This document shows positions 1-64,000 of a stretch of DNA of 64,000 nucleotides, piece after piece. The notes under the pieces were generated by a model. That model did not search any database. It was not told the DNA's origin and saw only the letters and a program-made list of their open reading frames with translations. Every line of letters begins with the position of its first letter. Position 1 is the first letter of the stretch. The stretch comes from Micromonospora sp. WMMD980 (lineage in GTDB: Bacteria > Actinomycetota > Actinomycetes > Mycobacteriales > Micromonosporaceae): positions 2,542,001 to 2,606,000 of the forward strand of contig NZ_JARUBE010000003.1 of assembly GCF_029626035.1 (NCBI RefSeq). Reading direction: 5' to 3'. The translations under genes and the position numbers were made by a program.

Positions 1-778
1 TCGGGAAGTGCCCGCACATGATCACCGAGTGGCTCCACACGTTGCGGATCAGGTTGGCGGTGAACGTGGCGGCGAGCGTGGACAGGAACGACGGGCCGGA
101 GAGCAGCGGGTGGACCACATAGTCCTTGAGCACCTGGCGGCGGATCTTGCGGCCGACCGCCTTCGCCTTGGCCCGGAACGTCGGGTCCTTGAGCCGCTTC
201 TGCTTGAGGTGGTCGCCCAGCTCCATGTCGTAGGCGGCGATGCCGTACTCGAAGAAGGCGGCGTTGAGCAGGTTCCACACCGGCTGGCCCAGGTGCATCG
301 GGTGCCACGGCTGGTCCTCGTCGACGCGCATGATCCCGTACCCGAGGTCGTTGTCCTTGCCGACCACGTTGGTGTAGCGGTGGTGCAGCTCGTTGTGCGA
401 CTGCTTCCACTGGTCCGCCGGGGAGACGTGGTCCCAGTCCCAGGTGGTGGAGTGGATCTTCGGGTCACGCATCCAGTCCCACTGACCGTGCAGGACGTTG
501 TGCCCGATCTCCATGTTGTCGAGGATCTTGGCGATCGACAGGCCGGCCGTGCCGACGATCCAGGCCGGCGGGAACAGCGAGAACAGCAGCACCGCGCGAC
601 TGCTGATCTCCAGCGTCCGCTGGGTCTTGATCACCTTGCGGATGTAGCGGGCGTCCCGCTCCCCCCGGTCGGCGATCACCCGGTCCCGGATCGCGTCCAG
701 CTCCTTGCCGATGATCTCGATGTCCTCGGCGCTCAGGTGGGCGATCGGGTTGTCGGCCTTCTTCTGGATCACGGTCAC
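1..778 (-). CDS. Membrane fatty acid desaturase, DesA3-like (3' end outside window)
   Basis: Integral-membrane acyl-lipid/acyl-CoA desaturase that would insert a cis double bond into a fatty acyl chain using a di-iron centre. 259 codons are visible; the C-terminus and the last histidine box are lost at the window edge. Histidine boxes HNVLH (about residues 93-97) and HNELHH (about 128-133) are present, the second followed by RYTNVVGKDND as in mycobacterial DesA3-type enzymes. Hydrophobic segments surround residues 60-85. The GTG start at 778 is chosen because the frame reads directly into a conserved-looking N-terminus and leaves only 12 bp after the upstream reductase gene, so the two are almost certainly co-transcribed. 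In mycobacteria the same pair (stearoyl-CoA 9-desaturase and its oxidoreductase) works together; equivalence here is inferred from order and motifs. Confidence 0.9.
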   Translation of the reverse strand, partial: MTVIQKKADNPIAHLSAEDIEIIGKELDAIRDRVIADRGERDARYIRKVIKTQRTLEISSRAVLLFSLFPPAWIVGTAGLSIAKILDNMEIGHNVLHGQWDWMRDPKIHSTTWDWDHVSPADQWKQSHNELHHRYTNVVGKDNDLGYGIMRVDEDQPWHPMHLGQPVWNLLNAAFFEYGIAAYDMELGDHLKQKRLKDPTFRAKAKAVGRKIRRQVLKDYVVHPLLSGPSFLSTLAATFTANLIRNVWSHSVIMCGHFP

Positions 779-790
779 GTCGGTGGCTCC

Positions 791-1882
791 TCAGAGTTCG
801 ATGTCGCAGGTACCGGCGGCCGCCGAGACGCAGGTCTGGATCCGTACGCCGTCACCCGGCACGGCCGTGGTCACGTCGCCGTTGCGCAGGTCGCGTACCG
901 CGCCCTGGCGCAGCGGCACGACGCAGCCGTAACAGATCCCCATCCGGCAGCCCGAGGGCATGAGCACCCCCGCGCTCTCCCCCGCGTCGAGCAGGGTGGT
1001 GGCGCCGTCGGCCTCGACGGTCACCCCCGCCCCGGTGAAGGTCACCGTGCCGCCGTCGCCCGGCGTAATCACCGTAGGACGGAACCGCTCGGTGTGCAGC
1101 AGATCGTCCGCGCCCCGGGCCGCCCAGTGCGCCTCGGCGGCGTCGAGCAGTCCGAGCGGCCCGCACGCCCAGGTGTGCCGCTGCGCGTGGTCGGGTACGA
1201 GGTCGTCCAGCTCGGTCACGTCGAGCAGGCCGGAGGTGTCGGTGTGCCGCTCGACCAGGCGTACCGCGCCGCGCTCGGCCAGCGCCCGCAGCTCCGCGCC
1301 GAAGATGACGTCGTCGCGGGTGGGCGCCGAGTGCACGAGCACCACGTCGGCGCGTTCGGTGAGCCCGGCGCGCAGCATCCCCATGACCGGGGTGATGCCG
1401 CTGCCGGCGGTCAGGAAGAGGACCCGCTCAGGGGTGGCCGTGGGCAGCACGAATTCGCCCTGGGCCTGGTCGAGCTGGACGATCGTGCCGGGTCGGATCC
1501 GGCGGACCAGGTGGTTGCTGACCTTGCCGTCCGGGATCGCCTTCACGGTCACCGCGATCCGGCCGTCCGCCGCGCCCGGCGGCGAGGTGAGCGAGTACGC
1601 GCGCCACTGGCGTACCCCGTCGACGTCCACCCCCAGGCGCACGTACTGCCCCGGCAGGTGGCCCAACCAGCTGCGCCCCGGTTGGATCACCAGCGTCGCC
1701 GCGTCCCGGGTCTCCGGGCGGACGGCGACGATCCGCCCGCGCAGCGGGGCACCCGCGCGCAGCGGCGCGACCATGTCGAGATAGTCGTCCGGCAGCAGCG
1801 GGGTGGTGACCGTGCCGGCCAGCCGCAGCAGCCTGTCCCGGAAGGAGACCTTCTGGGAGCGGCGGGGCGCAGTTGTGGTCAT
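791..1882 (-). CDS. FAD/NAD(P)H reductase with C-terminal 2Fe-2S ferredoxin domain
   Basis: Electron-transfer flavoprotein, 363 aa, that most likely carries electrons from NAD(P)H through FAD and a plant-type 2Fe-2S cluster to the desaturase encoded 12 bp downstream. The order is: flavin-binding barrel with the RAYSLTSPPG signature, nucleotide-binding domain with LTAGSGITPVMGML, then a ferredoxin domain with CRMGICYGC plus a later cysteine in RIQTCVS as cluster ligands. An ATG at 1882 is preferred over more upstream in-frame starts because the family begins near here and the intergenic region must also carry promoters for the divergent regulator gene. Mycobacterial Rv3230c has the same architecture and neighbour. 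The partner assignment is inference from synteny. Confidence 0.9.
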   Translation of the reverse strand: MTTTAPRRSQKVSFRDRLLRLAGTVTTPLLPDDYLDMVAPLRAGAPLRGRIVAVRPETRDAATLVIQPGRSWLGHLPGQYVRLGVDVDGVRQWRAYSLTSPPGAADGRIAVTVKAIPDGKVSNHLVRRIRPGTIVQLDQAQGEFVLPTATPERVLFLTAGSGITPVMGMLRAGLTERADVVLVHSAPTRDDVIFGAELRALAERGAVRLVERHTDTSGLLDVTELDDLVPDHAQRHTWACGPLGLLDAAEAHWAARGADDLLHTERFRPTVITPGDGGTVTFTGAGVTVEADGATTLLDAGESAGVLMPSGCRMGICYGCVVPLRQGAVRDLRNGDVTTAVPGDGVRIQTCVSAAAGTCDIEL

Positions 1883-1916
1883 ATGACCAGCGTGGCCGCG
1901 TAATCGCATAACATCT

Positions 1917-1940
1917 TGACCGACAAAGGTGAAACGGTCA
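1917..1940. promoter_or_regulatory. Inverted repeat TGACCG-N12-CGGTCA in a divergent promoter region
   Basis: Perfect 6-bp arms lie in the 85-bp gap between the reductase gene and the PucR-family gene, 28 bp upstream of the latter's ATG. The position fits an operator for the adjacent regulator acting on itself and on the desaturase operon. No binding evidence exists; a 6-bp dyad can occur by chance. Confidence 0.35.
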
Positions 1941-1967
1941 CGGGTTTTTGTTCGGAGGGAACAACAG

Positions 1968-3197
1968 ATGTCGCAGCAGGCCGGGACCGGGCAGCGCGCC
2001 GCCCATCTCGATCTCGACGCCGAGATGGCGGCGATGCTGCGCGACCAGCTATCGGTCGTCGCGGCGCGCACGGTCACCGCGATCACCGCCGAGGTGCCGG
2101 ACTACTCCGGCGCGCTCACCGGCGCCATGCGCGAGAAGATCGAAAACGCGGTACGCATCGCGCTGGGCACGTTCCTCCAGCTCATCGAGGGTACCCAGGC
2201 ATTCGACCCGAGCACTCCCCTGGCCCCCGCGCTGGAGGCCGCGTACGCGCTGGGCAGCGGCGAGGCCCGCTCCGGGCGGAGCATGGACGCGCTGCTGGCC
2301 GCGTACCGGGTGGGTGCCCGGGTGGCCTGGCGGGAGGTCTCCACCACCACGGTACGCAGCGGGCTGGCCGCCGAGACGGTGGCCGAGTTCGCCGAGCTGA
2401 TGTTCGCGTACATCGACGAGTTGTCCGCGGCCAGCGTGGCCGGGCACGCCGACGAACTGGCCAGCGCCGGCCGGGTGCGCCGCCGGGACCTGGAGCGGCT
2501 CACCCGGCAGTTGCTCGCCGGCGAGCCGGAGGAGTCGTTGCGCCGCAGCGCGGAGCGGGCCGACTGGCCGCCGCCGCAGACGCTGACCGTGGTGCTGCTG
2601 CCCCGCCGGCACCTGCGGGCGGTGCTCGCCCTGCTCGGTCGGCAGACGCTGGAGAGCGGCGAGGACCTGCCCGGCATGCGTCCGGCCGAGGAGATGGCGG
2701 TCCTGCTGGTCCCGGACGCGCACGGCGGCCGGCGCCGGCAACTCGTCCGCCTGCTGCACGGGCACCGGGCGGTGCTCGGCCCGGCCCGCCCCTGGCACCG
2801 GGTCGCCGCCTCCTACCAGCGGGCCGCCCGGGCCCTCGCGCTCGGCCTCGGCGAACCCGACGCCGGGCCGGTCGACACCGAACGACACCTGGCCACCCTG
2901 CTGCTGAGCATGGACCCGGAGGCACTGGCCGACCTGCGCACCCAGGCCCTCGCGCCGCTCGCCGCGCTGCCCCCGGCCACCGCGCACCGGCTCGCCGAGA
3001 CGCTGCGGTCGTGGCTGCTGCACCAGGGGCGCCGCGACGACGTGGCGACCGACCTGTTCGTGCACCCGCAGACCGTGCGCTACCGGATGGGCAAGCTGCG
3101 GGAGCTGTTCGGCGAGCGCCTGCACGACCCCGCCACCGTCCTGGACCTCACCATCGCCCTCGCCGTCCCACCCGAGCAAGGAGGGGCCCCCGCTTAA
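1968..3197 (+). CDS. PucR-family transcriptional regulator
   Basis: DNA-binding regulator, 409 aa. The C-terminal 60 residues hold the PucR-type helix-turn-helix signature (HPQTVRYRMGKLRELFG, then LHDPATVLDLTIAL). The middle has the GGDEF-like/CdaR-type region common to the family, and the N-terminus is helical and of unknown function. The ATG at 1968 is selected by the strong GGAGGG Shine-Dalgarno 10 bp upstream; an earlier in-frame ATG at 1929 lacks one. It is transcribed divergently from the desaturase/reductase pair, an arrangement often seen when the regulator controls its neighbours' lipid-modifying genes. The target is inference. Confidence 0.88.
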   Translation: MSQQAGTGQRAAHLDLDAEMAAMLRDQLSVVAARTVTAITAEVPDYSGALTGAMREKIENAVRIALGTFLQLIEGTQAFDPSTPLAPALEAAYALGSGEARSGRSMDALLAAYRVGARVAWREVSTTTVRSGLAAETVAEFAELMFAYIDELSAASVAGHADELASAGRVRRRDLERLTRQLLAGEPEESLRRSAERADWPPPQTLTVVLLPRRHLRAVLALLGRQTLESGEDLPGMRPAEEMAVLLVPDAHGGRRRQLVRLLHGHRAVLGPARPWHRVAASYQRAARALALGLGEPDAGPVDTERHLATLLLSMDPEALADLRTQALAPLAALPPATAHRLAETLRSWLLHQGRRDDVATDLFVHPQTVRYRMGKLRELFGERLHDPATVLDLTIALAVPPEQGGAPA

Positions 3198-3221
3198 CGC
3201 CTCCGGTAGAGGTGGGGCCCT
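3182..3221. terminator. Hairpin overlapping the end of the PucR-type gene
   Basis: A GGGGCCCC-type arm (3183-3190) is mirrored by GGGGCCC (3214-3220), with an inner CCTC/GAGG stem (3200-3212). The stop codon of the regulator lies in the loop. No U-tract follows. Likely a terminator or a dispersed intergenic hairpin. Confidence 0.45.
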
Positions 3222-3330
3222 GGCTTGAGAGCTGGGCCGCAGGGCTCGGGTGCCCGGGACCTCCGGCCCTGCCCCTTTACCCCGGCGGCGGGCAGCCTCG
3301 GAAGGGGACGAGCAACGAGGAGGCGCCGCC

Positions 3331-4335
3331 ATGGACCGGTCAGCGATCCGCACGGAGCAGACCCCGGCGGTCCGGGTGCTGGAGGCGGCGGCCCGGCAGT
3401 CCCTGCACGCCCCCTCGGTGTTCAACACCCAGCCCTGGCGCTGGCGGGTCGACGCGGACACGCTTGAGCTGCGTGCCGACCCGGGCCGGCAGCTCGCGCA
3501 CACCGACCCCGACGGCCGGCTGCTGACCCTGAGCTGCGGCGCTGCCCTGCACCACGCCCGCGTGTCACTCGCCGCCGCGGGCTGGGCGGTCACCGTCGAG
3601 CGGCTGCCCGACCCGGCCGACCCGACGCTGCTGGCCCGGCTGCGCGCGACCGGCCCGACCGCGCTGGACGTGCCGGCGCTGCGGCTCGTCGAGGCGATCC
3701 CGCGCCGCCGGACCGACCGACGCGCCTACGGCGACCGGCCCGTCCCCGAGTGGCTGCTGACCCGGCTCACCGAGGCCGTCGAGGCGCAGGGCGCGCACCT
3801 GCACGTGGTCCGGCCGGACCAGATGCCGATGCTGGCCGTGTCCACCGGTCGCGCCGCCGACGCCGAGCTGGCCGACCCGGCGTACCGGGAGGAGTTGCGC
3901 CGCTGGACGAACCGCCCGGCGGGCAGCGGCGACGGCGTGCCCACGACCGCCGCGGTCCGGCCCGCGCCACGGCGCGTCCCGCTGCGCGACCACGCGCCCG
4001 GCGGGGCGGCCGGGCTGGCCGCCGGCGCGGACTTCGACCGCGGCGCGGCGTACCTGATCCTGTTCGGTGACGGCGACGAACCGGCGGCGTGGCTGCGCGG
4101 CGGGGAGGCGCTGTCGGCGCTGCTGCTCACCGCGACCGCCGAGGGGTTGGCCGGCGCGCCGCTCAGCGACGCGATCGAGCTGGCCTGGCCGCGGCGGATG
4201 ATGCGCGACCTGCTCGCCGGCCTCGGCGACCCCTATTTGGTGGTGCGCGTCGGCTGGGGCCCGGACGAGGACCTGCCGCCGGCTCCGCGCCGCGCGCCCG
4301 CCGAGGTCATCGAGGTGGTGGCCCCGCCGGAGTGA
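3331..4335 (+). CDS. Acg-family (nitroreductase-like) FMN-binding protein
   Basis: 334 aa. The N-terminal APSVFNTQPWRWRV motif and the two-lobed nitroreductase-like layout are typical of the mycobacterial Acg/Rv2032 family, an atypical nitroreductase group thought to bind and sequester flavin rather than catalyse reduction. RRRTDRRAYGDR near residue 130 is another family signature. The ATG at 3331 has a good GAGGAGG site about 8 bp upstream. It stands alone between the regulator and the kinase-like gene. A second, more divergent member of the same superfamily is encoded at 23781-24764. Whether this protein is enzymatic cannot be told from sequence. Confidence 0.82.
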   Translation: MDRSAIRTEQTPAVRVLEAAARQSLHAPSVFNTQPWRWRVDADTLELRADPGRQLAHTDPDGRLLTLSCGAALHHARVSLAAAGWAVTVERLPDPADPTLLARLRATGPTALDVPALRLVEAIPRRRTDRRAYGDRPVPEWLLTRLTEAVEAQGAHLHVVRPDQMPMLAVSTGRAADAELADPAYREELRRWTNRPAGSGDGVPTTAAVRPAPRRVPLRDHAPGGAAGLAAGADFDRGAAYLILFGDGDEPAAWLRGGEALSALLLTATAEGLAGAPLSDAIELAWPRRMMRDLLAGLGDPYLVVRVGWGPDEDLPPAPRRAPAEVIEVVAPPE

Positions 4336-4372
4336 CCCGTCGTGGCCGAGCACCCGGCGCTACCCTCGGCGG

Positions 4373-5113
4373 GTGTTCGAACTGGATCCGGCCGACGCGT
4401 TCGTGGTCTTCGGCGACCAGGACTCCGGTTGTCTCTCCTACGGCGTGCGGACGGCGGGCCGGCGCTGGTTCGTCAAGCGGGCCCGGACACCGGAGGCGCG
4501 GGCCTCGCTGACCCGGGCCCTCGGCCTGCACGCCGCCGTCCGGCACCCGGCTGTCGTCCGGCCGGAGCTGGTGCGCGACGGCGCCGACGGGCCCACGCTG
4601 GTCTACCCGTGGTGCGAGGGGACCGTGCTCAACCACGCCACCGTGCACGGATCGGACCGCGCCGGCCTGGCCCGCTTCCAGCGCCTGCCGGTCCCCGAGG
4701 TGCGCGCGGCTCTCGCGGTGGTCCTCGACGCCCACCTGGCCGTCGACGCCGCCGGTTACGTCGCGGTCGACCTGTACGACGGCTGCTTCCTCTACGACTT
4801 CGAGGCGCGCCGAATGTGGCTGATCGACCTGGACGAGTACCGGCCGGGCCCGTTCGTGCTGGACTCCGAGCGGTTGCCCGGTTCCCGCCGCTACCTCTCC
4901 CCGGAGGAGCTGACCCGGGGCGCGGTGATCGACGGGCGCACGACGGTGCACGCGTTGGGCCGTACGCTGCACCACCTGCTCGACGCGCCGTCGGGCTGGC
5001 GGGGCGACGGACGAGCCGCGGCGGTCGTGGAGCGAGCCACCCGAGCCGACCCGGGCGCGCGGTACGCGTCCGTGCCCGACCTGGTCGGGGCCTGGCGGTA
5101 CGCCTGGCGCTGA
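4373..5113 (+). CDS. Divergent protein-kinase-fold protein
   Basis: 246 aa, too short for a full receptor kinase but covering a minimal kinase core. FVKRA (Lys35) matches the beta-3 lysine, AVDLYDGCFLYDF (Asp133) sits where the HRD catalytic loop should be, and LIDLDEYR (about 151-157) replaces the DFG motif. The usual HRD histidine/arginine and the downstream Asn are absent, so activity is doubtful or the fold is closer to aminoglycoside-phosphotransferase-like kinases. GTG start at 4373, 37 bp after the Acg-family gene, so it may be co-transcribed. No membrane segment or sensor domain is visible. Confidence 0.7.
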   Translation: MFELDPADAFVVFGDQDSGCLSYGVRTAGRRWFVKRARTPEARASLTRALGLHAAVRHPAVVRPELVRDGADGPTLVYPWCEGTVLNHATVHGSDRAGLARFQRLPVPEVRAALAVVLDAHLAVDAAGYVAVDLYDGCFLYDFEARRMWLIDLDEYRPGPFVLDSERLPGSRRYLSPEELTRGAVIDGRTTVHALGRTLHHLLDAPSGWRGDGRAAAVVERATRADPGARYASVPDLVGAWRYAWR

Positions 5114-5336
5114 CCGCCCTGACCGCCCCGACCGCCCCGACGCTCGCCCCGCGCGCCGGTCTCCGCCGGCGGGCCGACGACCCCCGGATCAGTCACGCTC
5201 AGTCAGGACGGGTGCGTTGTCGGGGCAGTCACGCCGAGTAGCGGCCATCCGTTCTCCTGGCGTGACCAACGTTCGGTGCCACATCGGTCTGAGCAGGCAC
5301 TATCCGAGAACATGTCGTCCGCCGGGATGAGCCCCT

Positions 5337-5418
5337 CGCTGCCTTTGCTCTGCAGCCACCCACGCAGCAGCTGGCCGTCCGTCACCGATGCGTCCGTGGC
5401 TGCAGAGCAAAGGCAGCG
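5337..5418. repeat. Perfect 23-bp inverted repeat with 36-nt loop
   Basis: Positions 5337-5359 and 5396-5418 are exact reverse complements (core TTTGCTCTGCAGCCAC). The arms are less GC-rich than surrounding DNA and no T-tract follows. It could be a miniature mobile or palindromic repeat family, an RNA hairpin or a terminator of the preceding transcription unit. Copy number in the genome is unknown from this window; no second copy was noticed here. Confidence 0.85.
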
Positions 5419-5832
5419 GGGCGAGGTTGCCGATACTCACCCATTGCTCACATGGAGTGACCGACCGACGCGGGCCGACGCGAGCGCGCGCCAGGTGTGG
5501 CGAGGAGACCGACGGCACACTCGGGGCCGGCGGGGCGATCCGGCCGGCGGACCGTCCATGACGACCCCGGCCGCCACGGGCGGTTCGGCGGCGCGGGTCC
5601 GCGACGGCGGGTACGGCACGCACCACGAGGGACAGTTCCTTATTGTCCACTGTCACTGTCAGCAACCATTCTTCGAGATGTTGACGGGTGGCGATCCGGG
5701 GGACAATCATGATGGTCACTGGATCCACCGCACGCCAATGTCGGATCTGGTGGCATTTCCCACCCCTCGACGGGATCGCGCCGGGACCGCGAGATTCCGC
5801 CGGGCAATCGTGCCCGGCGCGCGCTCGGTTAA

Positions 5833-5851
5833 TCCTATCGACTGGATAGGA
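5833..5851. promoter_or_regulatory. Dyad TCCTATC-GACTG-GATAGGA before the aminotransferase gene
   Basis: Perfect 7-bp arms with a 5-nt spacer, ending 30 bp upstream of the GTG start at 5882. A palindromic operator or a 5'-UTR hairpin is possible. The AT content of the arms is unusual for this genome. Confidence 0.4.
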
Positions 5852-5881
5852 GTTGCCGCCGCTCGCCCGAGGAGTCCGCCG

Positions 5882-7195
5882 GTGAACGGGAACAACGACG
5901 CTCCCGCCCGGAGCCGGCCGAGGCCGGCTCCGCACGGCGCTGAGCTGGAAAGACAGCTCGCCCTGCACGGCGGTCGACCGGTCCGGCGCACGCCGTGGCC
6001 CACCTACGACAAAGGCGCGGTATTCGTACACGCCGAAGACGAGGACGCCGCAATTCGGGCCATTCGCAGTCATCTCTACTTCCGATACGACCACCGGCCG
6101 CAGAACGAAACCGAATGTGGCCGTTTCGAGGACGAACTGTGCCACTATTTCGGCACCCGGCACGCTCTCGCCGTTTCCAGCGGCACCGCCGCGCTCGCCC
6201 TCGCCCTGATGGGCGCCGGAGTGCCGCCCGGCTCATTGGTCGCCTGCCCCGGATTCACTTTCGTCGCCACTCCGAGCGCCATTGTGCTGGCCGGCTGCCG
6301 GCCATTTCTGGTGGAGGTCGACGACGACCTGCGGATGGACCTCGACGACCTGCGCCGACGGTGGCGGCCGGACATCCGCGCCGTGATGGTGGTGCACATG
6401 CGCGGCTTCGCCGCCGACGTGGAGGCGCTCGCCGCCTTCGCCGCCGAGATGGGCGTGCCGCTGATCGAGGATGCCGTACCGGCGCTCGGCGCCGAACTCA
6501 ACGGCCGCAAGCTCGGCACGTTCGGCGCCGCGGGGGCGTTCAGCACCCAGTCGGACAAGGCGCTCAACTGCGGTGAGGGCGGCTTCCTGGTCACCGACGA
6601 CAGCACGCTGTTCGCCCGGGCGGTCGCGCTGTCCGGCGCCTACGAGGGACGGTTGCGGCGGCACTTCCCGCACGGCGAACCGTCGCTCACGGGCCTGGAC
6701 CTGCCCCTGCTCAGCCTTCGCATGGACGAGATCCGGGCGGCGCTGCTGCGGGCCGAGCTGACCCGGCTGCCGCAGCGGCTGGCGCTGTTCCACCGCAACT
6801 ACGCGCACGTCTCCCGGGCCCTCGCCGACCTGCCCGGCATCGCCGTGCGGCGGCCGGTCGCGCCCGGGGCGTACCTCGGGGAGGCGTTCCTGTTCCGCGT
6901 GCCCGGCGGCGACGCGAGCTGGTTCGCCCGGGCGCTGTGCGCGGAGGGGATCGACGCGCGCAACATCGGTGCGGACGACGACCTGAACGTCCGGGCGTTC
7001 TGGAACTGGCGCTTCCTCTACGACAGCGCCGACCCCGGGGAGATCCGCGCGACGCTGCCGCGCACCGCGCGGCTGCTCACCGAGACCGTCGACGTGCCGC
7101 TGTCGTCCAACCTCACCCCGGACGACTGCGACGACCTGGTCCAGGCGGTCCGCAAGGTGGCCGCCGCCCGCGACACCGCGCTGGCGCGGCCGTGA
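5882..7195 (+). CDS. DegT/DnrJ/EryC1-family PLP aminotransferase
   Basis: 437 aa PLP enzyme of the type that aminates keto-sugars, cyclitols or other ketones in natural-product pathways. Landmarks are SSGTAALALALMGAG (phosphate loop), LIEDAVPALGAELNGR (Asp that contacts the pyridine nitrogen) and QSDKALNCGEGGF, whose Lys should form the Schiff base. The GTG at 5882 is selected by GAGGAG 8 bp upstream and by family length. About 20 residues rich in Pro, Arg and Ala precede the usual LALHGG start of the fold, a disordered-looking extension. First gene of an eight-gene operon; its stop overlaps the transporter start (GTGA). The substrate is unknown. Confidence 0.88.
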   Translation: MNGNNDAPARSRPRPAPHGAELERQLALHGGRPVRRTPWPTYDKGAVFVHAEDEDAAIRAIRSHLYFRYDHRPQNETECGRFEDELCHYFGTRHALAVSSGTAALALALMGAGVPPGSLVACPGFTFVATPSAIVLAGCRPFLVEVDDDLRMDLDDLRRRWRPDIRAVMVVHMRGFAADVEALAAFAAEMGVPLIEDAVPALGAELNGRKLGTFGAAGAFSTQSDKALNCGEGGFLVTDDSTLFARAVALSGAYEGRLRRHFPHGEPSLTGLDLPLLSLRMDEIRAALLRAELTRLPQRLALFHRNYAHVSRALADLPGIAVRRPVAPGAYLGEAFLFRVPGGDASWFARALCAEGIDARNIGADDDLNVRAFWNWRFLYDSADPGEIRATLPRTARLLTETVDVPLSSNLTPDDCDDLVQAVRKVAAARDTALARP

Positions 7196-8370
7196 CCGGC
7201 ACGGACACCGAGGAGAAGCGCCTGCCCCGACGCGCGCTGGTGGGGCTGCTCGGCGGACTGTTCGCCGGCTACCTCGGGCTGACCGCGGTCATCCCGGTCC
7301 TGCCCGGCTTCCTGCGCGAGCGGCACGACGCCGGTGACCTGACCGTCGGTGTCGTGGTCACCGTGACCGCGGTGACCGCGCTGCTGGTCCGCCCGGTCGC
7401 GGGCGCGCTCGCCGACCGGTACGGCCACCGCACCGTGATGCTGACCGGGGCGCTCGTGGTGGCCGCCGGTGGCCTGCTGTACCTGGCGCCGCTGGGCGTG
7501 CCGGCACTGGTGGCGGTGCGGCTGCTGCTCGGCGCCGGCGAGGCGGCGCTGTTCACCGCCGGCGCGGTGTGGATCGTCCAGCTCGCCCCGCACCACCGGC
7601 GCGGCCAGCTCATCGGCCTGTACGGGGTGAGCATGTGGGGCGGCATCTCCGCCGGCACGTTCCTCGGCGCCACCGTGCAGCAGGCCGGATACCCGGCGGT
7701 GTGGGCGCTCAGCGCCGCCGCCCCGGCCCTCGGCGCCGCGCTCGTCGCGCTGGCGCCGACGCCGCCGCGTGCCGCGCCGGCGGCCCGGGGCGGCGGCCTG
7801 TTGCTGCGTCCCGCGTTGCTGCCCGGCGTGGCGCTGACGTTCGGCGCGGCCGGATACGCCGGACTGGCCGCGTTCGTGGTGCTGCACCTGGACGCGCGTG
7901 GCATCGGCCCCGGCGTGGTGGTGCTGAGCTGCTTCAGCGCGGTCTACGCCGGCACCCGACTGGTCATCGGTCACCTGCCCGACCGGCTCGGCCCCCGCCG
8001 GGTGGCCGCCTGGTGCGGAGTGGGCGAGGCGGTCGGCCTGCTGGTCATCGCGGTCGCCCCGAACCTCCCGGTCGCGGTCGCCGGCAGCGTGGTGATGGGG
8101 GTCGGATTCTCGCTGCTGCACCCGTCGCTGGCGCTGATGGTGATGAACCGCGCCGACCCGGCGCGGCAGGGCGCGGCGATCGGGGCGTACACCTCGTTCT
8201 GGGATCTCGGGCTGGCGGTGTGGGGGCCTGCGACCGGTCTGGTCGCCGCCGGGTTCGGCTACCCGGCGGTGTTCGTGGCCGGCGCGGCCGGCGCGGCGGT
8301 GGCCGCCGCGATGGCGCTGCGCATCGGCCGGCCCGTCGCCGCCGCACAACCCCTGGAGGTACGCGCGTGA
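7192..8370 (+). CDS. MFS transporter, probable exporter
   Basis: 392 aa, about 12 hydrophobic segments in two halves. The cytoplasmic loop 2-3 signature ALADRYGHRT (motif A) is intact and a weaker copy (HLPDRLGPRR) lies between helices 8 and 9, as expected for a drug:proton antiporter-type MFS protein. The GTG start overlaps the preceding stop and the gene's own stop overlaps the sulfotransferase start, implying translational coupling. Location inside the operon suggests export of the pathway product, or self-protection; that is inference. Confidence 0.88.
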   Translation: MTGTDTEEKRLPRRALVGLLGGLFAGYLGLTAVIPVLPGFLRERHDAGDLTVGVVVTVTAVTALLVRPVAGALADRYGHRTVMLTGALVVAAGGLLYLAPLGVPALVAVRLLLGAGEAALFTAGAVWIVQLAPHHRRGQLIGLYGVSMWGGISAGTFLGATVQQAGYPAVWALSAAAPALGAALVALAPTPPRAAPAARGGGLLLRPALLPGVALTFGAAGYAGLAAFVVLHLDARGIGPGVVVLSCFSAVYAGTRLVIGHLPDRLGPRRVAAWCGVGEAVGLLVIAVAPNLPVAVAGSVVMGVGFSLLHPSLALMVMNRADPARQGAAIGAYTSFWDLGLAVWGPATGLVAAGFGYPAVFVAGAAGAAVAAAMALRIGRPVAAAQPLEVRA

Positions 8371-9335
8371 GTGCGCCCGTGGCCGTGCTCAGCGTCACCG
8401 GCTGGTGTCGCAACGGCAGCACCATCATCGGCAACGTCCTCGGCGAGACCCCCGGCGTGGTCCACGTCGGCGAGCTGCACTTCCTGTGGAAGAACTCCAC
8501 CGGTCGAGGCGTCAACGACAGGTGCGGCTGCGGCGAGTCGCTGACCACCTGCCCGCTGTGGTCGGCGGTGCTGCCGGTCGGCCGCCCGGCCGGGATGTCC
8601 GCCGACGCGCACGCCGCCGAGGTGATCCGGCGACAACGCGCCCGGCTGCGGACCCGGCACACCTGGCGGGTGCTGCGCCGGGGCGCGGACCACCCGGACG
8701 CCCGCGCGCACGCCGAGCTGCTCGGCGCGGTCTACCGGGAGGTCGCCGCGCGCACCGGCACCCGGGTGATCGTGGACAGCACCAAGATCCCGGGTGAGTC
8801 GGCGTTGCTGCCGCACGTGCCCGGCGTCGAGCCGTACTGGCTGCACCTGGTCCGCGACCCGCGCGCGGTGGCGCACTCCTGGCGGGAACCGAAGGACTAC
8901 GTGTACGCCATGTCGGCGGCGCGCAGCACCGCCTACTGGCACGGCTTCAACCGGGCCTCGGCGGCGATCAACCGTCGGCACCCCGGACGGTCGACGTTCC
9001 TGCGCTACGAGGACTTCACCGCCGACCCGGCCGGCACGGTCGACGCCCTGCTGCGGCTGGTCGGAGTCGACCCGGCCGGCAACCCGGTCCGGGGCCGCGG
9101 CGTCGAGCTGCGCGGCAACCACACGGTGACCGGCAACCCGGACCGGTTCCGCACCGGCGCCACGATCATCCGGGGCACCGACGACGGGTGGCGGCAGACG
9201 CTGACCGGCCGGCAGCGCCTCGCCGTGGCGGCGCTGGCCTGGCCGCTGTCCGCCCGCTACGGCTACCGGCCCGGCGGCGGACCGGCCGGTACGCACCCCG
9301 GCGCGGCGGCCCGCGTCGGTGAGACGAAGGGGTGA
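8367..9335 (+). CDS. PAPS-dependent sulfotransferase family protein
   Basis: 322 aa. The N-terminal VTGWCRNGSTIIGNVLGE is the 5'-phosphosulfate-binding loop of sulfotransferases in the common bacterial GRSGST form, and LHLVRDPRAVAHSWREPK is the 3'-phosphate-binding motif. It would transfer a sulfuryl group from PAPS to an acceptor hydroxyl or amine. Cysteines cluster at RCGCGESLTTCPLW (about residues 52-65), as in many actinobacterial members. Coupled by 4-bp overlaps to genes on both sides. No PAPS-synthesis genes are in the window, so PAPS must come from elsewhere. Sulfotransferases are recurrent neighbours of natural-product-type encapsulins, which supports the operon interpretation. Confidence 0.85.
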   Translation: MSAPVAVLSVTGWCRNGSTIIGNVLGETPGVVHVGELHFLWKNSTGRGVNDRCGCGESLTTCPLWSAVLPVGRPAGMSADAHAAEVIRRQRARLRTRHTWRVLRRGADHPDARAHAELLGAVYREVAARTGTRVIVDSTKIPGESALLPHVPGVEPYWLHLVRDPRAVAHSWREPKDYVYAMSAARSTAYWHGFNRASAAINRRHPGRSTFLRYEDFTADPAGTVDALLRLVGVDPAGNPVRGRGVELRGNHTVTGNPDRFRTGATIIRGTDDGWRQTLTGRQRLAVAALAWPLSARYGYRPGGGPAGTHPGAAARVGETKG

Positions 9336-10171
9336 CGGACGTGGATCTGGGGCTCAAGGGTCGGGTGGCGCTGGTGGCCGGCGGCACCAGCGGGATCGGG
9401 CTGGCCTGCGCGAAGGAGTTCGCCGCCGAGGGCGCACACGTGGCCGTCTGCGGGCGCGACCCGGATCGCCTCGCCGCGGCCGAACGGGAGGTGGCCGCGG
9501 TGGCGACCGGTCGGGTCAGCGCCGACCGGGTGGACGTCACCGACACCCGCGCCGCCGCCCGCTGGGTGGACCGCGTCGCCGCCGGACTCGGCGGGGCGGA
9601 CGTGCTGCTGGTCAGCGGCGGCAGCCCGCCGATCGGCACCGCCACCGCCTTCGACGTCGACGACTACCGGGCCGCCGTCGACCGGGTGCTGCTGCCGGCG
9701 GTCGCGCTGTCGCTGGCCGCGGTGCCGCACATGCGCGCCGCCGGCCGGGGCCGGCTGCTGCTGGTCGCCTCCGAGACCGCCTGCGTGCCGATCGGCCCGC
9801 TGGTGCTGTCCGGGGTGACCCGGGCCGCGCTGGTCCGCTTCGCCCAGGGACTCGCCGTGGACGTGGGCCGCGACGGCATCACCGTGAACGTGCTCGCGCC
9901 CGGCGGGGTGCGTACCCCGCCGATGGAACGCGCGGCGGCCCGGCTGGCCGGCGACGACGGCGACGTGGCGGCCCGGCTCGCCGCGATGGGCCATCACAGC
10001 GCCGTCGGCCGGTTGGCCCGCCCGGAAGAGGTGGCCGCGGTGGCCGCGTTCCTGGCCGGCGAGCGGGCGTCGTACGTGACCGCCGGCGTGCACCTGATCG
10101 ACGGCGGCGCCGCCGCGACCGGCCCCGACCTGCCGCACCTGACCGGGGTCCGCAAGGACACCTACGCCTGA
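9332..10171 (+). CDS. Short-chain dehydrogenase/reductase lacking the YxxxK motif
   Basis: 279 aa Rossmann-fold SDR. The cofactor loop is AGGTSGIGLA (about residues 17-26) and CGRDPDRL suggests NADP preference. The active-site Ser is in LLVASETA, but where YxxxK should follow the sequence reads LVLSGVTRAAL, so the catalytic Tyr and Lys are both missing. A subgroup of SDRs annotated as ketoacyl-reductase-like has the same substitution with a conserved Arg; its chemistry is not settled. The GTG start overlaps the sulfotransferase stop. Position implies a role in the same pathway, perhaps a non-redox or altered activity. Confidence 0.85.
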   Translation: MTDVDLGLKGRVALVAGGTSGIGLACAKEFAAEGAHVAVCGRDPDRLAAAEREVAAVATGRVSADRVDVTDTRAAARWVDRVAAGLGGADVLLVSGGSPPIGTATAFDVDDYRAAVDRVLLPAVALSLAAVPHMRAAGRGRLLLVASETACVPIGPLVLSGVTRAALVRFAQGLAVDVGRDGITVNVLAPGGVRTPPMERAAARLAGDDGDVAARLAAMGHHSAVGRLARPEEVAAVAAFLAGERASYVTAGVHLIDGGAAATGPDLPHLTGVRKDTYA

Positions 10172-10202
10172 GTCCACCCGACCGCCGCACAAGGGAGTGC
10201 CC

Positions 10203-11042
10203 ATGTCCACGACCAGCCAGTTCACCGAGCGGGACGTCTCCGAGTTCTTCGACCAGACCACGCAGACGTACCTCAGCTTCTGGGACAGCGAGGGCGTGCT
10301 GCACACCGGCTACTTCGCCGGCGACGACGACGCCGACTACCACGCGGCGGCGGACCGGACCTCGGACATCCTCGCCGACGACGCCGGCATCGACGCCTCG
10401 TCTAACGTGCTCGACGTCGGCTGCGGCTGCGGCAACTTCCTGCTGCGACTGGCCGCGCGCACCGGATGCCGGGGCGAGGGCCTGGACCTGAGCATCGAGC
10501 GGATCCGGTTCGCCGAGCAGCGGCGCGCCGAGCGCGGCGCCGGGCTGGACGTGACGTTCCGGCACGGCTCGGCCACCGCCCTGCCGTACGCCGACGGCAC
10601 GTTCACGCACGTGGTCAGCCAGGACGCGTTGTTCCTGGTGCCGGAGAAGCCGCGCAGCCACGCCGAGATGTTCCGGGTGCTCGCCCCCGGCGGCGTGCTG
10701 GCCGTCTCCGACTTCCTCCAGCCCACCGAGCGGATCGGCGAGGCGGCCCGCCGGCACGTCTACGACCGGGTGCGGTGGAACGGCGGCTACTCGCTGGACG
10801 GCTACCGCGAGGCGTTGACCGACGCGGGGTTCGTGGACGTGGTGGCCCGCAGCCTGGACACGCACATCCGGCAGACGTACCTGGTGCTGGGGCGCACCGC
10901 CCGTGAGCGCGCCGCGACCACGACCGACGAGGCGGCGCGGACCTGGATCGGGAACTTCGCCGACTCCTGCGACGAGATCCAGGCGGCCATCGACCGGGGC
11001 GAGTTCGGCTGGGGCATGTTCGTCGCCCGCAAGCCGGCCTGA
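10203..11042 (+). CDS. SAM-dependent class I methyltransferase
   Basis: 279 aa. SAM-binding motif I is LDVGCGCGNFLL (about residues 66-77), followed by a plausible acidic residue in GEGLDLS and the post-II segment HVVSQDALFLVPEK. The N-terminal helical lid (FTERDVSEFFDQTTQTYLSFW) resembles small-molecule C-, O- or N-methyltransferases such as those acting on isoprenoid or amine substrates. The ATG at 10203 has AAGGGAG 7 bp upstream; a GTG 6 bp earlier is possible. It lies 31 bp after the SDR gene and 14 bp before the shell-protein gene, making it a possible encapsulated enzyme. Acceptor unknown. Confidence 0.88.
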   Translation: MSTTSQFTERDVSEFFDQTTQTYLSFWDSEGVLHTGYFAGDDDADYHAAADRTSDILADDAGIDASSNVLDVGCGCGNFLLRLAARTGCRGEGLDLSIERIRFAEQRRAERGAGLDVTFRHGSATALPYADGTFTHVVSQDALFLVPEKPRSHAEMFRVLAPGGVLAVSDFLQPTERIGEAARRHVYDRVRWNGGYSLDGYREALTDAGFVDVVARSLDTHIRQTYLVLGRTARERAATTTDEAARTWIGNFADSCDEIQAAIDRGEFGWGMFVARKPA

Positions 11043-11056
11043 GGAAGGGACACCAG

Positions 11057-11935
11057 ATGCCGCAACCCACCGACACCGTGAAGCGGACGATCGCCGAGGT
11101 GGTCGCCGCGCGCAGGACGCAGATGTCGCCCGGCGGGCTGTTCGTCGAGGCGTTCGCCAAGGACGGCTTCGACACCGGCGTCGACTACGACGTCACCATC
11201 ACCGACTCGCTGACCAGTTCCCGGCGCAAGCCCCGCTACCCGTCGCGGAACGTACTGAAGGTGGTCGACCTGTCGAAGGACCCGCAGGAGTTCTACTGGC
11301 ACGAGAGCCCGCCCCGCCCGGGCGACCCGGCGGTCGACGGCGCGGACCTGCGCCGGGAGGCGGCCAACCACTTCCACCGCTCCCCCATCCCGCCGCTGCT
11401 CACCACCACCGCGTGGGTACAGGTGCCGGACACGCTGTGGGAGGACCCGGTCAGCTTCGCCCAGTTCATCGACTACCGGCTGGTGGTGCGGCTGGCCACC
11501 GCCGAGAACCACACCATCCTGCGCGGCGAGGGCGGGCTGCTGGGCATGCCGGACCTGGGCCGGCTCACCGACCCGGGCCCGTTCGGCTCCACCATCCTGT
11601 CCGCCTGCAACGAGGTGGAGCAGATGGGCAGCACCGCCGACGGGCTGATCATCAACCCGGCCGACTACTACCGGCTGCTCGGCAGCGGCTCGCTGATGCG
11701 CGACGTGGAGGAGAACGGCGTCTTCATCGTGCGTACCCGCCTGGTCGACCCGGGCACCGCGATCGTCGGCGACTTCGGCCACGGCGCGCTGCTGTTCGAC
11801 GCCGGCCGGTCCCGGATCGGCTTCGCCGAGCCGCCGCCGGGCACGTTCGCCGAGCCGGGGGTGGCGTTGCGCGCCGAGATCTGGGAGCGGGTCGTGGTGA
11901 ACCTGCCCACCTGCTTCTTCGTCGTCACGCTCTGA
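11057..11935 (+). CDS. HK97-fold shell protein, encapsulin-like (natural-product type)
   Basis: 292 aa. Features of the HK97 major-capsid fold occur in the right order: an N-terminal arm/E-loop region; TAWVQVPDTLWED then an amphipathic spine helix (FAQFIDYRLVVRLATAE) ending in a GEGG turn; an A-domain stretch with GLIINPADYYRLL; then AIVGDFGHGALLFD, and a terminal strand block with ALRAEIWERVVVNLP and FFVVTL. The same succession (NP-D-W, GDF/GAF-GAxxFD, xIRxEERLA) is seen in HK97-like capsids and encapsulins. There is no protease, portal, terminase or tail gene nearby; instead the gene sits mid-operon among biosynthetic enzymes. Published surveys describe such capsid-derived shells in biosynthetic clusters with sulfotransferases and SDRs (Family 3). 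Assignment to that family is inference; the fold call is strong. Shine-Dalgarno GGAAGGG precedes the ATG. Confidence 0.82.
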   Translation: MPQPTDTVKRTIAEVVAARRTQMSPGGLFVEAFAKDGFDTGVDYDVTITDSLTSSRRKPRYPSRNVLKVVDLSKDPQEFYWHESPPRPGDPAVDGADLRREAANHFHRSPIPPLLTTTAWVQVPDTLWEDPVSFAQFIDYRLVVRLATAENHTILRGEGGLLGMPDLGRLTDPGPFGSTILSACNEVEQMGSTADGLIINPADYYRLLGSGSLMRDVEENGVFIVRTRLVDPGTAIVGDFGHGALLFDAGRSRIGFAEPPPGTFAEPGVALRAEIWERVVVNLPTCFFVVTL

Positions 11936-11947
11936 CCGGCGACGACG

Positions 11948-13228
11948 ATGACGACACCCGCCCGCAGCGACCCCGACGTGCTGGTCATCGGCGCCGGCGT
12001 GGTCGGGCTGTGCTGCGCCTGGTTCCTGCGTCGCGCCGGGCACACCGTCTCGGTGGTGGACCGGGGCGAGGTCGGCGACCCGGCGGCGTGCTCGGCGGGG
12101 AACACCGGCTTCGTCGGCACCCAGGGCTCGGCGCCGCTGGCCGAACCCGGGGTGCCGGCGAAGGGTGTCCGCTGGCTGTTCAGCCCGGAGAGCCCGTTCT
12201 CGGTCAAGCCCCGCCTCGACGGCGCGTTGCTGGCCTGGCTGTGGCACTTCCGCCGGCACTGCACCGAACGGCACGCCCGCGCCGGCTTCGAGACGCTGCT
12301 CGCGCTGAAGCAACGCAGCCTGACGCTGCTGCGCCAGATCTGCGCCGCCGACGGCCTGGCCGGCACGCTCACCGAACGCGGCATGATCCTGGCCTGCCAC
12401 ACCGACCAGGGCTACGCGCGGGCCCGCCGGAGCATCCCGGCGGCGACCGCCCGCGGGGTGCCGCTGCGCGAGCTGGACGCCGCGGAGCTGGCCCGGTTGG
12501 AGCCGGGCGTCGACTTCGCGGTGGCCGGCGCGCTGCTCAACGAGGAGGGGGCCGCGCTGCGCATCCCGGCGTTCCTGGTCGGCCTCGCCGAGGCGTTGCG
12601 GGCGCGCGGCGTGGAGATCGTCACCGGCGCCGAGGTACGTGACTTCGAGGTGACCGGCCGGCGGGTGCGCGCGGTACGGACGGCCCGGGGCGACCTGCGC
12701 CCGGCCGAGGTGGTGATCGCCGCCGGGGTGTGGTCGGCGGCGTGCGCCCGGATGCTCGGCGTGGGCCTGACGCTGCAACCGGCGAAGGGCTACACGGTCA
12801 CCGTCCCGGCCGGCCCGGGCACGCCCACCCGGCCGGTGCTGCTCAGCGAGGGCAAGGTCGCGGTGATGCCGCTCGGTGACCGGGTCCGGATCGGTGGCAC
12901 GCTGGAGCTGTCCGGGCTGGACACGTCGGTGTCGCCGCGCCGGGTGGACGGGATCCTGCACACCGCCCGGCGTTACCTGCCGGCGCTGGAGACCGACCGG
13001 CGGCTCGACGTGTGGAGCGGGCTGCGCCCGTGCACGCCGGACAGCCTGCCGCTGATCGGCCGGGCCGCCGGTTACGACAACGTCAGCGTGGCCACCGGGC
13101 ACGGGCACATCGGGATGGGGTTGGCCCCGGCCGGCGGCGAACTGCTCGCCCAGCTCGTCACCGGCGTCGACGCGGACCTCTCGTCGGCGACGTTCGCCCT
13201 GGACCGCTTCCGGAGGGGAATCCGATGA
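11948..13228 (+). CDS. FAD-dependent amino-acid oxidase/dehydrogenase (DAO/DadA family)
   Basis: 426 aa flavoprotein. The FAD-binding VLVIGAGVVGLCCAW motif is at residues 11-25, CSAGNTGFVGTQGS is the DadA-like loop and SGLRPCTPDSLPLIGR with ATGHGHIGMGLAPAGGE is the C-terminal FAD/substrate region. The family oxidises the alpha-amino group of D-amino acids, sarcosine or glycine to imines. It starts 12 bp after the shell-protein gene and its stop overlaps the racemase-family start (ATGA), so expression should be coupled to both. Together with the racemase this points to amino-acid-derived chemistry in the operon. Substrate unknown. Confidence 0.88.
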   Translation: MTTPARSDPDVLVIGAGVVGLCCAWFLRRAGHTVSVVDRGEVGDPAACSAGNTGFVGTQGSAPLAEPGVPAKGVRWLFSPESPFSVKPRLDGALLAWLWHFRRHCTERHARAGFETLLALKQRSLTLLRQICAADGLAGTLTERGMILACHTDQGYARARRSIPAATARGVPLRELDAAELARLEPGVDFAVAGALLNEEGAALRIPAFLVGLAEALRARGVEIVTGAEVRDFEVTGRRVRAVRTARGDLRPAEVVIAAGVWSAACARMLGVGLTLQPAKGYTVTVPAGPGTPTRPVLLSEGKVAVMPLGDRVRIGGTLELSGLDTSVSPRRVDGILHTARRYLPALETDRRLDVWSGLRPCTPDSLPLIGRAAGYDNVSVATGHGHIGMGLAPAGGELLAQLVTGVDADLSSATFALDRFRRGIR

Positions 13229-13917
13229 GCGACCGGCCGGAGATCGGGGTGCTCTGCCTCGACACCAGCTTCGACAAGATCCCCGGGCACATCCGCAACC
13301 CGGCGACGTTCGACTTCCCGGTGCGCTACCGGGTGGTCGAGGGCGCCACCCCGCAGCGGCTGGTACGCGAGGCCGACCCGACGCTGCTGGAGCCGTTCGT
13401 CGCGGCGGCCCGCGACCTGCAGGAAGCCGGGGTCGCCGGCATCACCGGGGCGTGCGGCTTCCTGGTGCTGTTCCAGGCCGAACTCGCCGCCGCCGTGGAC
13501 GTGCCGCTCTGGTCGTCCAGCCTGGTGCAGCTGCCGATGGTGCACCGGATGGTCGGGCGCACCGTCGGGCTGCTGGTCGCCGACGAGGCGGCGCTGACCG
13601 CGCGGCACCTGGCGGCGGTCGGCGCGGCGGACGTGCCGGTCGCGGTCACCGGCATGGCCGGGCAGCCCGAGTTCCGTGCGGTGATGCTGCAGGGGCGGCG
13701 CGACGCGCTCGACGTGGACCGGCTGGCCGCCGAGGTCGACGGCCGGGTGGACGCGCTCGCGCGTGCTCACCCCGACCTGGGCGCGCTGGTGATCGAGTGC
13801 ACCGACCTGGTGCCGTTCGCGCACCGGATCCAGGCGCGGCTCGGCGTGCCGGTGTTCGACATCGTCACGCTGACCACGATGGCCCACGCGACGCTCACCC
13901 GCCGCCCGTACCGCTAG
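13225..13917 (+). CDS. Aspartate/glutamate/hydantoin racemase family protein
   Basis: 230 aa. The two catalytic cysteines of cofactor-independent racemases appear as GITGACGFL (about residue 76) and VIECTDLVPF (about 194), each in the expected pseudo-symmetric position. The family includes Asp/Glu racemases, hydantoin racemases and maleate isomerases, so the reaction could be racemisation or isomerisation. The ATG overlaps the oxidase stop and has GGAGGGG upstream. Last gene of the encapsulin-type operon; its stop codon overlaps the stop of the convergent hydrolase gene. Confidence 0.82.
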   Translation: MSDRPEIGVLCLDTSFDKIPGHIRNPATFDFPVRYRVVEGATPQRLVREADPTLLEPFVAAARDLQEAGVAGITGACGFLVLFQAELAAAVDVPLWSSSLVQLPMVHRMVGRTVGLLVADEAALTARHLAAVGAADVPVAVTGMAGQPEFRAVMLQGRRDALDVDRLAAEVDGRVDALARAHPDLGALVIECTDLVPFAHRIQARLGVPVFDIVTLTTMAHATLTRRPYR

Positions 13918-14783
13918 GCGAGGACCTCGCGGAGGCGGGCGGCGAACTCGGCCGGCTTGCCGGCATAGCCGGAGCGCTCGCCGAGGAAGCCGCCGTGGTG
14001 GCTGGGGAAGACCGCCGCCTCCTGCCCGAGCAGCGCCGCCGTGCCCAGCGCGGTCCGCGCCGTGTAGGTGCCGGCGGACTCCTCGCCGACCGCGACCACG
14101 ATGCGGGTCGGCCCGGCGGTGAGTCGGGCCGCGTCGGGCCGGTAATCGGTGATCGCCCACGAACTCTGCGACAGCAGCGGGTCGTCGCGCGTGCCGTCGT
14201 CGTCGGCGGGCATGCCGAACGCGGCCGGGTCGACGGCGGGCCGGTCGAAGTAGTCGTCGGTGAACTCGCCCTGCCAGGACGTCATGGCGATGAAGTCGGC
14301 CATGCCCGCGCCGGTGCCCCTCGCCTGGTATGCCTCGTGGAACCGGGCCCGCGCCCGTTCGGCGCCCGCCGCGTCGGGAAGCACCGCGTTGATCGGCGGC
14401 TCGTGCGCGACGAGCGTGACCACGTCGCCCGGGTGGGCGGCGACCAGTTCCAGCCCGGTCACCGCGCCGCCGCTGCTGCCGAAGACCTCGACCGGACCGG
14501 CGCCGAGCGCCTCGATCAGCAGGTGCAGGTCGGCGGCCTGCCGCTGGGGGGTGTGGTCGGACCGGCCGTCGTTGCGCCGGCTGCGGCCCAGGCCGCGCGG
14601 GTCGTAGGTGACCACGGTGCGGTCGGTGACGTGCTCGGCGAGCGCCGAGAAGCCCTCCGCCGTCATCGGCTGACCGATCATGAGGAGCACCGGGCGGCCG
14701 TCCGTCGGCGAGAGCGGCCCGCGCACGTCGTAGACCAGGTCGGCGCCGGGCACGGCGAGCGTGTGGGTCCGTGTCGTCGTCAT
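13914..14783 (-). CDS. Alpha/beta hydrolase
   Basis: 289 aa. Alpha/beta-hydrolase core with the nucleophile elbow EVFGSSGGAVTG (Ser about residue 108), a YDPRGLGRSR loop and a C-terminal SHHGGFLG that supplies the histidine. ATG at 14783 chosen as the only start near the family N-terminus. It is convergent with the encapsulin-type operon, its stop codon overlapping the racemase stop, so it is probably not part of that transcription unit. Substrate cannot be predicted; esterase, epoxide hydrolase or haloperoxidase-like activities all share this fold. Confidence 0.85.
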   Translation of the reverse strand: MTTTRTHTLAVPGADLVYDVRGPLSPTDGRPVLLMIGQPMTAEGFSALAEHVTDRTVVTYDPRGLGRSRRNDGRSDHTPQRQAADLHLLIEALGAGPVEVFGSSGGAVTGLELVAAHPGDVVTLVAHEPPINAVLPDAAGAERARARFHEAYQARGTGAGMADFIAMTSWQGEFTDDYFDRPAVDPAAFGMPADDDGTRDDPLLSQSSWAITDYRPDAARLTAGPTRIVVAVGEESAGTYTARTALGTAALLGQEAAVFPSHHGGFLGERSGYAGKPAEFAARLREVLA

Positions 14784-14928
14784 GGCGGTGACCCTACGAC
14801 CCCGGTGCGACAGCGGCCGTCGGTCCCGGGCCGGACGGCGGGAAACGCCCGCCCGGCGTCCCGGTGGCACATAGCGTGTGGGCAGAGGCGGCCTGTCAGG
14901 GAGGCGGCCGGGGCCGGAGGGGACGGAC

Positions 14929-15099
14929 GTGACGGAACCGGAAGAGGACCAGGAGAAGACCCGCAAGACCGACCAGGTGCTCTACTCCCCCGACGGCGAC
15001 CCGCACCACACGCTGGCGGAGGCGCCCCAGCCGGACGAGCACCTCGACGTCACGGCCACCGTCGACGACCGCACCGAGGTCGTCGACGACGAGCGGTGA
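14929..15099 (+). CDS. Small acidic hypothetical protein
   Basis: 56 aa, very rich in Asp and Glu (about 40 percent with Thr), no cysteine, no hydrophobic segment; probably disordered. GTG at 14929 follows a strong GGAGGGG site. Its stop codon lies within a hairpin shared with the convergent gene. Function unknown. Confidence 0.6.
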   Translation: MTEPEEDQEKTRKTDQVLYSPDGDPHHTLAEAPQPDEHLDVTATVDDRTEVVDDER

Positions 15100-15118
15100 C
15101 CGCCGGGCGGGGCGGTCA
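15097..15118. terminator. Hairpin containing both convergent stop codons
   Basis: TGACCGCC (15097-15104) pairs with GGCGGTCA (15111-15118) around a 6-nt loop. The first three bases are the stop codon of the + strand gene and the last three are the stop codon of the - strand gene. Likely a weak bidirectional terminator. Confidence 0.55.
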
Positions 15119-15379
15119 GACCGGGGGAATGCCGGACCGGCCGATGGCGGACATGTCGCCGCCGCCGATCTCGCTGGTGGCAATCGGCGGCGGCGCGGCC
15201 GTGGCCTCGGTGTGATCCTCGATGCACGCGTCACCCAGGCCGTGCATGAGTTCCCCGATGGCGGCCAGTGCCGAGCCCTTGTCCGGGCAGGGGCGACCGG
15301 TGGCGAGCACCTGCCCGTCGCCGCCCAGCACGGTGAAGCCCACCCGGCCGTCGGTCTCGCTCTCGATGACGAACTTCAC
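15116..15379 (-). CDS. Small hypothetical protein, weakly DUF1508/YegP-like
   Basis: 87 aa. The N-terminal half (KFVIESETDGRVGFTVLGG, then a short turn and GQVLATG) resembles the beta-hairpin of DUF1508/YegP proteins, normally found in tandem. The C-terminal 25 residues are low complexity. The GTG at 15379 is chosen for the GAGGGAGGG site upstream. It begins 21 bp after the amidotransferase stop on the same strand and may be co-transcribed. No function can be assigned. Confidence 0.55.
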   Translation of the reverse strand: MKFVIESETDGRVGFTVLGGDGQVLATGRPCPDKGSALAAIGELMHGLGDACIEDHTEATAAPPPIATSEIGGGDMSAIGRSGIPPV

Positions 15380-15399
15380 CGCGCTCCCTCCCTCGATCA

Positions 15400-17181
15400 T
15401 CACACGCCGTGGGACTGCAACCACAGCTCCAGCAGGCCCAGTTGCCACAACTTGTTGCTGCCGGCGGTCGCCTGCGCCCGGTCCGGCTCGGCGAGCAACT
15501 CGTCGACGTACGCACGGCGGAACAGGCCGCGCCGGCGTGCCTCGGGGGCGCCCAGGGCCTCCACCACCAACTCTCGCACGGGACCGTCGACGTTGCGCAG
15601 CGCCGGCACCGGGAAGTAGCCCTTGGGCCGGTCGATCACCTCGGCCGGCAGCACCTCGCGGGCCACGTCCTTGAGCACGCCCTTGCCGCCCTGGGCCAGC
15701 TTGTGCTCGGGCGGGCAGGCCGCGGCCAGCATCACCAGGTCCTGGTCGAGGAACGGCGTGCGGACCTCCAGCCCCCAGGCCATGCTCATGCTGTCCACCC
15801 GCTTCACCGGGTCGTCGGGGAGCATCAGGTGCGTGTCCAGGCGCAGCACGGCGTCCACCGCGGTCTGCGCGCCCGGCGCGGCCAGCTCGGACGCGACCAG
15901 CTCGCCGCTGACATCGGCGTCGCAGGCGTACGCCGGGTCGACCACCCGGTTCAGCCCGGCGTGGTCCCGGTCGAAGAACGCGGCGGTGAACTCGGCGGCG
16001 GCGTCCGGCCGGGCCGCCTCGGCGAGCCGGTGGTGGTAGCCGTAGCCGGCGAAGACCTCGTCCGCGCCCTGCCCGGACTGGGCCACCTTCACGTGCCGGG
16101 CGACCTGCTCGCTGAGCAGGTGGAACGCCACCACGTCGTGGCTGCCCATCGGCTCGGTCATGGCCGCCACGGTGGCGCGTACCGCCGGGCCGAGGTCGCC
16201 GTCGGCGAGCCGGATGCGGTGATGGTCGGTGTCGAAGGCGCGGGCGACCAGGTCGGAGTAGTGGAACTCGTCGCCGGCCTCGTCGCCCCGGCTGTCGAAG
16301 CCGATGCTGAACGTTTGCAGGTGGTGCTGCCCGGCCCCGTCGAGCAGCGCGACGATCATGCTGGAGTCGAGGCCGCCGGAGAGCAGCACCCCGACCGGCA
16401 CGTCGGCGACCAGCCGCCGGCGGACGGCGGTGCGCAGCGCGTCGCCGACCGCGGCCCGCCAGTCGTGGGCGTCCATGCCGTCGCGGGCCGGGTCGCGCCG
16501 GTACTCCGGGCGCCAGTAGACGTGCTCCCGGGACCGCCCGTCGGCCTCCACCACCCGGACCGTGGCCGGCGGCAGCTTGCGTATTCCGCGCAGGATGGTG
16601 CGCGGCGCGGGCACGATCGAGTGCCAGGAGAGGTAGTGGTGCAGCGCCACGGGGTCGATGCCGGTGTCCACGTCGCCGGCGGCGAGCAGCGCCGGGAGCG
16701 TGGAGGCGAAACGCAGCCGGCCGGGTGACTCGGCGAGGTAGAGCGGCTTGATGCCCAGCCGGTCGCGGGCCAGCACGAGCCGCCGCCGGGGCCGGTCCAC
16801 CAGGGCGACGGCGAACATGCCGACCAGGTGGTCGACGAACCGTTCACCCCACTGGGCGTACGCGACCAGGACGACCTCGGTGTCACTCGTCGATCGGAAG
16901 GTGTGTCCGACGGCCCGCAGCTCGTCGCGCAGCTCGGGATAGTTGTAGACGCAACCGTTGAAGACCAGGGCGAGACCGAGGTCGTCGCGGACCATCGGTT
17001 GACCGCCGGCCTCGGACAGGTCGATGACGGTCAGCCGGCGGTGCCCGAGCGTCACCCGACCGTCACTCCACCGGCCGTGGCCGTCCGGGCCGCGGGAGCG
17101 CATGGCCTCGGTCATCCGGTCGACCGCTTCGGCGTCCGGAACCGCCCCGTCGAAGCGGGCCTCACCGCTGATCCCGCACAT
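15400..17181 (-). CDS. Asparagine synthase-type glutamine amidotransferase, NAGGN-synthase-like
   Basis: 593 aa. Class II glutaminase domain starts with catalytic Cys2 ([12 protein letters not shown]) and contains [27 protein letters not shown] and FNGCVYNY; the synthetase domain has the PP-loop [11 protein letters not shown] (about residues 262-272) and [13 protein letters not shown]. The segments [19 protein letters not shown] and [12 protein letters not shown] are characteristic of the amidotransferase that makes the osmolyte N-acetylglutaminylglutamine amide, rather than plain AsnB. The usual partners (GNAT/ATP-grasp synthetase and peptidase) are not adjacent; instead the glutamine synthetase gene lies divergently 157 bp away. 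Either an asparagine synthase or NAGGN-type function is possible. Confidence 0.85.
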
Positions 17182-17338
17182 GTCGGCGACTACCCGGCGT
17201 GTGACGGAGGAAACCCCGGATGGGCGGTTGGCGAGCCGACGGCGGCGAGCCGTCGTACGGTGGCCGTACGGGCCACGTCCCCGGGCGGTCCGGCCACGGG
17301 ACGTGGCCGGAGATCAACAACGCCTGCCAGGAGGACGT

Positions 17339-18763
17339 GTGTTCGCCAATCCCGAGGAACTCCTGCGTTACCTCAAGAACGAGGACGTGAAGTTCGTCGA
17401 CGTACGTTTCTGTGACCTGCCCGGCGTGATGCAGCACTTCAACCTGCCGGTCGAGTCCTTCGACGACAGCGTCTTCACCGACGGCCTCGCGTTCGACGGC
17501 TCGTCGATCCGCGGCTTCCAGGCCATCCACGAGTCGGACATGCTGCTGCTGCCCGACGTCGCCACCGCGTTCGTCGACCCGTTCCGCAAGCAGAAGACGG
17601 TCGCGATCAACTTCTTCATCCACGACCCGTTCACCCGCGAGGCCTACTCCCGCGACCCGCGCAACGTGGCCAAGAAGGCCGAGGCATACCTCGCCGCCAG
17701 CGGCATCGCCGACACCGCCTACTTCGGCGCCGAGGCGGAGTTCTACATCTTCGACTCGATCCGCCACGAGACCTCGGCGCACCAGTCGTTCTACTACATC
17801 GACTCGATCGAGGGCGCCTGGAACACCGGCCGGGTCGAGGAGGGCGGCAACCGCGGCTACAAGACCGCCTACAAGGGCGGCTACTTCCCGGTGCCCCCGG
17901 TCGACCACTACGCCGACCTGCGCGACTCGATCGTGCGGCGGCTGGTCGATACCGGCTTCACCGTGGAGCGCTCGCACCACGAGGTGGGCACCGCCGGCCA
18001 GTCGGAGATCAACTACAAGTTCTCCACCCTGCTGCACGCCGGTGACCAGCTCCAACTCTTCAAGTACATCGTGAAGAACGAGGCCTGGGCCAACGGCAAG
18101 ACCGCCACGTTCATGCCCAAGCCGCTGTTCGGTGACAACGGTTCCGGCATGCACACCCACCAGAGCCTCTGGCTGAACGGCGAGCCGCTGTTCTACGACG
18201 AGACCGGCTACGCCGGGCTGTCCGACACCGCCCGCTGGTACATCGGCGGCCTGCTGCACCACGCGCCCTCGCTGCTCGCCTTCACCAACCCGACCGTCAA
18301 CTCCTACCGCCGCCTGGTGCCCGGCTTCGAGGCCCCGGTCAACCTGGTCTACTCGCAGCGCAACCGCTCCGCGTGCACCCGCATCCCGGTCACCGGCAGC
18401 AACCCCAAGGCCAAGCGCGTCGAGTTCCGGGTGCCCGACCCGTCGGCCAACGTCTACCTCGCCTTCTCCGCGATGATGATGGCCGGCCTGGACGGCATCA
18501 AGAGCAAGATCGAGCCGCCGGCCCCGATCGACAAGGACCTCTACGACCTGCCCCCGGAGGAGTGGGGCGACGTCAAGCAGGTCCCCGGCTCGCTGCCGGC
18601 CGTGCTCGACTCGCTCGAGGCCGACCACGACTACCTGCTCGACGGCGGCGTCTTCACCGACGACCTGATCTCCACCTGGATCGACTGGAAGAACGCCAAC
18701 GAGGTCGACCCGGTGCGCCTGCGGCCCACCCCGCACGAGTTCGCCATGTACTACGACTGCTGA
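17339..18763 (+). CDS. glnA: Type I glutamine synthetase (GSI-beta)
   Basis: 474 aa, full length for GlnA1. It makes glutamine from glutamate, ammonia and ATP as a cytoplasmic dodecamer. Diagnostic motifs are [28 protein letters not shown], the ATP-binding segment around KPLFGDNG, and [12 protein letters not shown]. The adenylylation tyrosine is present in [10 protein letters not shown], marking the beta type regulated by GlnE. GTG start at 17339 with CAGGAGG upstream. Followed by a strong hairpin at 18778-18820, so it is probably monocistronic. Housekeeping nitrogen assimilation. Confidence 0.96.
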
Positions 18764-18777
18764 CGCCAGGGTCGTCG

Positions 18778-18820
18778 CCGACCACCGCCTCCGCGTGTCG
18801 CCCGCGGGGGCGGTGGTCGG
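18778..18820. terminator. Strong hairpin terminator after glnA
   Basis: CCGACCACCGCC (18778-18789) pairs perfectly with 18809-18820, and an inner CCGCG/CGCGG stem (18791-18795/18803-18807) extends it, leaving a 7-nt loop. It starts 15 bp after the glnA stop. No T-run, as is common in actinobacteria. Confidence 0.8.
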
Positions 18821-18864
18821 CCGAAACGGCAGCCCGGAGGTCGCCGGCCTCGTACCGTCGGGGC

Positions 18865-19977
18865 ATGACCCGGGCGACTCCCACCACCCTCACGCTCGGG
18901 GTGGAGGAGGAGTTCCTGCTGCTGGACCCGGCGACCGGGGAGAGCATGCCGGTCGCCGACCGGGTGCGCGACGCGCTCTCCGGTAGCGCCCGCGAGCAGA
19001 GCCGGCAGGAGTTCCGGCACAGCATGGTGGAGATGGTCACCCCGGTCAGCCCCGACCTCGCGGCGCTACGGGACCATCTCGTCGCGTTGCGCCGCGCCGC
19101 CGCCCGCGCGGCCGACGCCGTCGGGGCACGGCTCGTCGCGGTCGGCGCCACACCGGTCTGCGAGGCCCACCGCACCGTCCCCGACGAGCAGCGCTACCAC
19201 GACATGTCCCGCCGGTTCGGGCCGGTGGCGCACGACCCGGCGGTGTGCGGCTGTCACGTCCACGTCGGGGTACCCGACCGGGAACTCGCCGTGCAGGTCT
19301 GCAACCACCTGCGCCCGTGGCTGCCGGTGGTGCAGGCGCTCACCACGAACTCGCCGTTGCACGACGGCCGCGACACCGGGCACGCGAGTTGGCGCTCGAT
19401 GCAGTTGGAGCGCTGGCCCAGCATCGGCCCGACGCCGCACTTCGACTCCGCCGCCGACTACGACGCCACCGTGCGTGACCTGATCACCGCCGGGATCATG
19501 CTCGACGCCGCGATGGTCTACTGGTATGCCCGGCCGTCGGCGGCCTATCCGACCGTGGAGGTCCGCGTCGGCGACGTCTGCCCCACCGTCGACGACACCG
19601 TGCTGGTCGCCGCGCTGGTCCGGGCCCTGGTCGCCACCGCGATCGACGAGATCGGCGCCGGTGTCACCGCCCCGCGCATTCGCGACTGCCTGGTCGCCGC
19701 CGCGCACTGGCGGGCCGCCCACGACGGGGTCGACGGCGAGCTGGTCGACCTGCGCACCGGGCGGCCCCGGCCGGCCTGGGACCTCGTCGACGACCTGATC
19801 GACACCGTCGCGCCCGCGCTGCGCCGGCACGGCGACCTGGACCTGGCGGTGCACGAGGTGGACCGGCTGCGCCGCATCGGCACCGGGGCCACCCGGCAAC
19901 GCCGGATCATGGCCGACACCGACGGCGACGTGCGTGCCGTGCTGGAGCACCTGGCCGCGCAGACCGTCGCGGCCTGA
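18865..19977 (+). CDS. GCS2-family carboxylate-amine ligase (YbdK-type)
   Basis: 370 aa. LGVEEEFLLLDPATGE at the start, HSMVEMVTP, CGCHVHVGVPDRE and ASWRSMQLERWPSIGPTP are hallmarks of the glutamate-cysteine-ligase-2 family. Members have weak glutamate-cysteine ligase activity; the physiological substrate is often unknown. ATG at 18865, 101 bp after glnA and past its terminator, so independently transcribed. The next gene, convergent, is a PIG-L deacetylase. A thiol-metabolism link is possible but unproven. Confidence 0.85.
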   Translation: MTRATPTTLTLGVEEEFLLLDPATGESMPVADRVRDALSGSAREQSRQEFRHSMVEMVTPVSPDLAALRDHLVALRRAAARAADAVGARLVAVGATPVCEAHRTVPDEQRYHDMSRRFGPVAHDPAVCGCHVHVGVPDRELAVQVCNHLRPWLPVVQALTTNSPLHDGRDTGHASWRSMQLERWPSIGPTPHFDSAADYDATVRDLITAGIMLDAAMVYWYARPSAAYPTVEVRVGDVCPTVDDTVLVAALVRALVATAIDEIGAGVTAPRIRDCLVAAAHWRAAHDGVDGELVDLRTGRPRPAWDLVDDLIDTVAPALRRHGDLDLAVHEVDRLRRIGTGATRQRRIMADTDGDVRAVLEHLAAQTVAA

Positions 19978-19995
19978 CCGGGCCGGCCGGTGGCC

Positions 19996-20823
19996 TCAGC
20001 GTAGACCCGCGAAGAGGTCGTCCTCCGGCGTCGGCGCGCCGGTGCTGTCGCGCACCCGCACGAACGTCTCCATCCCCATCAGCTCGGTGAACCGCTCCTC
20101 GCCCAGGCGCAGGAAGAAGATGTTCTCCGCCTGGCTGGCGTGCGCGGCGAGAGAGGCGAACTTCTGCCCGCCCTGGGCGCGGGTGTCCACCCAGGTGGTG
20201 ATCTCGTCGTCCGGCAGGCCCAGCGCCGGCATCTCGTCGGCGGCGTCCGGCTCCGGGAACTCCACCCCGATCTCCTGCATGACCTTGCCGAACTCCTGGA
20301 ACGCGCTCTGCGGCACCGTGGTCCAGTAGACCTTCGCCGGGATGCCGGTGCGCTCGACCGCGGCCATCGTGATGCGGTGCGCCTGGATGTGGTCCGGGTG
20401 GCCGTAGAAGCCGTTCTCGTCGTAGGTGACCACCACGTCGGGGCGATAACGCCGGATCAGCTCGGCCAGCCGGTCGGCCGCCTCGGCGACCGGCGTGTTC
20501 CAGAACGCGCCGGGCGCGTCGTTGGTCGCCCAGCCCATCATCCCGGAGTCGGCGTAGTCGAGCGTCTCCAGGTGCGTCACCTTCAACGCCTCGCAACTGG
20601 CCGCCAGCTCCGCCCGGCGCATCGCCACCACGGCCTGGGGGTCGTGCCCGTCGTCGCCCGGCTTGACGCCGCCGGGCCCGTCGCCGCACCGGCCGTCGGT
20701 GCAGGTCACGAGCACCGTCGTGACGCCCTCAGCCGCATAGCGGGCGAGGATGCCGCCGGTGCTGGTCGCCTCGTCGTCGGGGTGCGCGTGCACCGCCATC
20801 AGGGTCAGGGATCGCTCAGCCAC
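19996..20823 (-). CDS. PIG-L (LmbE-like) family deacetylase
   Basis: 275 aa zinc-dependent N-acetylglucosaminyl deacetylase-fold protein. The zinc site motifs are AHPDDEAT (about residues 13-20) and GHPDHIQAHR (about 144-153). Family members include MshB and Mca of mycothiol metabolism and antibiotic-maturation deacetylases. The sequence lacks features that would settle on MshB or Mca, so only the family is claimed. GTG start at 20823. Convergent with the GCS2-type ligase, 18 bp between stops. Confidence 0.85.
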   Translation of the reverse strand: MAERSLTLMAVHAHPDDEATSTGGILARYAAEGVTTVLVTCTDGRCGDGPGGVKPGDDGHDPQAVVAMRRAELAASCEALKVTHLETLDYADSGMMGWATNDAPGAFWNTPVAEAADRLAELIRRYRPDVVVTYDENGFYGHPDHIQAHRITMAAVERTGIPAKVYWTTVPQSAFQEFGKVMQEIGVEFPEPDAADEMPALGLPDDEITTWVDTRAQGGQKFASLAAHASQAENIFFLRLGEERFTELMGMETFVRVRDSTGAPTPEDDLFAGLR

Positions 20824-20896
20824 CCCGTCACCATACGAGCATCCACCGACGCACTAGCATTGCCCGGTCCGCAGACGGCGACGGAAGCGAGGCACG

Positions 20897-21613
20897 ATGG
20901 GTTGGCTCCGGCGGTTGCTGGGCGGCGGCGGTGGGGTCGAACTGGACCCGGTACGCCAGCAGACGCTGCTGCGCGACGTCCGGCACTCCTACGGCGCGCA
21001 CGCCCGACTCCGGTTCCCCGAGCAGGTCGACGCGATCAGCCGGCTGCTGTCCGACGACGACGGTCTGGTGGTCGCCGCCGGAATCGTGTGCGAGGCCGCC
21101 GAGGAGGCGCACGCCGATCTCCAGTTCCAGGCCCAGGAGGTGTTCCGGCGCACCGGCCGGCGGCTGCTCGTGCACCGCCGCAACTACCGGCCCCTGTGGA
21201 AGGAGGCCGGCCCGTCGCTGCGCTGGCCACTCGGCGCGCTGCCCAGCGGGCTGCACCCGTACGCCCAGGTGACCGCCGCCGCCGCGGTGGTCGGCGGCCG
21301 GGCCAAGCGCCTCGACCGGGTGACCGACCCGCAGCCGTTCGTGGTCCGGCTGTTCGAGGTGCTCGACCTGACCACCGCGGGCTGGGAGTTCGGCCGGGTG
21401 CGGGTGGACACCGACGGCACCACCCTGGTCGAGCGGCTGACCCACGCCGGCGCCCAGGTCCTCGCCGCGATGGACGACCCGCCCCGGCTGCCGCCGCCGG
21501 TGCGGGAGATGATGCGCCGCAACCACAGCATCGACGTGTACGACCCGGCCGGGCCCCGGGTGGTCGGCCGGATCAACCTGGGCGCGCGGCTGCGCGAGAC
21601 GCTCCTGGCCTGA
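20897..21613 (+). CDS. Hypothetical protein
   Basis: 238 aa, soluble, basic N-terminus with a poly-Gly stretch (LLGGGGG) followed by a mixed alpha/beta sequence. ATG at 20897. It is divergent from the PIG-L gene (73-bp gap) and followed by a strong palindromic terminator. No known domain recognised. Confidence 0.7.
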   Translation: MGWLRRLLGGGGGVELDPVRQQTLLRDVRHSYGAHARLRFPEQVDAISRLLSDDDGLVVAAGIVCEAAEEAHADLQFQAQEVFRRTGRRLLVHRRNYRPLWKEAGPSLRWPLGALPSGLHPYAQVTAAAAVVGGRAKRLDRVTDPQPFVVRLFEVLDLTTAGWEFGRVRVDTDGTTLVERLTHAGAQVLAAMDDPPRLPPPVREMMRRNHSIDVYDPAGPRVVGRINLGARLRETLLA

Positions 21614-21728
21614 GTGTCCGACGAGCAGACCGGCCGACTCGATGTTCCCGTCAGGAGACAGCGCGGTTGACGCCGTTGAGGGTGAAGGACCCGGGCTCGG
21701 CGGAATTGCCGGTGTGGGCGGCGCGGGC

Positions 21729-21754
21729 GGGACGCGCCCGGCCGGGCGCGTCCC
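21729..21754. terminator. Perfect 26-bp palindrome, bidirectional terminator
   Basis: 13-bp arms (21729-21741 and 21742-21754, GGGACGCGCCCGG and its complement) without a spacer; flanking GGGC/GGCCC can extend the stem with one bulge. It sits between the convergent hypothetical gene and the GH95 remnant. Confidence 0.75.
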
Positions 21755-21761
21755 GGCCCGG

Positions 21762-23601
21762 TCAGGACGTCGTGCAGGTGAGATTCGTCGGCGGGTTGTT
21801 GGCCCCGGTCACCGTGCCGATGAAGCCGAACGTGGTGGAGGCGCCGGCGGCCAGCGTCCCGTTGTAGTCGACGTTGCGCACCGTCACGTTCGCCCCGCTC
21901 TGGGTGTGCGAGCCGCCCCAGATCTGGTTGATGACCTGCCCGTTCGGGAACGTCCAGGAGACCGTCCAGCCCCGGATCGCGGTCGCCCCCGCGGTGACGG
22001 TCACCTCGCCCTGGAAGCCACCCGACCACGAGCCGGTCACCGCGTACGTCGCCCGCGCGCCGGACGGCGCCGGCGAGCTGGTGGTCGGCGTCGGCGACGT
22101 GCTCGTGGTGGGCGTGGCGGTCGGCGTCGGTGACGGCGTCCCGCCGGGCCGCGCGGCCCGGTAGGTGTGCCCGGCGCGCACGGTGAGCTGGACGACGTCC
22201 GATTCCGGGCGGGTGGTGGCCGGCGTGCTGCCGTCGGCGGCGTCGACGAAGGTGAAGCCGCCGGTGAACAGCCGGGAGCGCATGCGCAACGTGCCGTCAC
22301 GGTCGGCGCGGACGGTGATCTCGTCGACCTGCCCGTTGCTCCAGGACATGCCGACGGTGTGGCCGCCCCGACCACGCAGGCCCGCGACCCGCCCGGTCGG
22401 CCACGCGCTCGGCAGCGCGGGCAGCACGTTCAGCTCTCCGGCGTGGCTGTGCAGCAGCATCTCGGCGATGCCGGAGGTGGCGCCGAAGTTGCCGTCGATC
22501 TGGAACGACGGGTGCAGGTCGAACATGTTGGGCGCGAGCCGGTCGGTGCGGACCAGGTCACGCAGGAGCTTGTGGGCGCGGGCGCCGTCCTCCAGCCGCG
22601 CCCAGAAGTTGATTTTCCACGCGAGGGACCAGCCGGTGCCGTCGTCGCCGCGCAGCTCCAGCGTCCTGCGGGCGGCCTCGTGAAGCGCCGGGGTGCCCCG
22701 CTTGGTGATCTGGTTGCTGGGGTGCAGGCCGTAGAGGTGCGAGACGTGCCGGTGGGTCCGTTCGGTCTCGACCCAGTCGGCGAGCCACTCCTGCACGTTG
22801 CCCCGGGAGCCGATCCGGCTCGGGGGCAGCCGGTCCCGCGCGGTGCGCACCTGGGACCGGAACGTGGCGTCGACGCCGAGGACCTCGCCGGCGCGGACCG
22901 CCGCGTCGAACAGGTCACGCAGAATCTGGTTGTCCATAGTCGGGCCGGCGCAGACGCTGGCGTTCGCGTGGTGCGGCAGCTCCGGCGAGTTCGACGGGTT
23001 GGTCACCAGGTAGTTGAGCGTCGGGTGGACGACCAGGGTGTCCAGGAAGAACTGGGCGGCGCCCCGGAGCGCCGGATAGTTGGCCTGGAGGAAGGCGAGG
23101 TCGCCGGTGAACTGGTAGTGGTCCCAGATGAGCGTGCTCAACCAGGCCCCGCCGGTCTGCCACATGCCCCACAGCGCCCCGTCGACGACCGAGGCGCCCC
23201 GTCAGGCGTCGGTGTTGTGGTGGGTGACCCAGCCGCCGGCGCCGTACTGGGCCTGGGCGAAGACCCGCCGCCGGATCTCGGCCAGGTTGGCCGCGCCCCG
23301 GGTGTTCGCCGAGTCGTACGGGCCGCCGGCCCAGACGGTGTCCTCGTTGAGTTGCAGCCGTTCGGTGTCGATTTATGCCGAACACCATCGCGCCGAGCCG
23401 CCCGTTGCCGATCGGCAGCGCGCGCAGCCAGTCGGTGCCCGCCTGCTCGTCGTACCAGAGCGCGAGGTCGTTCGCGGCCAGCACCTGCGGCGGCGGCGTC
23501 GAGCCGGCACGGGCGGTCGCGGTCCAGGCGGCCGGCACCAGGGCGGCGCCGGTCCCCGCCGCGCCGGCCTTGAGGATGTTCCTTCGGGTCACTTCGGACA
23601 T
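21762..23601 (-). pseudogene. Decayed GH95 (alpha-L-fucosidase-type) gene with CBM2
   Basis: Remnant of a secreted family 95 glycoside hydrolase. The N-terminus has a Tat-type signal (RRNILKAGAAG then an Ala-rich core) and the GH95 opening LALWYDEQAGTDWLRALP and GNGRLGAMVFG. Around 23372-23382 the frame shifts by one (the expected DTERLQLNEDTVWAGG continues in another frame). Soon after, sequence jumps from the early EIRRRVFAQ to the mid-domain GAGGWVTHHNTDA, so several hundred codons are missing. An in-frame TGA at 23202-23204 then stands where the family has Trp. Downstream the catalytic-domain tail, a Pro/Thr linker and a complete cellulose-binding CBM2 are intact and in frame. Three independent lesions make function very unlikely. 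Confidence 0.85.
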
Positions 23602-23780
23602 GATCTCTCCCAGCACGGATCGGCGACGGCGAATCTCGTGTGAGCGTTAACAGAATTGGCCCGAATATTCCGCACGCTCATCATCGCGATGCCAACGCCC
23701 GAGCTCCCATCCGAGCGACGCATCAGCCCATATGGACTTTCATAGATGAGAAGCCACCCGTCAAGGAGTTGCTGGCGGGA

Positions 23781-24764
23781 TTACGCGAGCGTGCTCACGA
23801 TCGATGTCCCGCGCTCGACCCGGCGGGCCGAACGCGGCGCCGGTGCCACCGGGCGGCCCACCCGGGTCACGTGCACGATCCGCCCCGGCGCCACGTCCAG
23901 CGACGAGCCGAGCGCCTCCCGTGTGACGCCGACGTCGACAAGCTGGCTCAGCGGGTGCGCGGCCAGGCCGGCCGCGTGCAGGGTCAGCCACATCCGCATC
24001 AACACCCGGCCGAACTCGACCTGCCCGGCCGCGTCCAGGTCGGGCGGCGCGACGAGCGCCAGCACCGCGCCACCGCGCGCGAGCGGGTCGTCGCCGGCGG
24101 CGAGCAGGCGCGGCAGCCCCAGCGGGCGCAGCACCGGATAGGCGGCCAACGCCGCCCGCAGCCCCGCGGCGGCCGGCCGGGACAACCCCAGGCACCGGTC
24201 GCTGAGCCCGTCCGCCCGGTACTCCGGCCGGGCCGAGTCCAGGCGCAGCCAACGGCGCAGCTCGGCGGTGACCGCCGGGTCCGCGTACACCTGGCGGTCG
24301 GCCGCGCGCAGCAGCGCGCCGAGCCGGCCCGGCACGACGTGGACCGCGCCGCCGCCGCGCCGGGCCACGTCGTCGAGGGCGGCGAGCACGCCGGCGTCCG
24401 GGCCGTCGGTGAACCGGCCCCGGTGGGTACGCCGGTCCCGCACGTCGCCGGCGCGGAACGGCGTCCGGTACGGCTGCCGCGCCGGCCGCAGCCGGCCCAC
24501 CCGGTGGTCGGACTCGTCGTGGTCGGCGACCCAGTCCAGTCGCAGCCCGGCGTCGGCGGCGACGATCAGACAGGTCTCCACGAACGCGCCCAGGGACAGC
24601 CGCAGGTCCCGGCCGGTCGGGTCGCCGGCCGGCAGCGCGTCGGCCGGGTCCCAGCCGACCGTGACCGCCCAGCGCTCGTAGCGCAGCCGCCACGGCTGGG
24701 TGTTGTGCGCGCTCGGGGTCCGCCAGCACAGCGGCTCCAGCTCGCGGAACGCGGCGAGGTCCAT
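23781..24764 (-). CDS. Nitroreductase-like (Acg-related) protein
   Basis: 327 aa. CWRTPSAHNTQPWRLRY near the start matches the flavin-contacting signature of Acg/nitroreductase-like proteins, and YRTPFRAGD with RTHRGRF in the middle fits the two-lobed fold. ATG at 24764 leaves only 1 bp after the GNAT gene stop, so it is the last gene of the four-gene operon headed by the PaaK-like enzyme. It is only distantly similar to the Acg-family protein at 3331-4335. Function in the pathway is unknown; flavin-dependent reduction or dehydrogenation of an acyl-linked intermediate is one option. Confidence 0.75.
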   Translation of the reverse strand: MDLAAFRELEPLCWRTPSAHNTQPWRLRYERWAVTVGWDPADALPAGDPTGRDLRLSLGAFVETCLIVAADAGLRLDWVADHDESDHRVGRLRPARQPYRTPFRAGDVRDRRTHRGRFTDGPDAGVLAALDDVARRGGGAVHVVPGRLGALLRAADRQVYADPAVTAELRRWLRLDSARPEYRADGLSDRCLGLSRPAAAGLRAALAAYPVLRPLGLPRLLAAGDDPLARGGAVLALVAPPDLDAAGQVEFGRVLMRMWLTLHAAGLAAHPLSQLVDVGVTREALGSSLDVAPGRIVHVTRVGRPVAPAPRSARRVERGTSIVSTLA

Positions 24765-24765
24765 G

Positions 24766-25848
24766 TCAGCGCTCCCTGGCGTAGAACGTGTATCCGTGCA
24801 GCGGCCGGCCGCCGAGCCGCCGGTACGGCGCGGCCGACGCCGGGTTGTCCCGCCCGACGTACGAGCTGCGCAGCGTCGTGTAGCCGCCGGCGTGCAGGTG
24901 GTGGTGCAGGTGCGCGGAGAGCAGCCGCTGGTAGCCACGTCCCTGGAACTCCGGCCGCACGCCCTTGACGATCAGCACCGCCTCGCGGCGGTATTGGCGT
25001 CGGGTGGCCAGCAGACGTAGCTGGTTGACCGGGTTCAGGTCGCCGCGCACCCGGACCAGGAACTCGCTGATGTCCGGCACGCAGAGCACGAACCCGACCG
25101 GCCGGCCGTCCCGGGTCAGGTAGAGCAGCAGCGACTCGTCCAACAGGTACGCCAGGCCGTCGGTCTGCCGCCGCAACTGCGCCGTCGAGATCGGGGTGTA
25201 GTAGCCGAGCTGCGCGAACGAGTCGTTCAGCATGCCGCGCAGCAGGTCGAGCTGCTCGTCGAGGCGCCGCACGTCGCCCCGGTGCAGGTCCAGCCGCGCG
25301 CCGTCGGGCTGGACGCCGAGCGCGGGCGGCGGTCCGTCCGGTGCCGGCACCGGGCAGATCCAGGTGTCCGAGACGAACCGGCGGGTGAAACCGGACGCCT
25401 CGTAGGCGGCCGGGTAGCGCGGCGGGTTCCACGCGCTGTCGACGAAGCCCCGGTCGTCGTAGCCGTCGGTGATCACGCCGCCGGCCTGGTTGGGCAGCAG
25501 CGCCACCGGCCCGAACAGCAGTTCCCGGTCCGCGGCGGCGTGCGCGTCGATCGCGTCGAACAGTTCCCGGGCGGCCGGCGCGGTGAACTCGGTGAGCCCG
25601 AACAGTTGGCACCGGCGGCCCAGCTTCGCGTCCAGGTCGGCGTCGGAGTGCAGGGTGGTTCGCCCGACCACCGTGCCGGCGGCGTCCCGCAGCACGTACA
25701 GCGGCACGCCGTCGCGCCACCAGCGGCGGATCTGCTGCCGGGGCGTCGGCACGTGGCGTGGCTCGTGCGCGTGGAGCCGGTCGGCGAACGCGAGGAACTC
25801 CGCCAGGGCACGCCGGCCGGTGACCCGCTCGAACCGGTGGCCGCTCAC
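24766..25848 (-). CDS. GNAT-family acetyltransferase, two-part
   Basis: 360 aa. The C-terminal third has the GNAT acetyl-CoA pyrophosphate loop region (VKGVRPEFQGRGYQRLL) and a following NPASAAPYRRLGG segment. The N-terminal half reads like a second, degenerate acyltransferase fold (DAAGTVVGRTTLH, LFGPVALLPNQ), so it may be a tandem GNAT. GTG start at 25848 overlaps the upstream stop by 4 bp, and the next gene starts 1 bp after its stop. Acceptor unknown. Confidence 0.78.
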   Translation of the reverse strand: MSGHRFERVTGRRALAEFLAFADRLHAHEPRHVPTPRQQIRRWWRDGVPLYVLRDAAGTVVGRTTLHSDADLDAKLGRRCQLFGLTEFTAPAARELFDAIDAHAAADRELLFGPVALLPNQAGGVITDGYDDRGFVDSAWNPPRYPAAYEASGFTRRFVSDTWICPVPAPDGPPPALGVQPDGARLDLHRGDVRRLDEQLDLLRGMLNDSFAQLGYYTPISTAQLRRQTDGLAYLLDESLLLYLTRDGRPVGFVLCVPDISEFLVRVRGDLNPVNQLRLLATRRQYRREAVLIVKGVRPEFQGRGYQRLLSAHLHHHLHAGGYTTLRSSYVGRDNPASAAPYRRLGGRPLHGYTFYARER

Positions 25849-26285
25849 CGGCGCACCGCCGGTCCGGTCGTCTCCACGCCCAGCGGGGTGAACTGCTCGA
25901 TGTGGCCCATCGCGCCGTCCTCGGCCCGCCACGCGCCGTTGGAGTAGCCGTCCGGGTCGGCGGTGTAGAGCCGGATGAACCCGGCCGTCGCGTTGCGGTT
26001 GCCGTCGGTCAGCCACGCCATCAGCCGACGGTGGTGCCGGGTGCGCGCGAAGCGCAGCATCGCGTCCCGGTCGGCGAAGAACGCGATCGTGCCCAACGTC
26101 AGCGGAAACTGCCAGTAGACGGTGTGCCAGCGGTAGCCGGACATCCGGCGCATGTCCCGCACCATCCGGAACCAGTCCGGCGCCAGCCGCAGCAGCACCA
26201 GCGGGCTCGCGTACCGGGTGCCGCCGATGAACATCGCGCCGGCGCGGGCCTGGGCCGGGGCACGGGAGAAATCTCGGGTACGCAT
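25845..26285 (-). CDS. Hypothetical protein, possibly ABM/DUF4188-like
   Basis: 146 aa, no membrane segment. YRWHTVYWQFPLTLGTIAFF and the following DRDAMLRFARTRHHRRLMAWL look like the strand-helix unit of small dimeric alpha/beta-barrel proteins (ABM or DUF4188-like), but similarity is weak. ATG at 26285, 2 bp after the stop of the adenylating-enzyme gene; the 3' end overlaps the GNAT gene. A small enzyme or binding protein in the operon; no function assigned. Confidence 0.6.
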   Translation of the reverse strand: MRTRDFSRAPAQARAGAMFIGGTRYASPLVLLRLAPDWFRMVRDMRRMSGYRWHTVYWQFPLTLGTIAFFADRDAMLRFARTRHHRRLMAWLTDGNRNATAGFIRLYTADPDGYSNGAWRAEDGAMGHIEQFTPLGVETTGPAVRR

Positions 26286-26287
26286 GG

Positions 26288-27841
26288 TCACCTCACCAGA
26301 TAGGCGTTCTTGATCTTCTGCGGGCCGGTGAACGGGCCGGTGCCCGAATCGTGCAGCTTCACCCGCAGGTCGCCGGCGGTCGGGTCCTCGACCAGGGACT
26401 GCGCGAAGTCCCGCGAGACCGAGGCGAGGTGCCGGCGTACCCCGTCGCGGCACGCGGTCGCGAGCGCCGCGCGGTCGGCGGCGGCCAGCGGGCCGCGCAG
26501 CTCCACGTGGATCACCGGCCGGGTCTCCAGCGCCTCGTCCTCGACGAGCGCCAGGCAGAACCGGCTGATCGCGGCGGCGTGCGGGTTGCCGGTGTAGAGG
26601 CCGTACTCGACATCCTGCGGATAGAGGTTCGCGCCCAGGTAGGACACCGTGGAGTCGCGCCGGCCGAACAGCAGCAGCACCGGCAGCGTCATCCGCTCGT
26701 CGGCCGTCGCGGTGCGGAGTTCGGCCGCGCGCACCGGGTCGGCCGCGGCCAGCTCGGCGATCCGCCGGTACGACACCAGCAGCGCCTCGTCGCCGACGTT
26801 GTAGCGCAGCCGGGGCTGGAGCACGTCCGGACTGCCCACGGTGCAGACCAGCTCCCGGCGCTCGTTGGTCTCCAGCCAGGTGGCGAACGGGTTGTACTGG
26901 AACACCATCGGCAGCCGCTGCTCACCGGCGCCGAGCAGCTCCGCCCGCAGCGCCGCGTCGGTGCGCAGCCGGCGCCGCAGCCACACCGTGAACCGGGTCT
27001 CCGCTCCGATGCCGATGGTCAGGTCCGACGCCCCGTACGCCGAGCGCACCCGGACGAACCGCTGCTCCAGGTAGTCGCGCAGCGCCTCGGTCATGCCCTC
27101 CCCGCCGCAACTGCCGAAGATCCGGTAACGCGCCCAGGGGAAGCCCTCGGCGTCCAGCCGGTCCCGCAGGTGCTTGAGGAACGGCGGGTACGCGGTCACC
27201 AGGTAGTCGAATTCCGGCCCGAACTCCCGCAGCGTGTCGACGATCTTGCCGAGATCCGGGCCGGTGTTCTTCACCACCGCGATCCGGGCCATCGCCGCGC
27301 CGGTCGTGGTCCCGGTCGCCCAGGCGCCCATCGAGTACGCGTTGATCACGAACGGCCGGCGCATCGGGAACGCCAGCCCGGTGTAGCCGACGATGTCCCG
27401 GTGCACCGCCCGCAGCTCCCGCTCGCCGCGCGGCCAGTTGAACGGTCGCCCCGACGACCCGGCCGACTCGTCGACCACCACCCCCCGCCGCGGCAGCCGC
27501 CCGTGCCAGCACCGCGCGGCGGCGTCGTGGCCCACCACGTACCCGAGCTTGTCGGTCTCCGGGAAGTCCCGCAGCCGGCGGCGGACGCCCGCCGGGCGGG
27601 ACCGCAGGAACGCCCGGTAGGCCGGTACCCGCCGGGCCGCCCGCACGCAGACCGACCGCGCGTTCGCCTCGGCCAGCCGATCCAGGACCGGGTGGTGCCG
27701 CCGGGCCAGCCACCGCCACCCGGCGGGGTGCCGGCCGACCAGCCGGACCAGCGCCGCCACCGCGCGACCGGCGCTCTGCGCCCCCGGCAACGGCGTCTCG
27801 ACGGTACGCAGGGCGGCGGGTCGGTGCAGCGTCTCGGCCAT
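26288..27841 (-). CDS. PaaK-like adenylate-forming enzyme
   Basis: 517 aa member of the phenylacetate-CoA-ligase branch of the ANL superfamily. DESAGSSGRPFNWPRG is the P-loop for ATP, GSCGGEGMTEALRDYLEQ and SAYGASDLT correspond to the A4/A5 region, and LLFGRRDSTVSYLGANLYPQDVE is the GRxD hinge motif. The last 90 residues fit a small C-terminal domain. It should activate a carboxylic acid as acyl-AMP and pass it to CoA or another thiol or amine. First gene of a tight operon with a small protein, a GNAT enzyme and a nitroreductase-like protein (gaps 2, -4 and 1 bp). The substrate is unknown. Confidence 0.85.
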   Translation of the reverse strand: MAETLHRPAALRTVETPLPGAQSAGRAVAALVRLVGRHPAGWRWLARRHHPVLDRLAEANARSVCVRAARRVPAYRAFLRSRPAGVRRRLRDFPETDKLGYVVGHDAAARCWHGRLPRRGVVVDESAGSSGRPFNWPRGERELRAVHRDIVGYTGLAFPMRRPFVINAYSMGAWATGTTTGAAMARIAVVKNTGPDLGKIVDTLREFGPEFDYLVTAYPPFLKHLRDRLDAEGFPWARYRIFGSCGGEGMTEALRDYLEQRFVRVRSAYGASDLTIGIGAETRFTVWLRRRLRTDAALRAELLGAGEQRLPMVFQYNPFATWLETNERRELVCTVGSPDVLQPRLRYNVGDEALLVSYRRIAELAAADPVRAAELRTATADERMTLPVLLLFGRRDSTVSYLGANLYPQDVEYGLYTGNPHAAAISRFCLALVEDEALETRPVIHVELRGPLAAADRAALATACRDGVRRHLASVSRDFAQSLVEDPTAGDLRVKLHDSGTGPFTGPQKIKNAYLVR

Positions 27842-27954
27842 GCCAAGGATCCTGCCGACGCCGGTCCGCCGACACCTGAGCCACGAGACGGTTTTCGTGC
27901 TGAGTACGCATACCCAGCGGCGCTAGGTCGTTGACCGGTGATTTGGGCAGGTCA

Positions 27955-28146
27955 TCAGTGGTCGTAGGCGACCAAGGAGCGTTTGACGGGTGCGTCGATG
28001 GTCCAGTTGTGCCAGATCGCGGCGTTGAGGGCGAGCAGGCGTTGCCGGACACGGGCGTCCAGGTCGGCGTTCAGGTAGGCCTCACGGTCGACGTGTGTGG
28101 AGACGTCGATCCTGGACACCCTTCCTCCGTCTGTCACCGCAACCAC
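27955..28146 (-). pseudogene. IS982-like transposase C-terminal remnant
   Basis: Only the last segment of a transposase is recognisable: QRLLALNAAIWHNW, then a short gap and KRSLVAYDH followed by a stop, closely resembling the C-terminus of IS982-family transposases. No DDE catalytic core, no inverted repeats and no target duplication were found. A fossil of a past insertion between the adenylating-enzyme operon and the DinB gene. Confidence 0.6.
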
Positions 28147-28246
28147 CGCGACGTGTCACACACCTACCACATCAACACCACCGGCCAATTCTGCGTTTGG
28201 CCTATCAAACGAGTACGCGGACGGTGTAGCAGTGACCCCCGGAGCA

Positions 28247-28996
28247 TCACGCATACTCCTGTTCCAGGATGGCCAGGTCGCGGTTGGCGAACTGCACGTG
28301 CGCCCACTGGTCGCTGAAGATGACTTGCAGGCACTTGACCGCCGTACGTTCGGCGGGCGGCGGGCAGCCGATCGCGGTGTTCGGCCCCCGCACGCGGTCC
28401 AGCTCCTCCTGCGTGACCTGCGCCAGATATGCGCGCAGGTCGGCGATCCGCTCGGCGCGCACGGCGAGAATCTCACCGAGGGTGGGCGCGGCCGACTCGT
28501 CGATGCCGAACTCGGTGCCGTTGGTGGTGAACGATGCGGGTACGCCGATCGGATGGAACGGGTTCGGGCGAGGGGCCGCCGCGTGGCCATACCAGGCGTC
28601 CACGACGAAGATCGTGTGGCGCAGGGTTTGGGCGAACGACCATTCGTCGTTCACCGATCTGTGGACGGCTTCCTCCGGCAGCACGCTTGCGCGTCGCAGC
28701 GTCGCTTGCCACAGCTCCTCGATGACATCCACCGCATCGCGCATCGTCTCGGGTGTGGTCGGCTGCAGTCGAAGCCGTTCGGGATGCAGGCGATCCAGCT
28801 CGGCCTCGATCAATGGCATGACCTCCACGCCGTTGACGCGCAGGCCGTCGATCGCCCCGTCGATGTCGGCGTCCGACAGCAGCACGCCACGCATCCGCGC
28901 GCCGCTGAGATCCACCTCGCGGAAGGTTGCGCCGGCCATTGACAGATCGATGAACGCCGCGCCCTCGCAGTCGGGCTGCTGCCCGAATCGCGTCAT
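28247..28996 (-). CDS. Pentapeptide-repeat/DinB-like domain protein
   Basis: 249 aa. The N-terminus carries pentapeptide-repeat-like units (AAFIDLSMAGATFREVDLSG), followed by a DinB-like four-helix bundle with EAVHRSVNDEWSFAQTLRH and a C-terminal VIFSDQWAHVQFANRDL that supplies metal-binding histidines. DinB-like proteins are often thiol-dependent hydrolases or transferases. ATG at 28996 chosen; an in-frame GTG at 29002 is equally possible and neither has a clear ribosome site. No operon partner. Confidence 0.78.
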   Translation of the reverse strand: MTRFGQQPDCEGAAFIDLSMAGATFREVDLSGARMRGVLLSDADIDGAIDGLRVNGVEVMPLIEAELDRLHPERLRLQPTTPETMRDAVDVIEELWQATLRRASVLPEEAVHRSVNDEWSFAQTLRHTIFVVDAWYGHAAAPRPNPFHPIGVPASFTTNGTEFGIDESAAPTLGEILAVRAERIADLRAYLAQVTQEELDRVRGPNTAIGCPPPAERTAVKCLQVIFSDQWAHVQFANRDLAILEQEYA

Positions 28997-29116
28997 CGGC
29001 ACATCGTAGGGGCCCGGTACGACAGGACCACCAGATCAAGATCCCAGCATTGGGCTGCCCGGAGGTTTCCGGACACGAGCGAAGAGGAGAAATACCGGTC
29101 AACGATCTAGGACGGG

Positions 29117-29326
29117 TCAGCGCTCGTCCGGATCGGTTCCCTGCGCCTGCCACGGTCGGTGCTCGGAGATCCACGCCTCCACGTCGGTCACCAGCCATAC
29201 CGCTCCCCCGGCGAGCCGGTCGAACGGCGCCGGAAAGTCGGGCCGAGTCGTGATCTGCACGATTCGCGCCCGGGAGACGCCGAGGCGCTCCTGAAGCTCG
29301 GCGCTGCCGTACAGATTGCGGACCAT
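29117..29326 (-). CDS. AlpA-like helix-turn-helix protein
   Basis: 69 aa. MerR/AlpA-type winged HTH: LYGSAELQERLGVSRARIVQ, then TTRPDFPAPFDRL and VWLVTDVEAWI. Proteins of this size are excisionases or small regulators typical of integrated elements. ATG at 29326. Three tandem dyads begin 24 bp upstream, an obvious candidate operator. Together with the IS remnant it suggests leftovers of a mobile element. Confidence 0.82.
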   Translation of the reverse strand: MVRNLYGSAELQERLGVSRARIVQITTRPDFPAPFDRLAGGAVWLVTDVEAWISEHRPWQAQGTDPDER

Positions 29327-29350
29327 GCCCCAAAACTATGCAACGCGAGA

Positions 29351-29397
29351 CTGTTGATCTTAACAGCTGTCATACTTGACACTGTTGGATTCGACAG
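29351..29397. promoter_or_regulatory. Three tandem 16-bp imperfect palindromes (operator array)
   Basis: CTGTTGATCTTAACAG (29351-29366), CTGTCATACTTGACAC (29367-29382) and CTGTTGGATTCGACAG (29382-29397) share the pattern CTGT...ACAG and lie end to end in an AT-rich patch between the AlpA-like gene and a small + strand reading frame. On the minus strand TAAGAT (29358-29363) could serve as a -10 element, so occupancy would block the HTH gene's promoter. No binding data. Confidence 0.6.
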
Positions 29398-29478
29398 GGC
29401 GGGGTGTGGTGGAAGGCGCTCCGGCTGCGTGACATCGCCTCCGTGGCCGGGGCTGCCACCTCAGAGAGGAGACCACTC

Positions 29479-29640
29479 TTGATCGAACGGGACGCACCAC
29501 GCTCGGAGTGGGTACCGGAGCTGGCAAAACGGATCATCAGAAGACATTAAGTTCTCGGCCACTGCCACCGTTGCGAAGGCCGGTCCGACGAGTGCGGGTC
29601 CCTGCGGTGGGCCAGGGAACGACTCAAGATCCGTCGACTC
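29479..29640 (+). pseudogene. Interrupted small Cys-rich reading frame
   Basis: A TTG start with AGAGGAGA upstream opens a frame reading DAPRSEWVPELAKRIIRRH, closed by TAA at 29548-29550. The same frame continues past the stop with GHCHRCEGRSDEC and WARERLKIRR, a CxxC...C pattern that looks like the rest of one small zinc-binding-type protein, as often found beside AlpA-like regulators in actinobacterial elements. The end is approximate. Either a nonsense mutation or two unrelated pieces. Confidence 0.4.
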
Positions 29641-30010
29641 GCCCCGAGGAACGGTCCGGGGCCGCCGGCAGCGTTCCCTGCCGCTCGTCGCCGGTGTCGA
29701 AGAACCTCGTCAGGTACGCGTCGGCCGGAAGGTCGCTGTCTCTCATCAGCGAGTAGACCTCGACGCCATGCCCCAACTCGTCGAACATGTGGTAGACCTG
29801 CGCGAGGCCGAGGTACGCACGGTCGATGTCCGCCACGTACTCAGCAGCCTCGGTCTCGGCCAGCGCGACAGCCTCGTCGAAGCCGGCGGCCCGCCAGACC
29901 GTGATGCGCTCCTCGTACACGTACGGCGCCTCGGCGCCGTACTGGAAGACGCACCGCACTCCGTACCAGCCCTGCCGCACGCCCTCGCCGACGTCTCCGG
30001 GACCTGTCAT
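29624..30010 (-). CDS. DUF4288-like hypothetical protein
   Basis: 128 aa. WYGVRCVFQYG, then YVYEERITVWRAAGFDEAVALAE and LAQVYHMFDELGHGVEVYSLMR match the pattern of DUF4288 proteins (small alpha/beta fold, function unknown, frequent in polymorphic-toxin or immunity neighbourhoods). ATG at 30010. It follows the DUF3800-like gene by 10 bp on the same strand, so the two are probably co-transcribed. Confidence 0.72.
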   Translation of the reverse strand: MTGPGDVGEGVRQGWYGVRCVFQYGAEAPYVYEERITVWRAAGFDEAVALAETEAAEYVADIDRAYLGLAQVYHMFDELGHGVEVYSLMRDSDLPADAYLTRFFDTGDERQGTLPAAPDRSSGRVDGS

Positions 30011-30020
30011 CGGCCGAGCC

Positions 30021-30998
30021 TCAGCATCGAGGCTCCGTCGTGACTCCACCGTCCGCGAGCAGCGGGCCGTCGTCGACGGCGCCCGGCGTCCGTCGAGCTA
30101 TCCCGGCGAGCAGGTCGGCGACCTGGACCCGCGGGTCGTCGCGGGAGTCGGTCATCACCAGCCCGGCCAGCGGCGACTCAGCGGCCGGAAGTCCGCCGTG
30201 CTCGGCCAGCGCCCGCTGGAGGCGGCGCAGCCGGTCAGCGGTCAGCGCGCTCTGCTCGTCGTGCGTCACCAGCACCCGCCGCCGTCCGGCGCTCCAGAAC
30301 AGGACGGTCTCCGCCAGCGCCGGCAGCAGCGGCTCAAGCGGCGGCGGGATCGACCGGTCCTCGGCGTAGAGCCGGGCCTGCACGTGCGCCACCCGGCTCC
30401 GGTCGAGCGCAACCAGGACGGCCTCGGCCGGGATGTGCCGCAGCAGCGCGTCCCGGGCCGCGAGGAACCGGTCCACGCTGCCGTCGCCGGACCGGTCCCG
30501 CCGTTTGGTCCGCAGCATCTCGACGAAGGCCGCCAGGAAGGCGTCCCAGTCGGGGCCGGCGGCGCGTCCGGCCCGGTGCAGCGCGACGGCGGCGGCCCGG
30601 CGCTCCCCGGCCAGGCGGGCGCCGGCCACGTAGGACGGCTCGCCCAACAGCAGGTCGATGACGCGGGTGACCAGGAAGAACTGCTTGTCGACCAAGTGGA
30701 CGTGGGCCCGCCCGCGCAGCGCCGACAGGAGCCACTCCAGCGCCTCGGCCGCCTCGGGCCGGCGCAGGAACTGTCGAGACTTGAACTCGTGCGGCGCCAA
30801 CCGGAAGCCGGAGCGCAGCGTCGCGACCAGACCGGCGGCCTCGTCGGTGCTCAGGTCGACGCTGGCGTGGGCGATCACCGGGGTGGCGGGGTCGAGCAGG
30901 TTGGTGCCGGAGCATCCCGACTCGTCGCAGGCGATCTCCACGACCTCGCCGGTCGGCGCCTCTGCCGGCGGCAGCCCACCCTGCAGCGGCAGTCTCAT
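30021..30998 (-). CDS. DUF3800-like (RNase H-fold) protein
   Basis: 325 aa. IACDESGCSGTNL near the N-terminus and DDPRVQVADLLAGIARR near the C-terminus are the two acidic motifs that frame DUF3800 proteins, which have an RNase H-like fold and often sit in defence islands or mobile elements. HEFKSRQFLRR lies between them, as expected. ATG at 30998 with a purine-rich GAGGGGG upstream. Co-directional with the DUF4288-like gene. A nuclease role is conceivable but unproven. Confidence 0.7.
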   Translation of the reverse strand: MRLPLQGGLPPAEAPTGEVVEIACDESGCSGTNLLDPATPVIAHASVDLSTDEAAGLVATLRSGFRLAPHEFKSRQFLRRPEAAEALEWLLSALRGRAHVHLVDKQFFLVTRVIDLLLGEPSYVAGARLAGERRAAAVALHRAGRAAGPDWDAFLAAFVEMLRTKRRDRSGDGSVDRFLAARDALLRHIPAEAVLVALDRSRVAHVQARLYAEDRSIPPPLEPLLPALAETVLFWSAGRRRVLVTHDEQSALTADRLRRLQRALAEHGGLPAAESPLAGLVMTDSRDDPRVQVADLLAGIARRTPGAVDDGPLLADGGVTTEPRC

Positions 30999-31084
30999 CC
31001 CCGCCCCCTCGCCATGCCGACCATGGTTGCCCACCCGACGCGAACGGACCACCGGTTTGGTCGACGCACGTCGTGCGGCCGCCG

Positions 31085-31552
31085 TCACCGCCTCGACGCG
31101 GCCTCGACCTCCCGCCTCAGCACCTCGACCTCGCCCTCCTCGCACCAGAGGACGGCGAGGAAGAACGGCCCCCGGCCGCGGTAGCGCGCGTCGTACGAGT
31201 CGGCCCAGTGTCGGCCGGCCTCGGCGAGGATGCCGAAGAGGACTTCTCTCCTGCTCTCGCTCTCGCGCAGGATGAGGGAGGCGTTCTCGACGAGGACGAG
31301 ATATCGGTGTGCCGGCAACCACTGGAGATCCGTGAGGCAGTCCGCCAGGGCAGGCCAGTTCCACCCAAAGTAGCCCGGGAACCGCAGGGCGTCGGAGAAC
31401 TGCGCGAACACGCCGTCGACGTCCGTCATCGCCGCGCCGTCCAGACGGGCCACCGCAATTTCACCGGAGGGAGGGACGACGTCCGTGGCGGGAAGCAGCG
31501 TGGTGCGGGCGAGCACCTGGACCGCAGGTGCGGAACTCGTCCACAAGGTCAC
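31085..31552 (-). CDS. Barstar-family protein
   Basis: 155 aa. FGWNWPALADCLTDLQWLP near the middle is the barstar (barnase inhibitor) signature, preceded by a 50-residue N-terminal extension and followed by a helical C-terminus. In its family it inhibits a secreted ribonuclease. No barnase-like gene is in the window. GTG start at 31552 overlaps the stop of the upstream 107-aa gene (GTGA), so the two are translationally coupled, as in effector/immunity or dual-immunity cassettes. Confidence 0.8.
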   Translation of the reverse strand: MTLWTSSAPAVQVLARTTLLPATDVVPPSGEIAVARLDGAAMTDVDGVFAQFSDALRFPGYFGWNWPALADCLTDLQWLPAHRYLVLVENASLILRESESRREVLFGILAEAGRHWADSYDARYRGRGPFFLAVLWCEEGEVEVLRREVEAASRR

Positions 31553-31872
31553 TGGAGGTAGCTGCTCGATGCGAGGAAGCGCGTCATCGAATCGGCGTCC
31601 GCCACCATCAGCACCTCGTGAATGAGGAAGTCCGCCCCCGGTCCGTCGATACGCAGGTTGAACGTGTCGCTTCGCCCCGCGATGAAGTGGGCGAGCTGCG
31701 CGCCGATCCGTTCGCAGTCGGCCCAGCCCCGCACCGACACGACCGAACTGCCGTCCGCAGCGGCACGTTCGGCACCGGACAGCCACTCCCGGAAGGAGCT
31801 GTTGATCTCGGCGTCGCCACCGACGAACTTGATCGTCACGTCCACCACCGTCGCCGCCGTTCCCTGAGTCAC
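31549..31872 (-). CDS. Small hypothetical protein coupled to barstar-like gene
   Basis: 107 aa from the GTG at 31872; the start is uncertain because no clear ribosome site is present and the frame is open upstream. The sequence (VDVTIKFVGGDAEI, then EWLSGAERAA and FIAGRSDTFNLRIDG) suggests a compact alpha/beta protein without signal or membrane segment. Its stop overlaps the barstar-family start. No domain recognised. Confidence 0.6.
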   Translation of the reverse strand: MTQGTAATVVDVTIKFVGGDAEINSSFREWLSGAERAAADGSSVVSVRGWADCERIGAQLAHFIAGRSDTFNLRIDGPGADFLIHEVLMVADADSMTRFLASSSYLQ

Positions 31873-32051
31873 CGCCGCGTCGCACCGACCGTTCCTGGCC
31901 CGGCTGTTCGCGGGCGGGGAGGGCTCGTACTCGCCGGGACGGCTGAAGATATCAGCCCGAACCGTCCGCTCGTCGACCCCGGTCGGACACGCTGAGTCAC
32001 CATAACGACACTCCACTGGTATGTCGTCCCTGGTCCGCTGACACTTCGGCC

Positions 32052-32468
32052 ATGACACACAGCGAGCGTGAGCGCACCAACGAGCGCTTCGAGAAGGTGG
32101 CCGAGGAAACCTCGGAGACGGTGACCCACGCGGCCACCGTGCTGGAGGAGGAGATCGCGGCGGGGCTGGCCGGCGCCCGCCGGATCGAGGAGAAACTGAG
32201 CGAGAGCCGCCGGGTGGACCCGGAGGCGTTCGACGAGTTGGTCACGCGGGTCCGCACCGACGGGCACGCCCTGATCGACACCGTGGTCGGGCAGTTGACG
32301 ATGGCCGACGACCGGCGCGGCGAGGTGATCCGCCGGTACACCTCCGACGCGCACGACGCGCTGGACACCGTACTCAATCTCGCCCGGTTGGCGCCCGACG
32401 TGGCCAACGGGCTCGCGGACCGGCTGACGTCGCCGACCCCGGACGGCCCGACCCGGACGAACCGGTAG
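32052..32468 (+). CDS. Hypothetical helical protein
   Basis: 138 aa, almost entirely charged helix (RFEKVAEETSETVTHAATVL, then IEEKLSESRRVDPEAF), likely coiled coil, no membrane segment. ATG at 32052. It lies 8 bp before the broken polyprenyl synthase gene on the same strand and may once have shared its transcript. Function unknown. Confidence 0.65.
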   Translation: MTHSERERTNERFEKVAEETSETVTHAATVLEEEIAAGLAGARRIEEKLSESRRVDPEAFDELVTRVRTDGHALIDTVVGQLTMADDRRGEVIRRYTSDAHDALDTVLNLARLAPDVANGLADRLTSPTPDGPTRTNR

Positions 32469-32475
32469 CCGCGCC

Positions 32476-33529
32476 ATGGCGCCGACCACCGGGGTGGCCG
32501 GCGGGTACGTGGAGGCCATGCTGGAGCGCTACCGCGGGCTCGCCCTCGACGCGCTGCTCGACGATGTGCCCGATGGCGGCCCGCGATACCTCTACGACCT
32601 GGTCGCGGAGTATCCGCGCCGGTGGGGCAAGGGGTTGCGCGCCGCGCTCTGCCTCGCCACCTGCCGGGCGTTCGGCGGCGGGGAGGCGGTGGGCCTCAAC
32701 GCCGCGGTGACCGTGGAGCTGTTCCACAACGCCTTTCTCATCCACGACGACATCCAGGACGAGAGCGAGCAGCGGCGCGGTGCGGTGCGGTGCGGCGACC
32801 CTGCACGCCGAGTACGGGGTCGGCGTGGCGCTCAACGTCGGCAACATGACGAACCTGATGGCGTTGCGGCGGCTCGCCGCGAACCGGGCGGTGCTCGGCT
32901 CCGGGATCGCCCGGCGGCTGTTCACCGAGACCGAGCTGATGATGCGCCACTCGCTGGAGGGGCAGGCCATCGAGATCGGCTGGATCCGCGACAACGTGTG
33001 TGACCTGGCCGCCGACGACTACTACCGGATGTGCCTGAAGAAGACGTCCTGGTACACCTGCATCTACCCGTGCCGCACCGGCGTCCTCGTCGCCACCGGC
33101 CGGGAGAACGCGGTCGACGTGCTGGATCGCTACGGCTGGTATCTCGGCGCCGCGTTCCAGATTTAGGACGACGCGCTGAACCTGACCGGCGACTACGCCC
33201 GCTACGGCAAGGAGATCGCCGGCGACCTCTGGGAGGGCAAGCGGACGCTGATCCTGATCGACTTCATGCGCCGGTGCACGTCCGACGAGCGTGACCGGCT
33301 CATGGTCTTCCTGCGCCGGACCCGCGCGCAGCGCACCCCGGCCGAGGTGCGCTGGCTGCACGGGCGTCTCCTGGCGTACGACTGCGTGGAGTCCGCGCGT
33401 CGCAGCGCACGGGAGTTCGCGCGGGCCGCCCGGCACGAGGCGGAGCGGGCGCTGGGCGACGCGGCCGACACCGACGACGGCCGCTTCCTGCTCGACCTGA
33501 CCGACTACGTGGTGGAACGCAACCGCTAG
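32476..33529 (+). pseudogene. Broken polyprenyl (GGPP-type) diphosphate synthase
   Basis: Trans-prenyltransferase remnant. The first Asp-rich motif HDDIQDESEQRRGA is intact in frame 1, but a run of the 5-bp unit GCGGT (three copies plus a variant, 32777-32796) shifts the frame, and the expected ATLHAEYGVGVALNVGN continues in another frame. Downstream the second Asp-rich motif should read FQIxDDALNL, but the codon after FQI is TAG (33164-33166). Beyond it the C-terminal part is open to 33529. Either lesion alone would kill the enzyme. The gene may have served terpenoid or quinone biosynthesis. Confidence 0.85.
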
Positions 33530-33726
33530 CTAGTCGAACGACGGCGGACGGTGCCCGAGGCGTGAACTCCGGGCTTCGCCGGGGCGACCGGTTCAGCGAC
33601 GGGGCCTGCCCGCGCCCGGAACCCACTGCCCGGCCGCGCCGTGACGGTTCTCACCGCGTCACCGGGGCAGGTGCGGCCGTTGACCGGGTACGAGCGATAC
33701 CCATGACGTCGTCTTCCGAGGTAGCC

Positions 33727-35694
33727 ATGAGCAGCGAGATCGGCCCCGTCGACCCGGCACACCTGCGGGCCGTCCTCGACGGGCCGTGGGCCCGGGTCCG
33801 CGACGCGCACCGCGAGCACCTCGACGAACGGTTCCTGCCGGTCTACGGCGAGACCGGCGCGCAGGCACGCGAGCGGATCAGCCGCCTGCTCGGCGAACTC
33901 CCGGTCGAGCTGGGCATCGGCGGCGGCTTCCCGAAGGAGTACGGCGGCGACGCCGACGTCGGCGCGTCGATCGTCGCCATCGAGATGCTGGCCCAGGTGG
34001 ACCTGTCGCTGATGGTGAAGGCGGGCGTGCAGTGGGGCCTGTTCGGCGGTGCGGTGGCGGCCCTCGGCACCCGCCGGCACCACGACGCCTATCTGCGCGA
34101 CATCATCTCGGGTGAGCTCTTCGGGTGCTTCGCGATGACCGAGACCGGCCACGGCTCGGACGTCCAGCAACTGCGCACCACCTGCGTGTACGACCCGCGG
34201 ACGCAGACCTTCGACCTGCACACCCCGCACGAGTCGGCGCGCAAGGACTACATCGGCAACGCGGCCCGGGACGGGCGGATGGCGGTGGTCTTCGCCCAGT
34301 TGGTCGTCGACGGACGGCGGCACGGCGTGCACGCCTGGCTGGTGCCGATCCGCGACGAGCACGGCGACGCGCTGCCCGGGGTGACCATCGGCGACGCCGG
34401 GCCCAAGGCCGGACTGCTCGGCGTGGACAACGGCCGGCTCAGCTTCGACCACGTGACGGTGCCGCGCGACATGCTGCTGGACCGCTACGCCCAGGTGGCG
34501 GCGGACGGCACCTACTCCAGCCCGATCGAGAACGACTCGCGGCGCTTCTTCACCATGCTCGGCACCCTGGTCCGCGGCCGGGTGAGCGTCGGCGGCGCCG
34601 CCTCGGCGGCCACCAAGGCGGCGCTGACCATCGCGGTGCGCTACGGCGACATCCGCCGCCAGTTCGGCACGCCCGACGCCGACCGGGAGGTGCTGCTCAA
34701 CGACTACCTGGCCCACCAGCGCAAACTGCTGCCCGCGCTGGCCACCACGTACGCGCTGACCTTCGCCCAGACCGAACTGGTGACGGCGCTCAGCGAGGTG
34801 CAGGGCGGCGACGGGCCGGTCGACGAGCACCGGCAGCGGGAGCTGGAGTCCCGGGCCGCCGGCCTGAAGGCCGCGCAGACCTGGCACGCGACCCGCACCA
34901 TCCAGATGTGCCGGGAGGCGTGCGGCGGCGCCGGCTACCTGGCCGAGAACCGGCTGCCCGGCCTCAAGGCCGACACCGACGTCTTCACCACGTTCGAGGG
35001 CGACAACACGGTGCTGCTGCAGTTGGTGGCCAAGGGGCTGCTGACCGGCCACCGCGACGAGTTCGGCTCGTTGGACGGTTGGGGCCGCGCCTCCTTCGTC
35101 GCCGACCAGATCCGCGACATGGTGCTCGAACGTACCGCCGCGCGTGCGCTGATCGAGCGGCTGGTCAGCGCCGCGCCGGGCCGGGACGAGGAGGTCGCGG
35201 TCACCGACCGCGGCTGGCAGCTCACGGTCTTCGAGGACCGCGAGCGGCACCGCCTCGACGGCGCGGTACGCCGGCTGCGCAACGGCGCCGCCACGAAGAA
35301 GGACCGCCCGTTCGACATCTTCAACGACGTCCAGGACCACGTCCTCGCCGTCGCCGCCGCGCACGTCGACCGGGTGACCCTGGAGGCTTTCGTCGCCGGC
35401 ATCGACGCCACCACGGAACCGGCCGTGCGGGCACTGCTCTCCCGGGTCTGCGACCTCTACGCGCTCAGCGTCATCGAGGCCGACAAGGGCTGGCTGCTGG
35501 AGCACGGCCGGCTCACCCCGACGCGCGCCAAGGCGGTCACCGCGGTGGTGAACGGCCTGCTGAAGGAGCTGCGCCCGCGGATGCGCGGGCTGGTCGACGG
35601 ATTCGCCATCCCGGACGCCTGGCTGCACTGCGCGATCCTGCGCGAGGAACCCGACCGGCAGGAGACCATGGCCGCGCACGACGCCGCGAGCTGA
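33727..35694 (+). CDS. Acyl-CoA oxidase/dehydrogenase family protein
   Basis: 655 aa, the length of acyl-CoA oxidases rather than of the 380-aa dehydrogenases. CFAMTETGHGSDVQQLRTT is the FAD/substrate signature and TDVFTTFEGDNTVLLQLVAKGLL carries the catalytic-glutamate region typical of ACOX. It would introduce the 2,3-double bond into acyl-CoA and reduce oxygen to hydrogen peroxide. The ATG at 33727 is favoured by GAGG 5 bp upstream; an in-frame ATG at 33703 is an alternative. No other beta-oxidation gene is adjacent, so its substrate is open. Confidence 0.9.
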   Translation: MSSEIGPVDPAHLRAVLDGPWARVRDAHREHLDERFLPVYGETGAQARERISRLLGELPVELGIGGGFPKEYGGDADVGASIVAIEMLAQVDLSLMVKAGVQWGLFGGAVAALGTRRHHDAYLRDIISGELFGCFAMTETGHGSDVQQLRTTCVYDPRTQTFDLHTPHESARKDYIGNAARDGRMAVVFAQLVVDGRRHGVHAWLVPIRDEHGDALPGVTIGDAGPKAGLLGVDNGRLSFDHVTVPRDMLLDRYAQVAADGTYSSPIENDSRRFFTMLGTLVRGRVSVGGAASAATKAALTIAVRYGDIRRQFGTPDADREVLLNDYLAHQRKLLPALATTYALTFAQTELVTALSEVQGGDGPVDEHRQRELESRAAGLKAAQTWHATRTIQMCREACGGAGYLAENRLPGLKADTDVFTTFEGDNTVLLQLVAKGLLTGHRDEFGSLDGWGRASFVADQIRDMVLERTAARALIERLVSAAPGRDEEVAVTDRGWQLTVFEDRERHRLDGAVRRLRNGAATKKDRPFDIFNDVQDHVLAVAAAHVDRVTLEAFVAGIDATTEPAVRALLSRVCDLYALSVIEADKGWLLEHGRLTPTRAKAVTAVVNGLLKELRPRMRGLVDGFAIPDAWLHCAILREEPDRQETMAAHDAAS

Positions 35695-35700
35695 CCCTCG

Positions 35701-36549
35701 TCACCGGCTCACGGCGAGGCTGACCGCCCAGACCACGGCGAGGCAGGCGACGCCGGCCACCGCGGCCCAGAGCGCACACCCCGTGCCGTATGTGCGGTCG
35801 GCGGCGAGTTTACGCTCGGTCTCCGCGGGTTCCCGGCTCATCGCGAGGTAGCGGCCGGTCCTGGGCAGCGTGAGCGCGGCGAGCCCGTTGTCGAGGACCA
35901 CGGGCTGGCCGATCACGTGCAGTTCGACGCCGGCCGGCACGATCTGTTCGACCACCCACACCGCGTCCACGCGCCTCGCCGCGTCCGCCGGGACCACTCC
36001 CCGGTCGACGAGGTGCTGGAGCCACCGGCCGTTGCGGCGATGGCTGGTGGTCTCCTCGCTGACGACGGTCCGTACCGGCGTGGGACCGGCGTGCGCCACC
36101 GGCAGCCGGGTGGCCGCCCACAGCGACAGGTGGGGGTCGGTGACGGACGCCTGGAGCATCTTCGCCGTCACGGCGGCCGTGCCGGTGCCGTCGGCCACCC
36201 CGAACGGGTCGCCCGCGGATCGTTGCCAGAGGATCTCCGTCTGGGTGAGGCCGGGGTCGCCGACGCTGACGGTGGAGTAGACGGTGGTGCGGAACCACAC
36301 CGCCTCGGTGCCGGACAACGGCGCGACGACCGTCCCGTCGGGGCCGGGCACCGTCTTTCCGTACACGGCGAACCGGCGGGGCAGGCCGGTACCGGGCCGC
36401 AGCGCGGCACACGGCGAGACCGCGTGCCGGCGGACCCACCGGCGCTGGCGGCCCTCCGAAACGGCCAGGGCGAGCAGGACCGGCGCCAGCACCAGCACCG
36501 CGTACCCGAGGAAGCCGGCGACCGCGACGACGACCGTCAGGAAGGTCAC
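35701..36549 (-). CDS. Membrane protein with GIDE-like domain
   Basis: 282 aa. A hydrophobic segment near the N-terminus (VVVAVAGFLGYAVLVLAPVLL) and another at the C-terminus (ALWAAVAGVACLAVVWAVSL) flank a soluble domain that reads like the GIDE domain of bacterial proteins named after mitochondrial E3 ligases (RFAVYGKTVPGPDG, AVWFRTTVYS, ELHVIGQPVVLD). No RING finger. GTG start at 36549. It is convergent with the acyl-CoA oxidase gene (6 bp between stops). Function unknown. Confidence 0.75.
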   Translation of the reverse strand: MTFLTVVVAVAGFLGYAVLVLAPVLLALAVSEGRQRRWVRRHAVSPCAALRPGTGLPRRFAVYGKTVPGPDGTVVAPLSGTEAVWFRTTVYSTVSVGDPGLTQTEILWQRSAGDPFGVADGTGTAAVTAKMLQASVTDPHLSLWAATRLPVAHAGPTPVRTVVSEETTSHRRNGRWLQHLVDRGVVPADAARRVDAVWVVEQIVPAGVELHVIGQPVVLDNGLAALTLPRTGRYLAMSREPAETERKLAADRTYGTGCALWAAVAGVACLAVVWAVSLAVSR

Positions 36550-36723
36550 GGGGTCAGGGTAGACATCGACCGCCAGCGCGACGCCGGAGGTTTCCCCCGG
36601 CCGTGGGACGGGCCCTTCCGCCGCCTCCCGGACCTCGTCCTCGTCCCCTGCCGCCCGAGCGGATCCACACCGGCGCCGACATCCCGTGCGTGGCGGGCGG
36701 CGGGCGTCGGTAGGTTCGCTGTC

Positions 36724-37167
36724 ATGAGTGACGACACCTTCCGTTCGGTGGAGATCGAGCGCACCGGCCTGGCCAGCTACACCGTCCGCAACGCGCGCGG
36801 CGGGTCGATCTCGATGGGTTCGGGCCAGGGCGACGACTTCACGCCCGTGGAACTGCTGCTGGCCGCCATCGGCGGGTGCACCGCCGTCGACGTCGACCAC
36901 ATCACCAGCCGCCGCGCCGAGCCGGACGGCTTCTCCGTGGTGGTCAGCGGCGACAAGATCAAGGATGAGTCCGGCGGCAACCGGATGCGGAACCTCCGCG
37001 TGGAGTTCACCGTGACCTTCCCGGCGGGGCCGGACGGCGACCGGGCGCGTGAGGCGCTGCCCCGGTCACTGCGGCAGTCGCACGACCGGCTCTGCACCGT
37101 CTCCCGGACGGTCCAGCTCGGCACCCCCGTCACGGTCGTCGACGTCGCCGGCTCCATCGAGGACTGA
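36724..37167 (+). CDS. OsmC-family peroxide reductase-like protein
   Basis: 147 aa. GGCTAVDVDHI (Cys about 53) and SHDRLCTVSRTV (Cys about 125) place the two redox cysteines of OsmC/Ohr-type thiol peroxidases. It would detoxify organic or fatty-acid hydroperoxides with a thiol reductant. ATG at 36724 after a divergent intergenic region. Stand-alone gene; the nearby acyl-CoA oxidase generates peroxide, but a link is only suggestive. Confidence 0.9.
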   Translation: MSDDTFRSVEIERTGLASYTVRNARGGSISMGSGQGDDFTPVELLLAAIGGCTAVDVDHITSRRAEPDGFSVVVSGDKIKDESGGNRMRNLRVEFTVTFPAGPDGDRAREALPRSLRQSHDRLCTVSRTVQLGTPVTVVDVAGSIED

Positions 37168-37327
37168 CGCCGGCGCGTAGCTGACCACGGCCCTCGCCTG
37201 GAGCCCGGTGGCCGCGGCGACGCGGTTCACGACGCGCCGGCCGCCGGTCGAGGTGATCGGCGGCCGGGAGTGAGGCGCCCCGGAGCCAGGTGAGGAACCG
37301 GGTGCGGGCCGTGGCGGCCCGAACCCG

Positions 37328-37840
37328 TCACCTGGTCCGCTCGATCACCCCGGTCATGCCGACGCCGTTGCTCGACACCGTGCCGCTGGCCAAGAACGAG
37401 GAGGTGCCCGGGATGTTGGCCAGGGCCGGCGACGGCGTACGTCCACGCGGAGGTCACCGGTCCGGCCACCCGCCGCCGAGCTTGCCGAGCCCCGCCGTCC
37501 AGACGTCGCCGGCGCCCGCCGCGGCCACCTTGGACAGCACGTGGGACCGGTATGGCAGGCGCCGTTCCGTCCACGTCCTCCCGTCCCACCGCAGCAGCGC
37601 GTACGGCTCGCCGATCGAGTAGCCGGTGTCGGTCGACGCCTGGTAGCCGACGGCCCAGGCGTCGCCCGTTCCGATCGCGACCACGTCGGTCAACCGGCTG
37701 TCGTGGATCAGCGACGGGACCGTCGCCGTCCACGGTGACGTGGTCGCCGCCGTGCCGGAGGCCGCCGGCAGGAGCAACGCGCCCGCCGCGACCGTGACGG
37801 GCGCCGCCGCCGACAGGCCACGCCGTGTCGATGCTTCCAT
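37328..37840 (-). pseudogene. Truncated secreted beta-propeller-like protein
   Basis: The N-terminus has a signal peptide (Ala-rich core ending GTAATT) and the start of a WD/kelch-like propeller (VVAIGTGDAWAVGY, LRWDGRTWTE, VAAAGAGDVWTAG). The frame stops at 37454, but another frame between about 37440 and 37328 reads LANIPGTSSFLASG then MTGVIERTR, the usual end of such proteins. So the middle has been deleted and the frame shifted. Not functional as it stands. Confidence 0.65.
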
Positions 37841-37938
37841 GATGGTTTCCCCGCGTCGATGAACGGTCTGCAGCAGCACGTCCCACCGGCCGACCGCGCG
37901 CGCTCCGCACGACGTCCGTAACGGAGCCGTAAGGGGTC

Positions 37939-39894
37939 CTAACGGGGCACGGCCCGGAACCACGCCTCCCGGTCGCCCGGGTCGGGCCCGCGCCGGGGCA
38001 CCGACGGCGGCTCCTCCCCCACCACCGGCGCGTAGTGGTCGAACGTGGTGGTCAGGACCGCCTCGCCGCCGGTGAGGTCGGGAAGCGCGGCGACGACCCC
38101 CGGGATCCGCGCCGACGGCAGGGTGCCGCTCACCTCGAGGTAGCCGCCGGCGACGGCGGTCTCGTGGACGATCGCCCCCCGCCGGCCCAGCAACGCCATC
38201 ACCGGCTCCACCGCCTGCTGCGGCAGGTTGACGTCGAACCGCTCGATCGGCTGGCACACCCTCGTGCCGGTCACGCGGAGCGCCACGGCCACCACGACCG
38301 GGGCGAGGTTGCGGAAGTCGGCCGCCACGGTCGAGATGGACCTGTCGAACTTCTGGTGCGGCCTGCTCTGTCGCGGCCAGTACGTCGACGCCGTCATGGT
38401 GACCGTGCAGTCGGTGACCGGCCACCCGTGCGGGCCCTGGCGGCACGCCGCCCGGACACCCTCCTCGGTGGCCGCCACGAAGGCCGGCGGGAGCCGACCG
38501 GGTTCGACCCCGGCGCGGAACTCGATGCCGTGCCCGACCGGGGCGGCCTCGATGCGCAACCCCAGCCCCGCCAGGTACGGGTTGCCGCGCTCGCGCACCC
38601 GCTCCTCGGCGCCGCCGGCGCCGGCGACCCGCTCGATGCAGGCCGTGAGCGTGCCGGAGAACCGCACCCGGACGCCGTACCGGTCCGCCATCAGGGCGGC
38701 CAGCACCTCCTTCTGGACCTCGCCGTGCAGGCGGATCACCGCCTCCGACCGCTGCTCGTCGAGCCGCAGGTCCACCAGCGGGTCCTCGTCGGCCAGCTCG
38801 GCCAGGCCGGCGAACATCGCCAGGCGCTGCTCCGGTTCGACCGGCTCGACGACCGCCTGCCGGGTCGGCGGCGGGAACCGGTAGGCGTGCCGCCGCGGCG
38901 GATCCCCGATGTGCTGGCCGATCCGGGCCGGCACGCCGCGCACCGCGGCGATCTGCCCGGCGGACACCGAGGGGCGCACCTGGACCCCGTCGGGCTCGAT
39001 GACCGCGATCTGGGTCACCGTCCGCGGGCGGCTTCCGGCGAGACGCACCCGGTCCCGCACGTGCAACCGCCCGGACCACAACCGCAGCCAGGCGCGTCGA
39101 CCCTGGCCGTCCCGGTCGACGGCGAAGACCGTGCCGGCCGGCGGGCCGTCCCGCTCCTCGCCGCGCGGCAGCAGGTCGGCCAGGAGGCGGCACAGGTGTC
39201 GTACCCCGGCGCCGGTGATCGCCGAGCCGCACGCCACCGGGCTGATCTCGCCGTGGCGCACCGCGTCCCGGACCGCGCGCCGGACGTGCCGCACGCGCAC
39301 CGGCTCGTCGGTCAGCCACCGCGTCGCCACCGCGTCGTCGACCTCCGCCACGGCCGCCACCACCGGCTCCGCGTCGAGGCTGACGGCGCGTACCCGGGCC
39401 TCCCGCCCACCCTGGCCGACGACGGTGGCGAGCACGACCGGGCGCGCCCCGAGCCGCTGGCGCACCTGGGCGGTCACCCGGTCGACGTCGGCGCCGCGGC
39501 GGTCCACCTTGTTGAGGAAGAACACCGTCGGTACGCCGATGCGGCGCAACGCCCGCCAGATGGCGACGGTCTGCGGCTGGACGCCCTCCACGCTCGACAC
39601 CACGAGCACGGCGGCGTCCAGCACGGCCAGCGACCGCTCGACCTCCGCGATGAAGTCGGGGTGGCCGGGGGTGTCCAGCAGGTTGACGCGCAGGTCACCG
39701 ATCGTCATCGAGGTGACAGCGGCCCGGATGGTGATGCCGCGCCGGCGCTCCAACTCCATCGAGTCGGTCCGCGTGGTGCCGGCGTCGACGCTGCCCAGGT
39801 GGGTGACGGCGCCGGCCTCGTAGAGCAGCCGCTCGGTCAGGCTGGTCTTTCCGGCGTCAACATGGGCGACGATTCCGAGGTTCAACAAGGCCAA
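37939..39894 (-). CDS. Tetracycline-type ribosomal protection GTPase (Otr(A)/TetM-like)
   Basis: 651 aa EF-G-like GTPase that would dislodge tetracycline from the ribosome. G1 is AHVDAGKTSLTERLL (about residues 10-24), G3 DTPGHPDF, G4 NKVDRRGAD. Further EF-G-like domains follow, and ADFRNLAPVVVAVAL then GTRVCQPIERFDV match the domain IV/V region conserved in Otr(A)-type proteins. Start is TTG at 39894 with GGAG 7 bp upstream. Producer actinomycetes commonly carry chromosomal copies, so resistance may be intrinsic rather than tied to the cluster. No tetracycline-type biosynthesis genes are present. Confidence 0.9.
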   Translation of the reverse strand: MALLNLGIVAHVDAGKTSLTERLLYEAGAVTHLGSVDAGTTRTDSMELERRRGITIRAAVTSMTIGDLRVNLLDTPGHPDFIAEVERSLAVLDAAVLVVSSVEGVQPQTVAIWRALRRIGVPTVFFLNKVDRRGADVDRVTAQVRQRLGARPVVLATVVGQGGREARVRAVSLDAEPVVAAVAEVDDAVATRWLTDEPVRVRHVRRAVRDAVRHGEISPVACGSAITGAGVRHLCRLLADLLPRGEERDGPPAGTVFAVDRDGQGRRAWLRLWSGRLHVRDRVRLAGSRPRTVTQIAVIEPDGVQVRPSVSAGQIAAVRGVPARIGQHIGDPPRRHAYRFPPPTRQAVVEPVEPEQRLAMFAGLAELADEDPLVDLRLDEQRSEAVIRLHGEVQKEVLAALMADRYGVRVRFSGTLTACIERVAGAGGAEERVRERGNPYLAGLGLRIEAAPVGHGIEFRAGVEPGRLPPAFVAATEEGVRAACRQGPHGWPVTDCTVTMTASTYWPRQSRPHQKFDRSISTVAADFRNLAPVVVAVALRVTGTRVCQPIERFDVNLPQQAVEPVMALLGRRGAIVHETAVAGGYLEVSGTLPSARIPGVVAALPDLTGGEAVLTTTFDHYAPVVGEEPPSVPRRGPDPGDREAWFRAVPR

Positions 39895-40080
39895 GGCAGA
39901 ACTCCACGGTAGGACGGTCCAGGGTCCGGGGCGTGGAATCTGCTCGCATCGTCGCTCCTCGTCGTGATGGTGGTGTCGGCTCCAGGTTCACACGCCCACG
40001 GCGCCCGTCGCCACCGATTTCGGCAGGCCGCCGGGAGCCGGAACGCCGGCCGGGGGCAGCATGGCATGCGCGACCACGGA

Positions 40081-41211
40081 TCAGGGTGTCCAGCGCACGC
40101 CCGGGTTCACCCGCCCGGACCAGTCGAAGACCGCCATGTTGTCCCACTGGTTGCCGGTGCCGTCGATGTTCGCCGGGTCCCAGCCGTTGCCGCGGACCGC
40201 GTACCAGGTCGGCTCCCAGTAGAAGACGCCGACGGCGCCCGCGTTGCGGGCCGTGTTCTGCACCCAGTCGAACTCCTCGGCCTGCCCGGACCAGGTCGCG
40301 GCGATGCCGTCGCAGGTCGCGTCGCCGACGGCGTTCGGCTCGCCGTCCGCGTCGGCGCGGGTGAAGGGGTACGCGGTCTCCGCGATCACCACCGGCCGGC
40401 CGTAGCGGCCCCGCAGGTCGACGACGTTCTGGTAGAGGTTCGCCAGGCTGCCGTGCCACACGCAGTAGTAGGACAGCGCGGTGACGTCCCACTGCACGCC
40501 CTGGGCGCGGATGCCGTCGTAGAACCACCTGGCGTTGGCGTTGCTGTCGGCGTCCGCGGTGTGGATCATCACCTGGATGCCGCTGCCGCACGCCTTGGTC
40601 GCGCGGTAGCCCTCCTTCAGCAGCCCGGCCAGCGGGGCGAAGTCGTTGTCGACGACCTTGCCCTCGTTCCACAGCATCCCGACGTTGATCTCGTTGCCGA
40701 TCTGCACACTGTCCGGTGGCGTGCCCTGCCCCCGCAGGCTCGTGCAGACGTCGTAGGTGAAGGCGTACACGTCGCTGCGTAGTTGGCTCAGGCTGTGCCC
40801 GGCCCAGGCGGCCGGCTTGTCCTGCTTTCCGGGGTCGGCCCAGGTGTCGGAGTAGTGGAAGTCGACGAGCACCTTCAGGCCCTTCGCCCTGGCCACCCGC
40901 GCCTGGGCCAACAGCCGGAGCTTGTTGTTGTATCCGCTGGCCGGGTTGTTCCAGACGCGCAGCCGGACGTAGTTGACGCCGACGGATGGCAGGATGTCCA
41001 GCGGGTCGCGGGCGACGCCGCCGGCGTCGTAGTAGTGGGCACCCAGGTCCAGGCTGCGCTGCAACGAGGAGACGTCGGCACCGCGCATGGTGAGGGTGTT
41101 CGCGGCCGTGGCGGGCGCGGGCACGCCACCGAGCATCGCGGTGACGGCGAGGACGGCGGCCGTGACCGCCCCGATCAGGGCCCTGAGGTGGCGGCGCGGA
41201 CAGGTGCTCAC
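40081..41211 (-). CDS. Secreted GH53 arabinogalactan endo-beta-1,4-galactanase
   Basis: 376 aa with an N-terminal signal peptide (GTG start at 41211, AGGAG upstream; hydrophobic core AVTAAVLAVTAML, cleavage near ATA-AN). The catalytic TIM barrel has RGADVSSLQ, NYVRLRVWNNP, the acid/base in IQIGNEIN-type motif (QIGNEINVGMLW) and the nucleophile in PVVIAETAYPF. It hydrolyses beta-1,4-galactan in plant cell walls. Co-directional with the FnIII-CBM2 gene ending 22 bp upstream, so they formed an operon for polysaccharide use. Complete and likely active. Confidence 0.92.
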   Translation of the reverse strand: MSTCPRRHLRALIGAVTAAVLAVTAMLGGVPAPATAANTLTMRGADVSSLQRSLDLGAHYYDAGGVARDPLDILPSVGVNYVRLRVWNNPASGYNNKLRLLAQARVARAKGLKVLVDFHYSDTWADPGKQDKPAAWAGHSLSQLRSDVYAFTYDVCTSLRGQGTPPDSVQIGNEINVGMLWNEGKVVDNDFAPLAGLLKEGYRATKACGSGIQVMIHTADADSNANARWFYDGIRAQGVQWDVTALSYYCVWHGSLANLYQNVVDLRGRYGRPVVIAETAYPFTRADADGEPNAVGDATCDGIAATWSGQAEEFDWVQNTARNAGAVGVFYWEPTWYAVRGNGWDPANIDGTGNQWDNMAVFDWSGRVNPGVRWTP

Positions 41212-41233
41212 GGGACTCCTTCGCTGCCGTCGT

Positions 41234-42420
41234 TCAGTCCACGGCACAGACGGCGCCGTTCAGCGAGAAGCCGGTCGGCGGCGCGTCGTCGGCGTTCCAC
41301 CGTCCCTGGACGCCGAAGGTCGCCGAGCCGTCGGGCGCGAGGACGCGGTTCCAGTCGACGTCACGGGCGGTGACGCCGGCGCCGGTCTGGGCGAGGACGG
41401 CGTTCCAGCCCGACGTGACCTGCTGGTCGCCGGGGAAGGCGAAGGTGACGGTCCAGCCGTCGATCGGCGCCGTGCCGGTGTTCCGGACCGTCACGGTGGC
41501 CACGAACCCGCCCTGCCACTCGGACTGGTTGCGGTAGGTCACCCGGCAGGTCGACGGCGGCGGGGGCGTCGGCGTGGAGGTCGTGGGCAGGGTGACCGTG
41601 TCGGACGCGATCGACACGTTGCCCGCCGCGTCCCGGGCCCGGACGTAGTACAGGTTGCGCAGCGGCGTCGGCGGGGGCAGCGCCACCGTGTACGTCGTGC
41701 CCGGCACGGTGGCGACGAGCGTCGAAGTGAACCAGCCGTCGAAGCGGTAGACCTGGTAGCCGAGCACGCCGACGTCGTCTGTCGACGGCGACCAGGACAG
41801 CGTGGCGGTCGAGGCGGTCACCCCGCCGACCGTCAGGTTCCGCGGCGCGCTCGGCGGGGTGGTGTCCGGGCCGGTGTCCGTCACCGGGGTGACGACGGTG
41901 AGCGTGTCCGTCGAGGCCGAGCGGTGTCCGAGGCTGTCCCGGGCGGTCACCCGGAAGGAGTACTGCCGGCCCGGCTGCAGGTAGTTGGTGATCGTGGTGC
42001 CGGTGACGTTCCCGACGGCGGCGCTGTAGATGACGTCGTCGAACGCCTGGTAGTAGGTGATGTCGTAGCCGACGACGGCGCAGCAGCCGGGCCTGGCGGC
42101 CGTCCAGCCGAGCGTGACCGATCCGGTCCGGACCTCGACGGCGGTCAGGTCGGTGGGCGCGCTCGGCGGGAACGGCGAGGTGTTCGGCGTGCTGAGCGAC
42201 ACGGTCGGCACCGGCGGCGGGGTTCCGGTCGGCTCCGCGGCGACCGTCGCGACCCCGTCGGGCGCCGGGGCGACGGCGGGGTACGCGGCCCGGCGGGGCC
42301 CGCGCCGGCGGCCGGGGTGATGCCCAGCGCGGCGCCGAACACCGCCGTCGACAGCGCGACGGCGGCGAGCGGGCCGGGGCGCGGGCGGCGCGACGGCGAG
42401 GACGGGGAGACGCCTGTCAT
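41234..42420 (-). pseudogene. Frameshifted secreted FnIII-FnIII-CBM2 protein
   Basis: The signal peptide (ATG at 42420; core AAVALSTAVFGAALG) is encoded in one frame, while everything from about 42290 onward (Pro-rich linker, two fibronectin type III domains, CBM2 with WQGGFVATVTV and GWTVTFAFPG) is in another. A single-base indel in a GC run near 42290-42310 explains it. No catalytic domain exists, so it was a carbohydrate-binding accessory protein for the neighbouring galactanase. A sequencing error would restore it. Confidence 0.7.
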
Positions 42421-42621
42421 CCCTCGACGATGACGCGAGATATCGATGATCGACAATGTGTCTCACGCCTCGGTCGACGCGCCGGAAGCACCGTCACCTT
42501 TTCGGGAGCTGTCCGGCATGGTGCGCGGCGTGGTGGGAATTGAGCTGATCGTGTCGCTGTCGTACGTGGCTCCCACCCACGCCGTGCGGTCGCGGGCCGG
42601 CCAGGTTGGCGGAGCGGACCG

Positions 42622-43233
42622 GTGAGCCCGTTCCGCGTGCTCACCGACCTGGTCGGCCAGTACGGCTACCCGGGACTCGCACTGCTCGTCGGCGTGGAGG
42701 GCTTCGGTGTGCCGGCCCCCGGGCAGACCGCGATCGTCCTCGCCGCCGGCTACGCCGCCCACGGCCGGCTGACCGTGGTCGGGGTGGCGACCACCGCGTT
42801 CCTGGCCGCCGTGATCGGCGACAGCATCGGCTACCTGATCGGCCGCTACGGTGGCCGCCGGCTCGTCCTGCGCCACGGCCGCCGCCTGCGTCTCGACCCC
42901 GACCGGTTCGCCCGCCTGGAGTCGGTGATGAACCGGCACGGCCCGAAGCTCGTGGCCGCCGCCCGCTTCGTCGACGGGCTCCGACAGTTCAACGGCGTGG
43001 TCGCCGGCACGACGGGCATGCCCTGGCGGCGCTTCGTGACCTGGAACGCCCTCGGCGCCGCCGCCTGGGTCGGGCTGTGGGCCACCGTCGGTTACCTGGC
43101 CGGTGACCACCAGCGGGCCCTCGTCGTGGACCTGCACCGGTTCCAGTGGTATCTGATCGCCGCCGCGGTCGTCCTCACGCTGACCGGTGTCGGATGGCGG
43201 CTGACGCGGCGATCGGGCCGCCCCGGCCCCTAG
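42622..43233 (+). CDS. DedA-family membrane protein
   Basis: 203 aa with 4-5 hydrophobic segments. EGFGVPAPGQTAIVLAA and ARFVDGLRQFNGVVAGT-type motifs (the conserved Glu and the R-x-x-P-like loop region) mark the DedA/VTT family, implicated in lipid scrambling and membrane homeostasis. GTG start at 42622 with GGAG upstream. Lies alone between the polysaccharide genes and the polyketide cluster edge. Confidence 0.88.
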   Translation: MSPFRVLTDLVGQYGYPGLALLVGVEGFGVPAPGQTAIVLAAGYAAHGRLTVVGVATTAFLAAVIGDSIGYLIGRYGGRRLVLRHGRRLRLDPDRFARLESVMNRHGPKLVAAARFVDGLRQFNGVVAGTTGMPWRRFVTWNALGAAAWVGLWATVGYLAGDHQRALVVDLHRFQWYLIAAAVVLTLTGVGWRLTRRSGRPGP

Positions 43234-43420
43234 CCGGCGGCGGCACGCCCTTAGCCCGGTAGCGGCGGCCCGTGAATGACCCGCGCCACGTTCCCCGGTG
43301 CCACCAGCGTCGATAGTGTCGAGTCGTGACACCTGTCAGCATGCTCCCGCAGCCGCCGCACCCTCGTGCCGGCCGGCGGGACGCTGACCCCGGAACCGTT
43401 TCTCCGGCGCGGAGGAAGCC

Positions 43421-44134
43421 ATGATCGAGTCCATTCTTCCGGCCGCGGTGACGGCCGTCGACACGTTCGTGGACCCCCCGGACGCCACCCTGTTCCGCGA
43501 CGAGGAGGCCATCGTCCGCGCGGCGGTCGACAAGCGCCGTCGCGAGTTCACCACCGCCCGTTGGTGCGCCCGTCAGGCCATGGTCCGGCTCGGCCGCCCA
43601 CCCGCGCCGATCCTGCCCGGCGCCCGCGGTGAGCCGCAGTGGCCGGCGGGCCTGGTCGGCAGCATCACCCACTGCGCCGGCTATCGCGGCGCCGTGCTCG
43701 CCGAGCGCGAGAAGGTCACCACGATCGGCATCGACGCCGAGCCGGACGAGCCACTCGCCAACGGCATCCTGGCCGCCGTCTCGCTGCCCGAGGAACGCGA
43801 CCGCATCGCCGTCCTCCAGCACGACCACCCCGCGGTGTCGTGGGACCGGATGCTGTTCAGCGCGAAGGAGTCGGTCTACAAGGCCTGGTTCCCGCTGACC
43901 GGGCGGTGGCTGGACTTCGAGGACGCCAGGGTCGTGCTGGACCCGCTCGCCGGGACGTTCACCGCCGACCTGCTGGTGACCGCGCCGTTGGTGCGGGGAC
44001 AGAAGCTGACCGGCTTCTCCGGCCGCTGGCTGGTGCGCAACGGCCTCATCGTCACCGCCATCACCGTGCTGGCGCACCCGGTCCCGCGGGTGCACCCCGC
44101 GGCCCGGCGGGTCACCGCCCGACGGCCCACCTGA
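43421..44134 (+). CDS. Sfp/EntD-type 4'-phosphopantetheinyl transferase
   Basis: 237 aa. It would load phosphopantetheine from CoA onto the apo-ACPs of the polyketide synthase at the window's right end. GIDAEPDEPL provides the Mg-binding Asp and FSAKESVYKAWFP is the second signature (W/F-x-x-K-E-S-x-x-K). ATG at 43421 with GGAGGAAG upstream. First gene on the left of the cluster and convergent with the LAL regulator across a shared terminator. Confidence 0.93.
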   Translation: MIESILPAAVTAVDTFVDPPDATLFRDEEAIVRAAVDKRRREFTTARWCARQAMVRLGRPPAPILPGARGEPQWPAGLVGSITHCAGYRGAVLAEREKVTTIGIDAEPDEPLANGILAAVSLPEERDRIAVLQHDHPAVSWDRMLFSAKESVYKAWFPLTGRWLDFEDARVVLDPLAGTFTADLLVTAPLVRGQKLTGFSGRWLVRNGLIVTAITVLAHPVPRVHPAARRVTARRPT

Positions 44135-44150
44135 GCCGCGCCCGGACCAT

Positions 44151-44194
44151 CACGACGACGGCCGCGCCCCTTCGGGAGCGCGGCCGTCGTCGTG
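44151..44194. terminator. Bidirectional hairpin terminator
   Basis: Perfect 17-bp arms (44151-44167 and 44178-44194, outer part CACGACGACGG) with a 10-nt loop lie between two convergent genes. Very stable, no T-tract. Confidence 0.88.
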
Positions 44195-44205
44195 GTGCGT
44201 GTGGC

Positions 44206-46989
44206 TCAGCCGGCGGTGGAGAAGTCGAGGTTGAGGTTGGCCGGCAGGTCGGTGCGGCGGGTCACGTTCAGCTTGCGGTAGGTGCGGGTGAGGTGTTGCT
44301 CGACCGTGCTGATGGTGATGTAGAGCTTCATCGAGATCTCGCGGTTGGTGTAACCCTCCGCCGCGAGCGCCGCCACCCGGTGCTCGGCGTCGCTGAGCAT
44401 GGCGGCGCCGGCGGCCGGGTTGAGCGGCTGTGCGGCCGACTCGGTCTCGTCCCAACCCGCGCCCCGGGTGAGGATCTTGAGCAGCGGCTGGGCTTCGGCC
44501 TTGTCGGCCAACGCGCGGGCCCGGCGCGCGATCATGCCGGCCCGGCGGGACTCCCCGAGCACGTGGTAGGCCTCGGTGAGGTCGGCCAGGGCGCGGGCCA
44601 GCTCGTACTCGTCGCCGCCGGCGGCCTGCAGGTCCACGGCCTGGCGCAGGAACATCGGGCGGTGCCGCAGTTCGCTCGTCGCGGCGAGCAGGCGCATCGC
44701 CATGCCGTGCACCCGGGGCGCGTCCTTGCCGCAGCGGGCGAGCTGCTCGTCGATGAGCTTGCGGGCCGGACCGGGGCGGCCCATCCGCAGCAGAGCCTCG
44801 GCGGCGTCGGTGCGCCACGGGACCAGACCGGGGACGTCGAGCTTCCAGCGGGCGGCCAGCTCTCCGCACTGCTCGAAGTCACGCAGCGCGAACGGCAACT
44901 GGCCGATCGCCAGGCTGTAGCGACCGCGGGCGTGCAGATAGTGCATGCCGTAGCGGGTCTGGAACATCTCCTCGGCGACCGGCTGGTCGAGCTGCTCGCG
45001 CACCAGGTCGTAGTCGCCCATCGCGGTGGCCGCGGTGATCAGCGCCGCGAGCGGGCCACCGACCGCGACGCCCCAACTGCTCGGCGGCATGCTCTCCAGC
45101 GCCAGGCGGGCGTGCCGGACCGCGGCGGGCAGCTCGCCCAGGCGCAGCGAGATCTCGGCCCGGATCGCGGCCAGGCGGGCGAGCCGGCTCGGCGCCTGCC
45201 GGGCGCCGGCCTCCTCGACGAACGTGTCGCACCAGGGCACGGCCCGGTCGGCGTGGCCGCTGTAGGTGAGCGCGAACAGCGCGCTCTCCACGGTGTCCAG
45301 GCTCATCTCGTCGAGCCGGGAGTTGTGCAGGATGCGCTCGACGCCGGCGGCGAGCGGCTCGGACGGGCCGCGGGTGAGCACGGTGGCCAACGCGCTGGCC
45401 GCCTCGAGGCGATGCCCGGCGGACACGGTCGGGATCGGGGTGGGCGCCAGCGGCGCCTGCGGACGCAGCATCGGGAAGAACGACGGATAGGTGGACCGCA
45501 GCAGCGGCCGGGCGATCGCCAGCTCCGTGAGGGTTTCCTGGTCGTGCTCGTCGGCCGACGCGTTGAGCTGCTCGAAGACCGCCCGGGCGTCGGCGAACTG
45601 GCCGTTCCAGAGCAGCGCCTTGGTGAGCACCAACGCGTCGCCGCTGCGCAGGAAGCCGTTCTGCATCGCCGCCGTCAGCTCCGGCAGGTACCCGGTGGAC
45701 ATGCTCGGGTTGATCCGCCAGCCGGCCCGCATCATGGTCGTCATGATCTTGGCGCGGTGCCTGTCGTCCGCGCACGTCTGCCAGGCGAGCCGGAGATAGT
45801 CGACGGCGGCGTCCACCCGGCCGGCGCGCAGCGCCTGCCGGGCCGCGTCCTCGAGCACCGGCACCACCCAGGGGTCGTCGGCCCGGCCGGCGCGCAGCAG
45901 GTGCTCGGCGACCACCTGGCTGACCGCGCCCTCGTGGTAGGCGATCTCCGCCGCCCGCCGGTGCAACGCGACCCGTTCGCCGTCGTCGATCTGGGCCAGC
46001 ACCGCCTCGCGCGCCACCGGGTGCCGGTAGTCGCTTCGGTGCAGCAGGCCGGCCGCGGCCAGCGCGCGGACCGCCTGGGCGACCTGCGCCGGTTCCAGAC
46101 CGGTCAGCTTGTCCAGCGAAGCGGCGTCCGGCAGGATGGCCAGCGCCTGGGCGACCCGCTGCATGCGCTCCTCGGTGCGGCGCAGGCAGGAGACCACCGC
46201 CTCGGCATACTGGCCGCCCGCCGCCGGCTCGCCGCTCGACGCGACACCGTCGGCGAGCGCCTGCCGGTGGTCCTCGACCAGGCCGCCGACCAGCAACGGA
46301 TTGCCGCCGCTGACCTGGTGCCAGCGGGGGGCGAGCCGCGCCGCGTCGTCCGCGCCGAGCGCCGTGGTCGCCATCTCCCGGACGCCGTCCACGGTGAGGG
46401 TGGTCAGCGCGACGTGGGCGCCGTGCGGCGGCCGAGCCAGGCCGTCGACGTCGAGCACCGGCGCGCCCGAGCGCCGCGTTCCGGAGTGGCTGAACAGCGC
46501 CAGCATCGGCGCGAAACGCACCCGGCGGGCCAGGTACGACAGGCAGACCAGCGACGCGTGGTCGGCCCGGTCCAGGTCGTCGACCACGACGACGAGCGGA
46601 TAGCGCCGGGACAGCTCGAGCAGCACCGTGCAGAGCGAGTGCACGATCTGCGGGTCGAGGCGGTGCGTGCCGCCGTCGCCGTGGGTGAGGGTCTGCGCGC
46701 CCTCGTAGAGGAGGTTCATCGCCCGCCGCCGCTCCTCGTCGACCAGCGGGGCGTCCAGCAGCAACTGGCTCATCACGCCGAGCGGCAGGTCCTGCTCGGA
46801 CCGCGACCCGGTGGCGGTGATGGCCAGTCCGTTGAGGTCCACGACGCGGTCGGCGAACGTGTTCAGCAGTTCGGTCCTGCCGGTCGCCACCGGTCCGGTG
46901 ACCACGGCGACCCGACCCTTCCCGGCGACGGAGGCGGCCAGCAGGCCGTCCAGTGTCTCGATCGCTTCGCTACGCTCCACCAAAGTCAT
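44206..46989 (-). CDS. LAL-type (LuxR with ATPase) transcriptional regulator
   Basis: 927 aa. N-terminal AAA-like ATPase domain: GPVATGRTELL stands for Walker A (an Arg replaces the usual Lys) and LVVVVDDLDRAD is Walker B. A long TPR-like helical middle follows, then a C-terminal LuxR HTH (LSDAEHRVAALAAEGYTNRE, then STVEQHLTRTYRKLNV). Such regulators commonly activate polyketide clusters. ATG at 46989 with GAGGAAG 8 bp upstream; 222 bp of upstream DNA contain the paired heptamers at 47120-47137. Confidence 0.92.
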   Translation of the reverse strand: MTLVERSEAIETLDGLLAASVAGKGRVAVVTGPVATGRTELLNTFADRVVDLNGLAITATGSRSEQDLPLGVMSQLLLDAPLVDEERRRAMNLLYEGAQTLTHGDGGTHRLDPQIVHSLCTVLLELSRRYPLVVVVDDLDRADHASLVCLSYLARRVRFAPMLALFSHSGTRRSGAPVLDVDGLARPPHGAHVALTTLTVDGVREMATTALGADDAARLAPRWHQVSGGNPLLVGGLVEDHRQALADGVASSGEPAAGGQYAEAVVSCLRRTEERMQRVAQALAILPDAASLDKLTGLEPAQVAQAVRALAAAGLLHRSDYRHPVAREAVLAQIDDGERVALHRRAAEIAYHEGAVSQVVAEHLLRAGRADDPWVVPVLEDAARQALRAGRVDAAVDYLRLAWQTCADDRHRAKIMTTMMRAGWRINPSMSTGYLPELTAAMQNGFLRSGDALVLTKALLWNGQFADARAVFEQLNASADEHDQETLTELAIARPLLRSTYPSFFPMLRPQAPLAPTPIPTVSAGHRLEAASALATVLTRGPSEPLAAGVERILHNSRLDEMSLDTVESALFALTYSGHADRAVPWCDTFVEEAGARQAPSRLARLAAIRAEISLRLGELPAAVRHARLALESMPPSSWGVAVGGPLAALITAATAMGDYDLVREQLDQPVAEEMFQTRYGMHYLHARGRYSLAIGQLPFALRDFEQCGELAARWKLDVPGLVPWRTDAAEALLRMGRPGPARKLIDEQLARCGKDAPRVHGMAMRLLAATSELRHRPMFLRQAVDLQAAGGDEYELARALADLTEAYHVLGESRRAGMIARRARALADKAEAQPLLKILTRGAGWDETESAAQPLNPAAGAAMLSDAEHRVAALAAEGYTNREISMKLYITISTVEQHLTRTYRKLNVTRRTDLPANLNLDFSTAG

Positions 46990-47119
46990 CTTCTTCACTT
47001 CCTCAAGTGCGAGGGGCGCCGTGGGCGGCGCGCTCCAGCGGCATCTCAGGAACCCCCGTGTGGCGTCCAACCCGGCCGCTCTGCCTGCTCGAGACGCTAC
47101 GGTCGGCCATTGTCGTTCG

Positions 47120-47137
47120 GTTATCCACCGGCTATCG
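47120..47137. promoter_or_regulatory. Heptamer repeat GTTATCC-N4-GCTATCG (11-bp period)
   Basis: Two near-identical heptamers, exactly one helical turn apart, about 130 bp upstream of the LAL regulator gene. SARP regulators bind such 11-bp-spaced direct repeats. The same heptamer family recurs at 49369-49397, in the same orientation relative to its gene. Confidence 0.5.
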
Positions 47138-47210
47138 GTAGGGGCCGGGCCCCGATACGGCGTCCGGGCCGCCGTCCCAGCGGACGGCGACCCGGGAGAG
47201 GTGGCGGTGC

Positions 47211-48938
47211 TCAGACCGCGTGGGCGAGGCGGGGTTGCCCGAGCGGGAAGGACTCCGGCGCGGGCGGGGCCGCGGTGCGGTTCAGCCGGGCGGCCGCACA
47301 GCGGACGGCGGCCGAGACGGCGGTGTCCAGGTCGGCGTCGACGCCGACGCCCCACAGCACCTGGTCACCGGCGCGCAGCTCGGCGTAGACGGCGAGCCCT
47401 CCGCAGCCGGTGAGCGCCGTGCCCGTGCGGTGCACGGCGTGCACGTCGACGCCCCACGGCACCAGGCGCTCCCGTACCCGCTCGACCTGGTCCGCGCGGG
47501 CCGCGCCCACCTCGAAGGCCACGCCGTCGACGTGCAGGTAGGCGGGGACCGCGGCGGGCAGGGGCAGCGGCACGGAGACCAGCGGACGCGAGAGGTACTC
47601 GCCCCGGAACAGGTCGGCGATCCGTTCCGGGGCGACCTCGCCGCCCTCCGCGTCGGCGCGCGCCTGCACCAGCGCGGCGAACTCGACCTGAAGGTCGCGG
47701 GGCAGGTTGAGGCCGAGCAGCGAGCTGACCACGTAGGCGACGCCGCCCTTGCCCGACTGGCTGTTGATCCGCACGACGGTCTCGTAGGTGCGGCCCACGT
47801 CCGCCGGGTCGACCGGCAGGTACGGGATCTCCCAGCGCGTCTCGGCGACCGGCACCCCGCTCGCGGCGGCGACGAGCTTCTGCTCGTCGAAGCCCTTCTT
47901 GATGGCGTCCTGGTGCGACCCCGAGAAGGCGGTGTAGACGAGGTCGCCACCGTACGGGTGGCGCGGGTGCACCGGCAGCTCGGTGCAGTGCTCCACGGTG
48001 CGCCGTACCCGGTTGAGGTCGGAGAAGTCGATGCCCGGGTCGACGCCCTGGCTGAACATGTTGAGCCCGAGGGTGACCAGGTCGACGTTGCCGGCCCGCT
48101 CGCCGTTGCCGAACAGGCAGCCCTCGACCCGCTCGGCGCCGGCCAGCATCGCCATCTCGGCGGTGGCGACGCCGGTGCCCCGGTCGTTGTGCGGGTGCAC
48201 CGACAGGCAGAGGTGGTCGCGCCGGCTCAGCCGGCGGCCCATCCACTCGATCTGGTCGGCGAAGACGTTCGGCGTGGTCCGCTCGACGGTGGTCGGGAAG
48301 TTCAGGATGATCGGTCGACCCGCCTCGGGCTGCCAGACGTCCATCACCGCCTCGCAGACCTCCAGCGAGAAGTCCAGCTCGGTGTCGTTGAACAACTCCT
48401 GGGAGTATTGGAAGCCGAGGTCGCAGCCGGTCAGGGTGCGGTCGGCGTACTTCATGAACAGCCGGGTGCCCTGCACCGCCAGTTCCTTGCACTTGGCCCG
48501 GTCCATGCCGAACACCACCCGCCGGAACTGCGGGGACGTGGCATTGTAGAGGTGCACGGTGGCGCGGCGGGCGCCGGCGAGACTCTCCACCGTCCGGCGG
48601 ATCAGGTCGTCGCGGGCCTGCACGAGCACGGAGATGGTGACGTCGTCCGGCACCAGGTCCCGCTCGATGAGCGTCCGCAGGAAGTCGTGGTCGTCCTGGC
48701 TGGCCACCGGGAAGCCGACCTCGATCTCCCGGTAGCCCATCTCGGTGAGCAGCCGGAACATGATCAGCTTACGCTCGGGGTTCATCGGGTTGACCAGTGA
48801 CTGGTTGCCGTCACGCAGGTCGGTGGAGAGCCACCTGGGGGCCGAGGTGATGCTGCGGCCGGGCCACGAACGCTCCGTCAGCGGTACCACGGCCGGTGAC
48901 CGGTACCGCCGCACCGCACGTCGAAAGGGGTTCACCAC
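47211..48938 (-). CDS. leuA: 2-isopropylmalate synthase
   Basis: 575 aa, the long actinobacterial LeuA form. STDLRDGNQSLVNPM is the metal-site start of the catalytic TIM barrel, HPHNDRGTGVATAEMA and GCLFGNGERAGNVDLVTL follow, and the C-terminal 120 residues form the leucine-binding regulatory domain. It condenses acetyl-CoA with 2-ketoisovalerate. GTG start with GGGAGGAGGAAC upstream. Located between the LAL regulator and the transthyretin-like gene, inside a polyketide cluster, so it may either be the housekeeping enzyme or supply a branched precursor. Confidence 0.93.
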   Translation of the reverse strand: MVNPFRRAVRRYRSPAVVPLTERSWPGRSITSAPRWLSTDLRDGNQSLVNPMNPERKLIMFRLLTEMGYREIEVGFPVASQDDHDFLRTLIERDLVPDDVTISVLVQARDDLIRRTVESLAGARRATVHLYNATSPQFRRVVFGMDRAKCKELAVQGTRLFMKYADRTLTGCDLGFQYSQELFNDTELDFSLEVCEAVMDVWQPEAGRPIILNFPTTVERTTPNVFADQIEWMGRRLSRRDHLCLSVHPHNDRGTGVATAEMAMLAGAERVEGCLFGNGERAGNVDLVTLGLNMFSQGVDPGIDFSDLNRVRRTVEHCTELPVHPRHPYGGDLVYTAFSGSHQDAIKKGFDEQKLVAAASGVPVAETRWEIPYLPVDPADVGRTYETVVRINSQSGKGGVAYVVSSLLGLNLPRDLQVEFAALVQARADAEGGEVAPERIADLFRGEYLSRPLVSVPLPLPAAVPAYLHVDGVAFEVGAARADQVERVRERLVPWGVDVHAVHRTGTALTGCGGLAVYAELRAGDQVLWGVGVDADLDTAVSAAVRCAAARLNRTAAPPAPESFPLGQPRLAHAV

Positions 48939-48965
48939 GTTCCTCCTCCCTCCGGAGCGCCGGGT

Positions 48966-49304
48966 TCAGACCCGGCTGCCGAAGAACATCGAATAGGAAT
49001 AGGGCGCGAGCAGGACCTGGATCCGGCAGGTGTCGGTCTCGTCCTGCACCCGGAACACCACCGCGACCTCCGGGTAGGCGGCGCTGATCCCGAGGCTGGC
49101 GAAGTAGGAGTCGCTGTCGAAGACGATGCGGTACGCGCCCTGCTCGAGTTCGTCGTCCAGCCAGTCCAGGATCTGGCCGTCGCTGTCGGTCTCCGCCTGC
49201 GACACGGTTCGCCAACTGTCCCCGCTGGGCCTTTCCAGACGGGCCCGGACACCGGCCGCCGAGCGGCCGTAGACGACATCCAACGCTTGCGCAGAGACAC
49301 TCAT
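48966..49304 (-). CDS. Transthyretin/5-hydroxyisourate hydrolase-like protein, degenerate active site
   Basis: 112 aa. The TTR fold is visible: ALDVVYGRSAAGVRARLER, YRIVFDSDSYFASLGIS, AAYPEVAVVFRV and a C-terminal APYSYSMFFGS. In HIU hydrolase the N-terminal HxLD His, the HYHVPLL His and the YRGS tail form the active site; here they read Q-A-L-D, RIQVLL and FFGS. So all three catalytic positions are replaced. ATG at 49304; 27 bp before leuA on the same strand, so probably one operon. A binding or scaffolding role in the pathway is possible; purine degradation is not. Confidence 0.75.
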   Translation of the reverse strand: MSVSAQALDVVYGRSAAGVRARLERPSGDSWRTVSQAETDSDGQILDWLDDELEQGAYRIVFDSDSYFASLGISAAYPEVAVVFRVQDETDTCRIQVLLAPYSYSMFFGSRV

Positions 49305-49368
49305 TGACAACTCACCTAATGTTCGGACCCGCGACACGGGCGCCTGTGGCGTCATCATCGATACTGCC

Positions 49369-49397
49369 GTTATCGACCGGCATTCGAGACGTTATCG
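49369..49397. promoter_or_regulatory. Heptamer repeat GTTATCG-N15-GTTATCG (22-bp period)
   Basis: Two identical heptamers two helical turns apart, with a weaker third (GCATTCG) at the midpoint, in the 224-bp divergent region between the transthyretin-like gene and the small secreted peptide gene. A further inverted copy (CGATAA) is near 49436. Matches the SARP binding pattern and the site at 47120-47137. Confidence 0.55.
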
Positions 49398-49528
49398 GCC
49401 ACCGCCGGCGCTGCTCGAGCGCTTCTTAAACACATCGATAAGGAGTCGATGGCGCGGTTCCATAGCGTGGTTCTCATCGAAGCCGCGACCGGCGCAAGTC
49501 GGAAGCAAGCCTGAGGAGACAGGATTCC

Positions 49529-49693
49529 ATGCGATTTTTCAACATCCGCACCATCGCCCGCATCTTCGTCGCCGCCGTAGCCGGTGCCGGCTTCGCCCTC
49601 GGCGCGGTCAATCCGGCCAGCGCCGACGAGACAGTCCCGAATCCGCCGGCCTCCGCCCCGATCGTGACGACCGGGAACTGGCCCTGGGGCTGA
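49529..49693 (+). CDS. Small secreted peptide
   Basis: 54 aa with a clear signal peptide: basic start (RFFNIRTIARI), hydrophobic core FVAAVAGAGFALGAV and cleavage after NPASA. The mature part is only about 22 residues, Pro- and Trp-containing, ending GNWPWG. GAGGAGAC lies about 8 bp upstream of the ATG. It is divergent from the transthyretin-like/leuA pair and next to the SARP gene. No cysteines and no lanthipeptide-type core. Role unknown. Confidence 0.6.
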   Translation: MRFFNIRTIARIFVAAVAGAGFALGAVNPASADETVPNPPASAPIVTTGNWPWG

Positions 49694-49779
49694 CCTGCCA
49701 GACGCTCACCGCGCCGTCACCACTCCCCGGGTGACGGCGCTGCTGTCCGCGCAGCGCGGCGGGCGCTCCGCCGGCGGGC

Positions 49780-52700
49780 CTACGAGGCTTTCGAGTCGAT
49801 GACCACCTGATCGGTTCCGGACGCGGCGGCGTATGCCTCGGTGAGCATCGCCAGCACCCGCGACTCGAAGACCGGCGCCTGGATGCTGCGGAACAGGCCG
49901 AGCGCCCGGTGCAGGTGCACCACCGCCTGCGGCGGTTTGCCGCAGGCCAACGCCAGCTCGCCGAGGCTGAACGCGATCCGCGCCTCGACCAGCCGTTCAC
50001 CGTTGCTGCTGGCCAGCGACTGGGCGCTGGCCAGCGCCGTGCCCGCCTCGGTGAAGTCACCACCGCGCAGGTGCGCCAGGCCCAGACCGTGCAGGGCGTA
50101 CGCCTCACCGATGGGGTCACCGAGGTCGTGCACCGCGGCCAGCGCCTCGCCGAACGCCGCCACCGCCTCGGCCGGCTCCCCGGCCTGCAGGTGCGCGTCG
50201 CCGAGCCGGTGCAGCACCTGCGCCTCGATGCGCCGGCTGCCGGCCCGGCGGCTCAGTTCCAGCGCCTGCGGCAGCATGCCCTTGGCGCTGTCCGCGTCAC
50301 CGCGCTCCAACTCGACCTGCGCGAGGCTGTGCAGCACGTACGCCGCCGCCGCCAGGTCACCGCCGGTGCGCAGCACCGCCAGCGCCCGCTCGTAACGCCG
50401 GGCCGCCTCGGCCAGGTTGCCGTCCATCCGTTCCAGAAACGCGATGTTGCGGCTGACCAGTGCCGCGCCCTGGGCATCGTGCACGCTCTGGAACAGCTCG
50501 GCGGCCTCGTCGAGGCTCTGCCGGGCGTCGGCGAACCGCTTCTCGACGATCGCCAGCGAGCCGATCGAGTAGAGGATCACCGCCTGCCCACGCCTGTCGT
50601 CGACCTGGCGGACCGCGTCGAGCGCCACCTCGTGGGTGTCCCGCCAGTCGTTGAGATAGACCCGCGACTCGAAGAGCGTGACCGCGGTGACGGCCAGGTC
50701 CCAGCACAGCTCGACGGCGCCGATCTTGGCGGCCTGCCGCACCGCGGCCACCAGCGACTGGCGCTCGCGCTCGAACCAGTTCAACGGCTCCCGAACCAGC
50801 CGGGCGGCGGTGCGCCCCGGCAGTTCCCAGCGCTTCGCCTTGCCGTGCACCTGAAGGTTGTCGTTGCCGTGCAGGTGCCGGTGCGCCACCTCGGCGAGGA
50901 ACAGCAGCGCGCCGAGGACCCGCTCGAGCGCCGCGTTGCGTTCGGTGACCGCCTCCTCGGCGGCCAACCGCTCCCGGGCGAAGACTCTTATCAAGTCGTG
51001 GAAGCGGTATTGACTGTGCAGGCCCGACTCGGTGCCGGTGATCTCGACGAGTTGGGCGTCGGCGAGGTCGTCGAGCAGGTCCTGGGCGTCGTCGAGCGAG
51101 CGGTCGAGCAGCGCCGCGCCCATCCAGCCGGAGAAGACCGGGCAGTCCAGCACGGCGAGCAGCCGGAACAGCCGGCGCGCGTCCTCGCTGATGTTGTCGT
51201 AGGTCATCGAGATGCTGGCCCGGATGCCCATCGCGCCGTGCTTGAGCTCGTCGAGCCGGCGTGACTCGTTCTCCAGGCGACCGGCGAGCTGCTCCAGCGT
51301 CCAGTGCGGGCGTGCCGACAGCCGGGCGCCCGCGATCCGCAGGGCGAGCGGAAGCTGGCCGCACAGCTCGGCCAGTTCGGCGGCGGCGTCGGCCTCGGCG
51401 TGCACCCGCCCGTCGCCGGCGATCCGCGACAGCAGCTCGATGGAGTGCCGGAAACCGAAGACGTCGATGTCGACGTGGGTGGCGCCGGGCAGCCCGCCGA
51501 GCCGGCTGCGGCTGGTGACGATGACCGCGGTCCGTGGGTTGCCGGGCAGCAACGGCAGCACCTGGCTCTCGCTGCCGACATTGTCGAGCACGACCAGGAC
51601 CCGTCGGTCGGAGAGCAGGCCGCGGTACATCTCGGCGCGCTCCTCGAGCCCGTCGGGCAGGACGCCGCCGGGCACGCCCAGGGTGCGCAGGAACCGCTCC
51701 AGGATCTGCATCGGGCTGACCAGGCGCGACGCCCGGCCGTGCAGGTCGGCGAAGAGCTGCCCGTCCGGATACTGCGCGGCGAGCCGGTGCGAGACGTGCA
51801 CGCCGAGCGTGGTCTTCCCGATGCCCGGCTTGCCGGCGATGACGATGACCGGCACCGCCAGCTGTCGCGGATTCTCCGTCGACAGGGCGAGGCGCGCCTC
51901 GATGTCGTTGATCTGCTGCGCCCGGCCGGTGAAGTCGGCGATGTCGGTCGGCAGCATGCAGGGAACCGCCGTGGTCAGTGCGGGCGTCAGCGGCACGTCG
52001 TCGTCGACCGCGAGGATCGGCAGGGCGGGCTCGTCGACGCCCGGCGCCGGACCGGCGACCTCGATCGACGCGACGGCCGGCAGCGCGCCGTCGGCGAGCG
52101 GCTCCGTGACGACGAGCAGCGCCGGGCCGTCCGCGACCGGACGGACGACCAGGCCGGCCTCCGAGGTGTGGATGGACCGCTCCAGGCGCTGCAACCACTC
52201 GCTCGGCTCCAGGCCCAGTTCGTCGATCAGGGTCTGGCGGGCCAGCCGGTAGGAGTCGAGCGCCTCCGCCTGCCGTCCGGACCGGTAGAGCGCCAGCATG
52301 AGCTGACCCCGCAGCCGCTCCCGCAGCGGATGCGCCAGCACCAGACCGGTCAGCTCGGCGATCACGTCCCGGTGCCGGCCCAGGTCCAGCTCCAGCTCGA
52401 TGCAGTCCTCGATGACGGTCAGCCGGCGCTCGGCGAACCGGTCGGCGGCCGAGCGCAGTACCTGACTGTCGATGCCCTCCAGCGCCGCGCCGCGCCACAG
52501 CCGCAACGCCTCGCGGTAGCGCCCGACCGCGTCGTCGCGTCGGCCCGCGCCGGTCGCCTCCCGGGCCTCGGCCAGGAGTCCTTCGTAGTCGCAGAGGTCG
52601 ATCCGACTGCCGGTCGGGTCGAGCACGTAACCCTGGTTGCGGGTGATGATGGTGTCGGCCCGGCCGGAGGACGCGAGCAGGCGGCGCAGCGCGGAGACGC

Positions 52701-52893
52701 AGATCTGCACCTGGACGCGGGCGCTGCTGGGCAGGTGCTCGCCGTAGATCGCGGTCATCAGGCGGCCCACCGGGACCACGCGTCCCGCCTCCAGCACCAG
52801 GCTGGCCAGGACGATCTGCTGGCGGTGCCCGCCGAGGTCGAGGGGACGGCCGTCCACCAGAACCTCGAGCGGGCCGAGCACGCGGAAATCCAC
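49780..52893 (-). CDS. Large SARP-family regulator (AfsR-like: DNA-binding, BTAD, NB-ARC, TPR)
   Basis: 1037 aa. Order: OmpR-type winged HTH (about residues 1-95, VLGPLEVLVDGRPL, SSARVQVQICVSALRRLL), bacterial transcriptional activator domain (about 100-245, YEGLLAEAREATGAGRRDDA), NB-ARC ATPase with Walker A VIAGKPGIGKTTLGVHVS and kinase-2 VLVVLDNVGS, then about ten TPRs. Activates biosynthetic promoters through heptamer direct repeats. GTG start at 52893. It lies between the carboxylase operon and the small peptide gene and is the best candidate pathway-specific activator. A rare-codon triplet (TTG ATA AGA) occurs at 50986-50994. Confidence 0.94.
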   Translation of the reverse strand: MDFRVLGPLEVLVDGRPLDLGGHRQQIVLASLVLEAGRVVPVGRLMTAIYGEHLPSSARVQVQICVSALRRLLASSGRADTIITRNQGYVLDPTGSRIDLCDYEGLLAEAREATGAGRRDDAVGRYREALRLWRGAALEGIDSQVLRSAADRFAERRLTVIEDCIELELDLGRHRDVIAELTGLVLAHPLRERLRGQLMLALYRSGRQAEALDSYRLARQTLIDELGLEPSEWLQRLERSIHTSEAGLVVRPVADGPALLVVTEPLADGALPAVASIEVAGPAPGVDEPALPILAVDDDVPLTPALTTAVPCMLPTDIADFTGRAQQINDIEARLALSTENPRQLAVPVIVIAGKPGIGKTTLGVHVSHRLAAQYPDGQLFADLHGRASRLVSPMQILERFLRTLGVPGGVLPDGLEERAEMYRGLLSDRRVLVVLDNVGSESQVLPLLPGNPRTAVIVTSRSRLGGLPGATHVDIDVFGFRHSIELLSRIAGDGRVHAEADAAAELAELCGQLPLALRIAGARLSARPHWTLEQLAGRLENESRRLDELKHGAMGIRASISMTYDNISEDARRLFRLLAVLDCPVFSGWMGAALLDRSLDDAQDLLDDLADAQLVEITGTESGLHSQYRFHDLIRVFARERLAAEEAVTERNAALERVLGALLFLAEVAHRHLHGNDNLQVHGKAKRWELPGRTAARLVREPLNWFERERQSLVAAVRQAAKIGAVELCWDLAVTAVTLFESRVYLNDWRDTHEVALDAVRQVDDRRGQAVILYSIGSLAIVEKRFADARQSLDEAAELFQSVHDAQGAALVSRNIAFLERMDGNLAEAARRYERALAVLRTGGDLAAAAYVLHSLAQVELERGDADSAKGMLPQALELSRRAGSRRIEAQVLHRLGDAHLQAGEPAEAVAAFGEALAAVHDLGDPIGEAYALHGLGLAHLRGGDFTEAGTALASAQSLASSNGERLVEARIAFSLGELALACGKPPQAVVHLHRALGLFRSIQAPVFESRVLAMLTEAYAAASGTDQVVIDSKAS

Positions 52894-53275
52894 GTGCGCC
52901 CCCTACGCCCCTACGATTGCGGGGCAGGTCACGGCCCCGACGCCCGTTACCTTTCGTTCACCCCGCGATCGCCCGCCGGTTGGGTCGTAGAACAATAAAC
53001 AGTTCTGCCACTTCGTCCACATTGCTCTGCCCCCAGGTGTCTCCACCGAGACTACGAAAGCGTTCCCGCTGGTGCCAGCCGGCTTGACGATCGGCACCCT
53101 TCGGGTCGGGACAAATGGCCGTTCTCCCGATAGTCGCACCGATCGATGCCTTTGCTGCGTCGATTCGGCAAGACACTTTCGTCCACTCCCTCCGGTTTGA
53201 TACGGCGGAAGGAATTTTGCCGACGGGCCCCGAGCGCGGATCCGAGCAATGTTCGGGTATTTACCCGGCGTGGTG
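52894..53275. other. 382-bp intergenic region upstream of the SARP gene
   Basis: No convincing gene in either strand. It is less GC-rich than the coding DNA (for example AACAATAAACAG near 52990), consistent with promoter DNA for the SARP gene, and holds a single CGATAGT heptamer-like site at 53129-53135. The carboxylase operon ends at its right edge. Confidence 0.55.
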
Positions 53276-55048
53276 TCAGACGAGCAGGCAGACCGCCGTG
53301 CCGGCGGAGAGCGTCTGGCCGATCGCGACCGTCAGGCCGGTCACCACGCCCGTCTTGTGGGCGTGCAGCGGCTGCTCCATCTTCATCGCCTCGATGACCG
53401 CGACCAGATCCCCCGCCGCCACCGTGTCACCCTCCGTGACCGCCAGCTTCACGACCGTGCCCTGCATCGGGCTGGTCAACGCGTCCCCGTCGACCACCGC
53501 CGGCGGGGTGCGGCCGCCGCCGGCCCGCCGACGCGGCCGGACCGTCGGAGCCGCCGCCCCGGCCGCCGCCGACCCCGGCGCCGCGACGAGGCCGGCGAAC
53601 CCGGCAGGGAACGTGACCTCGTGCCGCCGGCCGTCGATCTCGACCACCAGGCTCGGGCGCTCGGGCGGCGGCGACGCCACCGCGCCGCCCTCGAACGGGG
53701 GTACGTCCTGGTGCCACTCCGTCTCGATCCAGCGGGTGTGCACGCGGAACGGCTCGTCGGTGAACGCCGGGTCACGGACCACCGCGCGGTGGAACGGCAG
53801 CACGGTGGCCAACCCGTCCACGGCCAACTCGTCGAGCACCCGCCGGGAGCGCGCCAGCGCCTCGGCCCGGGTCTCGCCGGTGACGATCACCTTGGCCAGC
53901 AGCGAGTCGAAGTTCCCGCCGACGACGCTACCCGCACCGATGCCGGCGTCGACCCGCACGCCCGGCCCGTCCGGCCACGTCACCGCCGAGACCACACCCG
54001 GCGCCGGCAGGAAGCCGCGGCCCGGGTCCTCGCCGTTGATCCGGAACTCGATGGCGTGACCGCGCGCCGGTGGGTCGGCGTCGAACCGCAGCCGCTCGCC
54101 GTCGGCGATCCGGAACTGTTCGCGGACCAGGTCGATGCCGCTGGTCTCCTCGCTGACCGGGTGCTCCACCTGGAGCCGGGTGTTCACCTCCAGGAACGAG
54201 ATCGTGCCGTCGGTCCCGACCAGGTACTCCACGGTGCCCGCGCCGTGGTAGCCGGCCGCCCGGCAGATCTCCTTGGCCGAGGAGTGGATCCGGTGGCGCT
54301 GGGCGTCGGTCAGGAAGGGCGCCGGCGCCTCCTCGACCAGCTTCTGGTGCCGCCGTTGCAACGAGCAGTCACGGGTGCCGACGACCACGACGGCGCCGTG
54401 CTGATCGGCCAGCACCTGCGCCTCCACGTGACGCGGACGGTCGAGGTAGCGCTCGGCGAAGCACTCGCCCCGGCCGAACGCCGCGACCGCCTCCCGGGTC
54501 GCCGACTCGAACAGCTCGGGGATCTCGGCCACGGTCCGGGCCACCTTCAGCCCCCGGCCCCCGCCACCGAAGGCCGCCTTGATGGCGACCGGCAGGCCGA
54601 AACGTTCGGCGAACGCCACGATCTCGGTCGCGTCCCGGGCCGGCTCCGGGGTGCCCGGGACCAGCGGGGCGCCGACCTGCTCGGCGATGCGCCGCGCCGA
54701 CACCTTGTCGCCGAGGACCCGGATCGCCGCCGGCGACGGCCCGATCCAGGTCAGGCCGGCGCCGACGACCGCCTGGGCGAAGTCCGCGTTCTCCGAGAGG
54801 AAGCCGTACCCGGGGTGCACCGCGTCGGCGCCGGCGGTCGCCGCGACGGCGAGCAGCTTGTCGATCCGCAGGTAGGAGTCGGGGGCGGTGTCGCCGTCGA
54901 GCGCGTACGCCTCGTCGGCCAGCCGGACGTGCCGGGCGTCGCGGTCGCTGTCGGCGTAGACGGCGACGCTGCGCAGGCCCGCGTCGCGGCAGGCGCGGAC
55001 GATGCGGACCGCTATCTCGCCACGGTTGGCGATGAGGACCGTGTGCAC
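53276..55048 (-). CDS. Acyl-CoA carboxylase alpha chain (biotin carboxylase + BCCP)
   Basis: 590 aa fusion. [18 protein letters not shown] opens the biotin-carboxylase domain, [14 protein letters not shown] is its ATP loop and [15 protein letters not shown] the active-site region. The C-terminal biotinyl domain has [11 protein letters not shown] with the biotinylated Lys. It carboxylates biotin with bicarbonate and ATP and passes CO2 to a beta chain such as the one at 60593-62179. GTG start; last gene of a four-gene operon with the thioesterase, acyl-AMP ligase and KAS III. Confidence 0.94.
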
Positions 55049-55073
55049 GTGTGTCAGCTCCTTTCGGCGGCCC

Positions 55074-56045
55074 TCAGGGCAGCCGGGCCACCAGCGAGGC
55101 GTGGGTCAGGCCGGCGCCGAACCCGGACAGCAGCGCCAGGCCGCCGGACGGCACCCGGCCGGCGCTGACCAGCGTCTCCATGGCCAGCGGGATCGACGCG
55201 GCGGAGGTGTTGCCGGAGTGCTCCACGTCACGCGAGACCACGACGCTCGCCGGCAGACCCAGTGAGCCGGCGATCCGGTCGATGATGCGCACGTTGGCCT
55301 GGTGCGGCACGAACGCGGCCAGGTCGTCGACGGTCAGGCCGGCGGCCCGTACCGCCTCGCCGGCGACCGGCGCCACCTCGGAGATCGCCCAGCGGAAGAC
55401 CTCCGGTCCGGCCATCCGCATCACCGGCCAGAAGCCCGGGTCGTCGCGCGTGCGGGCCCAGGAGCCCTCGTGACCGATGACGCCGCTGCGCCCCCCGTCG
55501 GCGCCCCAGACCACCTGGTGGATGCCGGTGCTGCCGGACGACTCGACCACCACTGCGCCGGCGCCGTCGGCGAACAGGAAGGCGGTGGACCGGTCCTTGG
55601 GGTCGATGATGTCGGTCATCCGCTCCGACCCGACGACCAGTACCCGGTCCGCCGAGCCGCTGCGCACCAGCCCGTCGGCCACGGCCAGCGCCGCGCAGAA
55701 CCCGGCGCAGGCCGCGCCGAGGTCGAAGGCGGCCGCCCGGCGCGCGCCGAGCAGGTCCGCCACCTGCGGACCGGCCGCCGGTGACTGGTACAGGTAGGAC
55801 ATCGTCGCCACGATCACCACGTCGATGCTCTCCGCGGTGACCCCGGCGTGACGCAGGGCGCCGTCGGCGGCCCGCGTCGCCATGCTGACCACGGTGTCGT
55901 CCGGGCCGGCGAAGCGGCGGCTGACGATGCCGGATCGCTGCCGGATCCACTCGTCGGTCGAGTCGATCGGGCCGCAGATCTCGTCGTTGTGCACGACCCG
56001 GGCCGGGCGGTAGGCGCCGACGCCGCGGATCCGGCTGCCGGTCAC
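55074..56045 (-). CDS. Beta-ketoacyl-ACP synthase III (FabH-like)
   Basis: 323 aa. Catalytic triad: Cys in [13 protein letters not shown] (about residue 112), His in [11 protein letters not shown] and Asn in [21 protein letters not shown] is the typical KAS III loop. It condenses an acyl thioester primer with malonyl-ACP. GTG start at 56045 overlaps the ligase stop (GTGA), so it is translationally coupled to the acyl-AMP ligase. This implies that the ligase's product or its ACP-bound form is the KAS III primer, an inference from gene order. Confidence 0.93.
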
Positions 56046-57781
56046 GAGCCGGTCCCGATCCGGGCCAGCGTGCCGTCGAGGTAGGCGGCCCGGCAGGCCC
56101 GCCGCTGCACCTTGCCGCTGGTGGTGCGGGGCAGCGTGCCGCGGCGGATGAGCACGACCTCGGCGACCGGGATGCCGTGCCGCGCCTCCACCGTCGTCCG
56201 GATGGTCCCGGTGAGCTGCTCGGCCGGGGTGTCCCGCAGGATCCGGCCGTTCACCTCCACCACCACGACCAGGTTCTCGGTGGCGCCGCCGTCCACCGCG
56301 AAGGCGGCCGAGCACGACGGTTGCAGACCGGGGGCGCAGGTCTCGGTGGTCTGCTCGAGGTCCTGCGGATAGTAGTTGCGGCCGAACCGGATGATGACGT
56401 CCTTGAGGCGGCCGGCGACGAACAGCTCGCCGTCGGAGACGAAGCCGAGGTCGCCGGTGCGCAGGTAGCGCAACGCCGGATCGCCGTCGGCGATCGTCGC
56501 CTCGAACGTCTCGGCGGTCTCGACCGGGCGTTGCCAGTAGCCCTGCGCCACGCAGGGGCCGGACACCCAGATCTCGCCGATCGTCTCGTCCGGGCAGCGC
56601 GTGCGGCTGCCCGGGTCGACGATCGTCACCTCGGTCAGCCCGTCGGCCGGGCCGCAGCTGACCACAGGCGTCGCGTCCGGGTCGCCCGGTGCCACCCCGA
56701 CGACCTTCCGGTCGGCGAGCGCCGAGGCGGAGAGCCACCGCGCCCGGGGCGGGTCGGTCGACCGGCTGCCCGAGACCTTCAACGTGTTCTCGGCCAAACC
56801 GTAGCCGGGGCTGATCGACCGCCACTCGAGCCCGTACGGCGCGAACGCCGTGGCGAACCGCTGCACCGTGTCCCACCGCACCGGCTCCGACCCGCTGATC
56901 GTCGCCCGCAGGCAGGACAGGTCCAGGTCGGGCCGGGCGTCGGCGGCCGCCCGCGCGCACAGCTCGTAGGCCAGGTTCGGCGCGGCGGTGTGCGTGCCGC
57001 GCAGCTCCGCGATCGCCTCCAGCCAACCCAGCGGGCGGCGGACGAAGTCGTCCGGCGCCATCAGGTGCGCCGGCGCCCCCGACCACAACGGCATCACGAT
57101 GCCGAACAGCAGCCCCATGTCGTGGAAGAGCGGCAGCCAGGAGACCACCCGGCCGCCGTCGGTGACCGGCCAGCGCCGGGCCAGGTCCTCGGCGTTCGCG
57201 CAGAAGTTGCGGTGGCTCACCACCACGCCCTTGGGCATGCCGGTCGAGCCCGAGGTGTACTGCAGCATCGCGACGTCGTCCGGCACGATGATCCGCGGCG
57301 ACCAGGCCGAGGCGACCTCGTCCGCGATGTCGTCGGTGCACAGCCAGGACAGGCCGGACAACTCCGGCGCGTCCCCGAACTGCGCGAGAAGCTGCTCCCG
57401 GACCGCCACCGTGGTGAGGATCGTGGTCGCCCCCGCGTCGTCCGCGACCGCCCGCACCCGCCGCAGGCCGCTGCGCCGGTTGGGCACCTTCACCGGAGCG
57501 GCGCGTACCCGGGCCAGTTGGGCGCCCAGCAACGCCCGGGGGAACTCGAGACCGGACGGGTAGAGCATCACCGCCGTCCGTCCGCCGAGGTCGAGGTCGG
57601 CCATGGCGGCCGCCCGGGCCCGGGCGGCGATCTCCAGGTCGCCGTACGTCAGCTCGTCGTCCCGCGGGCGGCCGGTGGGCCGGACCATCGAGTACGCCAC
57701 CGTGTCCGGCGTCTCCGCCGCCCGCCGGGCCAGCATCGTGGCCAGGTCGGGCGACGTGGTCGTCGTGATCGTGTCGGTCAT
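56042..57781 (-). CDS. Fatty acyl-AMP ligase (FAAL)
   Basis: 579 aa. LQYTSGSTGMPKGVVVSHRN is the ATP-binding A3 motif, WLPLFHDMGLLFGIVMPLW and SISPGYGLAENTLKVSG are hallmarks of FAALs rather than CoA ligases, and LRTGDLGF plus GRLKDVIIRFGRNYYPQDLE complete the core. It activates a fatty acid to acyl-AMP and would load an ACP rather than CoA. ATG at 57781. Between the thioesterase and KAS III genes in one operon; no stand-alone ACP gene is in the window. Confidence 0.93.
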   Translation of the reverse strand: MTDTITTTTSPDLATMLARRAAETPDTVAYSMVRPTGRPRDDELTYGDLEIAARARAAAMADLDLGGRTAVMLYPSGLEFPRALLGAQLARVRAAPVKVPNRRSGLRRVRAVADDAGATTILTTVAVREQLLAQFGDAPELSGLSWLCTDDIADEVASAWSPRIIVPDDVAMLQYTSGSTGMPKGVVVSHRNFCANAEDLARRWPVTDGGRVVSWLPLFHDMGLLFGIVMPLWSGAPAHLMAPDDFVRRPLGWLEAIAELRGTHTAAPNLAYELCARAAADARPDLDLSCLRATISGSEPVRWDTVQRFATAFAPYGLEWRSISPGYGLAENTLKVSGSRSTDPPRARWLSASALADRKVVGVAPGDPDATPVVSCGPADGLTEVTIVDPGSRTRCPDETIGEIWVSGPCVAQGYWQRPVETAETFEATIADGDPALRYLRTGDLGFVSDGELFVAGRLKDVIIRFGRNYYPQDLEQTTETCAPGLQPSCSAAFAVDGGATENLVVVVEVNGRILRDTPAEQLTGTIRTTVEARHGIPVAEVVLIRRGTLPRTTSGKVQRRACRAAYLDGTLARIGTGS

Positions 57782-57815
57782 GTCGATCCCTCTTCCGCTC
57801 CGCGGTGGTGCCGGG

Positions 57816-58586
57816 TCAGGCGGTGCGCGAACCGGCCCGCACGGCGGCGAGCTGGGTCCGGATGATGGTGAGCACCGCGGCCTGGTGCCGGTTGAGGAAG
57901 AAATGGCCGCCGGAATAGGTGTGCAGGTCGAACGGCCCGGTGGTGTGGTCCTGCCAGGACCGCACCTCGTCGACCGTGGCCTTGCTGTCGCTCTCGCCGG
58001 TGAACGCGGTGATCGGCGCCGACAGCGGCGGGCCGGGCACGTAGCGGTAGGTCTCCGCGGCGGTGTAGTCGGCGCGGATGGCCGGCAGGATCATCCGCAG
58101 CACCTCGTCGTCGCCGAGCAGCCCGCCCTCGGTGCCGCTGAGCCGGCGCACGTCGGCGATGAGGCCGCGGTCGTCGAGCTGGTGCACCCGCTCGTCCCGG
58201 ACCCGCGACGGCGCCCGCCGGCCGGAGGCGAACACCACCGCCGGGGTCACCCCGTCCTCGTGCTCCAGCAGACGCGCCACCTCGAAGGCGAGGCTCGCGC
58301 CCATGCTGTGCCCGAACAGCGCCAGCGGCCGGTCGGTCCGTGGGCGCAGCACCGCGTGCACCCGTCGGGCCAGCTCGGGCAGGTCCCGCACCAGCGGCTC
58401 GTGCCGGCGGTCCTGCCGGCCGGGATACTGGATCGCCAGCACCTCGACCTCGGGCGCGAGGGCCCGCGACACCGGGAAGTAGTAGCTCGCCGAGCCACCG
58501 GCGTGCGGCAGGCACACGAGCTGGACACTGCCGGGCGTGGCCGGGTGGTACTCCCGGATCCACAGGCCCGCGTCGTCGTCGGTCAT
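57816..58586 (-). CDS. Type II thioesterase
   Basis: 256 aa alpha/beta hydrolase. LVCLPHAGGSASYYFP at the start, ALFGHSMGASLAFEVARL (nucleophile Ser) and YSGGHFFLNRH (His) are the editing-thioesterase signatures. It removes aberrant acyl chains from PKS or NRPS carrier proteins. First gene of the operon with FAAL, KAS III and the carboxylase alpha chain, and divergent from the ABC exporter genes (217-bp promoter region). Confidence 0.94.
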   Translation of the reverse strand: MTDDDAGLWIREYHPATPGSVQLVCLPHAGGSASYYFPVSRALAPEVEVLAIQYPGRQDRRHEPLVRDLPELARRVHAVLRPRTDRPLALFGHSMGASLAFEVARLLEHEDGVTPAVVFASGRRAPSRVRDERVHQLDDRGLIADVRRLSGTEGGLLGDDEVLRMILPAIRADYTAAETYRYVPGPPLSAPITAFTGESDSKATVDEVRSWQDHTTGPFDLHTYSGGHFFLNRHQAAVLTIIRTQLAAVRAGSRTA

Positions 58587-58803
58587 GCTGGTCGCCCCTC
58601 ACGTCGGCCGGGCCCCGTCGGGCGGGACCCTCGATGTGAGGACGAGGATCCTCACGCGCCGACAGCGGGCGCAAGAGATCCGGAACTGCCCCGGCGCAGT
58701 CTCGGGTCAGTAGGGGGCGGCCTACGGGTTACCGGGCCGCACGCCCGCCCCGAGCATGGACAGGTGTGGCGCATCCGTGCCTTGCCACCGCTTGGGAGTA
58801 GAC

Positions 58804-59757
58804 ATGATCGAGGTCAACGAACTGCGCAAGTCGTACCGGATCCGCTTCGGGCGGAAGACCATCGACGTCGACGCCGTGCGTGGTGTCAGCTTCGACGTCC
58901 AGAAAGGACAGGTGCTCGGCCTGCTCGGCTCGAACGGCGCGGGCAAGACCACCACCATCCGGATGCTCACCACGCTCATCCGGCCGGACAGCGGCACCGC
59001 CGTCATCGCCGACGCCGACCTCGCCACCGAGGCGGCCGAGGTGCGGCGGCGCATCGGGTACGTCTCGCAGGGCGGGTGCACCGCGGACAACTCGACCGCC
59101 CGGGAGGAGCTCGTCCTCCAGGCCCGCATGTTCGGCATCGGCAAGGCCGAGGCCCGCGAGCGGGCCGCGCGGGCGCTGGACACGTTCAAGCTCACCGACT
59201 ACGCCGACCGGCGGTGCAAGACCTACTCGGGCGGCCAGCGGCGGCGGGTGGACATCGCCATGGGCCTCATCAACGAGCCCCGGGTGCTGTTCCTGGACGA
59301 GCCGACCGCCGGTCTCGACCCGGCCGGCCGGGCCGACATCCGCGGCGAGATCGAGCGCCTGCGCGCCGACGGCATGACCGTGCTCGTCACCACCCACTAC
59401 CTCGAGGAGGCCGACGCCCTCTGCGACCGGGTGGCCATCGTCGAGAAGGGGCAGGTCGTCGCGGCGGGCACGCCGGAGGAGCTGAAGCGTCAGGTCGCCG
59501 GCGACGTGGTCACGCTCGGGCTGAACGGCAGCACGCCGGCCGCCGAGAAGATCATGACCGGGGCCGCCTACGTGACCCGGCTCGAATCCACCGACGAGGG
59601 CCTGCGCCTGTTCGTCGACTCCGGCAACCGCGTGCTGCCGAAGATCCTGCACGACCTCGACGACGCCGGCATCGTGCCGGACACGATCGAGGTGCACCGG
59701 CCGTCGCTCGACGACGTGTTCCTGGCCAAAGCCGGCCGCTCGCTCACCGCAGCCTGA
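58804..59757 (+). CDS. ABC transporter ATP-binding protein (DrrA-like)
   Basis: 317 aa. Walker A GSNGAGKTTTIRML, signature YSGGQRRRVDIAM, Walker B VLFLDEPTAGLDP and the switch His in VTTHYLEEAD are intact, and the C-terminal extension beyond residue 230 is typical of DrrA-type drug exporters. ATG at 58804. The permease gene starts 16 bp later. Probably exports or gives self-resistance to the polyketide. Confidence 0.93.
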   Translation: MIEVNELRKSYRIRFGRKTIDVDAVRGVSFDVQKGQVLGLLGSNGAGKTTTIRMLTTLIRPDSGTAVIADADLATEAAEVRRRIGYVSQGGCTADNSTAREELVLQARMFGIGKAEARERAARALDTFKLTDYADRRCKTYSGGQRRRVDIAMGLINEPRVLFLDEPTAGLDPAGRADIRGEIERLRADGMTVLVTTHYLEEADALCDRVAIVEKGQVVAAGTPEELKRQVAGDVVTLGLNGSTPAAEKIMTGAAYVTRLESTDEGLRLFVDSGNRVLPKILHDLDDAGIVPDTIEVHRPSLDDVFLAKAGRSLTAA

Positions 59758-59773
59758 AAGGGGGCCCGCCGCC

Positions 59774-60529
59774 ATGACCGTCGCCCGCGGCACCTGGCTG
59801 GTGTTCCACCGCCAGATCAGCCAGATCATCCGCAGTCCGATCTGGATCTTCCTGAGCATCCTGGATCCGCTGGTCTATCTGTTCCTGTTCGCGCCGCTGC
59901 TCCAGCGGGCGCTGAACGCGCCGACGTCCGGGGCGGCGTACACCACGTTCGTGCCCGGCCTACTGGTGCTGCTGGCCATCTTCGGCGGCATGTTCGCCGG
60001 CTTCAACATGCTCGTGGAGCTGCGGGCCGGCATGATCGAGCGGGCCCGGGTGACGCCGATGAGCACGGTGGCGCTGCTGCTCGGCCGATCTCTCAAGGAC
60101 GTCGCGAACCTGCTGTTCCAGGCCGCCATCGTGACGCTGACCGCGATGCTGTTCGGCCTGACCGTACGCCTGCCGGAGCTGCTGCTCGGTTTCCTGCTGG
60201 TCGGCATGATCGCGCTCGGCATGTCGGCGCTGTCCAACGGGGCGGCGCTGAAGCTGAAGACCGAGGGCATCCTGAGCCCGCTGATCAACACGGTGGGGCA
60301 CCCGCTGCTGATGCTCTCCGGCATCCTGCTGCCGCTGGCGCTGGCGCCGGTGTGGCTGCAGAACGTGGCCAACCTCAACGTGTTCTCCTGGGTGGTCCGC
60401 GGGATGCGTGAGCTGTTCGCCGGGCACCCGGAGGCACCGGTGGTCTGGCAGAGCTTCGCCGTCCTGACGGTCCTGACCACCCTGTCGGTCTACTGGGCGT
60501 CCCGCCAGTTCGCCCGCAGCATCCGGTAA
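59774..60529 (+). CDS. ABC-2 type permease (DrrB-like)
   Basis: 251 aa with about six hydrophobic segments. RQISQIIRSPIWIFLSILDPLVYLF at the start and the motif region GMIERARVTPMSTVALLLGRSL match daunorubicin-exporter-type permeases. Pairs with the ATPase gene directly upstream. Followed by a strong hairpin terminator. Confidence 0.92.
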   Translation: MTVARGTWLVFHRQISQIIRSPIWIFLSILDPLVYLFLFAPLLQRALNAPTSGAAYTTFVPGLLVLLAIFGGMFAGFNMLVELRAGMIERARVTPMSTVALLLGRSLKDVANLLFQAAIVTLTAMLFGLTVRLPELLLGFLLVGMIALGMSALSNGAALKLKTEGILSPLINTVGHPLLMLSGILLPLALAPVWLQNVANLNVFSWVVRGMRELFAGHPEAPVVWQSFAVLTVLTTLSVYWASRQFARSIR

Positions 60530-60541
60530 CCCCCCGCACCG

Positions 60542-60581
60542 CGAGGAGGCCGCCGCGCCCACGGGCGTGGCGGCCTCCTCG
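60542..60581. terminator. Bidirectional hairpin terminator
   Basis: 19-bp arms (60542-60560 and 60563-60581, outer part CGAGGAGGCCGCC) with one G-T mismatch and a 2-nt spacer, between the convergent permease and carboxyltransferase genes. Confidence 0.85.
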
Positions 60582-60592
60582 TGCGTCGGCGG

Positions 60593-62179
60593 TCAGAGCG
60601 GGATGTTGCCGTGCCGCTTCGCCGGCAGCTCGGCCCGCTTGTGCCGCAGCGCCCGCAGCGCGCGGGCCACCTCCAGGCGGGTCTGCGACGGACGGATCAC
60701 CCGGTCGACGTAGCCCCGCTCGGCCGCGATGTACGGCGAGTCGAACAGTTGCCGGTACTCCTCGGTGTACTTGGCCAGCAGGCGCTCGCGGTCGGCGCCC
60801 TCGGCGGTGGCCAGCGCCTTGCGGTAGAGCATCAGCACCGCCCCGCCGGCGCCCATCACCGCGATCTTGGCGGTCGGCCAGGCGAGGTTGATGTCGGCGC
60901 CCAGGTGCTTGGAGCCCATCACCGCGTAACCCCCGCCGTAGGCCTTCCCGACGACCACGGTCACCAGCGGGACGGTGGCCTCGGAGTACGCGTACAGCAG
61001 CTTGGCGCCGTGCCTGATGATGCCCATCCGCTCCTGCTGCGCGCCGGGCAGGTAGCCCGGCACGTCGACCAGGGTGAGGATCGGGATCCGGAACGCGTCG
61101 CACATCCGCACGAAGCGCGCCGCCTTGACCGACGCGTCCAGGTCGATCGCGCCGGCCAGGTGCCCGGGCTGGTTGGCCACCACGCCGACCGAGCGCCCCT
61201 CGACCGAGGCCAGCGCGCAGATGATGTTCGGCGCGAACGCCTCCTGGAACGGCAGCAGCGAGTCCTCGTCGACGACCCGCTCGATCAGCTCGACCATGTC
61301 GTACGTGCGGTTCGCCGAGTCCGGCATGATGCCGTCGAGGTGCCGGTCGCGCTCGGTGACCTCCGGCGCGCCGGTGTGCGCGAACACCGGCGGCTCCTCG
61401 CGGTTGTTGCCGGGCAGGTAGCCCAGCAGGTCGCGGACCCAGGCGATCGCGGCCGGCTCGTCGTCGGCCACGTGGTGCACGTTGCCGGCGACCTCGCTGT
61501 TGGTCTCCGCGCCGCCCAGCTCGTCGCGGGTGGTGCGCTCCCCCATCACCGCGGCGACCACCTCGGGGCCGGTCACGAACATGTACGACGTGTCGCGCAC
61601 CATCACCGTCACGTCGGTCATCGCCGGCGAGTACACCGCGCCGCCCGCACACGGTCCCATGATCAGTGAGATCTGCGGGATCACGCCCGAGGCGAGCACG
61701 TTGCGCCGCCCGATCTCGGCGTAGTGCGCCAGCGAGAGCACGCCCTCCTGGATCCGGGCGCCACCGGAGTCGTTGATGCCGACGACCGGGCAGCCGATCT
61801 TCATGGCCAGGTCCATGAGCTTCATGACCTTGCCGCCGCACGCCTCGCCCATGCTGCCGCCCAGGATCGTGAAGTCCTGGGAGAACGCGCACACCTGCCG
61901 GCCGTCGACGGTGCCGTAGCCGGTGATCACCCCGTCGCCGTCCGGCCGGTCGCCGTCCATGCCGTAGTCGGTGCACCGGTGCCGCACGAACTCGTCGAGC
62001 TCCACGAAGGATCCGGGGTCGAAGAGCAGGTCGAGCCGCTCGCGCGCGGTCAGCTTGCCCTTCTGGTGCTGCTTCTGCCGGGCCCGGTCCTCGGCCGTCT
62101 CCACCACCTGCCGGTGCCGCGCGTCCAGCGCGGCGATGCGCCCGGCGGTGGTGGGCTCCGTGACTGTCTGCTCAGGCAT
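60593..62179 (-). CDS. Acyl-CoA carboxyltransferase beta chain (PccB/AccB-like)
   Basis: 528 aa. Crotonase-fold carboxyltransferase with GGSMGEACGGKVMKLMDLA, GINDSGGARIQEGV, GPCAGGAVYSPAM and LVDVPGYLPGAQQE. It moves CO2 from biotin to an acyl-CoA to form an extender unit. The residue in GKAYGGGYAVMGSKH corresponds to the Asp/Ile selectivity position of streptomycete PccB/AccB and is Ala here, so substrate choice may differ from propionyl-CoA. ATG at 62179, 13 bp downstream of the PKS gene. Confidence 0.93.
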   Translation of the reverse strand: MPEQTVTEPTTAGRIAALDARHRQVVETAEDRARQKQHQKGKLTARERLDLLFDPGSFVELDEFVRHRCTDYGMDGDRPDGDGVITGYGTVDGRQVCAFSQDFTILGGSMGEACGGKVMKLMDLAMKIGCPVVGINDSGGARIQEGVLSLAHYAEIGRRNVLASGVIPQISLIMGPCAGGAVYSPAMTDVTVMVRDTSYMFVTGPEVVAAVMGERTTRDELGGAETNSEVAGNVHHVADDEPAAIAWVRDLLGYLPGNNREEPPVFAHTGAPEVTERDRHLDGIMPDSANRTYDMVELIERVVDEDSLLPFQEAFAPNIICALASVEGRSVGVVANQPGHLAGAIDLDASVKAARFVRMCDAFRIPILTLVDVPGYLPGAQQERMGIIRHGAKLLYAYSEATVPLVTVVVGKAYGGGYAVMGSKHLGADINLAWPTAKIAVMGAGGAVLMLYRKALATAEGADRERLLAKYTEEYRQLFDSPYIAAERGYVDRVIRPSQTRLEVARALRALRHKRAELPAKRHGNIPL

Positions 62180-62192
62180 GTGGAGGGTCCTC

Positions 62193-64000
62193 TCAGGACG
62201 TTCCGAGTTCGCTGTCGATGAGGGCGAAGATGTCGTCCGCGGTGGCCGACGCCAGGTCGTCGTCGCCGCCGGCCGTCCCGGCGGTGGCCTCGTCGCCGGC
62301 GTCGCGCACCCGCTCCAGCAGCACCTCCAGGCGCATCCGCAGCCGGGAGCGCTCGTTGGAGTCGAGCGCGGCGACCTCGCCCAGCGCCGTCTCCACCTCG
62401 TCCAGGCCGCGCCGCAACGCCACCTCCGGGCTGCTCCGGTCCGGCAGCAGCAGCGTCCGGACCCGGGTGGCCAGGGCCAGCGGGGTCGGATGGTCGAAGA
62501 TCAGGGTCGCCGGCAGCCGGACGCCGGTCTCGGCGGTGAGCCGGTTGCGCAGCTCGACCGCGGTCAGCGAGTCGAAGCCGAGGTCCTTGAACGCCCGTTC
62601 CGCGCCCACCGCGTCGGTGGTCGGGTGCCCCAGCACGGCGGCGGCGTGCGCGACCACCAGGTCCAGCAGGATCGCGTCCTGCTCGGCCGGGGGGCGCGGG
62701 GCCAGCCGCTCGGCCAGCGGCACCGCCCCGGCGGTCGCCGCCGGGGCGACCCGGCGCACGGCCGGACGCACCAGCCGGCGCAGCAGCGGGGGCACCGCGT
62801 CGCCGAAGCCGGAACGGTCCAGCGCGGACAGCACCAGGTGCGCGCCGGGCAGGGTGAGCGCCGCGTCGAACAACGCCAGGCCGGTCGCGGAGTCCAGCGC
62901 GGCGCCGGCCCGGGTCGCCCGGTCCAGGTTCGCGCCGTCGAGGTGCGCGGTCATCCCGCTGGGCTGGGCCCACAGTCCCCAGGCCAGCGACACCGCCGGC
63001 AGGCCGAGCCCGCGGCGGTGGGCGGCCAACGCGTCGAGGTAGCTGTTGGCCGCCGCGTAGTTCGCCTGCCCGGGCGAGCCGAACGTGGCCGCGACCGACG
63101 AGTAGAGCACGAACATCGCCAGGTCGTGGTCGACGGTCAGCTCGTGCAGGTGCCGCGCGGCGTCGACCTTGGACCGGAACACGGTGTCGATCCGGTCCGG
63201 CGTCAGCGCGGCGAACGTCCCGTCGTCGAGCACACCGGCGCAGTGCACCACACCGGTCAACCGGCGTCCGTCGAGCAGCGCGGCGAGCGCGGCGCGGTCG
63301 GCCACGTCGCAGGCGACCACGTCGACCGTGGCGCCGGACTCCCGCAGCCGCGCGGTCAGCTCCGCGGCGCCCGACGCCTCCGGGCCGTGGCGGCTCGTCA
63401 GCAGCAGGTTCCGCACCCCGTACGCGGTCACCAGGTGCTCCGCCAGCAGGCCGCCGAGCTGGCCGGTGCCGCCGGTGACCAGCACCGTGCCGGCCGGGTC
63501 CAGCGGCGCGGGCACGGTGAAGACGTTCTTGCCGACGTGCCGGGCCCGGCTGATGTGCCGGAACGCGGCCGGCGCGTCCCGGACGTCCCAGGCGGTGATC
63601 GGCAGCATCCGCAGCCGGCCCTGGTCGAACAGGCGCAGCACCTCGCGCAGCAGCTCTCCGATGCGCACGGCACCGGCCTCGAACAGGTCGAACGCGTCGT
63701 ACCGGATGCCGGGGTGGCGGTCGGCCACCTCCAGCGGGTCACGCTTGTCGGTCTTGCCCATGTCCATCAGCCGGCCGCCCGGCGTCAGCAGGCGCAGCGA
63801 CGCGTCGGTGTACTCGCCGGTCAGCGAGTGCAGGACCATGTCCACGCCGCGGCCGCCGGTCACGGCCCGGAAGGAGCCCTCGAAGTCGAGTGTGCGCGAG
63901 GAGGCCAGGTGGTCGTCGGCCACGCCCAGCTCGCGGACCGTGTCCCACTTGGCCGGGCTCGCGGTGGCGAAGACCTCGACACCCCAGAGTTGGGCCAGCT
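62193..64000 (-). CDS. Modular type I polyketide synthase, C-terminal part (ER-KR-ACP-docking)
   Basis: 602 codons of a larger gene whose 5' end is off the window. First the end of an enoylreductase (VLHSLTGEYTDASLRLL, GRLMDMGKTD), then a ketoreductase with VLVTGGTGQLGG and catalytic SSV/YAAANSYLDAL; GVLDDGT gives the LDD motif of B-type stereochemistry. The carrier protein has LGFDSLTAVELRNRL (phosphopantetheine Ser). The last 100 residues form a C-terminal docking domain ending DDIFALIDSELGTS, with no thioesterase, so the chain is handed to another subunit encoded elsewhere. A complete reducing module (if AT and DH precede) is implied. Confidence 0.95.
   Translation of the reverse strand, partial: LAQLWGVEVFATASPAKWDTVRELGVADDHLASSRTLDFEGSFRAVTGGRGVDMVLHSLTGEYTDASLRLLTPGGRLMDMGKTDKRDPLEVADRHPGIRYDAFDLFEAGAVRIGELLREVLRLFDQGRLRMLPITAWDVRDAPAAFRHISRARHVGKNVFTVPAPLDPAGTVLVTGGTGQLGGLLAEHLVTAYGVRNLLLTSRHGPEASGAAELTARLRESGATVDVVACDVADRAALAALLDGRRLTGVVHCAGVLDDGTFAALTPDRIDTVFRSKVDAARHLHELTVDHDLAMFVLYSSVAATFGSPGQANYAAANSYLDALAAHRRGLGLPAVSLAWGLWAQPSGMTAHLDGANLDRATRAGAALDSATGLALFDAALTLPGAHLVLSALDRSGFGDAVPPLLRRLVRPAVRRVAPAATAGAVPLAERLAPRPPAEQDAILLDLVVAHAAAVLGHPTTDAVGAERAFKDLGFDSLTAVELRNRLTAETGVRLPATLIFDHPTPLALATRVRTLLLPDRSSPEVALRRGLDEVETALGEVAALDSNERSRLRMRLEVLLERVRDAGDEATAGTAGGDDDLASATADDIFALIDSELGTS

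Follow-up and report, generated by a model that had tools for sequence, protein, structure and literature searches.

A predicted family 3 encapsulin in an eight-gene operon of Micromonospora, and the sulfotransferase gene that accompanies it

Why should an operon with the look of a small-molecule pathway contain a gene for a protein related to phage capsids? The question is raised by a locus in the 64,000-nucleotide stretch of the genome of Micromonospora sp. WMMD980 analysed here (the window), where eight intact open reading frames, all on the + strand, occupy positions 5882-13917. An earlier note on this DNA had named the families of these genes and described them as a tightly coupled operon, and both statements have held: Pfam and NCBIfam models confirm the families, four junctions are overlaps of 4 nt and the other three are gaps of 31, 14 and 12 nt. 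The genes, with two features of the fourth of them, are as follows.

5882-7195, + strand: DegT/DnrJ/EryC1-type PLP aminotransferase (Pfam PF01041, 204 bits)
7192-8370, + strand: MFS transporter, presumed exporter (PF07690, MFS_1, 150 bits)
8367-9335, + strand: PAPS-type sulfotransferase (Sulfotransfer_3, PF13469, 36 bits, cut-off 27)
9332-10171, + strand: atypical SDR (Rossmann) protein (PF13561, adh_short_C2, 126 bits)
9809-9823, + strand: SGVTR where the SDR catalytic YxxxK would stand (alignment with 3ai3)
10121-10168, + strand: SDR C-terminal tail GPDLPHLTGVRKDTYA, candidate targeting peptide (conserved outside Nocardia)
10203-11042, + strand: SAM methyltransferase, optional gene (PF13847, Methyltransf_31, 72 bits)
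11057-11935, + strand: predicted family 3 encapsulin shell protein, HK97 fold (NCBIfam NF041188)
11948-13228, + strand: FAD-dependent DAO-family oxidoreductase, DadA / glycine oxidase-like (PF01266, 232 bits)
13225-13917, + strand: Asp/Glu-racemase-superfamily protein (NCBIfam PRK07475, 268 bits, cut-off 231)

Among solved structures the aminotransferase comes closest to AHBA synthase and to aminotransferases acting on sugars or cyclitols, and the PLP lysine motif SDKxLNxGEGG was read in 23/24 aminotransferases, the one from locus L025 being missed by the pattern. A search for solved relatives of the sulfotransferase returned none at E<=0.01; the protein carries an N-terminal GWCRNGST and also VRDPRAVAHSW, which we take to be the PAPS loops (L004, whose frame ran on, was excluded from the motif and tail lists for this protein). 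For the methyltransferase gene an alternative start at 10197 is also open, and the closest solved proteins are the D-glucose O-methyltransferase 6uv6 (96 bits) and MitM (78 bits). The DAO-family protein is matched by the glycine oxidase 4ysh (104 bits) and scores 284 bits against PRK00711, under the cut-off of 383, while the racemase-superfamily protein reaches 25.8 bits against Pfam Asp_Glu_race, under the cut-off of 31; both of its cysteine motifs, CGF and ECT, are present in 28/28 sequences. Compared with three relatives, each of the eight genes has dN/dS < 1, the highest value being that of the sulfotransferase (0.67), with 0.21, 0.27 and 0.52 for the shell gene. As dN/dS stays below one throughout and other genera have the genes in the same order, the unit is more than a chance assemblage.

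The surroundings of the operon, whose host is a soil bacterium, have features of their own. Upstream, at 5334-5421, lies an inverted repeat whose 33-nt arms are 91% complementary, and similar arms, sought with a guessed loop in the query, occur about ten more times in the genome, making this a dispersed palindromic repeat. One sigma-70-like site (9/12; 0.1 expected in shuffles) lies at 5681-5710, some 170 nt ahead of the operon, and Rfam gave no match to a structured RNA at 4000-15000. Downstream, 15403-17181 on the - strand encodes an asparagine-synthase-like protein matching TIGR03104, N-acetylglutaminylglutamine amidotransferase (894 bits, cut-off 570), and adjoins GlnA (17024-18763) and a glutamate-cysteine ligase-like gene.

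The 292-residue product of 11057-11935 scores 312.6 bits (cut-off 180) with NF041188, the model 'family 3 encapsulin nanocompartment shell protein', and only reaches 19.2 bits, under the cut-off of 24.2, against Pfam Phage_capsid. The earlier note had proposed just such a profile comparison, and the match agrees with its placing of the protein among the natural-product encapsulins; the HK97 fold that it had claimed is found in a confident AlphaFold model, alongside remote similarity to phage capsids. Family 1 was rejected, as PF04454 (Linocin_M18) has no match anywhere in the genome or in the operon proteins. The shell gene sits in a biosynthetic cluster, not amid phage genes, and is accompanied by the sulfotransferase-SDR pair (8367-9335 and 9332-10171). 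Judged by its profile match and modelled fold, the protein belongs to the family 3 (natural product) encapsulins, as a domesticated HK97-type capsid protein, and the operon's shell is a further member of a kind already known. Family 3 proteins are thought to form tiny shells, a property which is here predicted from the genes and the modelled fold.

A scan of species genomes recovered 27 loci with relatives of the unit at 64-96% identity, coming from 12 Micromonospora, 2 Streptosporangium, 3 Nonomuraea, 4 Nocardia and 6 MAGs (one labelled Chloroflexi). The racemase gene is found in all 27, the sulfotransferase, SDR and DAO genes in 26 each, the MFS gene in 24, the aminotransferase gene in 23 and the methyltransferase gene in 22 (absent in 5). 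Where the aminotransferase is missing (L003, L019, L026, L027) the contig begins inside the unit, which in L026 also accounts for the missing sulfotransferase and SDR; L026 lacks DAO as well, and L017 lacks MFS. In the Chloroflexi MAG the aminotransferase gene lies downstream on the opposite strand, and in Nocardia altamirensis (L015) the DAO gene, 10875-12151, is split over two frames by either a frameshift or an assembly error. Beyond the eight genes some ORFs are common to a few loci of two genera and none is widespread; in the window, none of the ORFs outside the eight is common to other loci (90-residue limit, E 1e-15). The eight-gene unit is thus a discrete cassette across Micromonospora, Streptosporangium, Nonomuraea, Nocardia and MAGs.

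Among 160 Micromonospora genomes, 41 match the family 3 model and 40 pass its cut-off, and 23 carry the eight-gene operon, which is therefore not unique to this genome; of 396 genomes sampled evenly across the phylum just 2 pass, both of them Micromonospora. The 40 Micromonospora loci fall into three neighbourhood types, for which we coined the labels A, B and AmCP-like. Type A (23 loci) is the eight-gene unit; type B (11) combines an adenylation-carrier-reductase protein, an aldo-keto reductase, a Sulfotransfer_5 protein, the shell and mostly an MFS transporter; and AmCP-like loci (6) combine genes for shell, sulfotransferase and SDR with those for LysX, [LysW] kinase/hydrolase and transketolase. 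Close matches to the racemase (83-100%) occur in 23/160 Micromonospora genomes, the same 23 that have a type A shell, and one further genome has a 37% match; with the racemase as marker, the pathway was seen in Micromonospora only together with the shell. A search for plasmid-borne copies gave no match in 72,556 records. Three weak matches to the family 3 model in Micromonospora (G054:C4:46004, G134:C2:4388227 and G100:C116:118472; 27-35 bits) stand without the queried neighbours and are perhaps phage capsids.

In the Streptomyces-like genus 15/392 genomes pass the family 3 cut-off, and together with one split shell gene below it they provide 16 loci: six AmCP-like, seven of type B and three of a further type with sulfotransferase, CysD and CysN. 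The last three, loci L089-L091 from Streptomyces, have a sulfotransferase gene and no close SDR or aldo-keto reductase gene, and L090 has as further neighbours genes for a gamma-glutamyltranspeptidase, an inositol-phosphatase-family protein and a HAD hydrolase. The split shell gene (L098, G690:C1:299044-299813) is of type B and lies in two pieces in different frames, possibly through decay; it was excluded from the tree inferred from 63 shell sequences. In that tree the type A clade receives a support of only 0.54, and the clades are partly circular, since the type labels were taken from the best-matching shell query.

What all these loci share is a sulfotransferase gene: in 56/56 cases, which cover at least four neighbourhood types, one lies at most 2 kb away from that for the shell and on its strand. 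In the window's genome five Sulfotransfer_3 genes pass the cut-off and a sixth falls short of it, so few that a chance neighbour is expected below about 1% per locus; a neighbour link among close relatives is, however, one inherited event counted repeatedly, and as the loci are related, the independent linkages number roughly as many as the types. According to the accessible text of PMC8346489, sulfotransferase-SDR pairs are present in many family 3 clusters, common but not universal; in the present sample the constant partner is the sulfotransferase and not the SDR. DAO and racemase, from which the earlier note had proposed amino-acid-derived chemistry, are special to the type A operon.

The SDR itself departs from the classical dehydrogenases of its family. 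It is a Rossmann-type protein with a glycine motif, and its SGVTR aligns with YNVTK of the sorbose reductase 3ai3, leaving it without the catalytic YxxxK. S160 and R164 are invariant in 16/16 SDRs, and SxxxR replaces YxxxK in all 35 SDRs read, window included: 27/27 of type A, 3/3 AmCP-type and 5/5 readable Streptomyces SDRs (that of L085 was unreadable and is not counted). A distant SDR (30% identical) of L089, encoded some 6 kb away from the shell, keeps YxxxK and was excluded from the count. The solved proteins 2z1n and 5vps likewise carry S...R at this position, so that a clade of such SDRs exists. With YxxxK missing, the published idea that the SDR makes the hydroxyl for sulfation is not safe.

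Type A SDRs also have about 16 extra C-terminal residues, GPDLPHLTGVRKDTYA in the window. The mean identity of this tail is 59% among ten non-Nocardia representatives (43% with Nocardia included), against 68% for the body of the protein, and the tails of the sulfotransferase, DAO and aminotransferase reach 22-28%. As the motif is missing in the four Nocardia loci, and 8/8 AmCP-type SDRs read end without the tail, it cannot be a general loading signal; the tail could serve as a targeting peptide or could be a structural element of the SDR itself.

The gene families, gene order, fold, linkage and conserved residues (the PLP lysine and the racemase cysteines) are established, and the reading that we consider the probable one is that a family 3 shell is part of a self-contained operon making and exporting a small sulfated, amine-bearing molecule, with the shell enclosing or docking the sulfation. 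The product would probably be a small molecule, and sulfated. The aminotransferase, oxidase and racemase would place or reset an amine or amino acid, the sulfotransferase would add sulfate to a hydroxyl, methylation would be optional, and the MFS transporter would export the product. The sulfation step is the one that the shell would most likely enclose or dock, and its putative cargo may be the SDR-like protein, via its conserved tail, and/or the sulfotransferase, and the shell may keep a reactive intermediate away from the cytoplasm. Against a sulfation compartment stands the fact that type B sulfotransferases belong to another Pfam family, Sulfotransfer_5, and an SDR without YxxxK weakens a reduce-then-sulfate logic; against biosynthesis as such, DAO and racemase would also fit amino-acid catabolism.

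The alternative that fares best, unlikely as we hold it, assigns the sulfate a different fate: it would serve as a leaving group displaced by a vicinal amine in a Wenker-type reaction, giving an aziridine or another small nitrogen ring from which the shell shields the cell. The consulted part of PMC9570651 describes such a step in the azinomycin/vazabitide route, the sulfate being lost as a sulfated diamino-dihydroxy acid forms its aziridine ring, and by analogy the LysX, [LysW] kinase/hydrolase and transketolase genes of AmCP-type loci resemble the gene set of that route. The sulfotransferase found in every locus suits this idea, as does type B, in which the adenylation-carrier-reductase protein, aldo-keto reductase and sulfotransferase could give an amino-alcohol sulfate; the 6-chloromethyl pipecolic acid reported for chloromyxamide could stem from an aziridine opened by chloride. 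On the other side, none of the eight window genes stands for an unassigned enzyme, and the sulfate may simply remain on the product, so that for the window operon the leaving-group reading would be an analogy. Still less likely is its extension to family 3 encapsulins at large, as a general containment for sulfate-activated amines in which sulfate loss inside the shell would yield an aziridine or other strained ring and the YxxxK-less SDR would act as a non-redox partner. If that were true, each operon type would make a different amino-alcohol sulfate, the sulfate loss would be a biological Wenker reaction, and the Micromonospora unit would be its smallest version, with eight genes and no NRPS, PKS or carrier protein among them.

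A catabolic or detoxifying compartment, in which racemase and FAD oxidase degrade an unusual amino acid and the shell retains the aldehyde, imine or H2O2, appears improbable. The D-amino acid dehydrogenase-like DAO and the two-cysteine racemase do adjoin the shell gene, but the sulfotransferase, methyltransferase and MFS transporter better fit synthesis and export, and the distribution is patchy (23/160 genomes).

The shell protein might also no longer build a closed shell and serve instead as an open scaffold or enzyme subunit, an idea that we regard as distinctly improbable. The PDB, searched by sequence, yielded no family 3 shell structure, the best matches being phage capsids, and the model leaves 9 residues at the N-terminus disordered; the modelled HK97 fold is nevertheless complete over residues 23 to 292, with aligned regions that we take to be the E-loop, P-domain and A-domain. 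Against solved proteins other than capsids, the shell profile gave just a ribosomal protein (E 0.79) below E 1.

That the gene is a capsid gene surviving in the chromosome from a prophage or gene transfer agent can practically be dismissed, for although the fold is that of phage capsids and phage records match at 27-29% identity, the gene lies inside an operon with 4-nt overlaps kept across genera, its product of 292 residues is shorter than the full phage precursors among the matches listed (385-395), and, in line with the earlier note, which saw no phage gene, no phage structural family was found among nine operon and neighbour proteins scanned against PHROGs. The PHROG matches in those nine are an aminotransferase, two esterases, and phrog_16728 (544 bits) and phrog_13807, both of unknown function and both matching the protein at 15403-17181; the shell protein itself had one match, to a family of unknown function (E 0.33).

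A length of about 8 kb, eight assignable genes and recurrence in cultured Micromonospora make the shell's purpose directly testable, and the constant sulfotransferase neighbour and the lost catalytic pair of the SDR narrow the tests down. Family 3 encapsulins and their proposed nanoreactor role were published by Andreas and Giessen (2021, PMC8346489), whose accessible text gives chloromyxamide as the only cluster studied experimentally, in keeping with the earlier note's view of the pathway as potentially uncharacterised. The literature searched, including that text, contained no family 3 encapsulin with a demonstrated cargo or role, no paper joining aziridine formation with sulfate elimination in the full combination sought, no paper linking encapsulin and Micromonospora, and for encapsulin and aziridine only a chemistry review, judged by its title and the start of its abstract. 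As far as searched, four findings are new: the sulfotransferase in 56/56 loci, the absence of YxxxK from the SDR, the conservation of its tail, and the exact co-occurrence of racemase and shell.

The window operon agrees with family 3 as portrayed in the accessible text of PMC8346489 in that the shell protein matches the curated model and has the HK97 fold, the operon is natural-product-like, sulfotransferase and SDR genes stand next to the shell gene, and the host belongs to the Actinobacteria; it differs in lacking NRPS, PKS and amino-group carrier protein genes and in having DAO and racemase-like genes, the word racemase being absent from the main text of that paper. The HK97 gp5 and actinophage major capsid proteins share the fold and remote sequence similarity with the shell protein, which is shorter than phage precursors and without phage neighbours. 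The chloromyxamide cluster of Myxococcus sp. MCy10608, known here by its published description (PMC8346489), likewise has a family 3 encapsulin within a biosynthetic cluster and, unlike the window operon, a peptide product. With the azinomycin/vazabitide route, as far as the consulted part of PMC9570651 describes it, the likeness would lie in amino alcohol sulfation as an activating step; the carrier protein, kinase and transketolase of that route, which the window lacks, are found in the other family 3 loci L030, L035 and their relatives.
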